NCBI RefSeq assembly: GCF_029360805.1
Contig: NZ_JARKNC010000001.1
Coordinates: 372,001 to 436,000 of the forward strand
Source of the DNA: Daejeonella sp. JGW-45
Lineage (GTDB): Bacteria > Bacteroidota > Bacteroidia > Sphingobacteriales > Sphingobacteriaceae
DNA length: 64,000 nt
Direction of reading: 5' to 3'
In this document: piece after piece, positions 1 to 64,000 of the stretch
How the letters are laid out: every line of letters begins with the position of its first letter
Numbering within the stretch: position 1 is the stretch's first letter
Notes under the pieces: model-generated
What the model saw: only the letters and a program-made list of their open reading frames with translations
Told to the model about the DNA's origin: nothing
The model's database searches: none
Translations under genes and position numbers: made by a program

Positions 1-2471
1 ATCACAGATACATTATCCATGCTTTCCAGATCATCCATCTCCTTGTGCTTTGTTACCTTAGCACCCGAGTCATTAATGGTGTAATAACGGTCAATCCGCA
101 GCCAGTGCATCTCACGACGCTTGCGAACTTCATCCCGTCCTACAACAGGAATATTATTTTCTGCATTACAAGCAACGATACATGCTCCGCAACCGGTACA
201 AGCGTTAAGGTCAATAGCCATAACCCAACTGTGACCCGGCTGTTCGTATTCAGGCCAAAGTTCTGCATGATTGATATGACGGTGGCCTGTTCCGGCATTC
301 GGATCTTTTAGGTAGTCTTTTAAAGTAGTTTCACGAACGATATTCCGGCCCTCAATAGAATGGTGGGTCTGCGTCTGTGCAAGCTCATATATTCCGCCTG
401 CCTTGGATATCGTTGCAGCAGCATTGCCCTGAAGCGTGCCGTTAACCAGTCTCATGAACGGATAGGCATTTTTACCAACTTCAGCAGCAGCTTTGCCTGC
501 CATGGTGCGTCCGTAACCAACAGCGATAGATACTGTTCCGGAAGCTTGTCCCGGCTGCATAAGAACCGGCAAGGTAACTTCGTACTTATCAGTTTTAACA
601 GTTACCATATCGTTTTCTCCGATACTCAACTGCTCAGCGTATTTCGGACCGATAGCTACGTAATTATCCCATGTAACTTTAGAAACCGGATCAGGTAACT
701 CCTGTAACCAAGGGTTATTTGCCAGTTTACCATCTCCAATACCAGTGCTTTCATACACCTGGAGCTCAACCGCATTGTCGCCGGCTTTTGCAAGAGCATT
801 ACTCTCAGCTACAATTGCAGCTACCGCAGCACCCACATTACCTGCAGAGCTATAAGCACCACCTGTTTTAGGGGCCATCGTTACTGATCCTTTCTGTAAA
901 AGCTCTTTCCAGCTGATGCCGCTTTGAGGAAGAACGGATTTAGACCAGTTATTCTGAATATATTGATAGTAATCCTGAACCGCGTTGTCAGACCAGATCA
1001 AAAGACCTTGCTCCGCATTACGGGTATTGTAAACAGGATTGATAGTAGGTTGCGCAATAGTATAGTAACCTTCTACCGGATTTGAGTCGCCCCATGATTC
1101 CAGGTAGTGATGGTTAGGTGCAATTACCTGGCAAAGAGATGCTGTTTCGTCTTTGCGATCAGCGAATGATACGCGGAGAGCAACTTTTGCAAGTGCCTCT
1201 GTGAATGCTTTCGGATCAGCATACTCGTAAGCAGGATTACTGTTCAGGAAGAACACAGCGCCAACAGAACCGCTATTCATTTCACTCACCAAAGTCACGA
1301 AATCAGAATCGATACCTGTGTACTGATAAGAAGGATTGTCCAGATCAATCGTTGAACCATAACTTCCAAGAAGGGAGTTAATAGCATTTACCACAGTTTG
1401 AACTGAAACATCATTCGATCCTGACACTACCAGGCTACGGCCTTTGGCTGCAGTTAATTCTTTAGCCGCGAGTAATATGGCTGTATCAGCTTTCTGGTTT
1501 GTAAGCTTCTTAACACCTGACACAGCTCCACCAAGCGCAGCGTATAAATTAAGCAGTGCTATACCTTCTTCAGATGGCTTTAAAGGAATACGTGCATCAG
1601 CATTTGTTCCTGTTAAGCTCATACCTGCCTCGAACTGTATATGGCGCGACATCTTTCCGCCTTTCAAAGCAGCAGCATTTCTCTTCGAAGCGTATTGTGT
1701 ATTGAACTCAACGTGAGATATCCAGCTTCCCAGGAAGTCCGCACCAAAGCTCACAATTACGTCAGCATTGTCGAAGCGGTATCTTGGAAGAACGGCTTTC
1801 CCGAAACTCGCTTCGTTAGCTTTTATAATACCGGTATAAGAAACCGCATCAACCTGAACATGCTTGGCTGATGGATATTTTGCAATGAAGTCGGCAATTA
1901 CTGCCTTAGTCGAAGGACTGTTTACCGTTGATGAAACGATACGGATACTTTTGCCGCCAACCTTAGAAAGCTCGGCTTTAACAAACTCGTCTATTTTAGC
2001 CCATGAAACATCTGCATCGTTAAGAACCGGCCCTTTTAGTTTTGATACATCATAGAGATCAAGAACAGACGCCTGCCCCTTAGCATCCAGCGCACCCCTG
2101 CTAAGGATACAATTAGGATTTCCCTCAATTTTAATCGGACGGCCCTCACGGGTTTTAACCAGAACGCTGTGACCGTTAAAAGTAGAAGTATAATAATTTG
2201 GAATACCCGGTACGATCTCTTCCGGCTTAACTAAGTAAGGAATTGATTTATGAACAGGAGTCTTCTGACAGGCTGCCAGGGTTACTGCACCCAAACCAAA
2301 TCCCAGCGCCTTTAAGAAGTCGCGTCGTGGAGTTACGGTACTCAAGCCAGCTTCATTCAGAACCTCTTCCATAGGAAGTGATTCAGCGAATTCGTTTTTG
2401 TTCTTTTCAACGAAATCTTTGGTATTCTGCAGCTCTTCTAAACCTTTCCAGTATTTCTTATTGCTTTCCAT
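1..2471 (-). CDS. actB: Alternative complex III iron-sulfur/molybdopterin-like subunit ActB (partial, runs off left edge)
   Basis: Large periplasm-facing subunit of the quinol-oxidising alternative complex III. About 823 codons are visible from ATG at 2471; the C-terminus lies outside the window. Residues 49-50 are a twin arginine (TPRRDFLKALGFG) followed by a hydrophobic run and a lipobox-like LAAC (Cys68), so export by Tat and lipid anchoring are likely. The middle reads as a molybdopterin-oxidoreductase fold; near residue 755 a ferredoxin motif CTGCGACIVAC begins the iron-sulfur part. In known ActB proteins the molybdopterin site is empty and the clusters carry electrons; that is family knowledge, not visible here. 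It lies 45 bp after actA on the same strand and is almost certainly co-transcribed with it and with actC-F to the left. Confidence 0.93.
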   Translation of the reverse strand, partial: MESNKKYWKGLEELQNTKDFVEKNKNEFAESLPMEEVLNEAGLSTVTPRRDFLKALGFGLGAVTLAACQKTPVHKSIPYLVKPEEIVPGIPNYYTSTFNGHSVLVKTREGRPIKIEGNPNCILSRGALDAKGQASVLDLYDVSKLKGPVLNDADVSWAKIDEFVKAELSKVGGKSIRIVSSTVNSPSTKAVIADFIAKYPSAKHVQVDAVSYTGIIKANEASFGKAVLPRYRFDNADVIVSFGADFLGSWISHVEFNTQYASKRNAAALKGGKMSRHIQFEAGMSLTGTNADARIPLKPSEEGIALLNLYAALGGAVSGVKKLTNQKADTAILLAAKELTAAKGRSLVVSGSNDVSVQTVVNAINSLLGSYGSTIDLDNPSYQYTGIDSDFVTLVSEMNSGSVGAVFFLNSNPAYEYADPKAFTEALAKVALRVSFADRKDETASLCQVIAPNHHYLESWGDSNPVEGYYTIAQPTINPVYNTRNAEQGLLIWSDNAVQDYYQYIQNNWSKSVLPQSGISWKELLQKGSVTMAPKTGGAYSSAGNVGAAVAAIVAESNALAKAGDNAVELQVYESTGIGDGKLANNPWLQELPDPVSKVTWDNYVAIGPKYAEQLSIGENDMVTVKTDKYEVTLPVLMQPGQASGTVSIAVGYGRTMAGKAAAEVGKNAYPFMRLVNGTLQGNAAATISKAGGIYELAQTQTHHSIEGRNIVRETTLKDYLKDPNAGTGHRHINHAELWPEYEQPGHSWVMAIDLNACTGCGACIVACNAENNIPVVGRDEVRKRREMHWLRIDRYYTINDSGAKVTKHKEMDDLESMDNVSV

Positions 2472-2516
2472 GTAAGCTATATAACTGTATACGTATGTTT
2501 TCTTAAAATTCTATTC

Positions 2517-3788
2517 TTAGTAATGGCACTTACTACATTCCAAACCACCCAGCACCGCTGCTGTCACTTTTTCACCTTTTTTCAGTTTATCGTGAGCAGC
2601 AATAAGCCTGTCGTAGTACGGATTATCCTTGTGGTTAACCTCGGTCTCCTTATGGCAGTTAACACACCACTTCATTGTCAGCGGTGAATACTGATAAACC
2701 TCTTCCATCGTCTGGATCGGGCCGTGACATTTCTGGCACTCAATTCCTGCTACCGCAACGTGCTGTGAGTGGTTAAAGTAGGCAAGATCAGGAAGGTTAT
2801 GGATACGGATCCACTCAACCGGCTTGGTATTTTTACCATACTGCTTGGTAGTTTCGTTATAATCAAGGGCGTGATAGATCTTCTGGATTTCAGGAGAAGT
2901 CTTACCATCATATTTATCTGATGCTGTAACATAGTTATGGCAATTCATACAAACATTCAGGGATGGTATAGAGGCATTCTTAGAAGTAAATGCTCCTGTG
3001 TGACAGTACTGGCAATCGATCTTATTTAAGCCTGCGTGAAGCTGGTGAGAGAACTTGATCGGCTGCACCGGCTGATAACCCGTATGCACACCGGTTTCCC
3101 ACATGCCCATCCATCCGGCTGAACCAAGGGCAATAACCACCAAAAGAACTATGAACAAAATAAACTTCTTGTTCTTGCTTAGCTGCTTAAGGCCAGCAAG
3201 GCGGTCTCCTGATACTGCATCTTCGTCTTCAACCACTACTCCCTGCTTTTCGAGCATCACCCTTTCAAGGGTACGGATCACACGGTTCAGAACCACAATC
3301 ACGATGAAAGCAATAATGATCACGGCAATAAGCCCGAAGATCATAAAGTTGCTTATCTCACCTGAACCTCCTTCTGCAGCAGCCCCGGCTTCTGTGCCAG
3401 CAGCAGCCGCCGCCGGTTTGGTTTCCTCTGCCTTTACATAAGCAAGAATTCCTTTGATATCATCATCCGTTAACTCCGGAAAAGCCGACATCATTGCAGG
3501 GGAGAATTTCTCAGCCTCCTTTGCATCGGGATCACCGGAAGCGATCAGGGCAGGGGCGTTCTTGATCCACTTAAGCAGCCATTCCTCACTACGGCGATCA
3601 TTGATACCTTTCAAATCAGGACCAACAACAACTTTCCCGATGGCGTGGCAAGCCGTACATTTTTGCTTAAAGATCGCTGCACCAGCTGCCGCGTCCTGTG
3701 CGTTAGCTGAACTAACAGCTGCAGTCAGGAAGGAAACCAGTAACAGAGACTTTGTAACACTTCTAAAAAACAATGAGATGCTTCTCAT
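2517..3788 (-). CDS. actA: Alternative complex III multihaem cytochrome c subunit ActA with N-terminal monohaem domain
   Basis: Membrane-attached c-type cytochrome of alternative complex III. A signal peptide (residues 1-30, ending ANAQ) precedes a monohaem cytochrome c domain with CTACH at residues 44-48. A transmembrane helix around 145-170 and another around 205-230 follow. The C-terminal half carries five more CxxCH sites (CQYCH, CMNCH, CQKCH, CVNCH and CSKCH at 418-422), giving six haem c sites in one 423-residue chain. The pentahaem part is the usual ActA; the monohaem domain at the front adds a further electron site. First gene of the operon visible here, 45 bp upstream of actB. The ATG at 3788 is supported by the signal peptide. 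Confidence 0.92.
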   Translation of the reverse strand: MRSISLFFRSVTKSLLLVSFLTAAVSSANAQDAAAGAAIFKQKCTACHAIGKVVVGPDLKGINDRRSEEWLLKWIKNAPALIASGDPDAKEAEKFSPAMMSAFPELTDDDIKGILAYVKAEETKPAAAAAGTEAGAAAEGGSGEISNFMIFGLIAVIIIAFIVIVVLNRVIRTLERVMLEKQGVVVEDEDAVSGDRLAGLKQLSKNKKFILFIVLLVVIALGSAGWMGMWETGVHTGYQPVQPIKFSHQLHAGLNKIDCQYCHTGAFTSKNASIPSLNVCMNCHNYVTASDKYDGKTSPEIQKIYHALDYNETTKQYGKNTKPVEWIRIHNLPDLAYFNHSQHVAVAGIECQKCHGPIQTMEEVYQYSPLTMKWCVNCHKETEVNHKDNPYYDRLIAAHDKLKKGEKVTAAVLGGLECSKCHY

Positions 3789-3863
3789 ATCGCGTATTTA
3801 ATGCTAAAATTGAATTGTATGATAGAAATCAGCCCGTTTTGTGACAGGCGTCATTTTCGATGA

Positions 3864-3871
3864 CAAAAGTA
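3864..3871 (-). promoter_or_regulatory. Candidate -7 box upstream of actA
   Basis: On the minus strand the sequence TACTTTTG fits the Bacteroidota TAnnTTTG box, 75 bp before the actA start. No clear TTTG partner is seen about 20 bp further upstream, so this is a tentative promoter. The rest of the 244-bp gap (3789-4032) is AT-rich and shows no gene. Confidence 0.35.
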
Positions 3872-4032
3872 GGTTTTATTCGCTTAACCATGACATTATC
3901 ATGACCAATATTAGTAATTTATAATCGTTCTAAACTAAACATATACTCGCTCATTATCAATTACTTAACTTGCAAGCAAACATGTTAGTGAAAGTAGCTT
4001 ATAAACTTTATTGCCATTATTAAAACAAAATG

Positions 4033-5013
4033 CTATTGCCTTAAAACCCACGCAAAGATCAAGGGTGCAACAATCGTGGCATCAGATTCAACTATAAATT
4101 TAGGTGTATGAATATCCAGTTTGCCCCAGGTAATCTTCTCATTAGGAACTGCCCCAGAATACGAGCCAAAGGAAGTGGTCGAATCAGAGATCTGGCAAAA
4201 GTAGCTCCAGAAGGGAATATTTTCCATTTCCATGTCCTGGTACAGCATAGGCACCACGCAGATTGGAAAATCGCCAGCTATACCGCCGCCAATTTGGAAG
4301 AAGCCGATTCCTTTACCTCCGGAGTTTGCGATATACCAGTCGGCCAGCCAGCCCATATACTCGATCCCGCTCTTCATGGTAAGCGCCTTGATCTCCTTTT
4401 TCATCACATAAGATGCGAATATATTCCCCATGGTTGAGTCTTCCCATCCCGGAACAACAATCGGCAAGTTCTTTTCAGCGGCCGCCAGCATCCATGAGTT
4501 CTTGGGATCTATTTCATAATACTGCTCAAGATCGCCGCTCAATAACATCTTATACATGAACTCATGCGGGAAATATCTTTCGCCGGCATCATCAGCATCT
4601 TTCCATATCTTATAGATATGCTTCTGCAGTCTCCTGAAAGCTTCCTCCTCGGGAATACAGGTGTCGGTTACCCGGTTATAGTGGTTCTCAAGAAGATCCC
4701 ACTCGTCCTGCGGACTAAGATCACGATAATTAGGCACTCGCTTGTAATGAGAATGTGCAACCAGGTTCATGATATCCTCCTCAAGGTTTGCACCTGTACA
4801 GGAGATAATAGCCACCTTATCCTGACGGATCATCTCAGCTAGTGAAATGCCCAGTTCTGCGGTACTCATTGCCCCTGCAAGGGTGATCATCATCTTACCT
4901 CCTTCGTCCAGATGAGTTTCATACCCTTTAGCTGCATCCATTAACGCAGCAGAATTAAAATGAAGGTAATTTGTTTCAATAAAACGGGAAACCGGTCCTC
5001 TTTCAACAGCCAT
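4033..5013 (-). CDS. Deoxyhypusine synthase family protein
   Basis: A 326-residue member of the deoxyhypusine synthase fold, an NAD-dependent aminobutyl transferase acting on spermidine. The C-terminal motif GSYSGAVPNEKITWGK aligns with the end of the eukaryotic enzyme, and the WGK lysine (Lys298) matches the lysine that forms the enzyme-imine intermediate. Length fits the bacterial branch. Bacteria lack eIF5A, so the natural acceptor is probably a small polyamine or another molecule; this is inference. Single gene with its own promoter, divergent from the phosphodiesterase at 5162. The family call is secure; the substrate is open. Confidence 0.88.
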   Translation of the reverse strand: MAVERGPVSRFIETNYLHFNSAALMDAAKGYETHLDEGGKMMITLAGAMSTAELGISLAEMIRQDKVAIISCTGANLEEDIMNLVAHSHYKRVPNYRDLSPQDEWDLLENHYNRVTDTCIPEEEAFRRLQKHIYKIWKDADDAGERYFPHEFMYKMLLSGDLEQYYEIDPKNSWMLAAAEKNLPIVVPGWEDSTMGNIFASYVMKKEIKALTMKSGIEYMGWLADWYIANSGGKGIGFFQIGGGIAGDFPICVVPMLYQDMEMENIPFWSYFCQISDSTTSFGSYSGAVPNEKITWGKLDIHTPKFIVESDATIVAPLIFAWVLRQ

Positions 5014-5032
5014 AGTTTTGATTTTTAGACCG

Positions 5033-5064
5033 CAAAATTAGACTTCTTAAATGTAGTAAGCAAA
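5033..5064 (-). promoter_or_regulatory. Promoter of the deoxyhypusine synthase-like gene
   Basis: On the minus strand TTTG (5061-5064) and TAATTTTG (5033-5040) are separated by 20 bp, matching the Bacteroidota -33/-7 pattern. The -7 box ends 19 bp before the ATG at 5013. It is one of the best-formed promoters in the window. Confidence 0.6.
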
Positions 5065-5161
5065 TGCAAGGCGCGCACAGAGAGTCTGCGCGGCATTTTA
5101 TATTAATATGCGCCTTAATTATTTTTTTGTAAAATTGATCTGTTAACAATCAACCGGGCTA

Positions 5162-6052
5162 ATGAATAAGATACTCAGAATTTTCATTGTATTGATCCTG
5201 GCCAATTTATCTGCCAGGCAAGCCAACGGCCAAAAGATAGAACACGTAGTACTGATCGGTTCTGATGGGTTTGGAGCGTATGCTTTTAAGAAGGCAAAAG
5301 TGCCGAACCTGCGGGCTATGATGCTGGAAGGGTCCTGGTCTTTGAACGCCCGAACTGTTCTGCCATCTTCCAGTGCACCGAACTGGGCGTCAATGGTTAT
5401 GGGTGCCGGTCCTGAGCTCCATGGCTATACAACATGGGGAAGCCAGAAACCCGATATGCCTGCGCGCGAGCTTGATGAATATAGCATGTTCCCGAGTATA
5501 TATACACTCCTTCGCAGATCCGATGCACAAAAAGAGATGGGGGTGATCTATGAGTGGAGCGGCATCGGTTATCTTTTCCCTAAAGCTGCAGTAAATCACG
5601 ACCAGAACCCGGACGGAGATATTGCAGTAACAAAGGCAGCAACCGACTATATCAAAAAAAGTAAACCAACCTTTCTGTTTATACATCTGCATGATGTGGA
5701 TAGTGTTGGCCACACTGTCGGGCATGACACACCCGAATATTATCAGGCGGTTGAACGGACCGACGCACATATCGGGTCTATTTTACAGAGTATTAAAGAT
5801 GCCGGAATAGAGAAAAATACGGTAGTTTTATTCACCGCCGACCACGGCGGGGTAAATAAAGGTCATGGATCAATTTCCATGAATGAGATGCAGATACCCT
5901 GGATAATGAAGGGCTTAAAGGTAAAGAAGAACTTCGAGGTTACAGAAAGTATAATGACTTACGACACGGCAGCAACTATAGCCGCCATGCTTAAATTAAA
6001 GCAACCATCGGTGTGGGTGGGAAAGCCTGTCAGGAGTGCTTTTAAAAACTAG
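5162..6052 (+). CDS. Secreted alkaline phosphatase superfamily phosphodiesterase (NPP type)
   Basis: A 296-residue exported enzyme of the type I phosphodiesterase/nucleotide pyrophosphatase family. A signal peptide covers residues 1-23 (ending ANGQ). Metal and active-site motifs are visible: SDGFG (Asp35), SSAPNW with Ser71 in the nucleophile position and Asn74, HDVDSVGH, TADHGG and KGHGS. These make a two-zinc site hydrolysing phosphodiester or phosphomonoester bonds; the substrate cannot be read from the sequence. It is shorter than typical NPP proteins (about 400 residues) but has all core motifs. It is followed after 55 bp by an M28 peptidase on the same strand. Confidence 0.87.
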   Translation: MNKILRIFIVLILANLSARQANGQKIEHVVLIGSDGFGAYAFKKAKVPNLRAMMLEGSWSLNARTVLPSSSAPNWASMVMGAGPELHGYTTWGSQKPDMPARELDEYSMFPSIYTLLRRSDAQKEMGVIYEWSGIGYLFPKAAVNHDQNPDGDIAVTKAATDYIKKSKPTFLFIHLHDVDSVGHTVGHDTPEYYQAVERTDAHIGSILQSIKDAGIEKNTVVLFTADHGGVNKGHGSISMNEMQIPWIMKGLKVKKNFEVTESIMTYDTAATIAAMLKLKQPSVWVGKPVRSAFKN

Positions 6053-6107
6053 TTACATAGCCAGGTAATACGACAAAACCTTGCTTTACATTAAAATAAA
6101 CAATTCT

Positions 6108-7763
6108 ATGAAATCAAACCTGGGATACTTTGCACTGGCTGCCTTGATTATTTTCACAGCCTGCAATCAGAGCAGGCCTACAGCAGTTGATGAAGACGGA
6201 CTGGCTACGCTAAGTGCTGACAGTATCAGGCTTCATGTTTCACGGCTTGCACATGATTCACTGCTGGGACGTAAGCCCTTCACCGCGGGAGAGACTAAAA
6301 CCATCGCTTACCTGCAAAGCCAATTTAAGGAGGCTGGCCTGGAGCCCGGAAACGGAGACAGTTATCTGCAGGAAGTGCCGATGGTAAATATACAGACCTA
6401 TGCCGATCCTCAGATGAGGGTATCGTCGCCGAAAGGAGGCTTCAGCCTGAAAGGCTTTGCCGACTATGTGATATGGACAGATAAGATCACCGACAAGGTC
6501 AGCCTGAATAATGACGAGCTTGTATTTGCCGGATATGGTGTTGTTGCACCTGAACATAACTGGAATGATTATGCCGGATTAGATGTAAAAGGCAAGGTCG
6601 TATTGGTAATGGTTAACGACCCCGGCTTCGCTGCCGGAGATACAACCCTCTTTAAAGGAAAAACAATGACCTATTATGGTCGCTGGACGTATAAATTCGA
6701 AGAGGCAGCACGCCAGGGAGCAAAGGGCTGCCTGATCGTTCATACTACGGAGGGTGCCAGCTATCCTTTCTCGGTTGTTCAGAATAACTGGAATGCATCA
6801 AAGCTACGGTTAGACGACCGCAGCAAGGCAAAACCATATACCGACATAAATGGCTGGGTATCTCTTCCGGCGGCTAAACGCCTGGTGGCCGCTGCCGGTA
6901 TGGACAGCACCAGTTTCTTTGCGCAAGCTGATAAGCGGGGCTTTAAAGGATCGTCATTAAACCTGAGGCTTTCTACAAACATGAAAGTAGAAACCACATT
7001 CAATAAGTCGTTTAACGTTATCGGGAAGATCACGGGCAGCAAGAGGCCCGACGAGGTGATCGTTTACACCTCGCACTGGGATCACCTGGGAGTAGGTACG
7101 GCTGATGAAACTGCGGACTCCATCTATAATGGCGCCTTCGACAATGCCAGTGGCACTGCAAGTCTTATAGAACTTGCCCGCGCGTTTAAAAGCCTGAAAA
7201 CCCAACCCGAACGTACAGTGATCATGCTCGCGGTTACTGCGGAAGAACAGGGTTTATGGGGTTCGGCCTATTATGCCCAAAACCCGGTATACCCCGCAGC
7301 CAATACAGTAGCCAATATTAATATCGACGGGCTGAACCCATTTGAAACTACCCGCGATATCGTAACGGTTGGTGAGGGACAGTCGGAACTGGAAGATTAC
7401 CTCAAAACTGAAGCGGAAAAGGCAGGACGTGTACTGGCTTTTGAAACCCACCCTGAAGCAGGGTATTATTACCGCTCAGACCATTTCAACTTCGCGAAGG
7501 TGGGCGTTCCTGCTTTATATACCTCGCGCGGGGTAAACGTTATTGGCAAAGAGGAAGGCTATGGCGAGAAGACAGCTGCAGAATACCGCGAGAAACATTA
7601 TCACCGCCCCTCTGATGAATATGACCCGGCTACGTGGACGTTTGCCGGCGGACTGGACGATTTGAAGCTCTTATTCCTCGTAGGCAAACGCCTCGCTTTT
7701 GAGACTACCATGCCGAAGTGGAAAGAAGGCTCGGAGTTTAAGGCGATAAGGGAAAAGGAGTAA
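6108..7763 (+). CDS. M28 family zinc aminopeptidase lipoprotein with PA domain
   Basis: Exported lipoprotein metallopeptidase, 551 residues from the ATG at 6108. A longer TTG start at 6081 is possible, but only the ATG gives a clean lipoprotein signal (hydrophobic run then FTAC). A protease-associated domain lies at about residues 120-250, with an FAGYGVV segment. The M28 zinc site follows: SHWDHLG, FDNASGTAS, AEEQGLWGS, YYRSDHFNF and HRPSDEYD, giving the expected His/Asp/Glu/Asp/His ligands. It probably trims peptides in the periplasm or at the outer membrane. It shares a strand with the upstream phosphodiesterase. Its stop codon touches a repeat hairpin shared with the convergent cinA-like gene. 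Confidence 0.92.
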   Translation: MKSNLGYFALAALIIFTACNQSRPTAVDEDGLATLSADSIRLHVSRLAHDSLLGRKPFTAGETKTIAYLQSQFKEAGLEPGNGDSYLQEVPMVNIQTYADPQMRVSSPKGGFSLKGFADYVIWTDKITDKVSLNNDELVFAGYGVVAPEHNWNDYAGLDVKGKVVLVMVNDPGFAAGDTTLFKGKTMTYYGRWTYKFEEAARQGAKGCLIVHTTEGASYPFSVVQNNWNASKLRLDDRSKAKPYTDINGWVSLPAAKRLVAAAGMDSTSFFAQADKRGFKGSSLNLRLSTNMKVETTFNKSFNVIGKITGSKRPDEVIVYTSHWDHLGVGTADETADSIYNGAFDNASGTASLIELARAFKSLKTQPERTVIMLAVTAEEQGLWGSAYYAQNPVYPAANTVANINIDGLNPFETTRDIVTVGEGQSELEDYLKTEAEKAGRVLAFETHPEAGYYYRSDHFNFAKVGVPALYTSRGVNVIGKEEGYGEKTAAEYREKHYHRPSDEYDPATWTFAGGLDDLKLLFLVGKRLAFETTMPKWKEGSEFKAIREKE

Positions 7764-7895
7764 ACTGAAAATTGAAATGAGAAATGGGAAATGGGAAATG
7801 GGAAATGTTTGAGAATGTTCTTAAAGATGTATCTCCGTTTTCAGTTTTCAGCTTTTTCAATTTTCAGTTTTCAGTTTTCAGTTTTCAGTTTTCAG
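7762..7895. repeat. Head-to-head tandem repeat hairpin between the M28 gene and cinA
   Basis: A 16-bp arm at 7762-7777 (AAACTGAAAATTGAAA) is perfectly repeated in inverse at 7855-7870. The left side continues as four runs of GAAATG(G) and the right side as five exact copies of TTTTCAG (7861-7895). The last copy supplies the stop codon of the cinA-like gene. It may act as a bidirectional terminator between the convergent genes. Confidence 0.75.
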
Positions 7896-8386
7896 TTCTT
7901 CTTTTTCAAGTCCCTCATTAAATCCAATGTCATCCGCGCAACCCGGTCGATGGCCTGATTGATTATTTCCTCCGGATTACCCCGGTATACTTCCCTGAGA
8001 CCGATGCTTTTTTCTTCCCACAACATGTGGATGAACATCGTGCCCACAGGCTTTTCGCGCGTTTCACTACCGCCGGGGGTTGTAAGACCGGTTACGGCTA
8101 CATAAACCTCTGCATTGATCAGTTTCTTTAATTTCCTGCAAAGCTGCTCGGTAACTTCTGCTGATTCGGGGGTATATTTCCTGATGAGACCGGGCGGGAT
8201 ACGAAGGATATGTTCCTTCAGAATAGCATCATAGCACACGATCCCGCCTTTAAGAACTTTACCCGATTCGGGCGCCATCGCATAGGCAGCACAAAGGCTT
8301 CCTGCCGTAGCGCTCTCGGCAAACGTGATAGTGAGATTATTATCTGCAAGCGTTTTACAGCTTTCAAGGACAAGGTTAGAAGGCAT
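7892..8386 (-). CDS. CinA C-terminal domain protein (PncC-type nicotinamide mononucleotide amidohydrolase)
   Basis: A 164-residue stand-alone CinA domain. The N-terminal part has the ESATAG motif (FAESATAGSLC) and the centre has the VTGLTTPGG loop, both typical of PncC/CinA amidohydrolases that convert nicotinamide mononucleotide to nicotinate mononucleotide. The nucleotide-binding N-terminal half of long CinA proteins is absent, as in PncC. Single gene; its TGA lies inside the tandem TTTTCAG tract at 7861-7895. Cytoplasmic. Confidence 0.88.
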   Translation of the reverse strand: MPSNLVLESCKTLADNNLTITFAESATAGSLCAAYAMAPESGKVLKGGIVCYDAILKEHILRIPPGLIRKYTPESAEVTEQLCRKLKKLINAEVYVAVTGLTTPGGSETREKPVGTMFIHMLWEEKSIGLREVYRGNPEEIINQAIDRVARMTLDLMRDLKKKN

Positions 8387-8435
8387 AATATATTTTCCTG
8401 TATAACTTCTAGAAGAGTAATATGTTTGTTCAAAC

Positions 8436-8625
8436 GTTAGTGAAACTTAAGCGGAAAAACCGCGAGTTCCTTGAAAACTCAGGAAAAAACGCTAATTGCC
8501 GCAAGTTTAACGTTAAACTATCTCAGTGCTTAGATAGTGTTATCTCTGTGTTAAAGCAGTGCTTAGGCTGTGAAGCGGCAATTAGAAAAATTTGCGGTTT
8601 TTATGCGGTTTTAGAAAAATGCAGC
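8436..8625. repeat. Inverted-repeat intergenic element upstream of cinA
   Basis: CTAATTGCCGC at 8492-8502 is exactly inverted at 8575-8585 (GCGGCAATTAG). The flanks carry further AAAAACCGC/GCGGTTTTT-like units and two direct copies of CAGTGCTTAG near 8524 and 8557. The whole stretch is a large imperfect hairpin. No gene was recognised in it. Confidence 0.6.
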
Positions 8626-8644
8626 ATGCCGCCCCAGCCGCTCT

Positions 8645-9000
8645 CAACTCTCCACTCCCCCGGAGGTCCCCGTGCAAGTCCCCTTTGCCACCTTATACAC
8701 CGACCCCACCAGCCTCTTTCTGTACACCCCATCGTCCGTCATCCCGGGCGAAGCGAGGGATCCTTCCGCCCCATTCGTATTTCCTTACATAGTAACACCC
8801 AGGTGCCGTCCCACTGATCCACAAAACCTACATGAGCTATGCGCTTTTTCTCAGGAAAATAAAGCCCGAAGACGTCACCCGGCCGGGGTTGTGAAATGGG
8901 CTGATGGTCTCGAACTGCTTCTCGCTTTCCCGCTTCCCTACACGACCGCCTCCAGCACCAATCAAAAAGTGATGCCGCCTGGCGAAGGGAAGAGAGCTTT
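8645..9000 (-). pseudogene. Relic of a CHAP/endolysin-like protein, frameshifted and carrying a repeat insertion
   Basis: On the minus strand one frame reads GKRESEKQFETISPFHNP (about 8886-8940) and then, one base shifted, RPGDVFGLYFPEKKRIAHVGFVDQ (about 8810-8885). The second phrase is typical of phage-like peptidoglycan hydrolase/CHAP proteins of Bacteroidota, judged from memory. About 60 bp further on the frame resumes with GVYRKRLVGSVYKVAKGT, like the usual C-terminus of such proteins. Between these pieces sits a GTCATCCCG...GAAGCGAGGGATCC element. No intact start is seen. The frameshift and the insertion make it a pseudogene; the family name is tentative. Confidence 0.55.
8735..8770. repeat. 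Dispersed GTCATCCC-type element
   Basis: The core CGTCATCCCGGGCGAAGCG continuing into AGGGATCC resembles a dispersed element widespread in bacterial genomes. A second, longer copy lies at 59561-59608 between nuoL and nuoK. Here it interrupts the CHAP-like relic. Confidence 0.6.
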
Positions 9001-9078
9001 CCTTTCGACGCTAGTTCGGTTAGATAGGAAAGGCGATCGCCATATTCTCCATTAAAATTGGCACCTAAGGATCGGTAG

Positions 9079-9097
9079 CTATAACCACAGGTTTATA
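9079..9097. promoter_or_regulatory. Near-palindrome CTATAACC-aca-GGTTTATA
   Basis: A near-perfect inverted repeat just downstream of the XRE gene. Its half-site CTATAACC also occurs at 9454 and, inverted, at 9485 and 10415. It may be a binding site for the neighbouring XRE regulator. Confidence 0.35.
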
Positions 9098-9120
9098 AAT
9101 ATCCGTATAAGTTATGGGAT

Positions 9121-9432
9121 TTACTCACCTGGTTCCGTATTTCGCTTACGGCTCTTGAAAGTAAAAAAATTTCTCAATTTTCGTAGAGCACCTTTCAAAC
9201 CGAAAATATTGATCCCGGTACCATACTTGGATTTCGGTAAAAGTTCAAAAACGGAAATTTCTAAAATATCGGCGATGTCGTATAACCGGGGGATCTTGAT
9301 TTCGGTTTCTCCATTTTCCATCTTTGAATAGGCGGCCTGTGATATATTTAAATAGAATGCCATGGCATCCTGGCTGATGCCCTTCCGCTGACGCCGTATT
9401 CGTATTGCTTCGCAAATCTTAATTTCTTCCAT
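9121..9432 (-). CDS. XRE-family helix-turn-helix regulator
   Basis: A 103-residue protein with an N-terminal Cro/C1-type HTH at about residues 9-63 (RRQRKGISQDAMAFYLNISQ, then SKMENGE, the usual recognition and third helices). The basic C-terminal tail (FTFKSRKRNTEPGE) has no recognised domain. It is transcribed away from the bacteriocin-like peptide gene at 9562, and an inverted repeat CTATAACCT/AGGTTATAG lies between the two. It is the natural candidate regulator of the cluster to its right; that link is inferred from position. Confidence 0.85.
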   Translation of the reverse strand: MEEIKICEAIRIRRQRKGISQDAMAFYLNISQAAYSKMENGETEIKIPRLYDIADILEISVFELLPKSKYGTGINIFGLKGALRKLRNFFTFKSRKRNTEPGE

Positions 9433-9453
9433 AGGTATTTAAATTCGAAATTC

Positions 9454-9492
9454 CTATAACCTCAGCGACTAATTTACAACTTCAGGTTATAG
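9454..9492. promoter_or_regulatory. Inverted repeat operator candidate between XRE and the peptide gene
   Basis: CTATAACCT at 9454-9462 is exactly inverted at 9484-9492 (AGGTTATAG). The right half belongs to a 22-bp block (9471-9492) that recurs with 19 of 22 identities at 10401-10422, ahead of the membrane protein gene. Its place in a divergent promoter region suggests an operator, probably for an XRE regulator. Confidence 0.5.
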
Positions 9493-9561
9493 TTTCGATG
9501 TCTTTATCTCAAGATTTTAGCCCTAATTCTTAATGGTGAGAAGAAATCTAATTGATCTGTT

Positions 9562-9729
9562 ATGAGAGTCATGTCTGATGAAGAATTGGATCAGCTGCCC
9601 GGCGCAGCTAGCAATTGTTTAACTTCCGTTGTAACAACGGCCGCCGTCGGGGGATTATTTGGTGGGGTAGGCGCAATAATCGGTGCTGCAGCGGCAGCCA
9701 CCGGGCCAAATTGTCTGGCCTGGTGGTAA
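9562..9729 (+). CDS. Bacteriocin-like precursor peptide (55 aa)
   Basis: A small gene coding for 55 residues. An acidic N-terminal leader MRVMSDEELDQLPGA resembles double-glycine type leaders (a D/E-E-L-x-x-L/I-x-G pattern) with a probable cut after GA. The mature part begins ASNCL, is rich in Gly and Ala with GGLFGGVGAIIG (GxxxG-like), has two cysteines (19 and 51) and ends in WW. This is the usual composition of membrane-active class II bacteriocins. A C39 peptidase/transporter-domain gene 1.4 kb downstream would be the matching processing enzyme. ATG codons at 9562 and 9571 are both possible starts. No homologue was checked, so function is inferred. Confidence 0.7.
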   Translation: MRVMSDEELDQLPGAASNCLTSVVTTAAVGGLFGGVGAIIGAAAAATGPNCLAWW

Positions 9730-9737
9730 AAATTATG

Positions 9738-9758
9738 AGGGGTCATAACTTGACCCCT
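9738..9758. terminator. Hairpin between convergent peptide and rhomboid genes
   Basis: GGGGTCA (9739-9745) pairs with TGACCCC (9751-9757) around a 5-base loop, in the 28-bp gap between two convergent genes. No long T-run follows, so it would be a modest bidirectional terminator. Confidence 0.5.
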
Positions 9759-10363
9759 TATATTATATCAGTTATCATCTTCGGATGAATAATTATAGAC
9801 GTGGCTGCTCCTCCCAGGCCGCCACCCACGTGAATACCATAGTCAATTTCCCCCTTATTGAACTTTTTGGTATAAAGTAATATTATCATCAAATACCCAA
9901 CCGCAGAATAGATGTTGGGGATATTATCGGCAAACGGTAAAGAAACATGATTTTCCAATGGGTGTAGTATCAAATAACTGCACATACATCCGATTGCAAC
10001 TCCACTCGCTCCTGCAGAGCTATATGTCATGTCTTTTCGATAAATAAATAGGGACGCCAGGTGCCCCATAAGAAGGCTGCTTATGATTGTTAGAGCTAGT
10101 GTTAATCGTCTTGGATGCGGCCCGGATTCTTCAAGCCCTGAGCAATAGACGTACAGCATGAGAATGTTAATTGCCAGATGCGCTGTATTATTATGCACCA
10201 GTACAGATGAGAATATCCTATAATACTCTTTTTTGTGTATTACACTAGCGGGATGCAGAATCAAAGCCTGAAAAGCCTTTTTGTAGGCGATCGCATAGAG
10301 ACTTACAGCCAAAATAATCGCTAAAAGCGAATAGGTGATATAATTGTCTTCCGGAATAATCAT
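9758..10363 (-). CDS. Rhomboid family intramembrane serine protease
   Basis: A 201-residue polytopic membrane protein with rhomboid hallmarks: HNNTAHLAIN (His62, Asn66) in helix 2, GASG with catalytic Ser120 in helix 4, and DYGIHVGGGLGG with catalytic His178 in helix 6. About six transmembrane segments, the basic rhomboid size. Rhomboids cleave substrates within the membrane. It is convergent with the bacteriocin-like peptide and divergent from the membrane protein at 10464, so it sits inside the peptide locus. A role in peptide processing, immunity or signalling is an inference from position only. Confidence 0.88.
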   Translation of the reverse strand: MIIPEDNYITYSLLAIILAVSLYAIAYKKAFQALILHPASVIHKKEYYRIFSSVLVHNNTAHLAINILMLYVYCSGLEESGPHPRRLTLALTIISSLLMGHLASLFIYRKDMTYSSAGASGVAIGCMCSYLILHPLENHVSLPFADNIPNIYSAVGYLMIILLYTKKFNKGEIDYGIHVGGGLGGAATSIIIHPKMITDII

Positions 10364-10392
10364 ATAAAAAACATTGGTATAAACAATAACGT

Positions 10393-10422
10393 AGGGTTAT
10401 AAATTACAATCTCAGGTTATAG
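10393..10422. promoter_or_regulatory. Second copy of the 22-bp cluster element
   Basis: Positions 10401-10422 match 9471-9492 at 19 of 22 bases, ending in CTCAGGTTATAG; another half-site AGGGTTATA lies just before it (10393-10401). It is in the divergent gap between the rhomboid and the membrane protein at 10464, 42 bp before that start. Confidence 0.5.
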
Positions 10423-10463
10423 GTTGAGTCGGAGCCTTAGTTCAATTTTGTTGTACTAAGCCG

Positions 10464-11114
10464 ATGATAATGACTAGTAAATTTGCCTTCAATCCTTTTG
10501 TGCTCTTCCCCCTGAACATAGCAGTGTTGTTTTTATTAGTATATACTGCCGACACTTTTATCCTCAATGCAAATTTTTATGAGCAGGCCGTAGCTAATAG
10601 CGGGCTTAATTGGGAAACGGTACTGCTAAACACGTCTCCAAAGCTCAAACTTCTCCTTTATACCGCTTCAGTTCTCTTATTGTTACTTAAATATAGCCTG
10701 ATCGCCTTATTGATCTACACTACATTTTACTTAAATGAGATCAAGGTTTCTTATCAGTCGATTTTCAGAATAGTGTGCCTGGCCGAGTTGGTCTTTTTAA
10801 TCCCCGCTGCGATCAAGGTGGCTTGGTTTATCATCTATCCTCCCACAGGCCTGGATCAATGGGCGGCATTTTATCCCCTGTCAATACACTCCGTCTTTTC
10901 CGGAAGCTCTATTCCTGCTGCAATAACATATCCTCTCCAGCTCCTGAATGCTTTTGAGCTGATCTACATTTTAATGCTATCATATTTATTTTATAAGCTT
11001 CTTAAGAATGATTTTGATCAGATGATCAAAATCGTATTGATCTCCTATCTGCCAGGCCTGTTCGTCTGGACGCTCATTGCAAGCTATTTCACTGTCATGC
11101 TTAATCCAAGTTAA
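10464..11114 (+). CDS. Polytopic membrane protein of the peptide locus
   Basis: A 216-residue hydrophobic protein not assigned to a family. Membrane segments are visible at about residues 12-32, 62-88, 100-125, 155-178 and 190-212, with few charged residues outside short loops. The gene ends 10 bp before the likely start of the C39/ABC-membrane protein on the same strand, so they are probably one transcript. A role as an immunity or accessory export protein would fit its place, but nothing in the sequence proves it. The start could also be the ATG at 10470. Confidence 0.75.
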   Translation: MIMTSKFAFNPFVLFPLNIAVLFLLVYTADTFILNANFYEQAVANSGLNWETVLLNTSPKLKLLLYTASVLLLLLKYSLIALLIYTTFYLNEIKVSYQSIFRIVCLAELVFLIPAAIKVAWFIIYPPTGLDQWAAFYPLSIHSVFSGSSIPAAITYPLQLLNAFELIYILMLSYLFYKLLKNDFDQMIKIVLISYLPGLFVWTLIASYFTVMLNPS

Positions 11115-11124
11115 CCCGGCGGAT

Positions 11125-12585
11125 ATGACATGGCTCAAAAACAAGCGGATCAGGAATTCTTTTTTCCGGCAGGTTGATCGCCAGGACTGCGGAATTGCCT
11201 GCCTGATGTCTGTGATATGGTACTTTAATGTGAGGATCGATTACTCAGCGATAAGTGCCTGTACAAAAGCCAAAAGCTGGGGGTTGACCATGCTGGACCT
11301 GAAAAGATTTGCACAGCAGGCCGGCTTCACTGCCCGCGGATTACAGATGAGCCCCGATGATCTTCACGATCAGACCAGCCCGGTTATACTCCATACGGTT
11401 AACTCCAGTGGATCTAATCACTTCATCGTTTATTACTCCTACAACAAACGGAATCAGACCTATCTGATCGGCGATCCTGCCACAGGTGTCGGGGAAATAA
11501 ATTCCCGCGAGCTTGACCAGCGCTGGCAGAGTCGTGCCGGACTGTTACTCCTTCCTGATGGAAATGCAGCTGAAGCCGGCCGCAATGGAAAATGGCGGTG
11601 GTTATTGTCGCTGGTTCACTATGAGAAATTTCTATTGGCCCTGGTAACACTTTTAGGCCTGCTAACCGCAGTTATGGGTCTTAGTCTGGCTATTTATCTC
11701 CAGGTTTTAACCGACAAGATCCTGCCCGTGCGAAATTACCAGTATATGATCACCGGACTCGTAATGCTCGCGACCCTGTTTATTGTCCGGAGTTTTATTG
11801 TCAGTTATCGCCAGCAGATCGTCATTGCTATGGTCAAAGACTTTAACAGCAATCTGGTGCGCGAATTTACGCGCCATCTGCAAAAGCTCCCGGATTATTT
11901 CCTTAACAGCAAAACAACGGGCGATATGGTAGTCCGCTTTAATGATACGCAGAATATCCAGTTTGCCTTTTCCACTGCCGTAAGCCTCATACTTATTGAC
12001 ATGGTCATGCTGATCGCTGTAACCGGTTTTGTATTCTCCTATTCCATACCCGTTGCCATCTCGATCATTATTTTTATCGCTCTCACCATTGCCCTGGCAT
12101 TTCACAGTGCTGATGGCCTTAAAGAACACCAGCAGCGCCTTACCGCTGATTTCTGCCGCACCGATAATATATTGATCTCCGCGGTTAATGATCTGAAGGA
12201 AAGGGGCCCGGATACAAATTTTGATCTCGACCGCAGAGGCTTTTACGACTTTGTGGGCTCGTCTGAAAAATTCTCAACTATTGTGAGAAAACTTTCATTG
12301 AAGTTTGAGATCATGGGTGCCGTCTTTTTTGCCGGCATTATCATCTATAGCTCTTTTTTAGTTATTGAAGGGCATTATTCAAAAGGACAATTCCTCGCAA
12401 TGATCACTTTAATCGCCGGTATTTTCCCGGTGGTTCAACGCATTTGTACTACAGGGATGATCCTGATGGACGGAGTTATTGCGCTGGAACGTGTATATGC
12501 AATGGTGGTCGCTTCAGAAAAAGATGATCATGACCGGCCAGCCGCAGGGAACTTAGGGCTGGCTCACACAGCAAAAGAATGCTAA
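11125..12585 (+). CDS. C39 peptidase-ABC transmembrane protein lacking the ATPase domain
   Basis: 486 residues from ATG 11125; a longer start at 11077 would overlap the previous gene. Residues 10-130 form a C39 bacteriocin-processing peptidase: Gln16, Cys22 in QDCGIAC, His99 in SNHF and Asp117 in GDPATG. Residues about 160-450 are an ABC exporter membrane domain with six helices. The chain ends about 30 residues into the usual linker (after ALERVYAMV), so Walker A, the signature motif and Walker B are all missing; a complete family member would be about 700 residues. Either the ATPase was lost or it is supplied by another protein. It would cut the leader of the peptide at 9562 and pass the product across the inner membrane. 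No HlyD-type partner is in the window. Confidence 0.85.
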   Translation: MTWLKNKRIRNSFFRQVDRQDCGIACLMSVIWYFNVRIDYSAISACTKAKSWGLTMLDLKRFAQQAGFTARGLQMSPDDLHDQTSPVILHTVNSSGSNHFIVYYSYNKRNQTYLIGDPATGVGEINSRELDQRWQSRAGLLLLPDGNAAEAGRNGKWRWLLSLVHYEKFLLALVTLLGLLTAVMGLSLAIYLQVLTDKILPVRNYQYMITGLVMLATLFIVRSFIVSYRQQIVIAMVKDFNSNLVREFTRHLQKLPDYFLNSKTTGDMVVRFNDTQNIQFAFSTAVSLILIDMVMLIAVTGFVFSYSIPVAISIIIFIALTIALAFHSADGLKEHQQRLTADFCRTDNILISAVNDLKERGPDTNFDLDRRGFYDFVGSSEKFSTIVRKLSLKFEIMGAVFFAGIIIYSSFLVIEGHYSKGQFLAMITLIAGIFPVVQRICTTGMILMDGVIALERVYAMVVASEKDDHDRPAAGNLGLAHTAKEC

Positions 12586-12615
12586 CGAACCATTATAAAC
12601 AATCCATCAAATCCT

Positions 12616-12780
12616 ATGAAAGAATTAACCGTAACGATCGTAGCAATAATAATCCTCCTGGCATCGGTTCGTCGGAAACATGACATCATCCCATTAAAAC
12701 CCGATATGAAAAAACAGGTCATCGGGTGCAGGCAGTGCACCGGAAGTTGGGATATAACGGATCCCGGTGAACGCCGTTAG
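12616..12780 (+). CDS. Short ORF after the C39 protein, unknown
   Basis: 54 codons starting 30 bp after the C39 gene. A hydrophobic N-terminus (VTIVAIIILLA) looks like a signal or membrane segment; the rest is polar with a CRQC pair. After its TAG the same frame stays open for 24 codons, then TAA, then 27 more codons with protein-like text (TFDPEEVRAVFHDAVNKAF), so it may be the front of a decayed longer gene. Not recognised. Confidence 0.4.
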   Translation: MKELTVTIVAIIILLASVRRKHDIIPLKPDMKKQVIGCRQCTGSWDITDPGERR

Positions 12781-13085
12781 GGGTGGTCGTATGTGATAAG
12801 ATTTTATATGCGACCGCCTCCAGGGTCGGAAAACATACTTGAGTTATTTCTATAAACATTTGACCCCGAAGAGGTCAGGGCTGTTTTCCACGATGCTGTA
12901 AATAAAGCTTTCCGGATCACCGATCCGCAGCAGGGTTGATTTACTGATGCGTAGGTCTCAAGTGTGTTATACCGATTCAATTCGTGTCAATTCGTTCCAA
13001 AATTTCAAGTCACCAACACTTCTCCCAACGTTTGTGCTGTCCATTTACAACAGTATAGTTTTTTAACCCTTTAAAATTTGAAACA
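12781..13085. other. Gene-poor stretch with coding relics
   Basis: No intact gene. On the minus strand a 33-codon frame without ATG (roughly 12849-12950) reads ISKSTLLRIGDPESFIYSIV and then VENSPDLFGVKCL, which looks like a protein C-terminus. The plus strand frame over the same bases is also open. A TTAACCCTTTAAAATTTG stretch before 13086 looks like the upstream region of the DUF6266 stub. Confidence 0.4.
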
Positions 13086-13136
13086 ATGGGAAAATACAAT
13101 AAAGGAATACAGGGAGCCTTTTCCGGCAAGGTCTGA
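13086..13136 (+). pseudogene. DUF6266 protein N-terminal stub
   Basis: ATG followed by GKYNKGIQGAFSGKV and a TGA stop. This 16-residue opening matches, from memory, the very conserved start of DUF6266 proteins of Bacteroidota (MGK..QGI.G.FSGKVG), normally about 200 residues. The rest is missing and the following DNA does not continue the family sequence, so this is a truncated remnant. Confidence 0.55.
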
Positions 13137-13199
13137 GCTGTACCTTTTCTACCAGCATTCATGCGGGTGAGATTGCGGTTGCTTAATCTGAGAAATTTA

Positions 13200-13682
13200 T
13201 CACTTCTTTTTCACATACAAATTCCTTCTCCCAACCTTAGTATATTGAAGTCTTCCCTCGCTTGAAAGTTTCTTAAGAGCTGTTGAAACTTCAGAAGACT
13301 CCGGCTGAATGCCATATGTCGATTCAAACTCCTCGAGGACAGAAACAACGAGTTTGGGTGTTTCGAAAAAGCCGGATTCGAAAAGCTGGTTTACACGGTG
13401 GGTGGTGAGTGCACGACTGCGACGATCGGGCGGAAGCTCAAAGCGGGGTTTGAGATCCAGTTCTATTTTGAATAATTCCGCAGGCTCCACGCCTATCGCC
13501 CGGCAGATAGCGATGCAGTAGCTGAGGTAAGTATCACCCCCATTTTCAATGGACGAAATTGTATTAACGCTGAAGCCCGTCATAGCTGAAATATCCTCCA
13601 GGCTATAGCCGCGATCTTTTCGGAACGCTCTTATCCGCTCTCCAATTTGCCTCGCAGAAGCTTCATCAAAATATTTGCGCAC
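13200..13682 (-). CDS. XRE-family regulator with C-terminal winged-helix-like domain
   Basis: 160 residues. The N-terminal HTH (about 12-70: RIRAFRKDRGYSLEDISAMT, then NTISSIENGG) is of Cro/C1 type. Residues about 95-160 form a second domain that reads as a small winged helix (ALKKLSSEGRLQYTKVGRRNLYVKKK). It is divergent from the hypothetical gene at 13797; an inverted ACATAAC/GTATGTTAT lies at 13681-13704 just upstream of its start and may be autoregulatory. Targets unknown. Confidence 0.82.
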   Translation of the reverse strand: MRKYFDEASARQIGERIRAFRKDRGYSLEDISAMTGFSVNTISSIENGGDTYLSYCIAICRAIGVEPAELFKIELDLKPRFELPPDRRSRALTTHRVNQLFESGFFETPKLVVSVLEEFESTYGIQPESSEVSTALKKLSSEGRLQYTKVGRRNLYVKKK

Positions 13683-13796
13683 ATAACAAATTGAAGTATG
13701 TTATATATCTATTCTATACAAGTTTATTTGTAAATATTTTGTGTATGTCAACGTGATTATATATTTTTAATATCTCAATATTTCCCTGCATTGTGA

Positions 13797-14093
13797 TTGA
13801 ATATCACACTGCATTCGAAAGATAATCTTGACTTACCTATCGCAGTATATATGAACCTCTCTGAAAAGCAACCGATATTCAGGTCCCCGGAAGCTGAACA
13901 ATTTTTCGACTTTTACAGCCACGAGAGCGCTAAAGAAATACTATGGAAATGGTTTACCGCTACGGTTACCGATGGCTTTAGCGAGTTGAGCCAGGTCGAG
14001 AAAGAAAACATTATCAGCCTGTATGAGCGGTTGGACAGTCTGCTAGAAGGTATCCAATTGCCAGATCCAATTAAACCGGACAATAATGGATAG
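13797..14093 (+). CDS. Hypothetical protein, unknown family
   Basis: 98 residues from a TTG start, or 80 from the ATG at 13851. Acidic and mostly helical, with aromatic-rich segments (EAEQFFDFYSHESAKEILWKWF). It is divergent from the XRE gene at 13200-13682, 114 bp apart, and convergent with the CHAD gene. No family was recognised; codon use looks normal and the frame is cleanly closed. Confidence 0.55.
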   Translation: MNITLHSKDNLDLPIAVYMNLSEKQPIFRSPEAEQFFDFYSHESAKEILWKWFTATVTDGFSELSQVEKENIISLYERLDSLLEGIQLPDPIKPDNNG

Positions 14094-14162
14094 GCAGGTG
14101 ATCCTCATTTCATTGATTATTTGCACTCCGGGCGAGGCTCCCTGCTAAAACTCTTCTCTCAT

Positions 14163-14948
14163 TCACTTTTGGGGGTTCGAGCTTTGACTATTCTGGCCCC
14201 GCTGGTAAAAATCCTTCCCCAATTTACGCACCGCTGCTTTCAGCTTCTGCTCCTGCTTTTTGAGACCGATAATTGCAGCCTGGTGTTTTACGCCGCGCCG
14301 GTCAAAAAAGTCGATCACCATCGCCTGGTCGTGCCACTCACCGATAGCGGCCTGGATATCCTGCAGGTAATCTTCATTAATGGGAGGATCGATAACCGGC
14401 TGCGCGAGCTTGTAGTTATAGATCAGGCTCTTCAGCAGTTTACGGCAGCCATGAAGTTCGTTATCAAATTTGGGGTTAACCAGGCGCTTCGCGATTTGTT
14501 GTAATAGCAGGTTGTAATGCCGGATGATGTGAGCGTCATTTATTGACCGGATCTTTTTGATTAAGGATCTGTGGCTTTCCTTCAGATCTTTGAAAAAGTC
14601 TTTCTTGCAGGCTTCGAATTCTTTCCCGGCTTTGTTCTGTATCTCGCACTGTTCTTTAAGTATATCCATGCGGCCGAGCTTCATGTCCCGGATCATGTTA
14701 ACATGCAGGTAGGCGTCGCGGATCTCGCCCGCTCTTTTAAAAATGCGGCGAACGGGTTTAAAGCGTTTTTTAAGCGGGTGCTTATCTCTATCGCTTTCCG
14801 CCAGGGTAATGAAGGCGCGCAGCTTTTTAACCTGGACGCGAAAGCGGTGCAGGTCTTCGGGTTCCTCATCGTTATACCATGCTTTCAGACTCCTTTGCAG
14901 CTCCTTCCACTCTTTTTCAAAATAATCCAGCCCGTCTTTCTTTTTCAT
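14163..14948 (-). CDS. CHAD domain protein
   Basis: 261 residues from ATG 14948 (MKKKDGLDYF); the longer frame to 15053 adds a hydrophobic leader that looks spurious. The CHAD signature LHRFRVQVKKLRAFITLAE is at about residues 33-51. It is rich in Lys/Arg/His helices throughout, which in this family bind polyphosphate. No CYTH phosphatase domain is attached. Lies between the accessory stretch and the MgtC gene; the MgtC gene is transcribed divergently 168 bp away. Confidence 0.87.
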   Translation of the reverse strand: MKKKDGLDYFEKEWKELQRSLKAWYNDEEPEDLHRFRVQVKKLRAFITLAESDRDKHPLKKRFKPVRRIFKRAGEIRDAYLHVNMIRDMKLGRMDILKEQCEIQNKAGKEFEACKKDFFKDLKESHRSLIKKIRSINDAHIIRHYNLLLQQIAKRLVNPKFDNELHGCRKLLKSLIYNYKLAQPVIDPPINEDYLQDIQAAIGEWHDQAMVIDFFDRRGVKHQAAIIGLKKQEQKLKAAVRKLGKDFYQRGQNSQSSNPQK

Positions 14949-15116
14949 GACTAAGTATACTGAATAACAACTTGTTATAAGGATAAGTTTTAGCCGGACC
15001 CGCGATGAAGAAGCCAAGTATGCTGCGATCACACAGAAGTAGAAACTTACCATGTCTTACTTATGTTATATTTAACCTAATTTATCCAATTCTCATTTAA
15101 ACTCTCCTTCAAACCC

Positions 15117-16412
15117 ATGAATGAACGGTTGTTAGATACAAGTACTATTTCGCCGGACCAGCTTACAGGGCTGGCCATCAGCCTGGGTATCGGCTTTTTG
15201 ATAGGCCTGGAAAGAGAATTCTCCAAACAAGTAAAAGAGGGAGAAGAACAATTTGCCGGGGTGCGCACGTTCTCGATGGTAGCTATGCTGGGCTTCCTGA
15301 CCGCTGTTCTGGCAGCTCATTTTGGTGAATGGCTGTTTGGAGTGGCGCTGTTCTGCCTGTTCGCTTTTGTGATCGTATCCTATTTTCAAATTTCAGGCGG
15401 TCGGGGTAATAAAGGAGGGACATCAGAAATTGCCCTGATCATCACCTTTGTGCTGGGCGCGGTGGTGTTTTTAAAATTCATCCTGTTTGCACTTATTGTG
15501 ATGGTCGTGATGATGCTGCTGCTTGCTTTCAAGCCATCGTTGCATTGGTTTGCCAGCAAGCTGAACCGTAACGAGCTGCTCGCCATCATTCTCTTTGTGG
15601 TGATGTCTGCCCTGGTCATTCCTTTTTTGCCGGATGATGATTTCGGTCCCTACCGGTTATGGAACCTCAGGGAGATCTGGAAAATGGTGGTGCTGGTATC
15701 GGGCACAAGTTTACTGGGGTATATGATCGCCAAGATCCTCGGGAATAAAGGCACCCTGCTGGCGGGAATTGTGGGCGGCCTGGTCTCCAGCACATCAGTT
15801 GCACTGGCCTTTTCCCGCAAGAGCAGGGAGACCGGATCCGGGGCTTCCTCCTTTTACTATGCCATGGGGATTATCAGCGCCTGCACGATCATGTTCCCGA
15901 GGATACTGTTCGAGGTGTATGTGATCAATAGCCAACTGGCACGGGAGCTATGGCTGCCGGTGACGGTCATATCCCTGGCAGGCTTCGGGGCGGCCTTTTT
16001 GATCTACAGGTTTAAAAAGGTGAAAACCGGGAAGACGGATCTTCCTCTTAAAAATCCGCTTGATCTGGGTACTGCCGTTAAATTTGCCCTCTTGTATGCG
16101 CTTATCCAATGGCTGGTTATGTACAGCGGCGAGCAATTCGGGGATAAGGGGACGTACCTGGCGGGGGCTGTTTCGGGCATAACGGATGTGGATGCCATTA
16201 CCCTGTCCATGGCTAAAATGGGGACTGCGCAGGAGTCATCCCGGCTGGCGATCAATACCATTCTGATCGCCGCAATGTCCAATACCCTGGTCAAGTTTAT
16301 CCTGGTGATCGCTTTGGGGAGCACTGAGCTGCGTAAAATAGCATTCGGCGGATTTGCAGCGATATTTTTAAGCGGCGCCGGTTATTTGGTCTATAGTTTT
16401 TTGGCGGGGTAA
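15117..16412 (+). CDS. MgtC/SapB-DUF4010 membrane protein
   Basis: 431-residue polytopic inner-membrane protein. Residues about 15-150 are the MgtC/SapB domain (GLAISLGIGFLIGLEREF), and about 190-430 the DUF4010 domain (KGTLLAGIVGGLVSSTSVAL, AGAVSGITDVDAITLSMA). Eleven or so helices. The family is linked with magnesium or envelope homeostasis but the transported species is not established. Stand-alone gene, convergent with the DUF3109 gene 11 bp away. Confidence 0.88.
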   Translation: MNERLLDTSTISPDQLTGLAISLGIGFLIGLEREFSKQVKEGEEQFAGVRTFSMVAMLGFLTAVLAAHFGEWLFGVALFCLFAFVIVSYFQISGGRGNKGGTSEIALIITFVLGAVVFLKFILFALIVMVVMMLLLAFKPSLHWFASKLNRNELLAIILFVVMSALVIPFLPDDDFGPYRLWNLREIWKMVVLVSGTSLLGYMIAKILGNKGTLLAGIVGGLVSSTSVALAFSRKSRETGSGASSFYYAMGIISACTIMFPRILFEVYVINSQLARELWLPVTVISLAGFGAAFLIYRFKKVKTGKTDLPLKNPLDLGTAVKFALLYALIQWLVMYSGEQFGDKGTYLAGAVSGITDVDAITLSMAKMGTAQESSRLAINTILIAAMSNTLVKFILVIALGSTELRKIAFGGFAAIFLSGAGYLVYSFLAG

Positions 16413-16423
16413 CAGGACTTTAT

Positions 16424-16996
16424 TCAGGCGTCCCTCAGGCTTTCAACCTCCGTCTTCAGCTCCTCATACCACTCCTCACCATACTTCCTGATCAGTGGTC
16501 CCTTTAAAAATTCATGCACCGATACCTTCAGCTCCTTACCGAACGAACAGGCATCACTGCAGATGTTCCAGCGGTCGTAATGGAGTACGTCAAATTCTGG
16601 GTAACTGGTTATCCGGATTGGGTAAAGGTGGCAGGAAATAGGCTTTTGCCAGGAGATAATGCCTTGCTCGTAGGCTTTTTCGATGGCGCACTTAGTGATG
16701 CCGTTTTCCCAGGTTACGTAGGCACATTCCTTATTCGTATCCACACAGGGAGTAGTGTAGTCGCCTTCGAAATCTCTGACCCATGTTCCAGACTTTTCGA
16801 TAGCGTCAATGCCCTTCTCTGTCATGTAGGGCTTCACCAGGGGGTAAATTTCCTCCAGAACCGCCAGCTCAGATCTTTCCAGCGGCGCGCCTGAATCTCC
16901 CTCTATGCAGCAGGCTCCTTTGCATTTGCTGAGATTGCAGACAAAGTTCTCTTTAATTACGTCTTCGTGGACAAGGGTGTTCTGGACCTGGATCAT
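16424..16996 (-). CDS. DUF3109 family cysteine-rich protein
   Basis: 190 residues, cytoplasmic. Cysteines are arranged as CNLSKCKGACC near residues 20-30, CVDTNKECAY, TKCAIE, ISCHLYP and ICSDACSFG, the pattern of DUF3109/YkgJ-like metal-binding proteins, probably for zinc or an iron-sulfur cluster. Biochemical role unknown. Upstream sequence at 17005-17030 is made of ACGTTTT repeats. Confidence 0.85.
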   Translation of the reverse strand: MIQVQNTLVHEDVIKENFVCNLSKCKGACCIEGDSGAPLERSELAVLEEIYPLVKPYMTEKGIDAIEKSGTWVRDFEGDYTTPCVDTNKECAYVTWENGITKCAIEKAYEQGIISWQKPISCHLYPIRITSYPEFDVLHYDRWNICSDACSFGKELKVSVHEFLKGPLIRKYGEEWYEELKTEVESLRDA

Positions 16997-17004
16997 TTGA
17001 GTTG

Positions 17005-17160
17005 TACGTGATACGTTTTACGTTTTACGTCTGGGCGGAGACGAAAATATTTATTGATTACTATTTACTATTCACTGATTACTATTTATTATTTACCATT
17101 TACTAGTCCCCATTTACCATTTACTGATCACCATTTACCAACTACTCCTTACTAAATACT
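17005..17160. repeat. Short-period tandem repeats between DUF3109 and DUF3108 genes
   Basis: 17005-17030 repeats (A)TACGTTTTACGT units; 17051-17160 is a degenerate tract of about ten ATTTACTATT/ATTTACCATT/ACTGATTACT units of 7-11 bp. The unit is not conserved enough, nor spaced regularly, for CRISPR. Confidence 0.65.
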
Positions 17161-17162
17161 AA

Positions 17163-17936
17163 CTACTTCCCCACCGCAAGCGGGTACTTCAAACCCTTTG
17201 CCGACATCAACTCCAGGGTGACAGATCCTACCAGGATCTCTACCTGTGCCTTTACCGGGATGCGGTTGCCATCATCCGTGATCCAAAGGTACAGTTTACT
17301 ATCTTTTCTGAAGATCCTACCAGGCTGTATCGAGGGACTGAACTTTAAGCAGTTGAAGTAACCCAATGCTGTTTTAACTCTTTCCTTGCCTACATATTGT
17401 ACCTCCAGTTTGGTAACCCCGTCATCAAGGAAGTAGTTCATGCTGAATTTAGAGCCTATCCGCAGGTCTGACATATCAATGCTGCGGGCGAAATAATAGG
17501 CCGAGACTACGTCAAACGTTTGTCCGTCGCCCTTAAAAGTTCCCTTGTTCGACACGATCTTCTTCTGGTCCTGGTAAAACCTTGCCCTGTCGGTGCGCCT
17601 GTAGTTCGCTTCACGGATATTTTCGGTATAAAGGTAGGGCGTCAGTTCCTTCCGGTCGATATAGGAGTCATACCTGTTCCTTACTTTATAGAATACGTTG
17701 AACGATCCGGCCGTCCGGCCCTCGGCTACGAGGTGGAAAACGGGCTTGTTATCGAATTTAACGTCGGTGTCTTCTACCCGGATGCTCGCCTCGGCCGCAG
17801 TAATGAATCCGTAACGGAGCTTGTAATTAAGCTGCTCGCCAACCTGGAATACCGGTTCCTTCACATTCTGAAGCCCCTGGGCGTAGGATCCCGAAATGCA
17901 TACAAGCAGCAGAATAACCAATAATCTATATTTCAT
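17163..17936 (-). CDS. DUF3108 domain exported protein
   Basis: 257 residues from ATG 17936; the longer frame lacks a sensible N-terminus. A signal peptide (1-20, ISGSYAQ) is followed by a beta-rich domain with GEQLNYKLRYGFITAAEASI and GYFNCLKFSPSIQPGRIFR, the hallmarks of DUF3108 envelope proteins. Role unknown, probably periplasmic. Followed downstream by the repeat tract at 17005-17160; shares a strand with DUF2480 behind it. Confidence 0.83.
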   Translation of the reverse strand: MKYRLLVILLLVCISGSYAQGLQNVKEPVFQVGEQLNYKLRYGFITAAEASIRVEDTDVKFDNKPVFHLVAEGRTAGSFNVFYKVRNRYDSYIDRKELTPYLYTENIREANYRRTDRARFYQDQKKIVSNKGTFKGDGQTFDVVSAYYFARSIDMSDLRIGSKFSMNYFLDDGVTKLEVQYVGKERVKTALGYFNCLKFSPSIQPGRIFRKDSKLYLWITDDGNRIPVKAQVEILVGSVTLELMSAKGLKYPLAVGK

Positions 17937-18051
17937 GGAGCTTATGATACAAAAAGTAAACCAATGTGAGTTGCGAGAAACGAGAACCGAGAGACGAGCT
18001 TCCTGCACGCGTTTAGTCCACTTTCAGCTTTCAGTTTTCAATTGTCAATTA

Positions 18052-18567
18052 CTAATCCTTCCTTTTATAAATCGGCACCGTCGAACAAGGCTCTCCGTAC
18101 ATTATACTTTTAGAAACATTTGTAAGCTTTACAGTAAGGTCGATAAAGGCGGATTCAGGAACTGCAATTTCACCGCATCCTTTGATCACCACGCGCTGAT
18201 CGCGGTACTTTTCAATATCCAGCTTCTCCAGTTCCCGTTCAAAGAGAATAGTTTCCAGCAGTTTGAGGTCGCCGAAAACGACCGTCTTTGCTACGGGAGC
18301 CAGGCGGTTTGCCAGAAGCATATATGCCCAGGTAGGCACGATGGCGTCGGCGGTACAGGTGATCGCAATATGTTTACCGGCATATTGGTCCCAGTTGTGC
18401 TCCCTGACAAACTCCCTGAAATCCTTCTCCCTTAAGATCAGGCCATGAAAGAGATTGTCCTTAATATCATAAAGCACCCGCTCGCCCTGAGGATATAGCT
18501 CCGCCAAATCAAAGCTGACTAAGCCGCTCTGGGCAACTTTATTGACTATGTTTTCTTGTATGTCCAT
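18052..18567 (-). CDS. DUF2480 family protein
   Basis: 171-residue soluble protein typical of Bacteroidota. Characteristic phrases: AIVPTWAYMLLANRLAP, VIKGCGEIAVPESAF and the C-terminal GEPCSTVPIYKRKD. The family is broadly conserved in the phylum, with no established function. It begins upstream of the DUF3108 gene on the same strand, separated by 115 bp containing TTTCAG units. Confidence 0.85.
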   Translation of the reverse strand: MDIQENIVNKVAQSGLVSFDLAELYPQGERVLYDIKDNLFHGLILREKDFREFVREHNWDQYAGKHIAITCTADAIVPTWAYMLLANRLAPVAKTVVFGDLKLLETILFERELEKLDIEKYRDQRVVIKGCGEIAVPESAFIDLTVKLTNVSKSIMYGEPCSTVPIYKRKD

Positions 18568-18596
18568 TTCTAATGCTTAAACCCAAGCGTGTTTGA

Positions 18597-18717
18597 AACG
18601 CAAAATTGTTTTAACGCAAAGGATGCAAAGTACACGCGAAGAACGCAAAGTGGCTGCCTGGCCATCCGGCGATAGCCTTTGCGTCCTCTGCGAAAACCTT
18701 CGCTCTCTGCGTTTAAT
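18597..18717. repeat. Inverted CGCAAAG/CTCTGCG repeat element
   Basis: Left half carries AACGCAAAGGATGCAAAG and AACGCAAAG; right half carries CTTTGCGTCCTCTGCG and CTCTGCGTTTAA. The halves pair imperfectly around GGCTGCCTGGCCATCC. A related copy sits at 30194-30276 after uvrB. Confidence 0.65.
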
Positions 18718-18727
18718 CCTTCTCCCA

Positions 18728-18765
18728 ACAAAAAACCGGAAGCGATATAAACATCACTTCCGGTT
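18728..18765 (-). terminator. Rho-independent terminator of ppiD
   Basis: On the minus strand AACCGGAAG (18757-18765 read in reverse) pairs with CTTCCGGTT (18734-18742) and is followed by a T-run (TTTTTTG). It lies 22 bp after the ppiD stop. Confidence 0.8.
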
Positions 18766-18787
18766 ACAAAGTTAAGGAATTAAGCGC

Positions 18788-20899
18788 TTAAAAGAACTTA
18801 ACCCGGTTGTCCTTGATCTCTGCCTTATCGCGCAGAACTTTGAAAGCTTCGCCAGGACCACGCTGAATCAGCGTCTGAGCCACCTGAACCTTTTGTTTAA
18901 ACGTGTTAGTAAGGGGTGCAGGGTTGCTGAAGCCATCTACGACGAATACGTAGATACCGCTCTCGCCTTCCACAGGCTGTGATAATTTACCTTGCTGTGA
19001 CCCAAATATTGCACCTACAAGTTTATTCTCCTGGGCAATGCCCGGAATTACAGGGTTCGCAAATACGATATTCTGCGCCGGCGTAACCGGGCGCCCCACC
19101 TTTTGTGCTACCTGGTCAATAGAAGACGCACCATTACGCGCTGCATTCATTTTCTCAAGAAGCATTCTTGCTTTTACCTTATTACGCACAGGGGTTTCAA
19201 TTTGCTTCTTAACCTGCTCCAATGGCAGAGTTCCTTTTTCGAAAACATCAACCACTTTTGCTACGGCAAATTTATTACCCATCTCAAATACCTGTTCTGA
19301 AACATCGCCTTTATCCGCGCCAAAAGCCCAGCGGATCATTTCCCTTGGATTATCAAGATTCGGGATCGATGACTGGGTGGCCACTACATTCTCGGCGATA
19401 AGTTTAGAGTAGCCCGCTTTTTTAGCGGCCTCATCAAACGATGCGGCATCATCAGCTGTGCTCAAAAATGCAGTAGCTTTTGAATAGGCTTCCTGCTGTG
19501 TTTTACTGCTGCTTGCCATTGATTTATCAACTATGGCAACTTTTGCAACTCTGGATGAGCCAACCTGCCCGGTGATCTTGATCACGTGAACCCCGTACTG
19601 GGTGGTAACAACTTTAATATCTCCTACACTGCCATTGAAAACCGGCTCTTCAAAAGCCGGGATCATAGCGCCCCTTGCGAAAGTTCCGAGATCGCCTCCT
19701 TTATCTTTAGTAGCGTCGGTTCCAAACTTTGCCGCTAGTTCTGCAAAATTGGCTCCTTTCGCCAGCAGGCCCGCAACCGAGTCGGCTTTTGCCTTTGCTT
19801 TATCAATACCACCTTCGGTAGCAGGATTAAACAAGATATGGCTGGCCTTTACGGAGTCAGGGCTGTTCTTAATATCAAGTACCTTCGCCATCTTATATTG
19901 TCCGTTAGAAAATACCGGACCGATGAAAGCTCCTTTAGAGGAAGCAAATACAGCTGAATCCAATTCAGCCTCCAGCTGGCCCTTGCGAACATAACTGACA
20001 GGCAGTTTTGTTTCTGAATTAATGCTTACAAATAAAGAATCGTTGGTAGCTGCCCTAAATTCGGCAGCAGTCTTCTCTACAATAGCTTTTGTCTCGGCGG
20101 AATCTGCTTTCGATGGGTTCGCATCGAATACGACGTACTCGAACGTCCGGGTTTCCTGCTGATTGTTGAAACGGTATTTGTTTTCGTTATAATAGTCTTT
20201 ATAATCCTGGTCGGTGATCTTAGCCTGGGCATCAGGAATTGATGCATATTCCAGGTTCACATATTTAAAGTTAGCCAGTTTATTACGCTGGATATAATCT
20301 TCCTTCGCTTCGAGGGAGGTTACATAAAGACTGTTTTTAACCAGGTTATTATATTTCTGTGCTAACCTGTTCTCACGGATGTTTAATAGGAAGGCCGTCC
20401 ACTGAGCGCTGACCGGGCTGTTCGCCGGCTGGGTTTTGATGTTATCAAGAAAGGCGTTCAGCTGGACACGGTTAAGCTGCCCGGTTTGCGGGTCGCCGAA
20501 ATTCTGAAGGATCTGGGGATCCGGGTTTTTACCGGTAATAAGGTCGTTGAGCTCATTCTTGCTTACCTGCAATCCTAAACGTGCAATTTCTTTATCCATA
20601 AGTATCCTGGAAACGGACTGGTTCCAGGTATTCTCAACAATATAAGAGGTCATCTGCGGATCCAGGGTACTCTGTCCCATTTGCTGCTTGAAATTGTTGG
20701 TATTCATCTCAACCTGCTCGTTGAACTTAAGCACTGGAATAGCCTCGCCATCAACCTCCCCGACTTCGGTTTGGCTTGAATTCATGAACGATCCTCCCAT
20801 CTGTACCGCATCACTTACCAAAAATGCAACGATTGCAAAACCAATAGCCCCAACGATGATAATCCCCGCCCGGTTTCGCAAAAAACTCATTATTCCCAT
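18788..20899 (-). CDS. ppiD: PpiD/SurA-like periplasmic peptidylprolyl isomerase
   Basis: 703 residues. One N-terminal membrane anchor (about 12-34, AGIIIVGAIGFAIVAFLVSD) and a large periplasmic part. A SurA_N-type chaperone region covers about 40-270. A parvulin domain near 345-445 has VKASHILF, GANFAELAAKFGTD and FEEPVFNGSVGDI, and then TQYGVHVIKI. The C-terminal half resembles further folded PPIase-like parts. It helps fold exported and outer-membrane proteins. Last gene of the purQ-coaX-barrel-lptC-ppiD run, but a repeat hairpin (21000-21052) separates it from lptC, so it may also have its own promoter. Confidence 0.9.
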   Translation of the reverse strand: MGIMSFLRNRAGIIIVGAIGFAIVAFLVSDAVQMGGSFMNSSQTEVGEVDGEAIPVLKFNEQVEMNTNNFKQQMGQSTLDPQMTSYIVENTWNQSVSRILMDKEIARLGLQVSKNELNDLITGKNPDPQILQNFGDPQTGQLNRVQLNAFLDNIKTQPANSPVSAQWTAFLLNIRENRLAQKYNNLVKNSLYVTSLEAKEDYIQRNKLANFKYVNLEYASIPDAQAKITDQDYKDYYNENKYRFNNQQETRTFEYVVFDANPSKADSAETKAIVEKTAAEFRAATNDSLFVSINSETKLPVSYVRKGQLEAELDSAVFASSKGAFIGPVFSNGQYKMAKVLDIKNSPDSVKASHILFNPATEGGIDKAKAKADSVAGLLAKGANFAELAAKFGTDATKDKGGDLGTFARGAMIPAFEEPVFNGSVGDIKVVTTQYGVHVIKITGQVGSSRVAKVAIVDKSMASSSKTQQEAYSKATAFLSTADDAASFDEAAKKAGYSKLIAENVVATQSSIPNLDNPREMIRWAFGADKGDVSEQVFEMGNKFAVAKVVDVFEKGTLPLEQVKKQIETPVRNKVKARMLLEKMNAARNGASSIDQVAQKVGRPVTPAQNIVFANPVIPGIAQENKLVGAIFGSQQGKLSQPVEGESGIYVFVVDGFSNPAPLTNTFKQKVQVAQTLIQRGPGEAFKVLRDKAEIKDNRVKFF

Positions 20900-20999
20900 A
20901 TCCGTATTTTTATATAATTTTTTAAAGAGGGCGCAAGATACAAATTTTGAAAATAAAGTATAATAAAATTGTAACCGCTTAATTTAGTGGATGAAAGTG

Positions 21000-21052
21000 G
21001 AAAACTGAAAACTGAAAATATTAAGGACGCCCCATTTCAGTTTTCAGTTTTC
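21000..21052. repeat. Perfect 18-bp stem of ACTGAAA/TTTCAGT repeats
   Basis: GAAAACTGAAAACTGAAA (21000-21017) is exactly inverted at 21035-21052 around a 17-base loop, in the 171-bp gap between lptC and ppiD. Made of the same (ACTGAAA)n unit as the element at 7762-7895. Confidence 0.75.
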
Positions 21053-21070
21053 ACCTTTCAGTTTAACTTC

Positions 21071-21652
21071 TCAGAACCCCTGCTTCTCCGTTAAATTCAA
21101 ATCCCCTGTTGACTGCACAATCTCATAATATGAAAAATCCTGGTTAGCCCAGAAACTATTGCCAAATAATACGTTGCCTTTAGAGTTAATAGTTACCAGG
21201 CGATTGGAGTAGAAGCGGCCTTTTGTTTCATCCCAGATGAGCTCTTCAGACTTAAAGGTCTCACCCTGGTTGTTTGTTGCAACTACATTTCTCTTCAGTT
21301 CCACGAATTTTTCATTTTCGCGCCGGATAGCGTAGTCGGCTTTTACATTGCTGGATTCCTGCTGATTAGGGTCGTAAAAAATGATAGTCACGCCCTTTTT
21401 CATTTCCACGTAGGGCTTTTGAGTCTTGTAATGAAGGTATTCGGGTGTGATCAGCTTAGCTTTTACCTGGGCAGAATCACTGTAAAGCACCGTAACACCT
21501 GTCGTTTTATCAACCAACACGGCTGTTTTCTTTAAGGATATCTGCTCGATATCCCGCAGGTCGTTCTCGCAGCCGGTAAGGCATGCAGCCAGGATAAGCA
21601 GGGCACCGGCCAGGCCTGCCGGCTGGCAGGGTATATGGCGGCGAAAGTTCAT
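21071..21652 (-). CDS. lptC: LPS export system protein LptC
   Basis: 193-residue lipoprotein. Signal peptide ends in LTGC (lipid-anchored Cys at about 28). The body (TTGVTVLYSDSAQVKAKLIT, and VKADYAIRRENEKFVELKRNV with NNQGETFKSEELIWDE) is the LptC/OstA beta-jellyroll of Bacteroidota, which passes lipopolysaccharide across the periplasm. It starts 2 bp after the barrel protein gene ends. The signal peptide is odd: it contains CQPAGLAGA, coded by a palindromic CCTGCCGGCTGGCAGG sequence. Classic LptC uses a membrane anchor, whereas this phylum often has the lipoprotein form. Confidence 0.86.
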   Translation of the reverse strand: MNFRRHIPCQPAGLAGALLILAACLTGCENDLRDIEQISLKKTAVLVDKTTGVTVLYSDSAQVKAKLITPEYLHYKTQKPYVEMKKGVTIIFYDPNQQESSNVKADYAIRRENEKFVELKRNVVATNNQGETFKSEELIWDETKGRFYSNRLVTINSKGNVLFGNSFWANQDFSYYEIVQSTGDLNLTEKQGF

Positions 21653-21654
21653 TT

Positions 21655-22962
21655 CTATTCAATATAGGTTTTCTGGAACCACTTATCATTAAGTGTGAAG
21701 CCCAGATTTATATTCACATAGTTATCACGCACCAGGTTATTTTTCACTGTTCCTCTTTTACCGATCTCAGTTGAGAGATTGATCTTATAGAATGAAGAAC
21801 GGTTGCTTGGCAGGGGGAACCCAAATCCAAAGGTCAGCGCGTATTGTTTAATATCGTTATCGCTTATCTTGATAAATGTGCGGTCGTACTTTAGGCCAAG
21901 ACGATAGTCTACCAGCTGCCAATAGTTGCTGATGGAGGTTGCATCCGGTGTGATCTGCCCGCCTACGGCGACGCCATAGCTATCATTTAAACCGCCGTTA
22001 ACATTGGCTTCGCTGTAGTCTGACCATTTGCTGTAGGAAATATCTGCACCGATAAGCCAGGAATTGGTTTTCTCAAAAGCAAACCCGGCCGTATGGGTCA
22101 AAGGCATATTGATCTTGCTTTTCGCTCCCTTAAAGTAATAGGTACTGTCAGAAACTGCAAGTTCATCGCCCTGAAGGTTTCGTCTGTAACGGGTGGTAAC
22201 CACATCGCTGCGGGAATTAATCTCATTACCCGTATTAGCGGTATAGCCAAGGATCAGTTTGGTCTGGTCGCTGAGGTTGGCGCTGTACTGGGCACCCAGG
22301 TCAAAGCTAAATCCGCCGATGGAGTGCTGGTATTGGGTGCGCGAATTAAAGGCGGCCAGGTCGTATCCGGTGGTTTTATCAAGAAAATCGATAGAACGGT
22401 TCTCTTTAAGGCTGCCGAAAAGGTATCCCGCGTTAAAGCCGAGGCTTAGGTTCTTGCCTAATTTAAAGCCGTAGCCCAGGTATGCCTTTGACACACCTCC
22501 CTCGCCTCCGTATACATACTCCACATTATTGGTGTCCAGAACGGCTGAGTTCTTAAACTGGTAACCCAGGTCGCTGTATGGCACCAGCCCGAAACTAAGG
22601 GCCGAAGATTTACTTACCGGCACCCCGAAGGTTATATGACTCAGGGTAGAGTTAAACTGACGCGCGCCTTTGCCGCTGGCGTTGCTGAGCCTTCTGAGAT
22701 CGCCTGATGCACCTACGTCGAATGTAGTTAATATAAGCGTGGAATAAGAAGCCGGGTTGGCGATATTGATATTATCATATAACCCTGGTTTACGGTAGCC
22801 CATACTGATACCGCCCATTGCCCTGGTCTGCGGCAGAAGGGCACCTTTTAAGTCGCCCAGCCCAAATTGCGAATAAGGCGAGCTGGAGGTCGTTTGGGCT
22901 GTAGCGCTTGTCCCGACGATAAGAAGGGTAAAAAGAAATATACTTTTGAAAATTTTTATCAT
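21655..22962 (-). CDS. Outer-membrane beta-barrel protein (FadL/OmpP1-like)
   Basis: 435 residues. Signal peptide (1-22, SATAQ) and the opening SSPYSQFGLGDL that recurs in a Bacteroidota barrel family. The body has alternating polar/hydrophobic strands, ending in NLGFTLNDKWFQKTYIE. Probably a FadL/OmpP1-like barrel with an unknown solute. It overlaps coaX by 4 bp (ATGA) and is followed after 2 bp by lptC, so the operon order purQ-coaX-barrel-lptC is tight. Confidence 0.78.
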   Translation of the reverse strand: MIKIFKSIFLFTLLIVGTSATAQTTSSSPYSQFGLGDLKGALLPQTRAMGGISMGYRKPGLYDNINIANPASYSTLILTTFDVGASGDLRRLSNASGKGARQFNSTLSHITFGVPVSKSSALSFGLVPYSDLGYQFKNSAVLDTNNVEYVYGGEGGVSKAYLGYGFKLGKNLSLGFNAGYLFGSLKENRSIDFLDKTTGYDLAAFNSRTQYQHSIGGFSFDLGAQYSANLSDQTKLILGYTANTGNEINSRSDVVTTRYRRNLQGDELAVSDSTYYFKGAKSKINMPLTHTAGFAFEKTNSWLIGADISYSKWSDYSEANVNGGLNDSYGVAVGGQITPDATSISNYWQLVDYRLGLKYDRTFIKISDNDIKQYALTFGFGFPLPSNRSSFYKINLSTEIGKRGTVKNNLVRDNYVNINLGFTLNDKWFQKTYIE

Positions 22963-23693
22963 TGTTGATGTATAACTTCGTTTAAACCAATAAGTACCAA
23001 ATCAGGCTCGGTTTTCAAAGTGTGGGCAAAGATGCTACTTTTCAACCTACTATCAAAAAATTTCGAATCCCCACCGCACAGGATGACCTGCAGATCGGAA
23101 TATTGATTTTTATACTTTTCAATAAATCCTGTTACTTCCGCGAGGGTGCCATTTACCACTCCCGAAAGCATTGATGTTACTGTATCATTTCCATAAAGGC
23201 CGTCAAAATCGGACAGCTCAACCAAAGGTAAGCGCCCGGTAAATTCGTGCATGGCTTTTAATCTCATATTTAATCCGGGAGAAATGCTGCCGCCCTTGTA
23301 AACGCCTCCCAGATCGACCGCATCATACGTGATACAGGTCCCGGAATCAATTACCAGGCAATTCCGTTCCGGGTATAATGTCCTGGCTCCTATTACCCCG
23401 GCAAGGCGGTCGAGGCCAAGCGTTCCGGGGCTTTTGTATTCGAGCTTGATACCATTTGTTAACTCTGCGGAAAACCTGGTATAAGCTGTATTCTCTGCCA
23501 GAGTATCCTCTAAAGCCCCCACATCATCTTTAACTGATGAAATAATACTTTGTTGTATGGAGTACTCTCCTATATAACTTTTAAGCCGGGCTTCTGCCAG
23601 GTGAGGCAAAATCTCATTCTTAATAAGCCTGCGATCATCAAAAATGGCAACCTTAGTACGTGAATTACCAATATCAATAACCAGCTGCGACAT
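22959..23693 (-). CDS. coaX: Type III pantothenate kinase CoaX
   Basis: 244 residues. Makes 4'-phosphopantothenate, the first step of coenzyme A synthesis. Motifs of the acetate-kinase/Hsp70 fold are seen: DIGNSRTKVAIFDD (phosphate 1), GTLGLDRLAG (about 105-114) and IDSGTCITYD (phosphate 2), and then GGSISPGLNMRLKAM. Size is standard for the family. Its start overlaps the purQ stop by one base (TAATG) and its stop overlaps the barrel gene start by 4 bp. Confidence 0.95.
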   Translation of the reverse strand: MSQLVIDIGNSRTKVAIFDDRRLIKNEILPHLAEARLKSYIGEYSIQQSIISSVKDDVGALEDTLAENTAYTRFSAELTNGIKLEYKSPGTLGLDRLAGVIGARTLYPERNCLVIDSGTCITYDAVDLGGVYKGGSISPGLNMRLKAMHEFTGRLPLVELSDFDGLYGNDTVTSMLSGVVNGTLAEVTGFIEKYKNQYSDLQVILCGGDSKFFDSRLKSSIFAHTLKTEPDLVLIGLNEVIHQQ

Positions 23694-24385
23694 TAAGCGC
23701 TGACCGTATTCAGGATAGACTCGAAGATACCAAGGCCGTCCTGGTTACCGAGGATTGGGTCTGCAGCGCGTTCCGGGTGCGGCATCAGGCCGAAAACGTT
23801 CCGGTTCACATTGCACACGCCCGCTATATTATTTACAGAACCGTTCGGATTTGAGCTTTCTGAAATATTTCCGTTTTCGTCGCAGTAGTGGAAAAGCACC
23901 TGATCATTATCCTGCATTTTCTTCAGGGTATCCTGATCAGCGAAATAATTACCTTCACCATGGGCTATTGGAATTTTAAGCGCCTTGTCCGGATCCAGCA
24001 GGGACGTCATCAGGCTGTTGCTTGTTGCAGGCTTAAGATGAATGTTCCGGCAAATAAACTTACGGTTGGTATTGTGAAGTAAAGCCCCTGGTACCAATCC
24101 GGCTTCCGCCAGGATCTGGAATCCGTTGCATATCCCCAATACATACCCACCCTTGTTAGCAAACTGGATAAGTTCCTGCATCAGGGGAGAAAACCTGGCT
24201 ATTGCACCCGAGCGAAGGTAGTCCCCGAAAGAGAAACCACCCGGCAATACAACAAAATCAACACCCTGCAAATTATGGTCCTTGTGCCACAAGCGAACCA
24301 CTTCCTGACCCATGATCTGCTCAAGCACATAAATTATGTCTTCGTCACAGTTTGATCCGGGAAAAATTACAACTCCAAATTTCAT
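23693..24385 (-). CDS. purQ: Phosphoribosylformylglycinamidine synthase glutaminase subunit PurQ
   Basis: 230 residues. Class I glutamine amidotransferase that supplies ammonia to PurL in purine synthesis. Motifs: FPGSNCDED near the start, LPGGFSFGDYLRSGAI, the nucleophile Cys86 in LGICNGFQIL, and the His/Glu pair in MPHPERA. Start ATG at 24385 gives the canonical KFGVVIFPGSN opening. First gene of the purQ-coaX-barrel-lptC operon. Confidence 0.96.
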   Translation of the reverse strand: MKFGVVIFPGSNCDEDIIYVLEQIMGQEVVRLWHKDHNLQGVDFVVLPGGFSFGDYLRSGAIARFSPLMQELIQFANKGGYVLGICNGFQILAEAGLVPGALLHNTNRKFICRNIHLKPATSNSLMTSLLDPDKALKIPIAHGEGNYFADQDTLKKMQDNDQVLFHYCDENGNISESSNPNGSVNNIAGVCNVNRNVFGLMPHPERAADPILGNQDGLGIFESILNTVSA

Positions 24386-24439
24386 TAACTGATTATTTTA
24401 TTTTGCCCTGAAAATCTTCTGACTTACAGGTTCATGGTA

Positions 24440-24447
24440 CAAATCTA
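24440..24447 (-). promoter_or_regulatory. Candidate -7 box of the purQ operon
   Basis: TAGATTTG on the minus strand, 54 bp before the purQ start, fits TAnnTTTG. A clear TTTG partner is not found at the usual spacing. No PurR-type operator is recognised. Confidence 0.4.
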
Positions 24448-24542
24448 TTCAAATTTTAAGATTGATGAGGTCTTGTTGTGTTAAAAAAGGTTAAAAGGGT
24501 TTCTTTGGCCGGGATGGGATTCCAGGGGAGACCAGGGAAATT

Positions 24543-24595
24543 TGGGCTAAAGCCCATTTAATATGATTACAGCAACCACGGGCTGAAGCCCGTGG
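24543..24595. repeat. REP-like palindromes upstream of the transposase
   Basis: TGGGCTAAAGCCCA (24543-24556) and CCACGGGCTGAAGCCCGTGG (24576-24595) are perfect palindromes, 19 bp apart. They flank the RAYT gene on its left and are the kind of hairpin such enzymes recognise. The remainder of 24386-24750 shows no gene. Confidence 0.7.
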
Positions 24596-24750
24596 CAATT
24601 ACGGCCATGCCCGGTTAGTATGATCCCACTATTCGCCGGACTGACGGTTCGTTAACCACTTAATAATTAAAAACTGCCTTTCGAAACTAGCAAAAGTCGG
24701 AATAGATGAATTTAGAAGATATTAGCTACCGGCTTTTGCATAGATATATG

Positions 24751-25194
24751 AGTACTTTCAGACAAATTTATTATCAAATAGTTTTTGGCACCAAATACAG
24801 GGAACCGACACTTCGCGATATTTATTGTGACGATTTGTATAAATACATTTCAGGTGTTATACAAGCCAAAAAAAGCACTCCGTATCAAATAAACGGAATA
24901 GAGGATCATATCCACATCTTTTGCGATCTGCACCCTAGTCATTCCTTGTCGGATTTTGTAAAGGATATTAAGGTCTCCAGTAGCCTCTGGCTGAAAGACT
25001 CGGGGAAATTTCCGGGTTTTATAGGCTGGCAAAATGGCTATGGTGCTTTTACCTATTCTGTACGTGAAAAAGATATGATTATGGGTTACATTAAAAAACA
25101 AAAGGAGCATCACCGAAAAGAGACATTCTCCAGCGAGTTTAAACGCCTGCTGGTCGAAAATGAAGTAGACTTTGAAGATAAGTACCTGCTTTGA
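24751..25194 (+). CDS. REP-associated tyrosine transposase (IS200-like, Y1 HUH)
   Basis: 147 residues from ATG 24751 (MSTFRQIYYQIVFGTK, the usual opening; a longer start at 24706 is unlikely). HUH motif at His54-Ile-His56 (EDHIHIF) and the catalytic tyrosine Tyr114 in MGYIKKQKEHH. These are the single-strand DNA cutting residues of TnpA/RAYT enzymes. Palindromes lie on both sides (24543-24595 and 25201-25402), while no TnpB gene or terminal IS structure is seen, so this is a domesticated or REP-moving type rather than a complete IS element. The gene is intact. Confidence 0.88.
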   Translation, partial: STFRQIYYQIVFGTKYREPTLRDIYCDDLYKYISGVIQAKKSTPYQINGIEDHIHIFCDLHPSHSLSDFVKDIKVSSSLWLKDSGKFPGFIGWQNGYGAFTYSVREKDMIMGYIKKQKEHHRKETFSSEFKRLLVENEVDFEDKYLL

Positions 25195-25200
25195 TTTTGT

Positions 25201-25402
25201 TCAACCCCTTCAGGGTTGACCGCCCAACGCCCTCCAATAACCACAGGCTGTGCCTGTGGTTATTGTTATTCAAGCCCTTCAGGCTTGACTGGCTGCTATC
25301 TCACACATGCACCCCCAAGCCTGAAGGGCTTGAATAGCAGTAACCATGGGTGCAACCCATGGCATCACGGACACAGTCCATGGCACCACGGACACAGTCC
25401 GG
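25201..25402. repeat. Mosaic array of REP-like palindromes downstream of the transposase
   Basis: At least five hairpins in 200 bp: TCAACCCCTTCAGGGTTGA (25201-25219), a CCACAGGC/GCCTGTGG pair with AATAA/TTATT flanks (25236-25264), TCAAGCCCTTCAGGCTTGA (25270-25288), AAGCCTGAAGGGCTTGAA (25317-25334, inverse of the previous), CCATGGGTGCAACCCATGG (25344-25362), then two GGACACAGTCC units (25369-25379 and 25390-25400). Degenerate copies (CATGGCATC/AGTGGCATC) continue to about 25490. This explains the 307-bp gap; any ORF here is a by-product. Confidence 0.75.
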
Positions 25403-25501
25403 CCTCATCGTGCAGCCAGTGGCATCATAGTACGCTCCCTGATATCTATCCATGCAGCATATGGCATCAGGGACTTAGCCCATAGCATCATCCGTGCAAT
25501 C

Positions 25502-26482
25502 CTAAAACAACTGAAAATAGATAATCCCTCCGACCAGTACCACATACAGGCTTTCATATAGCCATTGCTTGCCGGCGTGGACGAAGTAGTAGGCCATCAG
25601 CACAGCTACGGGCGGGGCGCATAAAAGGAAATGATACAGCCTCAGGTCTTGTTTAAGATAGAAGGATATAAGCCCGGCTATGAACATGAAAAACAACAAC
25701 TGAAATGATTTCCGGAGGTGGACCACGCTCCTGAAAAAGTTCTTTTGCAGCTGGAATATCCCGAGGATAAGGATTACAGCGACAGGTATCAGCACCAGGG
25801 TATCATACAGATTGATGCGCAGGTTTGTTGGAAATTTGGATGCGAGGGGCAGCCATATCCTGTAAAACTGGTCGAGGGAGTCATTCCAGTAATAGAACAC
25901 GCCAAGGAAAAAAAAGACGGTAATAATGCCGGTGACCACCGCCAGCCACTCGCGCCAGTTGAAGGTCCTGAAAATTATCAGGCTTATCCATACTACCGGC
26001 AGCATGACGATAAAGGGAAAGTAGATCAGGGTTCCCAATCCTACGATCATCCCGAGGTCGTACATCACTGAACTTACTGTATCACGCTTATAGATGCTCA
26101 GAAACTTATCCATCATCCAGAGTACCAGGAAATTGCAAAACAGCACGGGACTTAATATCAGGAAGGGACTAAACAGGCTGGCCGCTGATACATAGGATAA
26201 AGCAGGCAGGTAGGTCGATTTACCCAGGAAATTATAGGAATTAATTATGCGGTTAAAAATAAGGGCCTGAATGAAGAGGAGAAATGCTGCCAGGTAAATA
26301 TTGGTAAAAGCAGGGAAGGTGTTTTCAATCGGTACAGGCAGGAGCAGCCGGGTAAAAGGCTCAATGAAATCAACGCTCACTTCCTTGGGAAGACGAATGA
26401 ATATGCCGGCACGTAGTAAAAGTATAATACCCATCAGTATCAGAATATTGACGGGATTGATGCTCCGGAACTGCTTAATCAT
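25502..26482 (-). CDS. DUF6427 family polytopic membrane protein
   Basis: 326 residues, about nine membrane segments. The opening MIKQFRSINPVNILILMGI and the segment LVLWMMDKFLSIYKRDTVSS are typical of this Bacteroidota family. Function unknown. It is the second gene after a small membrane ORF (26532-26636) on the same strand. Its stop lies next to the REP array. Confidence 0.82.
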   Translation of the reverse strand: MIKQFRSINPVNILILMGIILLLRAGIFIRLPKEVSVDFIEPFTRLLLPVPIENTFPAFTNIYLAAFLLFIQALIFNRIINSYNFLGKSTYLPALSYVSAASLFSPFLILSPVLFCNFLVLWMMDKFLSIYKRDTVSSVMYDLGMIVGLGTLIYFPFIVMLPVVWISLIIFRTFNWREWLAVVTGIITVFFFLGVFYYWNDSLDQFYRIWLPLASKFPTNLRINLYDTLVLIPVAVILILGIFQLQKNFFRSVVHLRKSFQLLFFMFIAGLISFYLKQDLRLYHFLLCAPPVAVLMAYYFVHAGKQWLYESLYVVLVGGIIYFQLF

Positions 26483-26531
26483 ACATTATGGGTAATTTGC
26501 ATTTCCCACAATATTACGATATTTCTAAACC

Positions 26532-26636
26532 CTAATACTCCTCTTCATCAAAGTTTACATCATAGGGGCTTAACCAAATGCCCGCGATAATGATAACCAG
26601 GAGGATAATTACCTGAATAATGAATTCTGTTGTCAT
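26532..26636 (-). CDS. Small single-span membrane protein (34 aa)
   Basis: Too short for usual gene calls. ATG at 26636 opens MTTEFIIQVIILLVIIIAGIW, one membrane helix, then the acidic tail SPYDVNFDEEEY. The balance of a clean helix and a polar acidic tail argues for a real small protein. It lies 49 bp before DUF6427 and 76 bp after DinB on the same strand. Confidence 0.5.
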   Translation of the reverse strand: MTTEFIIQVIILLVIIIAGIWLSPYDVNFDEEEY

Positions 26637-26712
26637 GGCATCCGCATTTATACTAAATACGTAATGGCGTTTAACAGCGGTGTTAACAGAATGTTAAACT
26701 TAACGGGAATTT

Positions 26713-27246
26713 TCAGATCTGGCGGGCGGATGTCAGCTGGGCTTCGATCCGCTTAAGCTGCCTGGTATGGTGGATCGTATGGATCTCAATAAACCTTATC
26801 CATTGCTTTGCGTTCAGCAAGCCCAGGCGGGGATGTTTTACAGCCTGGTACCTGTCTGCTTTATTCGCCTTGCCTTTAAGATCTGCCAGCCGGCTCCTGA
26901 ATTTAACGATCAGGTTTGCCGCGTCTTCCTTACTGATCTTTTTCACCATGGATGCCAGGCGGTCGGGTGCCTTATACTTGCCCGGCGGGAGCCTGCCGAT
27001 GAACAATATTGCCCAGATACCGAAACTCAGTCTTTTTTCGCAGAAGACGCCCGTTCCAAGGAAACATTTCTCAACAGCGATCAGCGAAACAAGGTTAGAC
27101 TGGAAAATATGTGAAAAGGTCTCTGAGTAGGACCAGCTCCCATCGGGCGGTGTCCGGGTGAACGTTTCTTCTGAGACCTCCGCGAGAAGTTTTTCATACT
27201 TCTCAACGGCAGCGACCAAAGATTTTACATGACTGCTTACACTCAT
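26713..27246 (-). CDS. DinB family protein
   Basis: 177 residues, four-helix bundle of the DinB/YfiT superfamily. The three metal-binding histidines are His46 in FSHIFQSN and the HTIHHTRQ pair near residue 160. In the superfamily the metal site often supports thiol transfer or DNA-damage response; substrate unknown here. Starts with a 4-bp overlap (ATGA) on the yjjG stop, so it is translationally coupled. Confidence 0.86.
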   Translation of the reverse strand: MSVSSHVKSLVAAVEKYEKLLAEVSEETFTRTPPDGSWSYSETFSHIFQSNLVSLIAVEKCFLGTGVFCEKRLSFGIWAILFIGRLPPGKYKAPDRLASMVKKISKEDAANLIVKFRSRLADLKGKANKADRYQAVKHPRLGLLNAKQWIRFIEIHTIHHTRQLKRIEAQLTSARQI

Positions 27247-27932
27247 AGCAATTTTACTAGTTCACTCAGGCAGCCGATCTGGTGTGGTACATCTGCAGGC
27301 CTTTCTTTGTTGTCCGGGTTAAAATAAATAGCCTTCATTCCAAAAGCCTGGGCGCCCCTTATATCGGCTTCGATACTATCACCAATCATCAGGCTTTCAG
27401 CGACTTTTGCCTTGGTGGCTTTAAATACATGTTCAAATATAGCTTTATCGGGCTTGTTAACTCCAATAATTTCAGAAATGAAAACAGTACGGAAATACTT
27501 CGCCAGTCCGGTATTGCCGATCTTCAGCTCGGTAGACTCTTTAAAGCCGTTTGAGATAATATGAAGGGTGTATTTTTCGTGGAGGTACAAGAGCGTTTCA
27601 TGCGCATGAGGGAAAAGGTTGGTCTTCCGGGGGCACAGTAAAACGTAGTCATCCTCGAACTTTGCAGGTATTAAACCGGGAGAGATTCCCAGTTCGGTAA
27701 ATGTCTTTGAAAACCTGGTCGCCCGCAGCACATCCTTACTTATCTTACCAACGTGATAATCTGCCCAGAGCTGATGGTTATTTCTGGTATAGACTTCGAT
27801 AAAAATATCCGGCGAATGAAGACCGAGCTTTTTCAGGTTATAGGTATGGTACAGTTCATGAAGGGTCTCTTCGGCATTTCTGTCAAAATCCCAGATGGTG
27901 TGATCAAGATCGAAGAAAAGGTGTTTGTACAT
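27243..27932 (-). CDS. yjjG: YjjG-family noncanonical pyrimidine nucleotidase (HAD)
   Basis: 229 residues, HAD hydrolase of the YjjG/YfnB group that dephosphorylates noncanonical pyrimidine nucleotides. Motif I FDLDHTIWDF (Asp8, Asp10), motif II HIISNGF (near 128), lysine in GVNKPDKAIFEH and the final acid motif in MIGDSIEADI. Cap domain of the C1 type. Coupled to the following DinB gene. Confidence 0.9.
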   Translation of the reverse strand: MYKHLFFDLDHTIWDFDRNAEETLHELYHTYNLKKLGLHSPDIFIEVYTRNNHQLWADYHVGKISKDVLRATRFSKTFTELGISPGLIPAKFEDDYVLLCPRKTNLFPHAHETLLYLHEKYTLHIISNGFKESTELKIGNTGLAKYFRTVFISEIIGVNKPDKAIFEHVFKATKAKVAESLMIGDSIEADIRGAQAFGMKAIYFNPDNKERPADVPHQIGCLSELVKLL

Positions 27933-27961
27933 GTTGAGTTTTAATGTAAATCGGTGGTCGG

Positions 27962-28055
27962 AGGTCAGTGATCAGTGGCCAGTAATCAGTAATCAGTAGC
28001 GCGGTTACTGATCACTTGGCGTAGCCACTGATCACTGATCGCCCGGCGCAGCCGC
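27962..28055. repeat. CAGTGATCAGTGGC inverted repeat tract upstream of uvrB
   Basis: TCAGTGATCAGTGGC (27965-27979) is exactly inverted at 28024-28038. The inner part holds AGTAATCAGTAATCAGTAG units. A further tract of ACGTAAAACGTATAACGTATAAC runs 28070-28093 up to the uvrB promoter box. Confidence 0.7.
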
Positions 28056-28103
28056 TCACTACAAACTTACAACGTAAAACGTATAACGTATAACTTTACC
28101 TAG

Positions 28104-28111
28104 TATCTTTG
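28104..28111 (+). promoter_or_regulatory. -7 box of uvrB
   Basis: TATCTTTG matches TAnnTTTG exactly and ends 6 bp before the uvrB ATG, so transcription would begin at or next to the start codon (a leaderless or near-leaderless message). No TTTG partner at the usual distance. Confidence 0.45.
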
Positions 28112-28117
28112 TAAGAC

Positions 28118-30148
28118 ATGGAATTTAAGCTAACTTCTGAATATAAACCAACAGGTGACCAGCCGGAAGCGATCAGGCAACTGGTAGAGGGAGTTAATAG
28201 CGGCGAGCATTATCAAACCTTATTGGGGGTTACCGGGTCGGGCAAGACTTTTACCATTGCCAATGTTGTGCAGGAGACTCAAAAGCCAATGCTGGTTCTG
28301 AGTCATAATAAGACGCTTGCTGCTCAGCTGTATGGCGAGTTCAAGCAGTTCTTTCCGGACAACGCGGTTAACTACTTCGTTTCCTATTACGACTATTACC
28401 AGCCCGAAGCATATATAGCTTCGTCCAATACCTATATTGAAAAGGATCTGCAGATCAACGAGGAGATAGAAAAGCTCCGCCTGCGGACCACCTCTGCACT
28501 GATGTCGGGCCGCCGTGATGTGATCGTGGTCTCATCGATATCCTGTATATATGGTATGGGAAACCCGGAAGACTTCTCTAATTCCGTCTTCAGGTTTGCC
28601 GTGGGAACAAAGATCAGCAGGAACGCATTCCTGCACCGGCTGGTTGAGATCCTTTATTCACGCACTACGGCCGATTTCCGTCGCGGTACGTTTCGCGTAA
28701 AGGGTGATACGGTCGATATCTACCCCGCCTACATGGATTTTGCGTACCGGGTTTCTTTTTTTGGAGATGATATCGAGGAATTAACGACAATTGATCCCGC
28801 CTCGGGGAAAACGATAGAGAAAATGAGCCACATGGCTATCTTCCCGGCAAATCTTTTCGTGACACCGAAAGACCGTTTTAATAAGTCGATCTGGTCGATC
28901 CAGGAAGAGCTCGAAAGCCGTAAGCAGCAGTTTATAGATGAGAAAAGGTTTCTGGAGGCGAAGCGGCTGGAAGAAAGGGTCAACTACGATCTCGAGATGA
29001 TGCGGGAATTAGGATATTGCAGCGGCATCGAGAACTACTCGCGCTTTTTTGACGGCCGGAGTCCGGGGATGAGGCCATTCTGCCTGCTCGATTATTTTCC
29101 TGATGATTACCTGATGGTTATCGATGAAAGCCACGTCACCGTCCCACAGATCAGGGCCATGTATGGTGGCGACAGGTCGCGGAAGCTTTCACTGGTTGAT
29201 TACGGCTTCCGATTGCCTGCGGCGCTCGATAACCGGCCCCTGAACTTTAATGAGTTCGAAAGACTGGCACCGCAGACGATCTATGTGAGTGCTACTCCGG
29301 GAGATTATGAACTTGAAAAAACCGAAGGCGTTTTCGTGGAACAGGTGATACGGCCAACTGGTTTGCTGGACCCTGTCATCGAAATAAGGCCTGTAATAAA
29401 CCAGGTGGACGATCTTTTGGATGAGATAGACAAGACGGTAAAGATGGGCGACCGCGTGCTTGTTACCACCCTGACCAAAAGGATGTCTGAAGAGCTCACC
29501 AAATATATGGACAGGCTTGGCATCAAGGTGCGTTATATTCACTCGGAGGTTAAGACCCTGGAGCGGGTGGAGATATTGAGAGACCTGCGTTTGGGGCTGT
29601 TCGATGTGCTGGTTGGAATTAACCTGCTTCGCGAGGGGCTGGATCTCCCCGAAGTATCATTGGTTGCTATTCTTGACGCCGATAAGGAAGGCTTTCTGCG
29701 CTCGGAGCGCTCATTGATACAAACCATCGGGCGGGCCGCCCGGAATGACCGCGGACGGGTGATCATGTACGCTGATAAGATAACCGACAGCATGCGCGTG
29801 ACCATTGATGAAACGAACCGGAGGCGCGAAAAACAGATCGCTTATAACACCGAGCACGGTATTGTTCCGCGCACTGTAGGCAAGTCACGCGAAGCTATTA
29901 TTGAGCAGACCTCTGTCATGGATTTCAAGGGCGGGGTTCAGAAAGCCTACGTGGAAAAAGATATGACGGACGACCTTGCAGCAGACCCGATCGTTCAGTA
30001 CATGACCAGGCCGGAGCTGCAGAAATCTATCGAAAAAACTAAAAAAGACATGGTCAATGCCGCCAAGGACATGGACTTCCTGCTTGCCGCTAAGTTAAGG
30101 GATGAGATGTTTGCGCTGGAGAAGGTTATGGGAGAGAGGTTTGGCTAA
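28118..30148 (+). CDS. uvrB: Excinuclease ABC subunit UvrB
   Basis: 676 residues, full length. Damage-recognising helicase of nucleotide excision repair. Walker A GVTGSGKT (37-44); the beta-hairpin region follows (SYYDYYQPEAYI), then DESHVTVPQ (Walker B-like), IYVSATPGDYE, TLTKRMSEELT and REGLDLPEVSLV and QTIGRAARN (helicase motifs V and VI), and a C-terminal UVR coiled-coil region (KDMDFLLAAKLRDEMFALEK). The start MEFKLTSEYKPTGDQPEAI is the usual N-terminus. Single gene with its own promoter; no uvrA or uvrC nearby. Confidence 0.97.
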   Translation: MEFKLTSEYKPTGDQPEAIRQLVEGVNSGEHYQTLLGVTGSGKTFTIANVVQETQKPMLVLSHNKTLAAQLYGEFKQFFPDNAVNYFVSYYDYYQPEAYIASSNTYIEKDLQINEEIEKLRLRTTSALMSGRRDVIVVSSISCIYGMGNPEDFSNSVFRFAVGTKISRNAFLHRLVEILYSRTTADFRRGTFRVKGDTVDIYPAYMDFAYRVSFFGDDIEELTTIDPASGKTIEKMSHMAIFPANLFVTPKDRFNKSIWSIQEELESRKQQFIDEKRFLEAKRLEERVNYDLEMMRELGYCSGIENYSRFFDGRSPGMRPFCLLDYFPDDYLMVIDESHVTVPQIRAMYGGDRSRKLSLVDYGFRLPAALDNRPLNFNEFERLAPQTIYVSATPGDYELEKTEGVFVEQVIRPTGLLDPVIEIRPVINQVDDLLDEIDKTVKMGDRVLVTTLTKRMSEELTKYMDRLGIKVRYIHSEVKTLERVEILRDLRLGLFDVLVGINLLREGLDLPEVSLVAILDADKEGFLRSERSLIQTIGRAARNDRGRVIMYADKITDSMRVTIDETNRRREKQIAYNTEHGIVPRTVGKSREAIIEQTSVMDFKGGVQKAYVEKDMTDDLAADPIVQYMTRPELQKSIEKTKKDMVNAAKDMDFLLAAKLRDEMFALEKVMGERFG

Positions 30149-30193
30149 GGAAACGTTGTACGTTATTAAACGCTGCGTTAAGCATAGCGGCTA

Positions 30194-30276
30194 TTTAAAC
30201 ACAGAGGGCGCAGAGTGCAACGCAGAGGACGCAGAGATAAATCTCAACCCAGCCTCCGCGGTCTCTGCGTTTAAAC
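30194..30276. repeat. GCAGAG/CTCTGC inverted repeat element
   Basis: TTTAAACACAGAG (30194-30206) pairs with CTCTGCGTTTAAA (30263-30275) with one mismatch; inside are GGGCGCAGAG and CGCAGAGGACGCAGAG. Same family as 18597-18717. Confidence 0.65.
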
Positions 30277-30325
30277 CAATGCCGAAGGCATTCCAATGGG
30301 GTACGTATCCCGTAAAACTATAAAT

Positions 30326-30520
30326 ATGCACGGTCAAAACAGAAAAGACATCTATCCAGGCCTCGAAGTTGACATTATCCTTAAGAAGGATCAGCGGACG
30401 GGGAAAAAAACCCGGGGGATAGTCCAGGCCTTGCTAACAAGTTCCGCCTTCCATTCGCGTGGGATCAAGGTCAGGCTTGAGGATGGGCAGATTGGCCGGG
30501 TGGCGGAAATAGTTGACTAA
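30326..30520 (+). CDS. ywbE: YwbE family protein
   Basis: 64 residues from ATG 30326 (MHGQNRKDIYPGLEV). A small basic protein with the YwbE/DUF2196 core (GLEVDIILKKDQRTGKKTRG, SRGIKVRLEDGQIGRV), likely a beta-barrel of SH3 type. Function unknown, cytoplasmic. An upstream start at 30296 exists in the same frame, but it lies in the tail of the repeat. Confidence 0.8.
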   Translation: MHGQNRKDIYPGLEVDIILKKDQRTGKKTRGIVQALLTSSAFHSRGIKVRLEDGQIGRVAEIVD

Positions 30521-30658
30521 TACGCTATCGGTTGTACTTGGACCCCGGAAAGAAGACGTAAAACGTATAACCCGGCACGTACAACTCCCACAACTTTTAC
30601 AATACCATGAAACATATTCTTCAAATTATCATCTATATTTGAAAATTACATTTTTCGC

Positions 30659-30910
30659 ATGGCATTATTAAAGTTTTTATTCATTACGATCTGCGTATTA
30701 TGGTTGCTTCGGATAATCGCGAGGCTGCTTCTGCCAATATTCTTTCAGAAGATGATGACGAAGGCGCAAAACCAGGCAAATCAGAGATATCAGCAACAGC
30801 ATCACCCAAAACCGGACGGCCGCATCAGGGTCGACTATATGCCCCCTAAGGAAAAAAGCCGCGGCGATAATGCCGGTGACTTCGTAGAGTACGAAGAGAT
30901 CAAATCCTGA
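30659..30910 (+). CDS. DUF4834 family membrane-anchored protein
   Basis: 83 residues. One N-terminal membrane helix (about 5-30) with a conserved LLRIIARLLLPIFFQKMM boundary, then a polar tail ending EYEEIKS. Small conserved gene of Bacteroidota of unknown role. TATATTTG at 30634-30641, 17 bp before the ATG, may be its -7 box. Confidence 0.78.
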   Translation: MALLKFLFITICVLWLLRIIARLLLPIFFQKMMTKAQNQANQRYQQQHHPKPDGRIRVDYMPPKEKSRGDNAGDFVEYEEIKS

Positions 30911-30915
30911 TTCCT

Positions 30916-31162
30916 CCCCGATTTAGTCGGGGATCTCGTGATGACACGCGGCCACAGCTGCTAGTGTCGACCAGGCCCTTAAGCTTCAAGCTATCTGACA
31001 CTGCTGCGCAGGAGGTTTAAAACCCATACATTAAAATTCATCAATGACGCGAGCTTCGCCGCGTCCAGACGGAGGTCCCCGACTAAATCGGGGAAGAGCT
31101 CCTATACCCAATTAATCACTCCTGGCGTTCTATTCCAAAAAACATTCCCCTCAGCCGGGGAA
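30916..31162. repeat. CCCCGA/TCGGGG hairpin elements between DUF4834 and yfhO-like gene
   Basis: CCCCGATTTAGTCGGGG (30916-30932), its exact inverse CCCCGACTAAATCGGGG (31077-31093), and TTCCCCTCAGCCGGGGAA (31145-31162). The first continues into ATCTCGTGATGACACGCGGCC, whose inverse recurs at 33798-33820. No gene seen in this 337-bp gap. Confidence 0.7.
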
Positions 31163-31195
31163 TCTGATTAATTTCAACAAACCTGCAATACAGCC

Positions 31196-31225
31196 ATTGC
31201 GGATTTAAGCTTTTTCCTATTTTTG
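31196..31225 (+). promoter_or_regulatory. Promoter of the YfhO-like gene
   Basis: ATTG (31196-31199), 18-bp spacer, then TATTTTTG (31218-31225), 22 bp before the ATG at 31248; close to the phylum -33/-7 pattern. Confidence 0.5.
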
Positions 31226-31247
31226 GGATTCAACTAATTCTAAAAGA

Positions 31248-33737
31248 ATGAATAATTGGTTTAGCCGAAACGGCATCCACCTGGCCATCATAGGAATATT
31301 TATAGCTATATGTTTCGTATACTTTAGTCCTGCCCTGCAGGGAAAAGGCTTGTTACAGGGTGACGTGATCCAGGCTCAGGGGATGCAGAAGGAGATCATG
31401 GACTTTAAGGCCAGGGATGGCAAGGGACCCTTATGGACGAATTCGATGTTCGGGGGAATGCCTTCTTACCAGATCTGGGTGCAGTATCCCAATAATATTA
31501 CCACTTATGTAATTTCTTTCTTCAAGACAATATTCCCAAACCCGATAGATGCAGTATTGCTGTACCTGCTGGGGGCTTATTTTCTTTTCTGCGTTTTAAG
31601 GATGAATCCCTGGCTGGCTGCTGCGGGCGCCATCGCGTTTGCCTTCTCGTCTTACAATTTCCAGATCATAGAGGCCGGTCATAGTAATAAAGCAATTGCT
31701 ATTGCATTTTTCGCTCCTATCCTCGCGGGGATAATAATGACTTTCCGTCGCCAGTACCTCGCCGGTGCGGCGGTTACAGCGCTTTTCCTGGCTATCGAAA
31801 TACGGACGAACCATATACAGATGACTTATTATCTGTTTATAGCCCTTTTAATATTGGTTGGGATCGAACTATATCATGCGATCAAGGCAAAAGCTACAAA
31901 AGACTTTCTTAAATCATCCGGCTACCTGGCTGCTGCTGCTTTACTTGCCATTGCTGTAAATGCAGGCGCGTTGTGGACGAGTTATGAATATGCCAAGGAA
32001 TCCACTCGGGGCAAATCGAATTTGAGTACCGACAAGTCGGAACCAAACAATGGACTCGACCGGGACTATGCTTACGCATGGAGCCAGGGTGTGGGCGAAA
32101 GCCTGACATTCCTTGTTCCGAACGCTTATGGCGGCGCATCCGGAATAGCAGAACTTGATGCTGAGTCTGAAGTGGCCAAAGCCCTAACTTCCAAAGGTAT
32201 CCCGGCAGAACAGGTGGTGCCTGCAATGCAGCAGCTGTACCAGCTCGGACTGACCACCTATTGGGGTGATAAGCAATTCACTTCAGGACCATGGTATTTT
32301 GGGGCTATTATCTGCTTCCTGTTTGTTCTCGGTTTATTTATCATTAAGAGCAGGGTCAAATGGTGGATCGTTGGCGCTACACTCTTATGCCTGCTGCTCT
32401 CTTTCGGAAGGCATCTTCCCTTCCTGTCAGATCTGTTTTTCAATTATTTCCCGCTATATAACAAGTTCCGGGCTGTAGAATCTATACTGGTAATAGCCGC
32501 ACTGCTTGTTCCGGTACTGGCCATTCTGGCTGTTAAGGAAGTGGCTTTCCATACAGAAGAGCCTAAGAAATTGACTAAACACCTGCAATATTCCCTTTAC
32601 ATTACCGGGGGCATCCTGCTCATTTTGCTACTGGTACCCTCAGTCGTGTTGGATTTCAGATCTGCGAATCACAGTATGTTCCTTGAGCAGCTGGCCCAGG
32701 CAACGGGCGGTGACAAGCCATTTGCCGAAAGTATAGCAAACGCTCTTGTACAGGACAGGATCAGCCTCGCACGTATGGATGCCCTGCGTTCACTGATCTT
32801 CGTATTAATAGGCGCCGGCCTGATCTGGGCTTTAATTAATAAAAAGCTTAATACCCAGCTGGTGTTCATCCTTTTAGCTGCCGTGATCTTGGGCGATATG
32901 TGGAATATCGACCAACGGTATCTCAACAACAGTAAGTTTGTTGAAAAGAATGTGCTTGCGCAGCAGTTCCAGCCGCGGGATGTGGACCAGATGATCATGC
33001 GTGATACATCGCATTTCCGGGTATTTGACCTCAGCCAGGGAAGTCCGTTCTTAAACTCTGCTCCCTCTTATTTCCACAAGAGCCTTGGCGGATATCATGC
33101 AGCTAAATTAAAACGTTACCAGGAGCTATTGGATAAACAGTTTAACGGCGCCATTAACGAAGATGTGCTTGATATGCTGAACACCAAGTACGTGATCACA
33201 TCTGATGAAACCGGCCAGAAACAAACTATTCAGAACCGCGCTACCGCAGCGGGCAATGCCTGGTTCGTTTCAAATGTTACTTATGTTAAGAATGCAGACC
33301 AGGAAATGTCTGCGATCAGCAGTTTCGATCCTAAAAAGGTGATGATCGTTTCCGAAGAGTTTAAATCATTGATCGATGAGAAACGTATTGGCTATGATGC
33401 AAATGCGTTTATACGGCTGACGTCTTATCACCCGGACCTGATGACCTATGAATACTCTTCAGGCAAAGACGTTCTGGCGGTGTTTTCGGAGATCTATTAT
33501 GACAAGGGCTGGAACGCTTATGTAGATGGTGAAAAGATCCCTTACTTCAGGGCCGACTATCTTTTGAGGGCAGCACAACTACCCGGGGGAAACCATAAGC
33601 TGGAATTCCGCTTTGAGCCGGCTTCTTACTATACGGGCGAGATCATTTCACTGATCGCGTCGATCCTGCTGGTTCTGGCGCTGGCGTATGCGATCTATCT
33701 GGAGGTTAGGAAGCGGGAACCGGAGGGGAAGCTGTAA
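31248..33737 (+). CDS. YfhO family polytopic membrane protein
   Basis: 829 residues. About 12-14 membrane helices fill residues 10-560 (first at 13-30, YFSPALQGKG after it; the last near 800-820), and the soluble C-terminal part at 600-790 contains IYYDKGWNAYVDGEKIPY. This is the YfhO/GT-C-like arrangement (in Firmicutes YfhO glycosylates teichoic acids). A lipid-linked sugar transferase role is therefore plausible, while the acceptor is unknown. It stands alone, between hairpin elements, next to the glycan cluster on the opposite strand. Confidence 0.85.
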   Translation: MNNWFSRNGIHLAIIGIFIAICFVYFSPALQGKGLLQGDVIQAQGMQKEIMDFKARDGKGPLWTNSMFGGMPSYQIWVQYPNNITTYVISFFKTIFPNPIDAVLLYLLGAYFLFCVLRMNPWLAAAGAIAFAFSSYNFQIIEAGHSNKAIAIAFFAPILAGIIMTFRRQYLAGAAVTALFLAIEIRTNHIQMTYYLFIALLILVGIELYHAIKAKATKDFLKSSGYLAAAALLAIAVNAGALWTSYEYAKESTRGKSNLSTDKSEPNNGLDRDYAYAWSQGVGESLTFLVPNAYGGASGIAELDAESEVAKALTSKGIPAEQVVPAMQQLYQLGLTTYWGDKQFTSGPWYFGAIICFLFVLGLFIIKSRVKWWIVGATLLCLLLSFGRHLPFLSDLFFNYFPLYNKFRAVESILVIAALLVPVLAILAVKEVAFHTEEPKKLTKHLQYSLYITGGILLILLLVPSVVLDFRSANHSMFLEQLAQATGGDKPFAESIANALVQDRISLARMDALRSLIFVLIGAGLIWALINKKLNTQLVFILLAAVILGDMWNIDQRYLNNSKFVEKNVLAQQFQPRDVDQMIMRDTSHFRVFDLSQGSPFLNSAPSYFHKSLGGYHAAKLKRYQELLDKQFNGAINEDVLDMLNTKYVITSDETGQKQTIQNRATAAGNAWFVSNVTYVKNADQEMSAISSFDPKKVMIVSEEFKSLIDEKRIGYDANAFIRLTSYHPDLMTYEYSSGKDVLAVFSEIYYDKGWNAYVDGEKIPYFRADYLLRAAQLPGGNHKLEFRFEPASYYTGEIISLIASILLVLALAYAIYLEVRKREPEGKL

Positions 33738-33797
33738 TCAATCCAGGTTTGCAGGGCTTTGCATAGCTTAATAGGCTCCCTGGCACCTGCGGCTGGA

Positions 33798-33835
33798 GGC
33801 CGCGTGCCATCACGAGATCCCCGACCCAGTCGGGG
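33798..33835. repeat. Copy of the CCCCGAC hairpin element with GCCGCGTG arm
   Basis: GGCCGCGTGCCATCACGAGA continuing into TCCCCGACCCAGTCGGGG. The inverse complement of 30916-30953 matches with about five differences. Just before it a GGCACctGCGGC/GCCGCGTGCC hairpin (33782-33808) completes a REP-like unit. Confidence 0.65.
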
Positions 33836-33849
33836 AAAATCTAGAACCG

Positions 33850-34602
33850 CTAATCGTTAGTCCTCCTGTGCTTCACATAATACAGCGCCAGTTTTGCAGC
33901 GATGACGGCATGGTTAAAGAGGTTGGGAATTAAACCATAATGTTTTGAAAAGATGTGGAAGCGCTCGACAAGACTTTGGCGGTGCCTTTTCTTGGACATG
34001 CCTCCCACAAGATATTTAGCAACGTACATTTTTGTGTTCACGATCCGGCGGGCCTTTTTTGCTGCTTTCAGTATCCAGTCGATATCGGCGCTCAGCTTGT
34101 AAACAAGATCGTAAGGCTCTGTTAGCGACTTCCTGATATAAATGGCCTGGTGACTGATGCTCATCCCATAGCGAAAATCCCTCCAGGTAAAATTCTCCGG
34201 CGTCTTATGCCGCCGCCGGCCCAGACTTTGCCAATTTTCATCGTACATTTCCGTTTCGCCGTAATAAATATCTGCATCAGGCTCAGATGCAAATACTTTC
34301 TCAACCGTGTCGGGTGCGTAGACCTCATCCCCCGAATTCATAAAAAGAATATAATCGCCTTCAGCCAGGACCAGTCCTTTATTCATCGCGTCGTAGATGC
34401 CCTTGTCCTTTTCAGAGACCAGCTTGTGAACCCTGGCCTTATACTTTTCTACAATCTCCAGCGTACCGTCGGTTGAGCCTCCATCAATAATGATATATTC
34501 AATTGAAGGGCAGGTTTGTCCCAATACTGAAAGCATTGTGCGTTCAATGCCACTGGCGTTGTTAAAGACTATGGTGATGACAGTTAATTTAGGCTGGGGC
34601 AT
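33850..34602 (-). CDS. Family 2 glycosyltransferase (WcaA type)
   Basis: 250 residues, soluble GT-A enzyme. N-terminal fold TVITIVFNNASGIERTMLSV, then EYIIIDGGSTDGT, KDKGIYDAMNKG and LFMNSGDEV (the DxD-like position), the standard GT2 pattern. It would add a sugar to a lipid-linked repeat unit. Last gene of the cluster; its start overlaps the GT4 gene by 14 bp. Confidence 0.9.
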   Translation of the reverse strand: MPQPKLTVITIVFNNASGIERTMLSVLGQTCPSIEYIIIDGGSTDGTLEIVEKYKARVHKLVSEKDKGIYDAMNKGLVLAEGDYILFMNSGDEVYAPDTVEKVFASEPDADIYYGETEMYDENWQSLGRRRHKTPENFTWRDFRYGMSISHQAIYIRKSLTEPYDLVYKLSADIDWILKAAKKARRIVNTKMYVAKYLVGGMSKKRHRQSLVERFHIFSKHYGLIPNLFNHAVIAAKLALYYVKHRRTND

Positions 34603-35863
34603 TTTCTCTCACTAAAGAATTGTATAGTTCAATATGGCGGTCAGCAACCTGCTTCTCAGAAAAGTTATCCTCAATAAATTTTCGTGAATTCGCACGCAGC
34701 GTTGCCTTGTCAGGATGATCAAAAACCCAGCGGATTCCGGAAGCGAGATCCGTCGCGGAACGGTATTCGGCCAGGTAACCATTATGCAGGTGCTGCACCA
34801 TGTCGGGGATACCGCCTGTAGTGAAGCCCACTACGGGAGTTCCGCAGGCAAGGCTTTCCATCACGGTATAGGGCAGGTTGTCTTCAAGGGATGGCGCCAG
34901 GAATACATCCGCAGCGCTATAGCACATCGCCAGTTTTTCTTCCGCAGCTATTGTACCGAGGAAGGTTGCCTTGACCGGAAAGACGGGTGTATTCGAGACA
35001 TCCCTGTTCCCAAAAATCACGAGCTCCACGTCCTCAGGACTGATAGAATGGTCAGCGATAAAAATACCGATGGCCTCTATAAGGTAAGATGTGCCTTTAT
35101 GAAGATCATTACGGGAAGGCATAAATCCACTCATCATGATGAATTTACTGACGGGAAGCCCGAGGCTCCGGCGCGATTCACTCTGATCTATGGATTTGAA
35201 AACTGTCGTATCGAGTGTGTTGGGAATGTTTACCGCTGGCTGGGAACCCATCAGCTTGCTTTGCCTTACTGACCTTTCCATCCATTTACTCGGTGCAATC
35301 ACCGTATACTTATTGCCCTGGTAGGCGCGCGCCTTGCGTTTCCAGATACTGTGGGAAAGATCGTCAGGACCTGATTTCTTCAGAACCGGGCAATTACCGC
35401 ACTCATTTTGATAGTGCTCGCAATTATAGCGCACATGACAGCCGCCGGTAAAGGCATTGCTGTCATGAAAGGTCCATACGATAGGCTTATTCAGCGCAGA
35501 TAGCTTTTTAATATCGTCAGGGCGAAGAAATGCATGATTTATCCAATGAATATGAATAAGGTCAGCGGATCTCAGCAGCTCCCGGCCGGATATATCGCGG
35601 CCCCAGAAAGGTATAGAAAACGGAACAGGCACCGGCTTCACAAATAGTCTATTTAGCAGGCGCTCCAGAATGATACCGGCTGCGGTGAGCCATTTAAAGA
35701 AAAACCCCCGGGAAAGATCATGTACTTCAGGATTCCTTTTAAAAAGAAAATTAACGGCTACCACGGAATCTGTTCCCTGCGACTTCAATGCTTTGCTCAG
35801 CCTGAGGCATGCTTTTCCCGCTCCCCCGTTTCCAGCATAGGTATTGAGATGAAGTACTTTCAC
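34589..35863 (-). CDS. Family 4 glycosyltransferase (GT-B)
   Basis: 424 residues. N-terminal HLNTYAGNGGAGKACLRL glycine loop and GT-B second domain with SYLIEAIGIF, FLAPSLEDNLPYTVMESLAC and GTPVVGFTTGG (the EX7E motif). Residues 125-170 hold cysteines (NCEHYQNECGNCPVLKK) that are common in colanic-acid type GT4 enzymes. Overlaps the next gene upstream by 4 bp (ATGA). Confidence 0.9.
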   Translation of the reverse strand: MKVLHLNTYAGNGGAGKACLRLSKALKSQGTDSVVAVNFLFKRNPEVHDLSRGFFFKWLTAAGIILERLLNRLFVKPVPVPFSIPFWGRDISGRELLRSADLIHIHWINHAFLRPDDIKKLSALNKPIVWTFHDSNAFTGGCHVRYNCEHYQNECGNCPVLKKSGPDDLSHSIWKRKARAYQGNKYTVIAPSKWMERSVRQSKLMGSQPAVNIPNTLDTTVFKSIDQSESRRSLGLPVSKFIMMSGFMPSRNDLHKGTSYLIEAIGIFIADHSISPEDVELVIFGNRDVSNTPVFPVKATFLGTIAAEEKLAMCYSAADVFLAPSLEDNLPYTVMESLACGTPVVGFTTGGIPDMVQHLHNGYLAEYRSATDLASGIRWVFDHPDKATLRANSRKFIEDNFSEKQVADRHIELYNSLVRENAPA

Positions 35864-36756
35864 GAGAGCTTCTCCTTCATAAATCTTATTAATCGGTCCA
35901 CCAGGCTACCTTTTCTATGCTTTAGAAAATGCTTTATTGCCGAATAAGCTTCCGGGTGTTCCTCAATAACGTCCGGAAAATCCGTTACCGGCTTGTCGCT
36001 GACCTTTACATCGTAAATAGTATTTGTACCTGAATGAATGCCTGTCCCATCATGACCGATATTGTTTATCAGGGAGCGCGAGGGATTAAGGGTCAGCCCG
36101 TTATTCAGGAATACCGAGGCATACCACCGGATAGCCCAGGAATTGTTCTTCCCTCGTTTAAACTCCCGCACCTGCTTCCAAAAGTTCATTGTCCAGTCGA
36201 TAGAAAACCGGCTTCTTTTTTGGGCATCAAACTGGCTGATGATCTTATCGATATCGGGCTCGAAATGTTTCCATGCCCGGTCCCAGGTTGCCCAGCCCCA
36301 GCTGGATGCAGCGCGGTAAAAGAAAGTCTGCGGAAGCTGTGCGTTTCCAAGAGGATACATATATGCCCCGATATGCATAATCCTTTCTTCATTTTCGTAT
36401 CTCCTGAGCGCATCATTGAAATATTTAAGGGTGTAGGCCGAACTAATCAGGTCGTCCTCAAAGACGATCACTTTACCGTACTTCCCTGTGAGCATCGTTA
36501 CCCCGTCGATTATTGATCCGGCAAGGCCCATATTACTTGGCCGCTCGATCACCTGAACCGATTTAAAGCCTTCCGCCGACCGGATGATCTCCCGTACTTC
36601 ATCGACCTTAGCCTGATCGCTTTGCCCCCTGGCCGCATCTGAAAAAATAAAAAGCCGCGACTCATCGGCAAGCAAGTTTTGCCTCAGGAATGTAAGGGTA
36701 CGCCTTGTATGCTCAGGGCGGTTATATACGAATAAGGCTATTGGAGCAAGAGTCAT
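35860..36756 (-). CDS. Glycosyltransferase, GNT-I/sugar-transferase like (GT-A)
   Basis: 298 residues. ALFVYNRPEHTRRTLTFLRQ opening, FEDDLISSAYTL (acidic triad in the metal position) and WGWATWDRAWKHFE motifs are typical of a bacterial GT-A group related to GNT-I enzymes. A basic C-terminus may touch the membrane. Co-transcribed with the two glycosyltransferases after it; 22 bp from the dehydrogenase-like gene before it. Confidence 0.85.
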   Translation of the reverse strand: MTLAPIALFVYNRPEHTRRTLTFLRQNLLADESRLFIFSDAARGQSDQAKVDEVREIIRSAEGFKSVQVIERPSNMGLAGSIIDGVTMLTGKYGKVIVFEDDLISSAYTLKYFNDALRRYENEERIMHIGAYMYPLGNAQLPQTFFYRAASSWGWATWDRAWKHFEPDIDKIISQFDAQKRSRFSIDWTMNFWKQVREFKRGKNNSWAIRWYASVFLNNGLTLNPSRSLINNIGHDGTGIHSGTNTIYDVKVSDKPVTDFPDVIEEHPEAYSAIKHFLKHRKGSLVDRLIRFMKEKLS

Positions 36757-36777
36757 TTAAATTTAATATAACAGGCG

Positions 36778-39072
36778 TTAAAAACCATTCAATTCTTCCA
36801 TGGTAAAGGGCTTTTGACGCCCTTTAAACTTATTTCTGATGCCAGTTACGTCCCCAGGCTGAAGCACATTCCCTTTGTTGCTCCATGAGTTCCTGATATA
36901 ATTGAGCAGCTGGGTAATATCCTCGTCAGAAAATTCATTATTAGAAGCAATTCCGGGCATGTCGCCATTTATTTCAGGGGATTTATACAGTTTGTTACCA
37001 ATCTTTACCGGACCTGTCAGCCCATATAAAACGATAGCACTTAGCTTATTCTTATCGGCAGTGACCCATTCCGAGTTATTAAGAGGCGGGGCCAGCGAGG
37101 CAACCCCGTTCCCATCGGGTCCGTGACAGGTTTGGCAAAAGGATCTGTAAATTAAAGCTCCTTTGGGGAACTGTTTGGATACATCTGCTTTGGCGCTTTT
37201 CGCTTTTTCACTATCAGCTATGATCTTCATCAGCTTTTTATTTATAACCAGCCCGGTATCCGTATTGACGCCAGCAAGTTCTTTTAAATAGGCTGCTTCT
37301 TCATTCTCGAGGCTGCTGATGATGGCATCGGCGATATACGGGTCTTTACCAAACCTGCGGCCCAGCCCCATTAGCAGTTCCTTATGCGCAGCCGTATCAA
37401 AAGGCCTGATGTTTTCTGCCAGAAAAGCAATATATGGAGCCGACAATGTATCGTTTTGTTCTATCCGCTTGTTAAATCTCCTTACGAATTCTTTATAATT
37501 TCTGTTGCTGATGACCGAGGGAGAAAGGGCAAAACCTTGCATCTGTATTTGCCAGTATGGGTTTTCCAGCAAGGGAAGAACGTCATCTTTACTCAGCCCC
37601 CCCAGGCCCTCTATCGTCCACAGGGCATGGGTTACCATTCTTGTATCCTTGGACTCTTTTGATAATTTCCTCAGTGTGGGGATGACAGACTGGTCTCCGG
37701 AATCGACCAGAAGCTGCTGAGCCATGCTCCGGACCCACCCGTTATCGTGGCCCAGCAGACGGATAACTTTCGCATTATCATCCGGAAACTTTACAGCTCT
37801 CGGTTTTTTACCTTGCGGTACTACCCGGTAGATCCGGCCATAGGAAAGTGGCTGGGTAAGTGACCGCTCCCGGATCTCATTTTTGAGATAGGGAGTTAAG
37901 TATGTTTTATGCTGAATGATGCCCCGGTACATATCGGTAATATACAGAGCCCCATCCGGGCCATTATAAAGGCTTACCGGCCTGAAACGCTCGTCAGTGC
38001 TTCTCAGGAACTCATTATTGATATAAGCCTGCTTTCCGTTGATTGAATTGCCCCTGTTTGTTAAGATGTTCCTCTTAATCAGGTTTGCCGAAGGTTCAGC
38101 AACAAATGCATTGCCGTAATATTCTTTATTGAACAGGTGCCCGCTATAGATAACCGGCCCGCAGGCAGCCGTAAAGTTAACAAGCCGAAGGCTGTCGTCG
38201 AGGATACCAGGCAGATAAGCCCTGTTTACCCCGGTCGTCGCCCTGGCGGGGTAAACCTTATTATTTCCGACAATTTTCTGGTTAAAGCCTGAAACTGTTC
38301 GCTGGTTTTGATTGGCGGCACCAAAGCCGGGGCTAAAAAGATCGCCCAGAAGATTATCTGAATTGGTATTGTAAAATAAGCGGCCCTGCTCATCCTGCGT
38401 AATTCCCCACTGCCCGCGGAAATGTGTTTTCTCAATCAGCCACTTATCACCCTGCTTACGGTAGCGTTTACTTGACTTGGCATTATAGATCCAATTATCC
38501 AGGGCGCGAAACAAGCCGTTAGGCTGATGCTCTACATTTCCCCCTTCTGCATAGGCCGCGTCTACCAGCGTCCTTTTAACAGGCTTGTCGTCCTTCATCT
38601 CATAGAACCATAGCTTCGGCGACTCAGCAATGAGTATCCCATCACCTATCAGGCAAAGAGCCCTTGGCAGTATCAAGGAATCCAGGAAGACTGTCCGGCT
38701 GTCCATTTCACCATCTTTATTTTTGTCGCTGAGGATCACGATCTTTCCGCGGGGCTGATCTTCCCCCGTACCGGCTGTGTCGGGCATATACCCTTCCATC
38801 TCAGCAACCCATAACCGCCCCCGCTTGTCGAATACCATAGCCACCGGTGTACTGGTAAGCGGCTCCCTGGCAACGATCTCTATCCTAAATCCATCCTCCA
38901 GCTGCATGGCTTTCATTGACTCTTCTGCCGATAAAACGGGGGAAGAAGCAAACTGTTTTCGGATAAGCAATGAATCCAGACTTAAGCTTTTCTCCGCTCC
39001 GCGAAATGCACCGCCGCCAATAAGAATAAACAGGCCGGTTAAAATTGAAATAAGATATACTATTCTATGCAT
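36778..39072 (-). CDS. PVC-type haem-binding membrane-bound dehydrogenase-like protein
   Basis: 764 residues. Signal peptide (1-25), a sorbosone/glucose dehydrogenase-like beta-propeller (about 55-400: IEIVAREPLTSTPVAMVFDK, GPDGALYITDMYRG), HEAT-like helical repeats (about 440-620) and a C-terminal cytochrome c domain with CQTCHGPDG (646-650). Such three-part proteins are PVC-type haem-binding dehydrogenases, thought to oxidise sugars in the periplasm. It sits between glycosyltransferases and methyltransferases in an otherwise glycan-only operon, and its start overlaps the methyltransferase stop by one base. Substrate unknown. Confidence 0.82.
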   Translation of the reverse strand: MHRIVYLISILTGLFILIGGGAFRGAEKSLSLDSLLIRKQFASSPVLSAEESMKAMQLEDGFRIEIVAREPLTSTPVAMVFDKRGRLWVAEMEGYMPDTAGTGEDQPRGKIVILSDKNKDGEMDSRTVFLDSLILPRALCLIGDGILIAESPKLWFYEMKDDKPVKRTLVDAAYAEGGNVEHQPNGLFRALDNWIYNAKSSKRYRKQGDKWLIEKTHFRGQWGITQDEQGRLFYNTNSDNLLGDLFSPGFGAANQNQRTVSGFNQKIVGNNKVYPARATTGVNRAYLPGILDDSLRLVNFTAACGPVIYSGHLFNKEYYGNAFVAEPSANLIKRNILTNRGNSINGKQAYINNEFLRSTDERFRPVSLYNGPDGALYITDMYRGIIQHKTYLTPYLKNEIRERSLTQPLSYGRIYRVVPQGKKPRAVKFPDDNAKVIRLLGHDNGWVRSMAQQLLVDSGDQSVIPTLRKLSKESKDTRMVTHALWTIEGLGGLSKDDVLPLLENPYWQIQMQGFALSPSVISNRNYKEFVRRFNKRIEQNDTLSAPYIAFLAENIRPFDTAAHKELLMGLGRRFGKDPYIADAIISSLENEEAAYLKELAGVNTDTGLVINKKLMKIIADSEKAKSAKADVSKQFPKGALIYRSFCQTCHGPDGNGVASLAPPLNNSEWVTADKNKLSAIVLYGLTGPVKIGNKLYKSPEINGDMPGIASNNEFSDEDITQLLNYIRNSWSNKGNVLQPGDVTGIRNKFKGRQKPFTMEELNGF

Positions 39073-39854
39073 TAAGTATTTGCTAGGATGGCTGAACCTT
39101 TTGTCTTTTGAAGTAATACGGTATAAGCACTGGCCAGCTGCTCATGTCTTTTCCGGCCGCCGAGCGTGACCAGCACCGTTTTAACAAAATATTCAAGTTC
39201 AATCTTTAACGAACGAAACAGGTTCCTTGGTTTTTTCTGGTTAATAAAAGTATTGAATTTCGTAACCTCGGGATTGATGAGGGAGCTCTTATCTGTGATA
39301 ACTTCAAAGCCCTCGGTTTGTACAAGGAACCTTAAGGAAGTAGGTGTGTACATGTTAATATGACCGTAACTGAGGAAATGCTTCATTCTCTTATCCACGC
39401 CATAACGATAGTCCCTGGGAACTTCAATCACCACGTATTTCGATACTCTCCTGATTTCCCGGAGAAGCATCCGTTCAAATTCTACATGCTCGAGAACATG
39501 GGACAAGATCACGAGGTCAAATTCATTATCACCAAAAGGAACACCGTAACCATCGAACAATTGAACCGATTTCAGGCTAACAATCTTCCTGCTTTCAATT
39601 TGTTGCACCCCGCTTTGGGATATCTCCAGGGCATGCATCTCGGGAGCAAACTGCCACTCGTCCAGGTATTTTAAGATACTCCCATCCCCAGCCCCTACTT
39701 CAAGGATTTTCTTAAACTGCTGTTTCGCGCAAACATCTATAATATTACGCGCTTTGTACTTAGCGCTCAGCATACGCCACTGCTCATCAAGTCCCACGTA
39801 AAAGCTATCGTAGGAAGTCTTTAGGCCAGCACTAACTAAATCGACATTTTTCAT
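39072..39854 (-). CDS. Class I SAM-dependent methyltransferase
   Basis: 260 residues from ATG 39854, whose A is shared with the TGA of the gene before (TGATG). A longer start at 39869 is possible. SAM motif ILEVGAGDGSILKYLDEW (about 50-67), then GVPFGDNEFDLVILSHVLEH (post-I and motif II). The C-terminal third is basic and helical. In this setting a modifier of a glycan or its carrier is likely. Confidence 0.86.
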   Translation of the reverse strand: MKNVDLVSAGLKTSYDSFYVGLDEQWRMLSAKYKARNIIDVCAKQQFKKILEVGAGDGSILKYLDEWQFAPEMHALEISQSGVQQIESRKIVSLKSVQLFDGYGVPFGDNEFDLVILSHVLEHVEFERMLLREIRRVSKYVVIEVPRDYRYGVDKRMKHFLSYGHINMYTPTSLRFLVQTEGFEVITDKSSLINPEVTKFNTFINQKKPRNLFRSLKIELEYFVKTVLVTLGGRKRHEQLASAYTVLLQKTKGSAILANT

Positions 39855-40498
39855 CAGATCCCCAGGCAATTGGCAGATTTGTAAAATACAGAGGTAGACT
39901 TCCTGTAAAATAAGCCAGGTGATATTCCGCTAAATGATAGTTCTTTAAACCCTTCTTTCTGGAAAAAGATCCTGGCGTCATTATATTTTGCCCGCTCAGA
40001 ATCATCCAGCACCACCACGCCAGTTTCGCCTAAGGCCGGTATGGAATGATAACAGCAATTCACGCGGTCGCGGCCATCTACTATAATAATATCAAATTTC
40101 TGACCCATGGATGCAGGCATCTTGCTGTAATCGCCATTGGTTTGCAGCTCGCAGAAAACCATATCTGAATTAGCGGGCTTGCCCGATGATATCTTATTAA
40201 ACCAATCCTTGTCGTGCTCTACAGAAACTACCTTTTTTGCTCTTTTTGCATAATACAGGGTAGAATTGCCCGATCCAAACTCAAATACCGTATGTTCTTT
40301 TTTTATGCGTTCTGCAATAAAGTCGATGAAAGAATAAGTAACCCATGGAATGGGATCGCCATCAGACCCTACAGGTGAGTGTGTATTAAACGCTTTAAAC
40401 CAGCCAATTTCAGTAAGGTAGCCTTTTACTCCAAAAGACAAAAGAGCTTTTAGCTTCGCCGCGTCAAAGAGGCTTGTGTATGATTCTGTTCTTTTCAA
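39854..40498 (-). CDS. SAM-dependent methyltransferase-like protein
   Basis: 214 residues. HTVFEFGSGNSTLYYAKRAK with VVSVEHDKDW (SAM-binding loop and acidic motif II), then KFDIIIVDGRDRVNCCYHSI. The rest resembles FkbM-like or small class I enzymes. Overlaps the flippase by 4 bp and the next methyltransferase by one base, so it is translationally coupled. Confidence 0.8.
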   Translation of the reverse strand: MKRTESYTSLFDAAKLKALLSFGVKGYLTEIGWFKAFNTHSPVGSDGDPIPWVTYSFIDFIAERIKKEHTVFEFGSGNSTLYYAKRAKKVVSVEHDKDWFNKISSGKPANSDMVFCELQTNGDYSKMPASMGQKFDIIIVDGRDRVNCCYHSIPALGETGVVVLDDSERAKYNDARIFFQKEGFKELSFSGISPGLFYRKSTSVFYKSANCLGI

Positions 40499-41817
40499 CG
40501 TTTTGTTATTTTTTGTATCAATGAGATTAAAAATAGTGATTTAAGCATGTTAATGCCCTGCTTTCTTGTTTCGGGAAAAACAAGAATAAAAAAAGTTGCC
40601 GAAAAATAGGCGATTAATGTTGCATAAGCGGCGCCCTGTAGACCGTATACAGGTATCCAGAGGTAACCCAGAACAATATTTACCACTGCGCCGGCTCCGG
40701 TCCGGTACAAAGAATACTTTGTATAACCTTCAGCAACAAGATACTGGCCGCTGGCGTTTCCAAGAAACACGAAAACAGAGGCCCATATATAAATAGAGAG
40801 AACTTTCGCACCTTCGGCGAATTCAGGCGTATAGAGGTAGCCATAGATGTATGGCGCTAAAAAGGTCATAACAACAGCGATCCCGAGGCTGAAGATCACC
40901 ATGAGATCATACATATCCTGCAGCCGCTTCTGATATCTTGCCGGGTCATCGCGGCGGGCGTTCATCAACGCGGGAAATACGGAAGTAACTATGGCAACAG
41001 GGATAAAATAAAAGCTTTCCCCCCAGCCTATGGCCGGAGAATAAACTCCCAGAGCATTTACTCCAAGGTAGCTTTCAACCATCAGCTGGCCGATCCTCAT
41101 ATAAAGCGTAACCAAAATGGCGGAAAAAGCCAGTGGCCAGGAATGTTTTAAGAGATAGCCGGCACGCGAGCGGTCAAATGTCCATTCGCGGGGGGCATGG
41201 CCATTCCGGGTATAAGCGATCAGGTAACCTGCAGCCAATAAAATTGCATCGGCCAGCAAGGTCCACACAAACCATAACAAGGGCGCGCCAATAAAAATTA
41301 AAAAGAGCTTGGCAAAGGCTGAGATGAGGTTAGCAGCTACCTGAACCATCATAACGTATTTTCCCTGCACCTTTGACTGGAAGAAACTATCAATGATATT
41401 TAAAGACTGCGCGATACCGATACCCGAGGCAATAAGTATATAGCCCACCGGAACTTCGACGTTCTTTCCAAAGAATACATAAATAATATACGCCAGGGGT
41501 ATGATCAATATACCAGCAATGAGGCGCAATCCGAACGATGTTCCGAGTATTGCAGATTTCTTTGAGGGGGAAGCCAGTAATTCTCTGGTCACGAACCCGT
41601 CAAGGCCAAGTGCTGCCGCCGCGATAAAAAAAGAAATAAAGACGAGAGGATAGCTCAATAAGCCATATTGAGAAGCCCCGAGATAGTTTGCTACCTGTAT
41701 GCCGGCAAGGATCTTTATGATGAGGCTGCCTATACGTGCGAGAAATAACCAACCCGTGTTTTTCAGATATTTATCAAAAGCTTGCTGGTCAAAACCGGGT
41801 ACAGCTGGAATCTTCAT
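40495..41817 (-). CDS. Wzx-like oligosaccharide flippase
   Basis: 440 residues from ATG 41817 (MKIPAVPGFDQ); GTG/TTG codons just before extend the frame but are weaker. About 12-14 helices with the MATE/MVF-like flippase pattern: LARIGSLIIKILAGIQVANYLG opening (RIGSL), GLDGFVTRELL and LGLDGF. Moves lipid-linked repeat units across the inner membrane. First gene of the glycan cluster. A TATATTTG box (41823-41830) ends 5 bp before the ATG. Confidence 0.88.
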   Translation of the reverse strand: MKIPAVPGFDQQAFDKYLKNTGWLFLARIGSLIIKILAGIQVANYLGASQYGLLSYPLVFISFFIAAAALGLDGFVTRELLASPSKKSAILGTSFGLRLIAGILIIPLAYIIYVFFGKNVEVPVGYILIASGIGIAQSLNIIDSFFQSKVQGKYVMMVQVAANLISAFAKLFLIFIGAPLLWFVWTLLADAILLAAGYLIAYTRNGHAPREWTFDRSRAGYLLKHSWPLAFSAILVTLYMRIGQLMVESYLGVNALGVYSPAIGWGESFYFIPVAIVTSVFPALMNARRDDPARYQKRLQDMYDLMVIFSLGIAVVMTFLAPYIYGYLYTPEFAEGAKVLSIYIWASVFVFLGNASGQYLVAEGYTKYSLYRTGAGAVVNIVLGYLWIPVYGLQGAAYATLIAYFSATFFILVFPETRKQGINMLKSLFLISLIQKITKR

Positions 41818-41829
41818 CAACACAAATAT

Positions 41830-41860
41830 AAAAGAAAAGCCCCGGAATAAATCCGGGGCC
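41830..41860 (-). terminator. Rho-independent terminator of typA
   Basis: GCCCCGGA (41839-41846) pairs with TCCGGGGC (41852-41859); on the minus strand this is followed by TTTTCTTTT. It lies 27 bp after the typA stop and just in front of the flippase. Confidence 0.8.
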
Positions 41861-41885
41861 TTCCTGTGGCCGATAAAAACTGATC

Positions 41886-43697
41886 TTACTGGTTCACAAA
41901 CTTTTTAGCATTGATCTTACGCTCGTTTTCACTCAGATAGATCTTACGCAGGCGCATGCTTTTCGGCGTGATCTCGATATACTCATCAGCCTGGATATAT
42001 TCCATTGCCTCTTCAAGCGAGAACTTAACTGCGGTTGCAATACGTGTATTATCATCTGTACCCGAGGCACGCATATTGGTGAGGGCTTTACCTTTCACCA
42101 CGTTAACAACCAGGTCATTATCCCGGATGTGTTCGCCCATGATCTGACCCTCGTAAACTTCCACTCCCGGTTCAACGAAGAAACGTCCGCGATCCTGTAA
42201 TTTATCGATCGAATAAGCAGTTGTAGATCCTTTTTCCATAGAAACAAGAACACCGTTCAGGCGGCCCGGAATATTTCCTTTCCAGGGCTCATACGCTTTG
42301 AAGCGGTGAGCCATAATAGCTTCCCCTGCTGTAGCTGTAAGCACGTTATTGCGCAGGCCAATTATCCCACGTGCCGGGATCTCAAACTCAAGGTGCTGAA
42401 GGTCGCCCTTCGGCTCCATAACTAACAGGTCGCCCTTACGTTGGGTAACGAGCTCAATTACTTTCCCTGAAACCTCGGCAGGTACATCCACGATCAGCGT
42501 TTCTATCGGTTCGCATTTTACGCCGTCAATTTCTTTAACAATAACCTGCGGCTGACCTACCTGAAGCTCGTAACCTTCGCGGCGCATGGTCTCGATAAGG
42601 ACAGACAAATGGAGGATACCGCGGCCGTAAACGAGATATGAGTCAGGAGATTCTGTTTCGACAACCTTTAACGCAAGGTTCTTCTCCATTTCTTTATATA
42701 ATCTTTCGCGGAGACGCTGAGACGTTACAAATTTTCCTTCCTTGCCAAACATAGGGGAGTTATTGATCGTAAAGAGCATATTCATGGTTGGCTCATCGAT
42801 CTTTATAACTTCCAGTTGTTCAGGCTTTTCAAAATCGGCTATAGTATCGCCGATGTCAAAACCATCGATACCGACAACGGCACAGATATCTCCTGAAGAA
42901 ACCTCCTGGACTTTAACCTTACCTAAACCTTCGAACGTATATAATTCCTTGATCCTCGATTTCTGAATAGTTCCGTCACGTTTAACAAGGGAAACCGGTT
43001 GATTTTCTTTTATCACTCCGCGGGCGACACGTCCGATAGCTATCCGGCCAACGAAAGAAGAATAATCCAATGAAGTGATCTGCATCTGCAGGGTTCCATC
43101 AAAGCTTGGGGCTGGCGGTATATGCTCAAGAATCGTATCCAAAAGAGGTGTTATATCTTCGGCAGGTACTTTCCAGTCGGTGCTCATCCATCCCTGTTTA
43201 GATGATCCGTATAATACCGGGAAGTCAAGCTGCTCTTCGGTAGCCTCAAGATTGAAGAATAACTCGAACACCGATTCGTAAACCTCTTCAGGCCGGCAAT
43301 TTTCCTTATCTACCTTATTTACAATAACTACAGGTTTTAGTCCCAGGGAAAGTGCTTTTTGGGTAACGAAGCGGGTCTGGGGCATTGCGCCTTCAAAAGC
43401 ATCCACTAAAAGACACACTCCGTCTGCCATTTTTAGCACCCGTTCAACCTCACCTCCAAAGTCGGCGTGACCGGGAGTATCAATAATGTTTATTTTAACG
43501 CCTTTATAACTTACAGAAACGTTCTTTGAGACAATGGTAATACCACGCTCGCGTTCCAGATCGTTATTATCCAATATCAGATCGCCAGTGTCCTGGTTGT
43601 CACGAAACAGATTAGTTTGGTGTAAAATTTTATCAACCAAAGTAGTCTTGCCATGGTCAACGTGAGCGATGATCGCTATATTCCTGATTTTTTGCAT
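41886..43697 (-). CDS. typA: Translational GTPase TypA/BipA
   Basis: 603 residues, standard length. G1 [10 protein letters not shown] (10-19), G2-region RERGITI, G3 [13 protein letters not shown]4 VNKVDK; then the TypA-specific C-terminal domain with [20 protein letters not shown] and [20 protein letters not shown]. Ribosome-binding GTPase involved in ribosome assembly and stress or cold growth. Has its own promoter and terminator. Confidence 0.97.
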
Positions 43698-43722
43698 TAA
43701 AAATTATTATGAAAAATTTTTG

Positions 43723-43730
43723 CAAAGGTA
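43723..43730 (-). promoter_or_regulatory. -7 box of typA
   Basis: TACCTTTG on the minus strand, 25 bp before the ATG, with TTTC at 43749-43752 roughly at the -33 place. Confidence 0.5.
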
Positions 43731-43811
43731 CTGTTTCTTAAGGGAAATGAAAAGATTTTCTACACCTCACACAATTTACACTTAACAGACTCTTCACCCA
43801 TACATATTAAC

Positions 43812-43819
43812 TATTTTTG
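43812..43819 (+). promoter_or_regulatory. -7 box of the Cys-rich small gene
   Basis: TATTTTTG, matching TAnnTTTG, ends 4 bp before the ATG at 43824; a leaderless or nearly leaderless message is implied. Confidence 0.4.
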
Positions 43820-43823
43820 CCGC

Positions 43824-43988
43824 ATGGACTTACAGACAATCTTAGTATTCCTTGTCTTTTCCGCGGCTGTTTTCTGGATCGGGCGGCTGATGTACCGCAA
43901 TGTTTTCACCAAAAAATCGTGTGCGAGTAATTGCGGGAAATGTGCTGCTGATTTTTCGAATGTGAAGGTTCCCGAAATTAAGAGCTGA
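43824..43988 (+). CDS. FeoB-associated Cys-rich membrane protein
   Basis: 54 residues. A membrane helix (about 4-22) followed by LMYRNVFTKKSCASNCGKCAADF, the CxxxCxxC pattern of the FeoB-associated Cys-rich family that accompanies ferrous iron transporters. Here no feoA or feoB lies in the window. Its 3' end overlaps that of ispF by 11 bp on the opposite strand. Confidence 0.75.
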   Translation: MDLQTILVFLVFSAAVFWIGRLMYRNVFTKKSCASNCGKCAADFSNVKVPEIKS

Positions 43989-44463
43989 CCTTTTCTATCA
44001 GGCATACGGCATAAGCCACCACGCCCTCCTGGCGACCGATAAAACCCATGGTTTCATTCGTAGTTGCCTTAATGGATATATCGTCTTCGCTTATCCCGGC
44101 CGCACCTGATATATTGCGTTTCATCTGGGGAATGTGGGGATTAATCTTGGGTGCTTCCAGGCATAACATCGCATCGATATTACCGATATTCCATCCTTTT
44201 TCTTTCAATAATGCGACGCACTCTTTCAAAAGGACCAGGCTGCTGATACCTTTCCAGCGATCATCAGTATTCGGAAAGTGAAAGCCAATATCACCGAGGT
44301 TAGCTGCTCCGAGCAGGGCGTCGCAGATAGCATGCGCAAGCACATCTGCGTCAGAATGGCCGAAAGCTCCTGAATGATGCTGAAGATTAACTCCGCCTAA
44401 GATAAAAGGATGTTTTTCAGCTAATTGGTGAACATCAAAACCAAATCCTACCCTGATCTTCAT
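43978..44463 (-). CDS. ispF: 2-C-methyl-D-erythritol 2,4-cyclodiphosphate synthase IspF
   Basis: 161 residues. Converts CDP-methylerythritol 2-phosphate to the cyclodiphosphate in the MEP isoprenoid pathway. Zinc ligands Asp10 and His12 in GFDVHQL and the later His in FGHSDADVLAHAICDALLG; also NIDAMLCLEAPKI and IKATTNETMGFIGRQEGV. Size is normal. Two bp after porV on the same strand. Confidence 0.96.
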   Translation of the reverse strand: MKIRVGFGFDVHQLAEKHPFILGGVNLQHHSGAFGHSDADVLAHAICDALLGAANLGDIGFHFPNTDDRWKGISSLVLLKECVALLKEKGWNIGNIDAMLCLEAPKINPHIPQMKRNISGAAGISEDDISIKATTNETMGFIGRQEGVVAYAVCLIEKVSS

Positions 44464-44465
44464 TA

Positions 44466-45617
44466 TTATTTTTCGAAATTAAATACCAGGGAAAAACGAA
44501 GAGTTTGCGCCAGCGGGCTTCTCTGCTGGTTAGCCAGCAGGTATGCAAAATCGAGATTAAAGACATTATATTTCAGCCCTGCACCGGCAGTAAAATACCT
44601 CCTGTCGCCTTTTGAAGGTGTTTCATAAAAATACCCCGAGCGAAGTGCGAACTGCTTATTATACCAATACTCCATGCCAAGCGAGTAACTGATCTCACTG
44701 ATTTCCTCAGAAAAACCACGTGGCGCATCGGTAAAAGACCCGAATATCCCTGCCGGCACAGAACGATCCGGATCCTTACCACTGATAATGTTTCCGTCCG
44801 CATCCCTGACCGGGCTGGTAGGTACAAGCAGCTTATTCAAGTCGAGCGCTACAGTGAACTGATTCAAATCATCTATATTAATAGTTGAAGCTCCTCCCAG
44901 TTTCATATTTGTTGGAAGAAAAGACCTCGAGCTTCCGTTGGAGTAATTCATCTTTGTACCAATATTGGAAATATTAAGGCCGAAAGCAAGCTCGGTATCT
45001 TTACCAAACATTAAGGTGCCTTTCTTACCGTAAGCTGAAACATCAGCCGCCAATGCGGTTGCGGGCTGTATGTCTTGCCCGTTAAACTGGCCGTTGCTTA
45101 AACTGGACCGGATGTACCTGACAGAAGTCCCCAGGGAGAAAGTCTCGCCGAATTTCCTGGAAAACGTTCCGTCAATGGAAAACTCATTGGGGCTATAAAC
45201 GCCGATATCGTTATTCCTGTCGTCTGTAAGCTGAATAGATCCATACGAGAAATATCTTAATGAGCCGCCAATAGTATTCCGGTCATCGAGCCGGTGAAAT
45301 ACGGTAAGGTAGCCAAGGTCGACATCAGGCACAAGATTGCGCAGCCAGGGTGTATAGGAAGCGGAAACACCCGTAGGCTTATCCAAAAAGGCAAGCTTTG
45401 CAGGATTCCAGTGGCTTGAATTAGCGTCGGGGGATGTCGCTGCTCCCACATCTCCCATAGCGCCCGATCTGGCATCGGGAGCAATAAGCAGGAAAGGGGC
45501 TGCAGTTTGTATCGTATTTGTACGTTTTCCGTCGCTTTGCGTCTGCGCTGCAGCCGGATCAGGAAACCCCGCGACGATAAAAACAACACAACAGGAAAAG
45601 GAGAGTCTATTAATCAT
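44466..45617 (-). CDS. porV: Type IX secretion outer-membrane protein PorV
   Basis: 383 residues from ATG 45617, giving a signal peptide (MINRLSFSCCVVFIVAG..AAAQ); the longer start at 45641 is unlikely. Barrel family with PFLLIAPDARSGAMGDVG, ANSSHWNPAKLAFLDKPTG and a C-terminal QTLRFSLVFNFEK. PorV shuttles T9SS cargo from the SprA translocon to PorU, which removes the C-terminal signal. Divergent from gldJ; no porU between them. Downstream ispF is 2 bp away, so both are one transcript. Confidence 0.9.
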   Translation of the reverse strand: MINRLSFSCCVVFIVAGFPDPAAAQTQSDGKRTNTIQTAAPFLLIAPDARSGAMGDVGAATSPDANSSHWNPAKLAFLDKPTGVSASYTPWLRNLVPDVDLGYLTVFHRLDDRNTIGGSLRYFSYGSIQLTDDRNNDIGVYSPNEFSIDGTFSRKFGETFSLGTSVRYIRSSLSNGQFNGQDIQPATALAADVSAYGKKGTLMFGKDTELAFGLNISNIGTKMNYSNGSSRSFLPTNMKLGGASTINIDDLNQFTVALDLNKLLVPTSPVRDADGNIISGKDPDRSVPAGIFGSFTDAPRGFSEEISEISYSLGMEYWYNKQFALRSGYFYETPSKGDRRYFTAGAGLKYNVFNLDFAYLLANQQRSPLAQTLRFSLVFNFEK

Positions 45618-45641
45618 TAATCTAGTAAAGCTACACCCCAA

Positions 45642-46051
45642 ATTGAAAATTAACGTGCCTTAAATATACGCTTTTGTAGTCACAATCAAGCTCAAGCATA
45701 CATACAACGCTTGTTTACGATAAAAAATATCAACACCCGTGATTTTATAGGCTGTGCTAAAAATATCAACTGACTTTAAGCAACTGGGTACTAATATTTT
45801 ATAAAAATCAATATTTATATTTACTATTAATACGTATATTCTTCCTGACAGGTAACACGACATTGACTGGTTACATTAATCGTTTGAGACATGGCTTTTC
45901 AAAAATAAGTATTGTAACCTTAACAGTAGTTTTTCGTTTAAACGTTTAGCCGGTATATGCGGCGACAATAATTACTCACAAATATCCGTTGGGGGATATT
46001 ATCGATATTTCGTATTTTTATAAAATTAATGCTCTAATTACATTGCTAGTA
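45642..46051. other. Divergent intergenic region between porV and gldJ
   Basis: 434 bp from the porV start to the gldJ start, AT-rich, without a gene. A near-consensus box TATGCTTG (minus strand, about 45693-45700) may serve porV. No clear gldJ promoter was found; short frames here have no support. Confidence 0.4.
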
Positions 46052-47653
46052 ATGAAAAGAATACCCTTAGTTTTTATCGCGGCCATAAGCATTTTAAGTG
46101 TTATGAGCGCGTGCAACAAAAAAACAGGCGGGGCGTCCTCCAAAACCGGGATGGCCTATAACGACAAATACAACGGCGGATTTCAGGTAAATAATAAAGT
46201 TAAGGCCGGCCCGGGCCCAGGTTTGATCGCTATTGAAGGTGGTACATTTGTGATGGGAGGAAGCCTTAATCAGGACCTTGCGTATGAATTTGATAACGTT
46301 AGAAGGAGAGTTACGGTAGCATCATTTTACATGGATGAAACCGAGGTTTCTAATGTTGATTGGTTAGAATATTTATACTGGATCAGGAGGAATTATGCAA
46401 ATGATGCAGAGTACTATTATAATGCCCTGCCGGATACCCTGGTTTGGAGACAGCCTTTATCTTATAATGAACCTTACGTTAACAATTACCTTCGTCACCC
46501 GGCATTTCAGGATTACCCGGTGGTAGGTGTTACCTGGGAGCAAGCTAATGCGTATTGCGAATGGCGTACAGACCGTGTTAACGAAGATATTTTACGTAAA
46601 AGAGGGAATTTGCTGGATTATAAAACTCTAGCGGGAGGTGGTAAAGCGGGAGCAGCTACCTCTGTTTCTACATCTACCGATCCGTTTAATACTGATATCT
46701 ACCTGAACGGCCAATACCGGGGCGAGGGCATAGATGGAAAAAAGATGGAAAAGGATTTAAATCCTAATGCCGCCAACGGTTCTACTACAGGCGGTAAAGG
46801 CGGACCTACACGTCCGGTTCGTCTGGAGGATGGTGTGCTGAAACAACCTTACCGTTTACCGACTGAAGCAGAGTGGGAATATGCAGCCCTTGCTCTGGCT
46901 GGTAATACTGAATATGAAAATATTGCAGACGGAAGAATATATCCCTGGAACGGTCTTGGAGTACGTTCTCCAAAAAAGAAAACACAGGGTATGATACTCG
47001 CCAACTTTAAACGGGGCGAGGGTGATAACATGGGTACCGGCGGGTACCTGAATGATAAGGCAGACATTACTGCCCCTGTAAGAGCTTACGTACCAAATGA
47101 TTTCGGATTATATAATATGGCCGGTAATGTGAACGAGTGGGTTGCGGACGTTTATCGTAAACTATCGTTCGAGGATTTTGCGGATTTTAACCCCTTCAGA
47201 GGAAATGAATTCGTAAATAAGCGGATGGCTGACAGGGAAAAAGGTATTTACGCGAAAGACAAGTACGGACGCCCAATTAAGGACCCTGCGAAAGCTGGCA
47301 AGAAACAGACATGGGCGGAAATGCAAAGCAACCAGGCTGCACAGGATACTTCTGCGATAGCAGGAAAGCCTTATAACCCTGATTTCCGCGGACACCTGGA
47401 TTCAGTTAATTCAAACCTGTACGGGGTAACTACGCTGGTTAATGATCGTTCAAGAGTTTATAAGGGGGGCTCCTGGAATGACAGGGCTTACTGGCTGAAC
47501 CCTGCTACCAGAAGGTTTATGCAACAAGATGAGACCAGTGCAGAGATGGGCTTCCGCTCTGCAATGACACTTGTTGGTGCACCGGAGATAATCTCTAAAG
47601 GAAAACCGCAGTTCAATCAGCCTAAGTCAAAGGCTCCAAAGAGGACCAAGTAA
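46052..47653 (+). CDS. gldJ: Gliding motility lipoprotein GldJ
   Basis: 533 residues from ATG 46052; the longer start at 45989 would spoil the lipoprotein signal, which reads LSVMSACNKK (lipobox SAC). The body is a formylglycine-generating enzyme/sulfatase-modifying fold: GPGLIAIEGGTFVMGG, DETEVSNVDWLEYLY, YPVVGVTWEQANAYCEWR, LPTEAEWEYAA, NMAGNVNEWVADV and YKGGSWNDRAYWLNP. GldJ supports the gliding/T9SS motor at the outer membrane. Ends in a strong terminator. Confidence 0.93.
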   Translation: MKRIPLVFIAAISILSVMSACNKKTGGASSKTGMAYNDKYNGGFQVNNKVKAGPGPGLIAIEGGTFVMGGSLNQDLAYEFDNVRRRVTVASFYMDETEVSNVDWLEYLYWIRRNYANDAEYYYNALPDTLVWRQPLSYNEPYVNNYLRHPAFQDYPVVGVTWEQANAYCEWRTDRVNEDILRKRGNLLDYKTLAGGGKAGAATSVSTSTDPFNTDIYLNGQYRGEGIDGKKMEKDLNPNAANGSTTGGKGGPTRPVRLEDGVLKQPYRLPTEAEWEYAALALAGNTEYENIADGRIYPWNGLGVRSPKKKTQGMILANFKRGEGDNMGTGGYLNDKADITAPVRAYVPNDFGLYNMAGNVNEWVADVYRKLSFEDFADFNPFRGNEFVNKRMADREKGIYAKDKYGRPIKDPAKAGKKQTWAEMQSNQAAQDTSAIAGKPYNPDFRGHLDSVNSNLYGVTTLVNDRSRVYKGGSWNDRAYWLNPATRRFMQQDETSAEMGFRSAMTLVGAPEIISKGKPQFNQPKSKAPKRTK

Positions 47654-47670
47654 AAAACATTTAATTACAT

Positions 47671-47700
47671 AAAAAGGGGCGATTTTACCGCCCCTTTTTT
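47671..47700. terminator. Strong terminator after gldJ
   Basis: AAAAAGGGGCG pairs with CGCCCCTTTTTT around GATTTTAC; A-run and T-run at the ends make it bidirectional between gldJ and the convergent oxidoreductase subunit gene. Confidence 0.9.
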
Positions 47701-47719
47701 ATGCCTTGCATTTTGCAAA

Positions 47720-48403
47720 CTAACTATCCCACACCATCATCTTCCCGCGATCCTCGGCCTTCAGGCATTGCTCCAATGTTTTTGCATCGTATTCCAGGCC
47801 GAATTGCTTTAAAACGTCATCAGGAACACCATCCCATGCATTTGGTTGGTTACCCTTGTAGCCCATATCTTCAAGGCCGATCTTACTTGTGAAAAAACCG
47901 GTTGCGGTAAGACCGCGCATCGTGTCGAAGAAGGCTACGCCTGCTGCATTCTCGGGGAGTGCCTTTTCAGGATACGCAATAAGATCAACCAATTGTATCC
48001 GCTGCTCGGCGCTTGCGTCCGCAAATGATTTCTTAAACATTTTGTAGGATTTGATATCTACCCACTTCAAGCCACCTCTCAACGGTATCTGAAGTTTAGG
48101 CTGATCTTTAACGATAAACTCTATGAAATCAGGAACTTTAGCATCGCCCGCACTTCCTGAGTGTTCATCTGCAGGAATTATTATGTCTGCCAAAATAGCA
48201 ATGGCGGCAAATTCCTCTTGAGTGAAGAATTTTTCGGCCATTAGCTTTTGATCAAAAAGTTTTTCCTCGGGTGTCCGCCCATAGAGGCCTGTTTCACCTG
48301 AGGCAGCCGCTTGCTGGCCTTCCTTTTTATCACATGAAGACAATAAGGTACCAACACTTACTGTTCCGACGGCTAATGCCTTGAGAGAATCTCTTCTATT
48401 CAT
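47720..48403 (-). CDS. Gluconate 2-dehydrogenase subunit 3 family protein (Tat)
   Basis: 227 residues. Tat-like start NRRDSLKALAVGTVSVGTLL with a lipobox SSC (about residue 24). Body EEFAAIAILADIIIPADEHSG is typical of the small subunit that pairs with FAD-dependent GMC sugar dehydrogenases. It would carry the folded GMC partner across the membrane. Four bp after the GMC gene. Confidence 0.86.
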   Translation of the reverse strand: MNRRDSLKALAVGTVSVGTLLSSCDKKEGQQAAASGETGLYGRTPEEKLFDQKLMAEKFFTQEEFAAIAILADIIIPADEHSGSAGDAKVPDFIEFIVKDQPKLQIPLRGGLKWVDIKSYKMFKKSFADASAEQRIQLVDLIAYPEKALPENAAGVAFFDTMRGLTATGFFTSKIGLEDMGYKGNQPNAWDGVPDDVLKQFGLEYDAKTLEQCLKAEDRGKMMVWDS

Positions 48404-48407
48404 CTGA

Positions 48408-50147
48408 TTAAATATTTTGCTTTTTTAGTTGATCAACAATGTATTCCGAAGCGCGCATTGACAAGGCCAGGATTGTCCAGGTTGGGTTCTTATCAGCCTG
48501 GGAAACAAAAGCACCGCCGTCCACAACGAACAAGTTTTTCACGTCGTGCGCCTGATTGTACTTGTTCAACACCGAAGTATTCTTGTTGTCGCCCATACGC
48601 GTAGTACCTACCTCATGGATGATTCTTCCAGGGGCTTCAAGTCCGTACTTCCTGTCGGCACCAGGCTTCTCACCGCTGGCAACACCACCCATAGAATGAA
48701 TGATCTCCTCGAAAGTATCCTGCATATGCTTAGCCTGCTTGATCTCCTGATCTGTCCAGTTGTAATTAAACCTTAATACCGGGATACCGTATTTGTCTAC
48801 TGCTCCGGGGTCGATCTCGCAATAGTTGTCAACACGCGGAATACTTTCTCCGCGGCCTGCAAATCCTACGGTAGACCCGTAATAGCGGCGGTAGTCATTT
48901 TTTAACGATGCTCCGTATCCACCCGCATCTTTCATTTTACCATCGATACTCGGATACTTACCATTGGTTTTCTCGATGCCGAATCCGAACCCATAGGACG
49001 GCATTCCCATACCGCCCCAGAATTCAATGTGGTAGCCTCTCGCGAAATCCAGCTTCTTGTTTTCCAGCCACCACGGAATATAAAGATGAAGACCTCCTAC
49101 GCCATCCTCATTGTATCTCTTGCGATCCATCAGCTGCGGAATAAAGGCTCCCCTTGAAGAGCCGGTAGAATCGTGCAGATATTTACCAACCATGCCGCTG
49201 GAGTTTGCCAACCCGTTAGGATGGGCCGACGATTTCGAATTTAAGAGCAGGCGGGCAGACTCACAGGCGCTTGCGGCAAGGACGATCACTTTTGCATTAA
49301 CCTGGTATTCCTGCATATCGGTCTTATCGACATAAGAAATACCTGTTGCTTTTCCCTCTTTATCAGTGAGCACCTCGCGCGCCATTGCATTTACGTACAC
49401 ATCGGCGTTCCCGGTTTTCCTGGCAGGCTTTACCAGGCATGTCGATGAGGAAAAGTCGGCGTGAACCGAGCATCCGCGATTACATTGATTACAGAAGAAG
49501 CAAGAACCCCTGTCGTTATTCACAGGCCTGGTAAGAATTGATAGCCGGGATGGGATAACAGGTATCCCGATCTTTCCGGCTGCCTTTTTTATCATCAATT
49601 CGTGGAGCCTTGGTTTGGGGGGAGGCAGAAAATAACCGTCTGGCTCGTTGTAAATCCCTTCCTTGGTTCCAAATACACCGATCATTTTATCTACCCGGTC
49701 ATAATATGGCTTTACATCGTCATAGCCGATCGGCCAGTTATCGCTCAGCCCGTCAAAATCATGTCTTTTAAAATCCTTGGGACCAAAACGTAAAGAAATC
49801 CGGCCCCAGTGATTGGTACGGCCGCCAAGCATCCTTGAACGGAACCAATCGAATTCGGTACCCTTTGTTTTCGTATAAGGCTCCCCATCTATCTCCCAGC
49901 CGCCGTATGCGGCATCAAAATCCCCAAAAGCCCTGTTTGTATTAGCCCCGCGGCGCGGTGATTCATACGGCCATTTCAGCTGTGTCTGCTGTTCTTTGTT
50001 GGCGGGATCGTAATCTGGTCCTGCTTCCAGCAGGGCCACTTTCAGACCGGCCTCGGTAAGTATCTTAACTGCCATTCCGCCACCGGCACCCGAACCGACT
50101 ATACAAACATCGTAGAGCTCGCCCTTGGTTTTAATTTCTATCGCCAT
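48408..50147 (-). CDS. GMC family FAD-dependent oxidoreductase (sugar dehydrogenase large subunit)
   Basis: 579 residues. FAD-binding GSGAGGGMAVKILTEAGLKV (about 17-36), RMLGGRTNHWGRISLRF, and the C-terminal catalytic region with GTTRMGD (His before) and NPTWTILALSMRASEYI. A CNQCNRGCSVHADF cysteine patch is present near 220, as in gluconate/glucose-type dehydrogenases. With its subunit 3 it would oxidise an alcohol or sugar in the periplasm; the cytochrome subunit is not in the window. Confidence 0.88.
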   Translation of the reverse strand: MAIEIKTKGELYDVCIVGSGAGGGMAVKILTEAGLKVALLEAGPDYDPANKEQQTQLKWPYESPRRGANTNRAFGDFDAAYGGWEIDGEPYTKTKGTEFDWFRSRMLGGRTNHWGRISLRFGPKDFKRHDFDGLSDNWPIGYDDVKPYYDRVDKMIGVFGTKEGIYNEPDGYFLPPPKPRLHELMIKKAAGKIGIPVIPSRLSILTRPVNNDRGSCFFCNQCNRGCSVHADFSSSTCLVKPARKTGNADVYVNAMAREVLTDKEGKATGISYVDKTDMQEYQVNAKVIVLAASACESARLLLNSKSSAHPNGLANSSGMVGKYLHDSTGSSRGAFIPQLMDRKRYNEDGVGGLHLYIPWWLENKKLDFARGYHIEFWGGMGMPSYGFGFGIEKTNGKYPSIDGKMKDAGGYGASLKNDYRRYYGSTVGFAGRGESIPRVDNYCEIDPGAVDKYGIPVLRFNYNWTDQEIKQAKHMQDTFEEIIHSMGGVASGEKPGADRKYGLEAPGRIIHEVGTTRMGDNKNTSVLNKYNQAHDVKNLFVVDGGAFVSQADKNPTWTILALSMRASEYIVDQLKKQNI

Positions 50148-50310
50148 CTAAATATGTTTATGAAAAACTTATGTAATGTTTGCTGAACCCTTATGATCTG
50201 TCCAAATCCGCAGGCAAACAACAGATGAAAATAAACAATATTTAGAATTGCAAAGAATATTATTCCGGGGAAGAACAGTTAAAATGAAATTAAGCAGGCG
50301 AAACGCGTTT

Positions 50311-50811
50311 TTAATTAAAAATGATCATCACCTGATTTTTTTCCACCTTATCGGATGGGAGTACTTTAATTGATCTTATGCTGACATCTGCAGGAGATTT
50401 AATGATATTCTCCATCTTCATCGCTTCAAGTACTAACAGGTTCTCGCCTTTTTTTACCTCCTGGCCTTCCTCGACTAATATCTTCAGAACCATCCCTGGC
50501 ATGGGGGCTTTCAGTTCGGCTATTTTGGCCGAATTCATGGTGTCCATTCCTAACTTGTGAAGCAATTCATCGAATTGGTCAGTAAGAGAGATTTTGTATA
50601 TGTTGGAATTAACACGTACGGAGCATGTTTTCTCTTCCCTGTTTATCTCCACGAGTTCTGCATTAAAAGAACGGTTATGATAAAGAACATGAAGGGACGT
50701 TTTACTAAGATGGAGAAGATCGAGGTCAACAGGATTGCCGTTCACAAAAGTTTTACCGCCTTCAGACAGCAATTCAAAATTAAACTGATCATTTACCTTT
50801 ACTTTAAACAT
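50311..50811 (-). CDS. Biotin carboxyl carrier protein subunit (acyl-CoA carboxylase)
   Basis: 166 residues. C-terminal biotinyl domain with EAMKMEN; the biotin lysine is Lys132. The N-terminal half is a beta-rich BT-like linker. The carrier moves CO2 between carboxylase and carboxyltransferase subunits, probably of a propionyl/methylmalonyl-type complex, whose other subunits are not here. Last gene of the dedA-ppa-CNNM-rsmE-DUF4159 run, 1 bp behind DUF4159. Confidence 0.9.
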   Translation of the reverse strand: MFKVKVNDQFNFELLSEGGKTFVNGNPVDLDLLHLSKTSLHVLYHNRSFNAELVEINREEKTCSVRVNSNIYKISLTDQFDELLHKLGMDTMNSAKIAELKAPMPGMVLKILVEEGQEVKKGENLLVLEAMKMENIIKSPADVSIRSIKVLPSDKVEKNQVMIIFN

Positions 50812-50812
50812 A

Positions 50813-51484
50813 CTATTGCGTTAATGCATACTGAACGAGGTTTGCTCCCATTCTAAGAGCTTTTTGCCGCGTCTCCTCGGAGTCGCTCGAATAAGTGCCG
50901 GCAACTTCCCAGCCGTTACCAAGATCACACTCAAAAGTATAATAGCAAACGATCCTCCCCTTATAGATCAATGCAAAACCCTGGGGCCGCTTTCCATCAT
51001 GCTCATGGATCTTCGGCAAACCGCCGGGAAATTTATATTTCTGATTGTACAGAATATGATTGGAGGGCAATTCAACAAAGTCGAGATCCGGGAAAACCTT
51101 CTTCATTTGAGGACGGATGAACTTATCAAGCCCGTAGTTGTCGTCAATGTGTAAAAACCCGCCTGCTATCATGTACTTTCTGAGGTTTTCTGCTTCCTGA
51201 TCTGTGAATACGATATTACCGTGACCGGTAAGATAAACGAAAGGATAGTTGAAGATCTCGGCGCTTCCGGCCTCTACTATGGCCTCTTCCCGGTCAAAAT
51301 TAGTCCCGAGGTTTTTATTACAGAAACTGATCAGGTTGGGCAAGGCCGTCCGGTTAGCATACCAGTCTCCCCCACCATTATATTTTAACTTGGCAAGCTT
51401 GTAACTGGGAGCTTTGAATGACAAAACCATTCCGGTTAACAGAACAAAAAGAGTTACAAGACTGATGCTTAATAGTCTTTTCAT
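50813..51484 (-). CDS. DUF4159 domain exported protein
   Basis: 223 residues. Signal peptide (1-24), then KLKYNGGGDWYANRTALPNL, NYPFVYLTGHGNIVFTDQEA and GGFLHIDDNYGLD, the DUF4159 fold related to glutamine amidotransferase-like domains of aerotolerance operons. Role unknown. Start overlaps the rsmE stop by 4 bp (ATGA). Confidence 0.88.
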   Translation of the reverse strand: MKRLLSISLVTLFVLLTGMVLSFKAPSYKLAKLKYNGGGDWYANRTALPNLISFCNKNLGTNFDREEAIVEAGSAEIFNYPFVYLTGHGNIVFTDQEAENLRKYMIAGGFLHIDDNYGLDKFIRPQMKKVFPDLDFVELPSNHILYNQKYKFPGGLPKIHEHDGKRPQGFALIYKGRIVCYYTFECDLGNGWEVAGTYSSDSEETRQKALRMGANLVQYALTQ

Positions 51485-52182
51485 CGGTTGAGAAAGTTTA
51501 TTTCAAAGCATGCTTCCAGAGCAGCGGTTTCGGTCCTTAACCTGGAGTTACCGAGTGTCAGGGGTAAAAAGTCTGCATCAAGGGCCTCACGCACCTCCGC
51601 AGGTGTAAAATCTCCTTCCGGGCCTATAACTACAAGATATTCAGAATTCAATTCTATATTTCCCTTTAACGTGAATTTTTCACTTTCTATACAATGGGCG
51701 ATATATTTGTGTTTGCCTGAAGCAGAACAAAGAAAGTCCCTGAGCCGTATCGCTTCATTCAGCTTCGGGTGGTACGCTTTGATCGACTGCTTTACTGCAG
51801 ATGTGATGACCTTGTTTAAGCGCTCTGTTTTCAATTCCCTACGCTCCGATCGCTCGCAGATAAGCGGGGTTATTTCATCAATGCCGATCTCTGTCGCCTT
51901 CTCCAAAAACCATTCGAACCGCTCTATATTTTTGGTCGGCGCGACTGCGATGTGCAGATAATGATTACGCTTCCCATAGCCGCGCTCAACCTTTGTAACT
52001 TTTAAGACCGCTCTCTTGGGATGCGGGTCTTCTAAAATTGCTTCGTAAAAGCCTCCGGTTCCATCAACAAGTTGTATTGAGCTTCCTTTTTGAAGCCTTA
52101 ATACCTTTACACAGTGTTTACTCTCTTCTTCGCTGAGGATATAAATATCTGAATCTATATCCGGGGTGTAGAAAATATGCAT
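51481..52182 (-). CDS. rsmE: 16S rRNA m3U1498 methyltransferase RsmE
   Basis: 233 residues. SPOUT methyltransferase with an N-terminal PUA-like part (EEESKHCVKVLRLQKG). Knot motifs: IGPEGDFTPAEV and LGNSRLRTETAALEAC. Methylates U1498 of 16S rRNA. Coupled to DUF4159 behind it and 12 bp from the CNNM/CorC gene in front. Confidence 0.95.
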   Translation of the reverse strand: MHIFYTPDIDSDIYILSEEESKHCVKVLRLQKGSSIQLVDGTGGFYEAILEDPHPKRAVLKVTKVERGYGKRNHYLHIAVAPTKNIERFEWFLEKATEIGIDEITPLICERSERRELKTERLNKVITSAVKQSIKAYHPKLNEAIRLRDFLCSASGKHKYIAHCIESEKFTLKGNIELNSEYLVVIGPEGDFTPAEVREALDADFLPLTLGNSRLRTETAALEACFEINFLNR

Positions 52183-52194
52183 AATGTTGCCCGT

Positions 52195-53514
52195 TTAACG
52201 GATGTCAACAGCATCGTCGTCATTGATCACGAGTTCAAGTTTAACTGACTCGACGTTCTGGTCAGCTTTCTTTAGAATTGTTATGTTATAGCCATTGAAT
52301 TCGCGCGCTTCTCCAACTTCAGGGATCCTGCCAAATATCTCGCTCACCAGTCCGGCGACAGTATCGTAATCGCCGTCTTCCGGAAGGTCGTGAGGAAGAT
52401 ATTCATTTACGTCATATATCGATGCAGTGGCATCGATTACAAATTCTGACGAAGAGACCTTATCTACGATAGGCTTTTCCTCGTCGTACTCGTCCTGGAT
52501 CTCGCCGACAAGTTCTTCCATAATATCTTCCAGGGTAACCATTCCGGCCGTGCCCCCGAATTCATCGAGCACGATAGCGATCTGGATCCTCTTTAACTGG
52601 AGTTCACTTAAAAGATCATTGATCTTTTTGGTTTCAGGGATAAAGTATGGCTTCCGGATAATATCCTTCAGAACACACTCTTTATTGTCGGCCAGCAGAG
52701 GCAACATATCTTTAGCATGAACAATCCCCACAATTTTATCTATGGTGTCATCGTACACAGGTATGCGGGAATAGCCTTCGCTGATGATCAGGTCCAACAA
52801 TTCGCGATGTGGCGTATTTAATTCAATGCCGGATATCTTGGTCCGGGGGACCATGATGTTCTTTACAACCCGCTCGTTAAAATCGAATACATTCTTGATA
52901 AGCTCGTGCTCGTTAGTCTCAAGCGCACCGCTTTCTTTCCCCTGATCCAAAAGATACTGTAATTCCTCTGAACTGTGATGAGCTTCATGCCCGCTGATAG
53001 TAGTAATTCCGAGCAACTTCAGGATAAAGTTTGCAAATCCGTTAAGTAACCAGATGAAAGGACGGAACAGGAGGTAAAAGAAATGCAGCGGTAATGCAAT
53101 ACCCATGGTGGTACCAATAGGACGCTGAATAGCTAGCGACTTGGGGGCCAACTCTCCAAAAACAATATGCAAAATAGTAATTATGGCAAACGCAAGTACA
53201 TGGCCGATATTGGTGGCCACGGCGGTACTCATGTCGACATTAAATAAATTGAAAAATTTAGTCACAACCTCGGTCATCACTTCCTCACCGACCCAACCCA
53301 ATCCGAGAGAGGCTAAAGTAATCCCGAGCTGTGTGGCAGCCAGATATCCGTCCAGATGCTGGGTCATGTGCTTGGCAATCTTGGCTACACGATTGCCTGT
53401 TTTTGCCTTGATCTCAATCTGTGAAGCCCGAACTTTTACGAGCGCAAACTCGGCGGCTACAAAAAAGCCATTCAGGAAAACCAGGAAGAAGGTAAAAAAT
53501 AAAGCGAGACCCAT
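52195..53514 (-). CDS. CNNM/CorC (hemolysin-family) transporter protein
   Basis: 439 residues. N-terminal DUF21/CNNM membrane domain (four helices, about 1-190), two CBS domains (about 210-330; NIMVPRTKISGIEL, RIPVYDDTIDKIVGIVHAKDML) and a C-terminal CorC_HlyC domain (EFVIDATASIYDVNEYL, DYDTVAGLVSEIFG). In related proteins this exports magnesium or cobalt. Lies between ppa and rsmE, 6 bp behind ppa. Confidence 0.93.
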   Translation of the reverse strand: MGLALFFTFFLVFLNGFFVAAEFALVKVRASQIEIKAKTGNRVAKIAKHMTQHLDGYLAATQLGITLASLGLGWVGEEVMTEVVTKFFNLFNVDMSTAVATNIGHVLAFAIITILHIVFGELAPKSLAIQRPIGTTMGIALPLHFFYLLFRPFIWLLNGFANFILKLLGITTISGHEAHHSSEELQYLLDQGKESGALETNEHELIKNVFDFNERVVKNIMVPRTKISGIELNTPHRELLDLIISEGYSRIPVYDDTIDKIVGIVHAKDMLPLLADNKECVLKDIIRKPYFIPETKKINDLLSELQLKRIQIAIVLDEFGGTAGMVTLEDIMEELVGEIQDEYDEEKPIVDKVSSSEFVIDATASIYDVNEYLPHDLPEDGDYDTVAGLVSEIFGRIPEVGEAREFNGYNITILKKADQNVESVKLELVINDDDAVDIR

Positions 53515-53520
53515 AGGATA

Positions 53521-54063
53521 TTACTTGTTTAAAAACGTAGTCTTATATAATTCCAAACTCTCTTTGATCACTTTATAGGCATAGTTTTTACCGAGCAGAT
53601 GCTCAATAGTAACATTTTTCATTTCGAGCGCCTTATAGTCCTGAAAAAACCTGACAATCTCATTCATTGTGTGCGGAGGCAACTCCTTAAGGTCTTCTAT
53701 ATAATTAACAGACATATCGTTTTTAGCCACCGCAATAATCTTATCATCCTGCTCCCCGTTGTCGACCATATGCATCACACCGACCACCTTTGCTTCAACA
53801 ATTGAAAGAGGATATACATCTACAGAACACAGCACTAAAATATCCAAAGGATCTTTATCATCGCAATAGGTTTGAGGGATGAAGCCGTAGTTTGCAGGAT
53901 ACATTACTGATGAAAACAGGACACGGTCAAGCTTGATGAGCCCGGAATCTTTATCAATTTCATATTTGGCTTTTGAGCCCTTCGGAATTTCAATAATTGA
54001 GTTTACGATCGAAGGGGTATCTTCGCCGGGCGAAACCGTATGCCAGGGATTGTCATTAATCAT
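53521..54063 (-). CDS. ppa: Inorganic pyrophosphatase (family I)
   Basis: 180 residues. Soluble Mg-dependent enzyme that hydrolyses pyrophosphate. Motifs: [46 protein letters not shown] (the DxDPLD metal triad). Size is normal. Starts inside dedA (8-bp overlap). Confidence 0.96.
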
Positions 54064-54730
54064 ATTTATTCAGGTTTTTTAATTCCTCTTCTTCATCTAT
54101 TTGCTTTGCCATTTTCCTCTTCAGGTAAGTCACGATGAGAGGAATGGTTGTTATCAGGATAAAACCGACGATAATGTATAACAGGTAGTCGTTTATTTCC
54201 TTCTCAAATTTTCTGCCAAGGAAGAAACCGAGTAAAGTTAATGATGTTATCCAAAGGAAAGCACCGCTGATATTATAAAAAGCAAACTTCCTGTAATCGA
54301 GACGGACGATACCAGCAATTATTGGCGCGAAGGTTCTCACAATAGGTATGAACCGGCCCATGATAAGGGCAAATGCACCCTGCTTTTTATAATAGTCCTC
54401 CGCTGCCCTCAGGAAGCGCTTCTTGAAGAATATAGAATCGTCCCGGTGATACAGGACGGGGCCGGTCTTCTTCCCGAACCAATAACCTACGAAGTTCCCC
54501 GCAACAGCTGCTGTGATAAGTCCGCATATCAGTACGTAAATTGAAACATCGAGTCTGTGTGTAGCCACAAACATGCCTGCCAGGAATAGCAGATAATCGC
54601 CGGGGAGAAAAAACCCAAAGAACAAACCTGTCTCTGCAAAAACCACAAATAAAAGAAGATAAAAACCTCCTTCACGAAGCAATTTTACAGGATCAACAAG
54701 ATGTTGCAGGGAGTCCCAAATATCGTGCAT
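54056..54730 (-). CDS. DedA family membrane protein
   Basis: 224 residues, four to five helices. [28 protein letters not shown] and [15 protein letters not shown] are DedA signatures; family members flip undecaprenyl phosphate or phospholipids. Overlaps ppa by 8 bp. First gene of the run on this strand, 46 bp after nuoN. Confidence 0.93.
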
Positions 54731-54775
54731 AAATTAAATATGCGTAAAGCTACAATATTTATGTAATAGTTTGCC

Positions 54776-56155
54776 TTAGAAAAGGTTTGAGATGAGCCCC
54801 GGATACACTCCTATAACTATTGTTATCAGAGCTGAAAAACCCAAAACAAAGTTAAAGTAAGAAGAAGACTGGATCTCATTTCTTTCGGCACTGCGGAAAT
54901 ACATCGCCACGATAACCCGCAGATAAAAGAAAATCCCGATAACAGAATTAACTATTGCAAGACCTACCAACCAAACCTGATATTCAGCCAGAGCCGAGGA
55001 GAACATCATGAATTTACCTATAAATCCTGCGGTAAGAGGTATACCTGCGAGGGATAACATGGATACAGTGAGCGTAAAAGCAATAAATGGATTTTTTCTT
55101 GCCAGTCCATTGAAGCTATCAAAATTGTCTGATCCTGTTTGTCGTTTAACGAGGATAAGGACGGTAAAGGCTATAATTGACGCTATTGAATATGCAGTTG
55201 CATAAACAAACACAGCATTGGTCGAAGCAACTCCTAAAGCTACTATGGCAAAGAGCATATAGCCGACATGGGAGATACTTGAAAAAGCCAGCATCCTTTT
55301 AAAACTATGCTGATAAAGTGCTGTAACATTTCCGATAAACAGCGTCAGAACCGAAATTATAAGAATTGCCGGTGTCCAGAAATCGTGTAAAGGGGCAAAA
55401 CAGATATAGAACAATCGTAATAATGCTGCAAATCCTGCGGTTTTAACGACCGTACTCATGAAGGCAGTTATCAGCGTAGGCGAACCTTCATAAACGTCAG
55501 GTGTCCAGAAATGAAAAGGAGCGGCACCCACCTTAAAGCAGAGCCCAATGATCATCAGCACTATACCTGTATAGAACATAGGTGAGATACCCTCGTGATT
55601 AGCGACGACGTAATCCCTGATACCTGCAAGATCAAACGTACCGGATGCTCCATATAAAAGGGCTATGCCAAACAGCAGGAACCCGGTGGAAAATGCTCCC
55701 ATCAGAAAGTATTTTAAAGCCGCTTCGTTGGATTTAAAATCGTCCTTCCTGATACCCGCAAGTATGTACAAGCTGACGGACATGATCTCTATGCCGATAA
55801 AAAGCATCGAAAGATTATGATAAGAAACCATCACAAGTATTCCGGCCAGCGAAAACAGGATAAGTGTGTAGTATTCTGCAACGTGATCGCTGATACTTTC
55901 GAAATAATCCTTAGAAATCAAAAGAATAAGCATCGTGGAGAATATACAGATAGATGTGAAGGCGATGGCAAAATTATCGAACAGCATCATTCCGCTGTAT
56001 ATGGGCTGCGCCCCGCTGTTCCACTCAAATACTGCCAGCGCAAGCGAGCCTGCCAGCCCGAGTAAAGTAACGGGTAACAAAGCATTTTTTGCCTTATACA
56101 ATCCGAGATAAAGAACCAGGATAGCTAATATGGATAGGGTAATTAATGCACTCAT
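54776..56155 (-). CDS. nuoN: NADH-quinone oxidoreductase subunit N
   Basis: 459 residues, about 14 helices. Antiporter-like proton-pumping subunit of complex I, with the helix-7/8 motif CFKVGAAPFHFWTPDVYEGSPT and the helix-12 region VLILVKRQTG. Last subunit of the nuo operon; 2 bp after nuoM. Confidence 0.95.
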   Translation of the reverse strand: MSALITLSILAILVLYLGLYKAKNALLPVTLLGLAGSLALAVFEWNSGAQPIYSGMMLFDNFAIAFTSICIFSTMLILLISKDYFESISDHVAEYYTLILFSLAGILVMVSYHNLSMLFIGIEIMSVSLYILAGIRKDDFKSNEAALKYFLMGAFSTGFLLFGIALLYGASGTFDLAGIRDYVVANHEGISPMFYTGIVLMIIGLCFKVGAAPFHFWTPDVYEGSPTLITAFMSTVVKTAGFAALLRLFYICFAPLHDFWTPAILIISVLTLFIGNVTALYQHSFKRMLAFSSISHVGYMLFAIVALGVASTNAVFVYATAYSIASIIAFTVLILVKRQTGSDNFDSFNGLARKNPFIAFTLTVSMLSLAGIPLTAGFIGKFMMFSSALAEYQVWLVGLAIVNSVIGIFFYLRVIVAMYFRSAERNEIQSSSYFNFVLGFSALITIVIGVYPGLISNLF

Positions 56156-56157
56156 TC

Positions 56158-57618
56158 TTACTGTACTAAAATCTTTTGATTTACCTGCTCTATCAGATTA
56201 CTTACTGCCGCTTCTGATATATGAAGGACCGGTTGCGGAAAAACTCCGATTACAATGATCAAAACTGAAATAATGAACAAAACTGACTTCTCAGTTCTGT
56301 CGAGATCTGTAAAAGTAGCTGTCAGGTGGTTTGTTTTCCCAAGCATAGCCTTCTGATACATCCGGAGCATATATACTGCGCCCAGTATGATCGTCAGTCC
56401 TGCGAGAGCCGAATAATAAATGTTGTAATTATAAACCCCCATCAACAGAAGGAATTCGCCTACGAATCCGTTTGTTAAAGGAAGGCCGACAGTTCCAAGA
56501 ACTATTATTAAGAACGCCGCTGCAAGTGCAGGAGCTGGCTTAGCAATACCGCCCAAAAGGGTCAGATCACGGGTATTCATCCTGCGAATAATAATATCAG
56601 CAATAAAGAACAGGCCGACGACATTAATACCATGGTTAAGCATCTGGATCATCGCGCCTTGTAGACCCTGCACATTCCACGCAAAAATTCCCGCAGATAA
56701 AAGTCCAACGTGTGCGATTGATGAATAGGCTATAAGCCGCTTTATATCATTTTGCGTGAAGGCGATAACAGAAGCATAAACAATTCCAATAATGGATAGT
56801 ATCAGTGCGGTCTGCCCCCAATCGTGAAAGCCAAGCGGAGCAACAGGAATAAGCCATCTGATCACACCGTACACGCCCATCTTGAGCATGATCCCGGATA
56901 AAAGCATGGTACCCGCGGTAGGAGCTTCGGTATAGGTATCCGGCTGCCATGTATGAAACGGAAAAACAGGCATCTTAATGGCAAATGCCAGAAAGAATGC
57001 CCAGAATATCCAACCCTGGGTTACCGGGTCGAGATCCAGTTTATAGAACTCTGCAATGTCGTAGCTGTTATTGGGTGTTTGAATATGCAGGTAAATAATC
57101 GCCAGAAGCATAACCAAACTACCTGCTATCGTATAGACGAAGAATTTAAGGTTAACCTTTATTCTATTTTCGCCTCCCCATAATGCACAGATGAAGTAGA
57201 TCGGTATAAGCGCAACTTCCCATCCCACATAAAACAGAAAACCGTCCAAAGCCGTAAAGACCAATAGCAAGCCGGTTTGCATGAAAAAGACCAGGGCATA
57301 AAATGCCTGCTCATTTTTGATATCCTGCTTGAAACTTGAAAGAACTATTATCGGCACAAGAACATTCGTCAGGATAAGCAGGATCATACTTATACCGTCG
57401 ACCCCCGCATAGAAGTTTATACCAAATTGAGGGATCCATGGTAAATTGACCAGGAACTGCGTTGATGCATCGGGTACGAAATTAGCATACAAATACCCGG
57501 TGATCGCCAACGGTATCAAAGAAAGTATACCCGCTGACCCCTTTACCGATTTTCCGGAAATCAGTATAACGATTGCAGCAATAAGCGGAATAAAAATTTG
57601 TAACAGTAAAATATCCAT
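56158..57618 (-). CDS. nuoM: NADH-quinone oxidoreductase subunit M
   Basis: 486 residues. Antiporter-like subunit: FLAFAIKMPVFPFHTWQPDT, YASVIAFTQNDIKRLIAYSS, HVGLLSAGI and NHGINVVGLFFIADII. Normal size. 22 bp behind nuoL and 2 bp before nuoN. Confidence 0.95.
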   Translation of the reverse strand: MDILLLQIFIPLIAAIVILISGKSVKGSAGILSLIPLAITGYLYANFVPDASTQFLVNLPWIPQFGINFYAGVDGISMILLILTNVLVPIIVLSSFKQDIKNEQAFYALVFFMQTGLLLVFTALDGFLFYVGWEVALIPIYFICALWGGENRIKVNLKFFVYTIAGSLVMLLAIIYLHIQTPNNSYDIAEFYKLDLDPVTQGWIFWAFFLAFAIKMPVFPFHTWQPDTYTEAPTAGTMLLSGIMLKMGVYGVIRWLIPVAPLGFHDWGQTALILSIIGIVYASVIAFTQNDIKRLIAYSSIAHVGLLSAGIFAWNVQGLQGAMIQMLNHGINVVGLFFIADIIIRRMNTRDLTLLGGIAKPAPALAAAFLIIVLGTVGLPLTNGFVGEFLLLMGVYNYNIYYSALAGLTIILGAVYMLRMYQKAMLGKTNHLTATFTDLDRTEKSVLFIISVLIIVIGVFPQPVLHISEAAVSNLIEQVNQKILVQ

Positions 57619-57640
57619 TTATGTTGTTCTACTCTCTCTA

Positions 57641-59548
57641 TTAAACTTTATAAATACTATAAGCCAGTAAAGCGATTATGCCGGCGACCATCATGAAAAT
57701 ATAGAAGCCAACCATACCTGACTGCAACAGCCTAAAGCCCTTGCTGGCTTCGACAGCTCCTTTGCCAAAGCCATTTACGATACCGTCGATACCCTTTCTA
57801 TCCACTACACTGTAGAAGAATGCTGATAAAGAATCTAGCGGCCGTGTGATCAGAGAATTGTAAATCTCGTCGATATAATATTTATTGTATGACAGTTTCG
57901 CCAGGGTACCTCTTTCGCCACGATCTTCTGCAGGGACACGGCCATTTTTAACGTAGCGATTGTAAGCAAATAACAAGGAACCTAATGCTCCTGCAACGGA
58001 TACAGCCATCAAAATATATTCTGTACTGTGGTCTAAACTGAAAGGCTGTACTTTCCCGGCAGACACTTCGAACACAGGAGCAAGAAATCCGGCCAGCCAA
58101 TGATTTCCACCTAACAGTTCTGGAATACCAATAAAGCCCCCGATAGCTGACAACACGGCTAATATGATCAAAGGAACGGTCATAGATGACGGTGATTCAT
58201 GCAGGTGATGATCTTGTTCTGTAGTGCCCCGGAACTTTCCATTAAAAGTCAGGAACATCATACGGAACATATAGAAAGAGGTAAAGATGGCTCCAAGCAC
58301 ACCTAAAGCCCAGAACAATTTATTATACTCATAAACATGGGCCAGGATCTCATCCTTAGAAAAGAAACCTGAAAACGGGGGCAAACCCGCAATCGCTATT
58401 GTCCCGATCATCATTGTAAGAAAGGTAACAGGCAATCTCTTTTTTAAACCGCCCATATTACGCATATCCTGTTCATTACTCATAGCGTGAATAACCGAAC
58501 CTGCGCCAAGGAATAATAACGCTTTGAAGAAGGCGTGAGTGATAACATGGAAGAAAGCCCCCGTGTACGCACCTACACCCAGGCCCAAGAACATATAGCC
58601 TAACTGCGATACAGTAGAATAAGCCAGTACCTTCTTTATATCTGTTTGTGAAACCGCAATGGTAGCTGCAAGCAAAAGTGTAGCGAGCCCTATTATTGCA
58701 ACAACATATAACGTCTGAGGAGCCAGGGTAAACAATATATTAGATCTCGCGATCATGTAAATACCTGCGGTAACCATCGTCGCGGCATGGATCAGTGCTG
58801 ACACAGGCGTTGGTCCTGCCATCGCATCCGGCAGCCACGTAAATAAAGGAAGCTGTGCAGATTTTCCTATTGCACCGACAAATAGCAGAGCTGTTATAAT
58901 GATTAGCGCCGTATCACCCGCAAGCATATTCGCGGCGAGAGGAAACACAACAGCAAACTCCACGCTATTAAATGTTGTAAAAATGAGGAACACTGCGATA
59001 AGAAAACCAAGGTCCCCTATCCGGTTCATTATAAAGGCTTTTTTTGCGGCGCTTGCATACGATGAGTTTGTATACCAGAAGCCTATCAACAAATACGAAC
59101 AAAGGCCTACCCCTTCCCAGCCGATGAACATGATCACATAATTGGAACCCAGCACCAGCAGGAGCATGAAGAAAATAAAGAGATTCAGGTAAGCGAAAAA
59201 TTTAGCGAATCCCGCGTCATGAGACATATACCCGGCAGAATATACATGAATAAGAAAGCCAATTCCTGTTACGATAAGCAACATCAATGCGCTCAGAGGA
59301 TCTATCATGAATGAAAATGGCACGTTCACTGTGCCCGCACTGATCCAATCAAACAGCGGGATGAGAAAGAATTTTGTTTCTGAAGAATTTAGTTCAAAGA
59401 ATATTCCTAAACTGACGATGAACGAAGCGAGCACGGAAATGCACGCTGTAAAGCTAACGACACTCTTGGGCAAACTATTCCGGCCAAGGCCGTTAATAAG
59501 AAAACCTAATAGTGGAAATAAAGGAACTAACCAAACTAAATTTATCAT
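57641..59548 (-). CDS. nuoL: NADH-quinone oxidoreductase subunit L
   Basis: 635 residues. Largest antiporter-like subunit with the long horizontal helix at its end. FVGAIGKSAQLPLFTWLPDA, AVSQTDIKKVLAYSTVSQLGYM and HAFFKALLFLGAGSVIHA are hallmark stretches. Separated from nuoK by 57 bp that contain a dispersed GTCATCCC element. Confidence 0.95.
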   Translation of the reverse strand: MINLVWLVPLFPLLGFLINGLGRNSLPKSVVSFTACISVLASFIVSLGIFFELNSSETKFFLIPLFDWISAGTVNVPFSFMIDPLSALMLLIVTGIGFLIHVYSAGYMSHDAGFAKFFAYLNLFIFFMLLLVLGSNYVIMFIGWEGVGLCSYLLIGFWYTNSSYASAAKKAFIMNRIGDLGFLIAVFLIFTTFNSVEFAVVFPLAANMLAGDTALIIITALLFVGAIGKSAQLPLFTWLPDAMAGPTPVSALIHAATMVTAGIYMIARSNILFTLAPQTLYVVAIIGLATLLLAATIAVSQTDIKKVLAYSTVSQLGYMFLGLGVGAYTGAFFHVITHAFFKALLFLGAGSVIHAMSNEQDMRNMGGLKKRLPVTFLTMMIGTIAIAGLPPFSGFFSKDEILAHVYEYNKLFWALGVLGAIFTSFYMFRMMFLTFNGKFRGTTEQDHHLHESPSSMTVPLIILAVLSAIGGFIGIPELLGGNHWLAGFLAPVFEVSAGKVQPFSLDHSTEYILMAVSVAGALGSLLFAYNRYVKNGRVPAEDRGERGTLAKLSYNKYYIDEIYNSLITRPLDSLSAFFYSVVDRKGIDGIVNGFGKGAVEASKGFRLLQSGMVGFYIFMMVAGIIALLAYSIYKV

Positions 59549-59560
59549 TCTTATATTCTA

Positions 59561-59608
59561 TATGTCATCCCTGTCTGCGGCAGGCAGGCTGAACGCAGCG
59601 AAGGATCA
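59561..59608. repeat. Dispersed GTCATCCC-GAAGGATC element at the nuoK/nuoL junction
   Basis: TGTCATCCCTG ... GCAGCGAAGGATCA with an inner CCTGTCTGC/GGCAGGCAGG hairpin. It matches the outer arms of the copy at 8735-8770. The TGA stop of nuoK falls inside its right end (59606-59608). Confidence 0.6.
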
Positions 59609-59935
59609 CCATTTTAATTTATTCAATATGTTAACGTCGTTCGAATTGGTGTTCCTGAACACCATTACGATTATTGCCAGGCCGACCGCAACTTCGGCCG
59701 CTGCAAGCGCCATGATAAAAAACACAAAAACCTGACCTGATGCATCATTATGGTGCACAGAGAATGCTGTAAGCAATAGATTAACCGCATTAAGCATTAA
59801 TTCGATAGACATGAATATTACTATCGCATTCCGGCGAATAAGAACACCAATTACACCTATCGCGAAAATGATCGCGCTAAGCATGATATAATGATTTAAT
59901 GGTACGCCCTGAATTGCTTGAGTTACATTTTCCAT
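59606..59935 (-). CDS. nuoK: NADH-quinone oxidoreductase subunit K
   Basis: 109 residues, three helices with the conserved glutamates ([15 protein letters not shown], and [15 protein letters not shown]). Start overlaps the nuoJ stop by one base (TAATG). The stop codon is shared with the repeat element at 59561-59608, so the last residues (NKLKW) could be slightly altered by its insertion. Confidence 0.95.
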
Positions 59936-60438
59936 TATGCCTTTTTAATATCTCGTTTAGCTAATAAAACCGCTCCAACCATTGCTGATAACAGCAAAAG
60001 CGAAGAAAGCTCAAACGGCAGAAGAAATTTGCTGAATAAGACCTTTCCCAAATTCTTCACCAGGCCCAGATCTTGAGTCTTCAGGATCAAAGGATCTGAG
60101 ACGTGAAGTGCTTTAACTGATCCGACCAGGGTTACTATGAGACACATTCCTGCGATGACCCCGATCATCTTGATCAGGGTAGATTTGGACGCTTCCCGGT
60201 TTTCGTTCAGGTTTAGAAGCATAAGTACAAACAGGAATAGTACCATTATCGCACCCATATAAACTATAAAATTCACAATCGCCAGGAACTGGGCGTTTAA
60301 CAAGACATAGTGAATTGTAAGGGTGAAAAAAGTAACGATCAGATATAACACGCTATGTACCGGGTTCTTCGAAAAGATGACCAGCAGCGCGAAAAAGATC
60401 GACAGAAAAGCAATAAAATAGAATAGAGATATACTCAT
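59935..60438 (-). CDS. nuoJ: NADH-quinone oxidoreductase subunit J
   Basis: 167 residues, five helices. [20 protein letters not shown] and [20 protein letters not shown] with the conserved Tyr-Met-Gly segment are typical NuoJ. Coupled to nuoK. The 128-bp gap before it (toward nuoI) has a possible internal promoter. Confidence 0.93.
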
Positions 60439-60473
60439 TAATAATGTCTTTAAAACCTCGTTCCGTTTCGGGG

Positions 60474-60481
60474 CAAAGGTA
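60474..60481 (-). promoter_or_regulatory. Possible internal promoter before nuoJ
   Basis: TACCTTTG on the minus strand, 35 bp before nuoJ, is the same octamer as the typA box. No TTTG box at about 20 bp upstream. It may allow separate expression of the membrane-arm genes nuoJKLMN. Confidence 0.35.
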
Positions 60482-60566
60482 TAATTTCTGCCGAAATCCG
60501 GCTATTCAAAAATTGAGACCGCGGAAACTTCTTCGGGATGTCCGGATCTCACCAGTCTATGTTGAT

Positions 60567-61064
60567 TTATGATCCAATCGGATCTTCAACCAGTTTATCT
60601 TTACCGTAAATAAAGTCCTTCCTCAGGTAATCCGCCGGGACTATCGGGCCGTCCAGATAGATCGCCTCCTTCGGACAAGCCTCTTCGCAAAGGCCGCAAA
60701 AGATACAGCGCAGCATGTTTATTTCATAAACAGCAGCATATTTTTCCTCGCGGTATAAATGTTCTTCTCCTTTTTGCCTCTCACCGGCGATCATTGTTAT
60801 CGCTTCTGCAGGGCACGAAAGCGCACAAAGCCCACAGGCAGTACAGCGTTCCGCGCCGTTCTCATCACGCTTCAAAGAGTGTAAACCTCGCCAGTTCTCA
60901 GAGAACTCACGTTCAACTTCAGGATAAAAAATGGTTTCCTTCTTTTTGAACATGTGCATGAAAGTAATTCCCATACCCTGAAAAATCGCCGGAAGATATA
61001 AACGCTCCCAGAAATTCATCGGTTTCTGCTCTAAAACTTTTTTTCTGTTACTTAATGGTTCCAT
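60567..61064 (-). CDS. nuoI: NADH-quinone oxidoreductase subunit I
   Basis: 165 residues. Two [4Fe-4S] ferredoxin motifs: CTACGLCALSCPAEAI and CIFCGLCEEACPKEAI. They hold clusters N6a and N6b of complex I, between NuoG and NuoB. 64 bp behind nuoH. Confidence 0.96.
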   Translation of the reverse strand: MEPLSNRKKVLEQKPMNFWERLYLPAIFQGMGITFMHMFKKKETIFYPEVEREFSENWRGLHSLKRDENGAERCTACGLCALSCPAEAITMIAGERQKGEEHLYREEKYAAVYEINMLRCIFCGLCEEACPKEAIYLDGPIVPADYLRKDFIYGKDKLVEDPIGS

Positions 61065-61128
61065 ACACCTTAAATCCTCTCAACAGAGTTAAATTAAATG
61101 TATCGCCTTTCTGAAAAGCAGCTGGCGA

Positions 61129-62166
61129 TTAAAGTTTATCCACTATCGTGATCACGATACCTGTGATAACGATATTAGCTATTGCCAAAGGAATCAATAT
61201 TTTCCATCCTAAATTCATCAGCTGATCGTAACGGAAACGCGGAACGGTCCAGCGCACCCACATGAAAAAGAAGATGAATACAAATATTTTGAGGAACAGC
61301 ACACCCATTCCTATCAATGGACCGATAGTAGGTCCTGTCATATCATTAACCCAGTCCATACCGGGGTAGTTATATCCGCCAAAATATAGTGTAGACATTA
61401 CTGCTGATGCCAGGAACATGTTCAGATATTCCGCGAACATAAACGCGCCCATTTTGAAACCCGAATATTCAGTATGATATCCGCCAACGAGCTCGGTTTC
61501 ACATTCCGGCAAGTCGAATGGTGTACGGTTGGTCTCAGCGAAAGAGCAAACCAGGAAAATCAGAAAGCCAAGAGGCTGATAAAGTATATTCCAGTTCGCA
61601 CCGTGCTGCTGCTCGGCGATCTCCTTCATGCTCAGTGTATTCGTTGAGAGCAGTAAGGCAATAATGGACAGACCCATTGGGATCTCGTAACTGATGCTCT
61701 GAGAAGCCGCGCGAACCGCCCCCATTAAAGAGAACTTATTATTTGATGCCCATCCTCCGATCATAATACCGTAAACGCCAAGAGACACCACTCCAAATAT
61801 ATACAGGATACCTACGTTCACATCCGTTACTTGCAGGCTCACCAAACGGTCGGCAATGAGGATTTCCTGCCCCCAGGGAATTACTGCACTTCCGATACAC
61901 GCAGTAAGAAGGGCAAGAGAAGGCCCGAGAATAAACAGTGTTTTTGATGACTCTGCCGGTATTATCTCTTCCTTAAAGAACATTTTTAAACCGTCGGCCA
62001 AAGGTTGGAACATACCACCCCAGCCCGCCCGGCTCGGCCCTACACGATCCTGAAGATAGCCGGCGATCTTTCTTTCCGCGAGGGTAGAATAGGCAGCAAC
62101 ACCCAGGCTAACCGAAAAAATAACAGTTATTAAAATAAACTTCTCTATTACAAATGCTATTTCCAT
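61129..62166 (-). CDS. nuoH: NADH-quinone oxidoreductase subunit H
   Basis: 345 residues, eight helices. AERKIAGYLQDRVGPSRAGW, QPLADGLKMFFKEEIIPA, ETNRTPFDLPECETELVGGY and TEYSGFKMGAFMFAEY are the quinone-site motifs of NuoH. Starts at the last base of nuoG. Confidence 0.96.
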   Translation of the reverse strand: MEIAFVIEKFILITVIFSVSLGVAAYSTLAERKIAGYLQDRVGPSRAGWGGMFQPLADGLKMFFKEEIIPAESSKTLFILGPSLALLTACIGSAVIPWGQEILIADRLVSLQVTDVNVGILYIFGVVSLGVYGIMIGGWASNNKFSLMGAVRAASQSISYEIPMGLSIIALLLSTNTLSMKEIAEQQHGANWNILYQPLGFLIFLVCSFAETNRTPFDLPECETELVGGYHTEYSGFKMGAFMFAEYLNMFLASAVMSTLYFGGYNYPGMDWVNDMTGPTIGPLIGMGVLFLKIFVFIFFFMWVRWTVPRFRYDQLMNLGWKILIPLAIANIVITGIVITIVDKL

Positions 62167-63167
62167 CAGATCTTGCTTGCTCTGTCAAATTCAATTTTGT
62201 TGGCTTCAATTAGCGCCTGGTTCTGTTTAATAACCGGTAAGGGAAGCATTTCGTAGTGATTAGCCGAGATGACCGATGTATGTGCAATTTGCCGCGGTCC
62301 CTCGATCACCCAATCGCTGGTGTTCTTGGTTTCAAAGCGGCAAGTATTGCAGATAAAATCTTCAACCTCGCCAAACTGATCTTTCCGGCCGGTAACACGA
62401 AGAACTTCTTCGCCTTTATACCATAATGTTACCTTTCCCTTACAGGTAGGGCAATCTCTGTGAGCATCAACGGGTTTAGTAAACCATACCCGGTTTTTAA
62501 AGCGGAAAGTCCTGTCGGTCAAAGCCCCTACCGGACAAACATCTATCACGTTACCAGAAAAATCATTATCAATAGCCTTCTCAATATAAGTTGAGATCTC
62601 AGAAGCATCGCCGCGGCCTAAAATTCCATGCTGACGACCATCAGTAAGCTGATCAGCCACGTACACACACCGGTAACATAAAATGCAGCGGGTCATGTGG
62701 AGTTGGATCTTATCTCCTATATCAATCCTCTCGAAAGTGCGTCGTTCAAATTCGTAACGGGTATTTGCCACCCCATGCTCATAAGAAAGATCCTGTAAAT
62801 GGCATTCGCCAGCCTGATCACATACAGGGCAGTCCAGCGGGTGATTGATCAGCAATATTTCTACGACACCTTTACGGGCTTCAATCACTTCAGGTGAAGT
62901 GATGTTCTGGACCTCCATACCATCCATTACACCGGTTCTGCAGGAAGCTACCAGCTTTGGCATCGGACGAGGATCTTTTTCAGATCCCTTACTTACCTTT
63001 ACAAGACAGGTACGGCATTTTCCGCCACTCCCCTCAAGCTTCGAATAATAACACATGGCAGGAGGTACAATATCCCCCCCGATTTGGCGAGCAGCATTTA
63101 ATATACTTGTACCCGGGTCGACATCAATGGTGATGCCGTCTATCGTTACTTTTACCTTTTCGCTCAT
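62166..63167 (-). CDS. nuoG: NADH-quinone oxidoreductase subunit G (short type)
   Basis: 333 residues, against about 800-900 in proteobacteria. Keeps the iron-sulfur head only: the 2Fe-2S motif CYYSKLEGSGGKCRTC, DCPVCDQAGECHLQ, CILCYRCVYVA and VCPVGALTD. The molybdopterin-like domain is absent, as is usual for this phylum. Ends in a basic C-terminal region and overlaps nuoF by 4 bp (ATGA). Confidence 0.93.
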   Translation of the reverse strand: MSEKVKVTIDGITIDVDPGTSILNAARQIGGDIVPPAMCYYSKLEGSGGKCRTCLVKVSKGSEKDPRPMPKLVASCRTGVMDGMEVQNITSPEVIEARKGVVEILLINHPLDCPVCDQAGECHLQDLSYEHGVANTRYEFERRTFERIDIGDKIQLHMTRCILCYRCVYVADQLTDGRQHGILGRGDASEISTYIEKAIDNDFSGNVIDVCPVGALTDRTFRFKNRVWFTKPVDAHRDCPTCKGKVTLWYKGEEVLRVTGRKDQFGEVEDFICNTCRFETKNTSDWVIEGPRQIAHTSVISANHYEMLPLPVIKQNQALIEANKIEFDRASKI

Positions 63168-64000
63168 TGACTTACCTCCTCTAACTTTGGCAGGGGATCG
63201 GCATATTTTGCTAAACCGTAATTTCGGTCCATTGCTTCTTTAGGGTTTGTTACATGCCATTCAAATTCATCCCTAAAATGGCGTATTGCACTGGCTACCG
63301 GCCAGGCAGCGGCATCACCCAAAGGACAGATTGTATTTCCTTCGATCTTCCTGGCAACATCGACCAACAGATCGATATCACTCATTTTTCCATGACCATA
63401 CTCAAGCCTGTGTAAAACCTTTTCCATCCATCCTGTGCCTTCGCGGCAAGGGGAACACTGACCGCAACTCTCATGATGATAAAAGCGCGCAAAGTTCCAG
63501 GTATTCCGGACGATACATTGATCCTCGTCAAATGCGATGAATCCACCTGAGCCCAACATGGAACCAGACTGGAAGCCGCCATCTGAAAGCGATTCATAAC
63601 TCATCAGGCGGGATTCGCCGTTTACAGTTTTAAGGCTAAGGTTAGCGGGCAGAATTGGCACTGATGATCCGCCGGCAACCACTGCCTTCAGTCTCTTGCC
63701 ATTGGCTATACCACCGCAATATTCGTCGGAGTAGATAAACTCTTCAACCGGAACTCCCAGATCGATCTCATAGACCCCTGGCTTATTCAGATTCCCCGAA
63801 GCCGAGATCAGCTTAGTACCTGTACTTCTTCCTATACCAATTTTTGCATATTCCTCTCCGCCATCATTGATGATCGGAACTACGGCCGCAATGGTTTCTA
63901 CGTTATTTACAACTGTTGGGCAGGCCCACACACCTGAGATCGCAGGAAATGGAGGCTTAATCCGGGGGTTGCCACGTTTTCCTTCAAGTGATTCAATCAA
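63164..64000 (-). CDS. nuoF: NADH-quinone oxidoreductase subunit F (partial, runs off right edge)
   Basis: 278 codons of the C-terminal part. FMN/NADH-binding subunit. GGIANGKRLKAVVAGGSSVP precedes the 4Fe-4S motif ESCGQCSPCREGTGW with a further Cys in NTICPLGDAAAW (cluster N3). N-terminus and start are outside the window. Coupled to nuoG by a 4-bp overlap. Confidence 0.95.
   Translation of the reverse strand: MIESLEGKRGNPRIKPPFPAISGVWACPTVVNNVETIAAVVPIINDGGEEYAKIGIGRSTGTKLISASGNLNKPGVYEIDLGVPVEEFIYSDEYCGGIANGKRLKAVVAGGSSVPILPANLSLKTVNGESRLMSYESLSDGGFQSGSMLGSGGFIAFDEDQCIVRNTWNFARFYHHESCGQCSPCREGTGWMEKVLHRLEYGHGKMSDIDLLVDVARKIEGNTICPLGDAAAWPVASAIRHFRDEFEWHVTNPKEAMDRNYGLAKYADPLPKLEEVSQ

What the first reader, a model, noticed from the sequence alone, without database searches (positions are those of the whole stretch)
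9121..12780. A compact bacteriocin-like peptide locus with a rhomboid protease
Seen: a 55-codon peptide gene with an acidic leader ending LPGA and a Gly/Ala-rich body with two cysteines and a WW end; a rhomboid protease with the Ser120/His178 pair; a multi-span membrane protein; a C39 leader peptidase fused to an ABC membrane domain; and a divergent XRE gene. Known: C39 peptidases cut double-glycine type leaders. Inference: a peptide is made, processed and exported here, with the rhomboid in maturation, immunity or signalling. A rhomboid with a C39 protein and a class II-like peptide is not a combination I know as a described system.
Basis: partly seen in the sequence, partly recalled or inferred. 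Interest (0 to 1): 0.75.

Follow-up and report, generated by a model that had tools for sequence, protein, structure and literature searches.

The report
Membrane-peptide locus: rhomboid and ATPase-less peptidase
A small gene cluster makes a tiny, uncharged, membrane-loving peptide and carries two membrane proteases beside it, one of which looks like a well-known peptide exporter that has lost its ATP-burning engine, so it may handle the peptide in a way not yet described.

Summary
The peptide occurs in 19 of 301 family genomes, 23 of 149 Mucilaginibacter genomes and 1 of 296 phylum genomes (its own). I read 28 peptide loci, window included: XRE gene in 27, rhomboid in 27, multi-span protein in 28, C39 protein in 27, in one layout. 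Rhomboid Ser/His and C39 Gln/Cys/His/Asp are kept in 27 of 27. A 39-bp element shared by both divergent intergenic regions and a covarying RNA hairpin before the peptide start tie the genes together. The mature peptide is the most conserved part (68% mean identity) and mostly uncharged. Best reading: a class-II-bacteriocin-like membrane peptide, leader cut by an ATPase-less C39 protein, with a dedicated rhomboid acting on it in the membrane (immunity or processing). Leader cutting follows from family knowledge; the rhomboid's substrate, secretion and killing are inference. Rhomboid genes in bacteriocin operons have a precedent (caseicin).

The parts
9121..9432 (-). XRE-family HTH regulator, 103 aa, divergent from the peptide gene
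   Evidence: HTH_3 52.1 bits; present in 27 of 28 peptide loci
9454..9492 (.). Operator-like 39-bp element in the XRE/peptide intergenic region; in the window its arms form an inverted repeat CTATAACCT...AGGTTATAG
   Evidence: Motif model learnt on 26 loci; coordinates read. Binding by the XRE protein is inferred.
9527..9542 (+). 5-bp RNA hairpin in the peptide mRNA leader, ending 19 nt before the start codon
   Evidence: 24 loci: all 5 pairs have changes on both sides, 99.2% of cells paired, 0 of 500 shuffles as high; U-G pairs present; no Rfam match
9562..9729 (+). Precursor peptide, 55 aa: 15-aa acidic leader ending LPGA, then a 40-aa uncharged Gly/Ala-rich part with two Cys and WW end
   Evidence: 19 of 301 family genomes; both Cys in 28 of 28 loci; charges counted
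9758..10363 (-). Dedicated rhomboid intramembrane serine protease, 201 aa
   Evidence: PF01694 65.5 bits; catalytic Ser and His in 27 of 27; separate from the genome's other rhomboid match at G000:C1:625293-625880
10384..10422 (.). Second copy of the operator-like element, between rhomboid and multi-span gene
   Evidence: Score 27.8 against a shuffled mean of -11.7, 0 of 40 shuffles as high
10464..11114 (+). Multi-span membrane protein, 216 aa, no Pfam family, some relatives weakly YknW-like
   Evidence: 28 of 28 loci; relatives in 31 of 301 family and 29 of 395 phylum genomes; NCBIfam YknW matched by 4 of 19 relatives, best 7.2e-6, below cut-off; not by the window protein
11128..12585 (+). 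C39 peptidase fused to an ABC-exporter membrane domain, 485 aa, no ATPase domain
   Evidence: PF03412 and PF00664; aligns to residues 16-473 of the 730-aa PCAT1; C39 catalytic residues 27 of 27, ATPase domain 2 of 27

Best explanation
A conserved, self-contained membrane-peptide module. A 55-aa precursor with a double-glycine-type leader is cut by the C39 domain of an exporter-like membrane protein that has lost its ATPase (cutting: family knowledge plus intact catalytic residues). The released 40-aa, mostly uncharged, Gly/Ala-rich peptide with two invariant Cys enters the membrane, helped by the ATPase-free membrane domain and the multi-span protein (inferred). The dedicated rhomboid cuts this peptide inside the membrane, most likely to protect the producer or clear stranded peptide, less likely as the last maturation step (inferred). 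The XRE protein controls both divergent units through a shared operator (inferred from the shared element). Acting on other cells, as class II bacteriocins do, is the likeliest purpose, but is not shown.
For: Same gene order in 28 loci from five genera. Catalytic residues of both proteases kept in 27 of 27 while the ATPase domain is gone in 25 of 27. No ATPase-domain hit elsewhere in the fetched stretches of those 25, and the locus copy is the only C39 match in G001, G215 and G082, of eight genomes asked. The membrane domain is under purifying selection (dN/dS 0.24-0.27 in four pairs, three of them among the same three genomes; a fifth pair was saturated) but is less conserved than in full PCATs at equal C39 identity in the four bins below 0.55. 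Relatives of the multi-span protein sit beside a full-length C39 exporter in 21 of 32 loci without this peptide. The rhomboid clade was met only in peptide loci among 201 genomes. In L130, L133, L136 and L139 and L071 a small protein that looks membrane-spanning by eye follows the other peptide; in the window-type loci the rhomboid stands in that place.
Against: No activity, secretion, transcription or cleavage is shown. L064 lacks the rhomboid and L060 has it in two frames, so it is not indispensable. G037 keeps peptide and rhomboid with no C39 match in its genome. The mature peptide has no Lys/Arg in 25 of 28, unlike most bacteriocins (recalled). The peptide is more conserved than its machinery, unusual for an arms-race toxin (recalled). 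In the top bin (5 pairs) the membrane domain is not less conserved. An ATPase encoded elsewhere was not excluded.
Confidence: 0.45

Rival explanations
1. Ordinary secreted bacteriocin: the C39-membrane protein pairs with an ATPase subunit encoded elsewhere, and the locus works like any PCAT cluster.
For: One phylum relative (L143) encodes the PCAT as two adjacent genes, C39-membrane 450 aa and an ABC ATPase of 263 aa, so split forms exist; two loci in G143 keep the full PCAT.
Against: No ATPase-domain hit in the fetched stretches of 25 loci; lower conservation of the membrane domain in four of five bins; three of eight genomes asked have no other C39 protein to pair with. Stand-alone ATPases were not searched genome-wide.
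Confidence: 0.2
2. Signalling peptide: two-step proteolysis (C39 then rhomboid) makes a pheromone-like fragment read by the XRE protein or another receptor.
For: XRE gene next to the peptide in 27 of 28 loci; the same operator-like element in both intergenic regions; the mature peptide is the most conserved part.
Against: The window XRE protein has 103 aa with HTH matches only, no sensor domain seen; the peptide is hydrophobic.
Confidence: 0.18
3. Envelope-stress or toxin-antitoxin-like device: the peptide acts on the producer's own membrane and the rhomboid is its antidote.
For: Uncharged Gly/Ala-rich 40-mer in the window; hairpin just before the start codon; rhomboid gene convergent with the peptide gene, 28 bp apart.
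Against: Leader plus C39 step points to processing for the membrane or outside; patchy presence (1 of 20 sampled genomes of the window's own genus) fits this and secreted toxins alike; L064 lives without the rhomboid at the locus.
Confidence: 0.12
4. Decaying relic of a PCAT cluster that lost its ATPase and function.
For: Missing ATPase domain, long tree branches, one rhomboid in two frames (L060), one integrase-type insertion (L175).
Against: dN/dS below 0.4 in all parts and pairs where it could be estimated; catalytic residues in 27 of 27; hairpin and operator-like element kept across genera.
Confidence: 0.05

Closest known systems
Peptidase-containing ABC transporters (PCAT1, ComA, LahT type)
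   Same: C39 domain with Gln/Cys/His/Asp and the exporter membrane domain; aligns to PCAT1 residues 16-473
   Different: ATPase domain absent in 25 of 27; two relatives keep it
Class II bacteriocins with double-glycine leader (Pfam PF10439)
   Same: Short acidic leader with GG or GG-like end, Gly-rich core, two Cys; 6 of 20 members match PF10439 at E up to 0.1, best 9.1e-6
   Different: Window peptide below the family cut-off; little or no charge; no separate immunity gene recognised
Caseicin Cas1/Cas2 operons (PMC12634818; section 18 and passages read)
   Same: Class IIa bacteriocin operons that contain a rhomboid protease gene; [quoted passage not shown]
   Different: Lactobacilli, pediocin-like peptide, separate immunity gene; no role proposed for the rhomboid in the passages seen; homology to this locus not tested
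YknWXYZ, SDP-toxin protection in Bacillus (PMC4338810, PMC4887032; passages read)
   Same: YknW, a four-span Yip1-family protein, belongs to a pump tied to protection against a 42-aa peptide toxin with one disulfide; weak profile match of 4 of 19 relatives of the multi-span protein
   Different: Match far below the family cut-off (25.6 against 110 bits) and absent for the window protein; YknXYZ were not seen among the five genes
Rhombosortase (TIGR03902)
   Same: Rhomboid family; 42.5 bits
   Different: Below the cut-off of 84; a GlyGly-CTERM partner was not sought

Membership tests
PCAT (peptidase-containing ABC transporter) | C39 peptidase domain with catalytic residues | tested here: met
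   PF03412 86.3 bits; Gln/Cys/His/Asp in 27 of 27
PCAT (peptidase-containing ABC transporter) | ABC exporter membrane domain | tested here: met
   PF00664 53.1 bits; PCAT1 alignment
PCAT (peptidase-containing ABC transporter) | Nucleotide-binding (ATPase) domain in the same protein | tested here: not met
   Absent in 25 of 27 loci, window included; present in L069 and L070
Class II bacteriocin, double-glycine type | Double-glycine-type leader before a small core | tested here: met
   GG in 21, AG in 4, VG, FG and GA in one each, of 28; GA is named as a GG-like motif in PMC10885120 (passages)
Class II bacteriocin, double-glycine type | Match to PF10439 over its cut-off | tested here: not met
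   Window 18.5 bits against 27.1; 6 of 20 members match at E up to 0.1
Class II bacteriocin, double-glycine type | Antimicrobial activity of the secreted peptide | not testable with these tools
   Needs culture or synthesis
Class II bacteriocin, double-glycine type | Dedicated immunity gene | tested here: inconclusive
   No known immunity family among the five genes; rhomboid and multi-span protein are candidates only
Rhomboid protease | Rhomboid family match and Ser/His dyad | tested here: met
   PF01694 65.5 bits over 22.6; Ser and His in 27 of 27
Rhombosortase TIGR03902 | Score over the curated cut-off | tested here: not met
   42.5 against 84 bits
YknW family NF052650 | Score over the curated cut-off | tested here: not met
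   Best 25.6 against 110 bits; 4 of 19 members match at E up to 0.1, not the window's

The most novel reading that the evidence does not exclude
An ATP-independent peptide maturation route: a PCAT that has shed its ATPase lives on as a membrane-bound leader peptidase and insertase, working in sequence with a dedicated rhomboid that cuts the same peptide inside the membrane. This would be both a new role for rhomboids (immunity to, or maturation of, a ribosomal peptide) and a new way of life for an ABC exporter fold.
Probability: 0.33. Interest if true: 0.82.

Novelty: new variant of a known kind. Interest (0 to 1): 0.63.

Why it matters
Bacterial rhomboids have few known natural substrates (recalled), and here a candidate substrate, a Gly/Ala-rich membrane-like peptide, is encoded next to its own dedicated rhomboid, so a substrate question becomes a simple co-expression test. 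The ATPase-less C39 protein also offers a natural test of what the membrane domain of a PCAT does without ATP, and the two G143 loci that keep the ATPase give a ready comparison.

Tried and rejected
Rejected: ORF 12616-12780 as a sixth gene (no relative in the other loci at E 1e-6). Rejected: a shared chromosomal address next to cinA; the neighbour found in 17 of the first 19 loci, which I first took for cinA, is MauE, and ten window genes tested, flank genes and that ORF, found no relative in the other loci. Rejected: relic. Left open: how often the ATPase domain was lost. The best tree places the two full-length proteins inside the ATPase-less set (2 label changes), but the tests do not reject all ATPase-less rows as one side of a branch (p-AU 0.089) nor all but the window (0.193), and long branches are in play. 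Considered: anti-phage defence; in PADLOC only the XRE protein matched, to HTH models. Plasmids with the peptide and phages with the multi-span protein: no match. No solved structure matched the multi-span family. Papers: in the listings I saw no report of this locus or of a PCAT without ATPase; these listings were partly cut to the best rows, and the library lacks most subscription papers.

Rows dropped before counts. Tree: L179 (near copy of L176), L143 and L161. Motif work: L179; L068 has no XRE side; on the other side intergenic stretches of 200 bases or more (L060, L071, L175) and L064 (no rhomboid). Hairpin alignment: 24 of the 27 leaders printed; left out were L179 and L180 as near copies, and L071, whose leader shows no such hairpin, which goes against the reading; 23 of 28 (without L179, L060, L064, L068, L071). 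One search scored at most five C39 candidates a genome, so I do not use its tally as a C39 count.
Full report
What is there. The window lies in a 4.1-Mb genome (G000:C1:372001-436000). The ten peptide relatives that carry names are all Mucilaginibacter, and their contig lengths equal those of genomes of group g15 in the window's own family, so I take g15 as Mucilaginibacter and the window as a relative in the Sphingobacteriaceae (family name recalled). The window's own genus is not named. The five genes of the finding are real and correctly placed.

Conservation. With the 55-aa peptide as query, 19 of 301 genomes of the family match, in 5 of 25 genera, the window's own included; 1 of 20 sampled genomes of the window's own genus has it. 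In g15, 23 of 149 genomes match. In 296 genomes drawn from the phylum only the window's own matches. I read 28 loci: the window, 19 fetched and 8. By profile search of all frames: XRE in 27 (missing in L068), rhomboid in 27 (missing in L064; in two frames in L060), multi-span protein in 28, C39-membrane protein in 27 (missing in L071). Where present, the genes have the same order and strands: XRE(-), peptide(+), rhomboid(-), multi-span(+), C39(+). L175 has an integrase-like gene inserted between rhomboid and multi-span gene, and L071 has two extra small ORFs there.

The two proteases are intact; the ATPase is not. Rhomboid Ser and His are present in 27 of 27; C39 Gln, Cys, His and Asp in 27 of 27 (for L060 only the piece with Ser and His was counted). 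Yet the C39 protein ends about where the membrane domain ends: the ATPase domain is found in 2 of 27, both from one genome, G143, and the window protein aligns to residues 16-473 of the 730-residue PCAT1. No ATPase-domain hit lies elsewhere in the fetched stretches of the other 25 (profile from three sequences). Of eight genomes asked, G001, G215 and G082 have the locus protein as their only C39 match, G000, G233, G224 and G143 have others, and G037 has none. At equal C39 identity the membrane domain is less conserved without the ATPase in the four bins below 0.55 (for example 0.262 against 0.354 in the 0.35-0.45 bin); the top bin, with 5 pairs against 22, goes the other way (0.747 against 0.625). 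dN/dS of the membrane domain is 0.24-0.27 in four pairs, three of them among the same three genomes; a fifth pair was saturated. So it is not junk. A tree puts the peptide-locus C39 proteins on one side (support 100/99) with the two full-length ones inside; a single ATPase-less group is not rejected (p-AU 0.089).

The peptide. Both Cys are invariant in 28 of 28. The leader ends in GG in 21, AG in 4, VG, FG and GA (window) in one each; the mature part has no charged residue in 21 of 28 and no Lys or Arg in 25 of 28. It is the best conserved element: mean identity 0.68 for the mature part, 0.49 leader, 0.53 XRE, 0.40 rhomboid, 0.39 multi-span, 0.34 C39, 0.23 membrane domain (23 loci). Its resemblance is to class II bacteriocins, below cut-off for the window.

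Regulation. A 39-bp element learnt on 26 XRE/peptide intergenic regions, seeded with a stretch of L067, was sought in 23 rhomboid/multi-span regions with leave-one-out models: in 20 it beats all 40 shuffles, and in three (L062, L068, L069) 39 of 40. In the window the copies lie at 9454-9492 and 10384-10422. L071 has next to no match on the peptide side (4.8, against 17 to 55 elsewhere). Just before the peptide start a 5-bp hairpin is kept in the 24 loci aligned (L071, which lacks it, was left out): all five pairs show changes on both sides, 99.2% of cells pair against a shuffled mean of 86.3 (0 of 500), one of the five measures, further pair types, was reached by 8 of 500, and slid structures fall to 61-70%. 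Fourteen of the 118 cells are U-G pairs, which argues for RNA rather than a DNA palindrome. No Rfam family matches.

Where the parts come from. The multi-span protein has relatives in 31 of 301 family genomes (the 19 with the peptide and 12 others) and 29 of 395 phylum genomes. I fetched 32 stretches around such relatives in genomes without the peptide match (L130-L161). No rhomboid hit lies in any of them; 21 have a C39 exporter of full length, L143 a split one, L140 and L156 one in pieces. Two of their small peptides match the peptide profile weakly (L151, L159; 1e-4 and 2e-4). I printed 35 ORFs from 17 of these loci; nine loci show a GG-like leader by eye (L130, L131, L133, L134, L136, L143, L146, L151, L159). 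A thioredoxin-like gene lies between multi-span gene and exporter in the two I tested (L130, L136), and L071 has one too. Some relatives stand in other company, such as a TMEM260-like gene in L145, so the family is not only for peptides. Four of 19 members match YknW weakly, not the window's. The rhomboid clade is separate from the rhomboid found in nearly every genome: in 201 genomes the 11 top hits (194 bits or more) are the peptide-locus copies, the next scores 175 (the 11 belong to loci in the query alignment, so only the gap informs). A MauE-family membrane redox gene lies in 26 of 28 fetched loci, on the XRE side except in L071; the window and L069 lack it. That would fit a disulfide between the two Cys; G000 has two MauE matches elsewhere over the cut-off.

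How it most likely works. Shown: conserved module, conserved catalytic residues, absent ATPase domain, shared sequence elements, purifying selection. From family knowledge: C39 cuts the leader at the cytosolic face. Inferred: the neutral peptide then sits in the membrane; the rhomboid, whose known substrates tend to be membrane segments with small residues (recalled), cuts it there. I favour producer protection or clearance over maturation because the rhomboid can be lost (L064) while peptide and C39 gene stay, and because it stands where L130, L133, L136, L139 and L071 carry a small, by eye membrane-spanning, protein after their other peptide. This is a modest preference.

Against this reading: L064 and L060 lack an intact rhomboid frame at the locus; G037 keeps the peptide without any C39 match, though its contig ends next to the locus; high conservation of the peptide is not typical of a toxin (recalled); an ATPase in trans is not excluded; nothing is known of expression.

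Known and new. A rhomboid gene in bacteriocin operons is in print (caseicin, PMC12634818: section 18 and passages read), with no role given in what I saw. I saw no report of this locus or of a C39-membrane protein without ATPase in the listings, from a library that lacks much of the literature. Verdict: new variant of a known kind, with a bolder reading open.

Noticed in passing
window 9527-9542 and the same place in 23 related loci: Short covarying RNA hairpin directly before the peptide gene, with wobble pairs; no Rfam family.
   Followed up: yes
L053-L071 and L174-L181, mostly 0.4-4 kb from the peptide on the XRE side: A MauE-family redox membrane gene is in 26 of 28 loci; in the 23 Mucilaginibacter (g15) loci an RteC-like gene borders all 23 and SusC- or SusD-like genes 19 (families of the model genes; the SusC-like label rests on position and recall).
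   Followed up: partly
L143 6776-8944: A PCAT split into two adjacent genes, C39-membrane and ATPase.
   Followed up: partly
L071 (G037): Peptide-rhomboid part sits beside a second GG-leader peptide, a small protein, the multi-span gene and a thioredoxin-like gene, without a C39 gene in the stretch.
   Followed up: partly
L175 6268-7413: Integrase-type gene inserted between rhomboid and multi-span gene.
   Followed up: no
window 13200-13682: Second HTH gene 0.6 kb downstream of the C39 gene, no relative in the other loci at E 1e-6.
   Followed up: no
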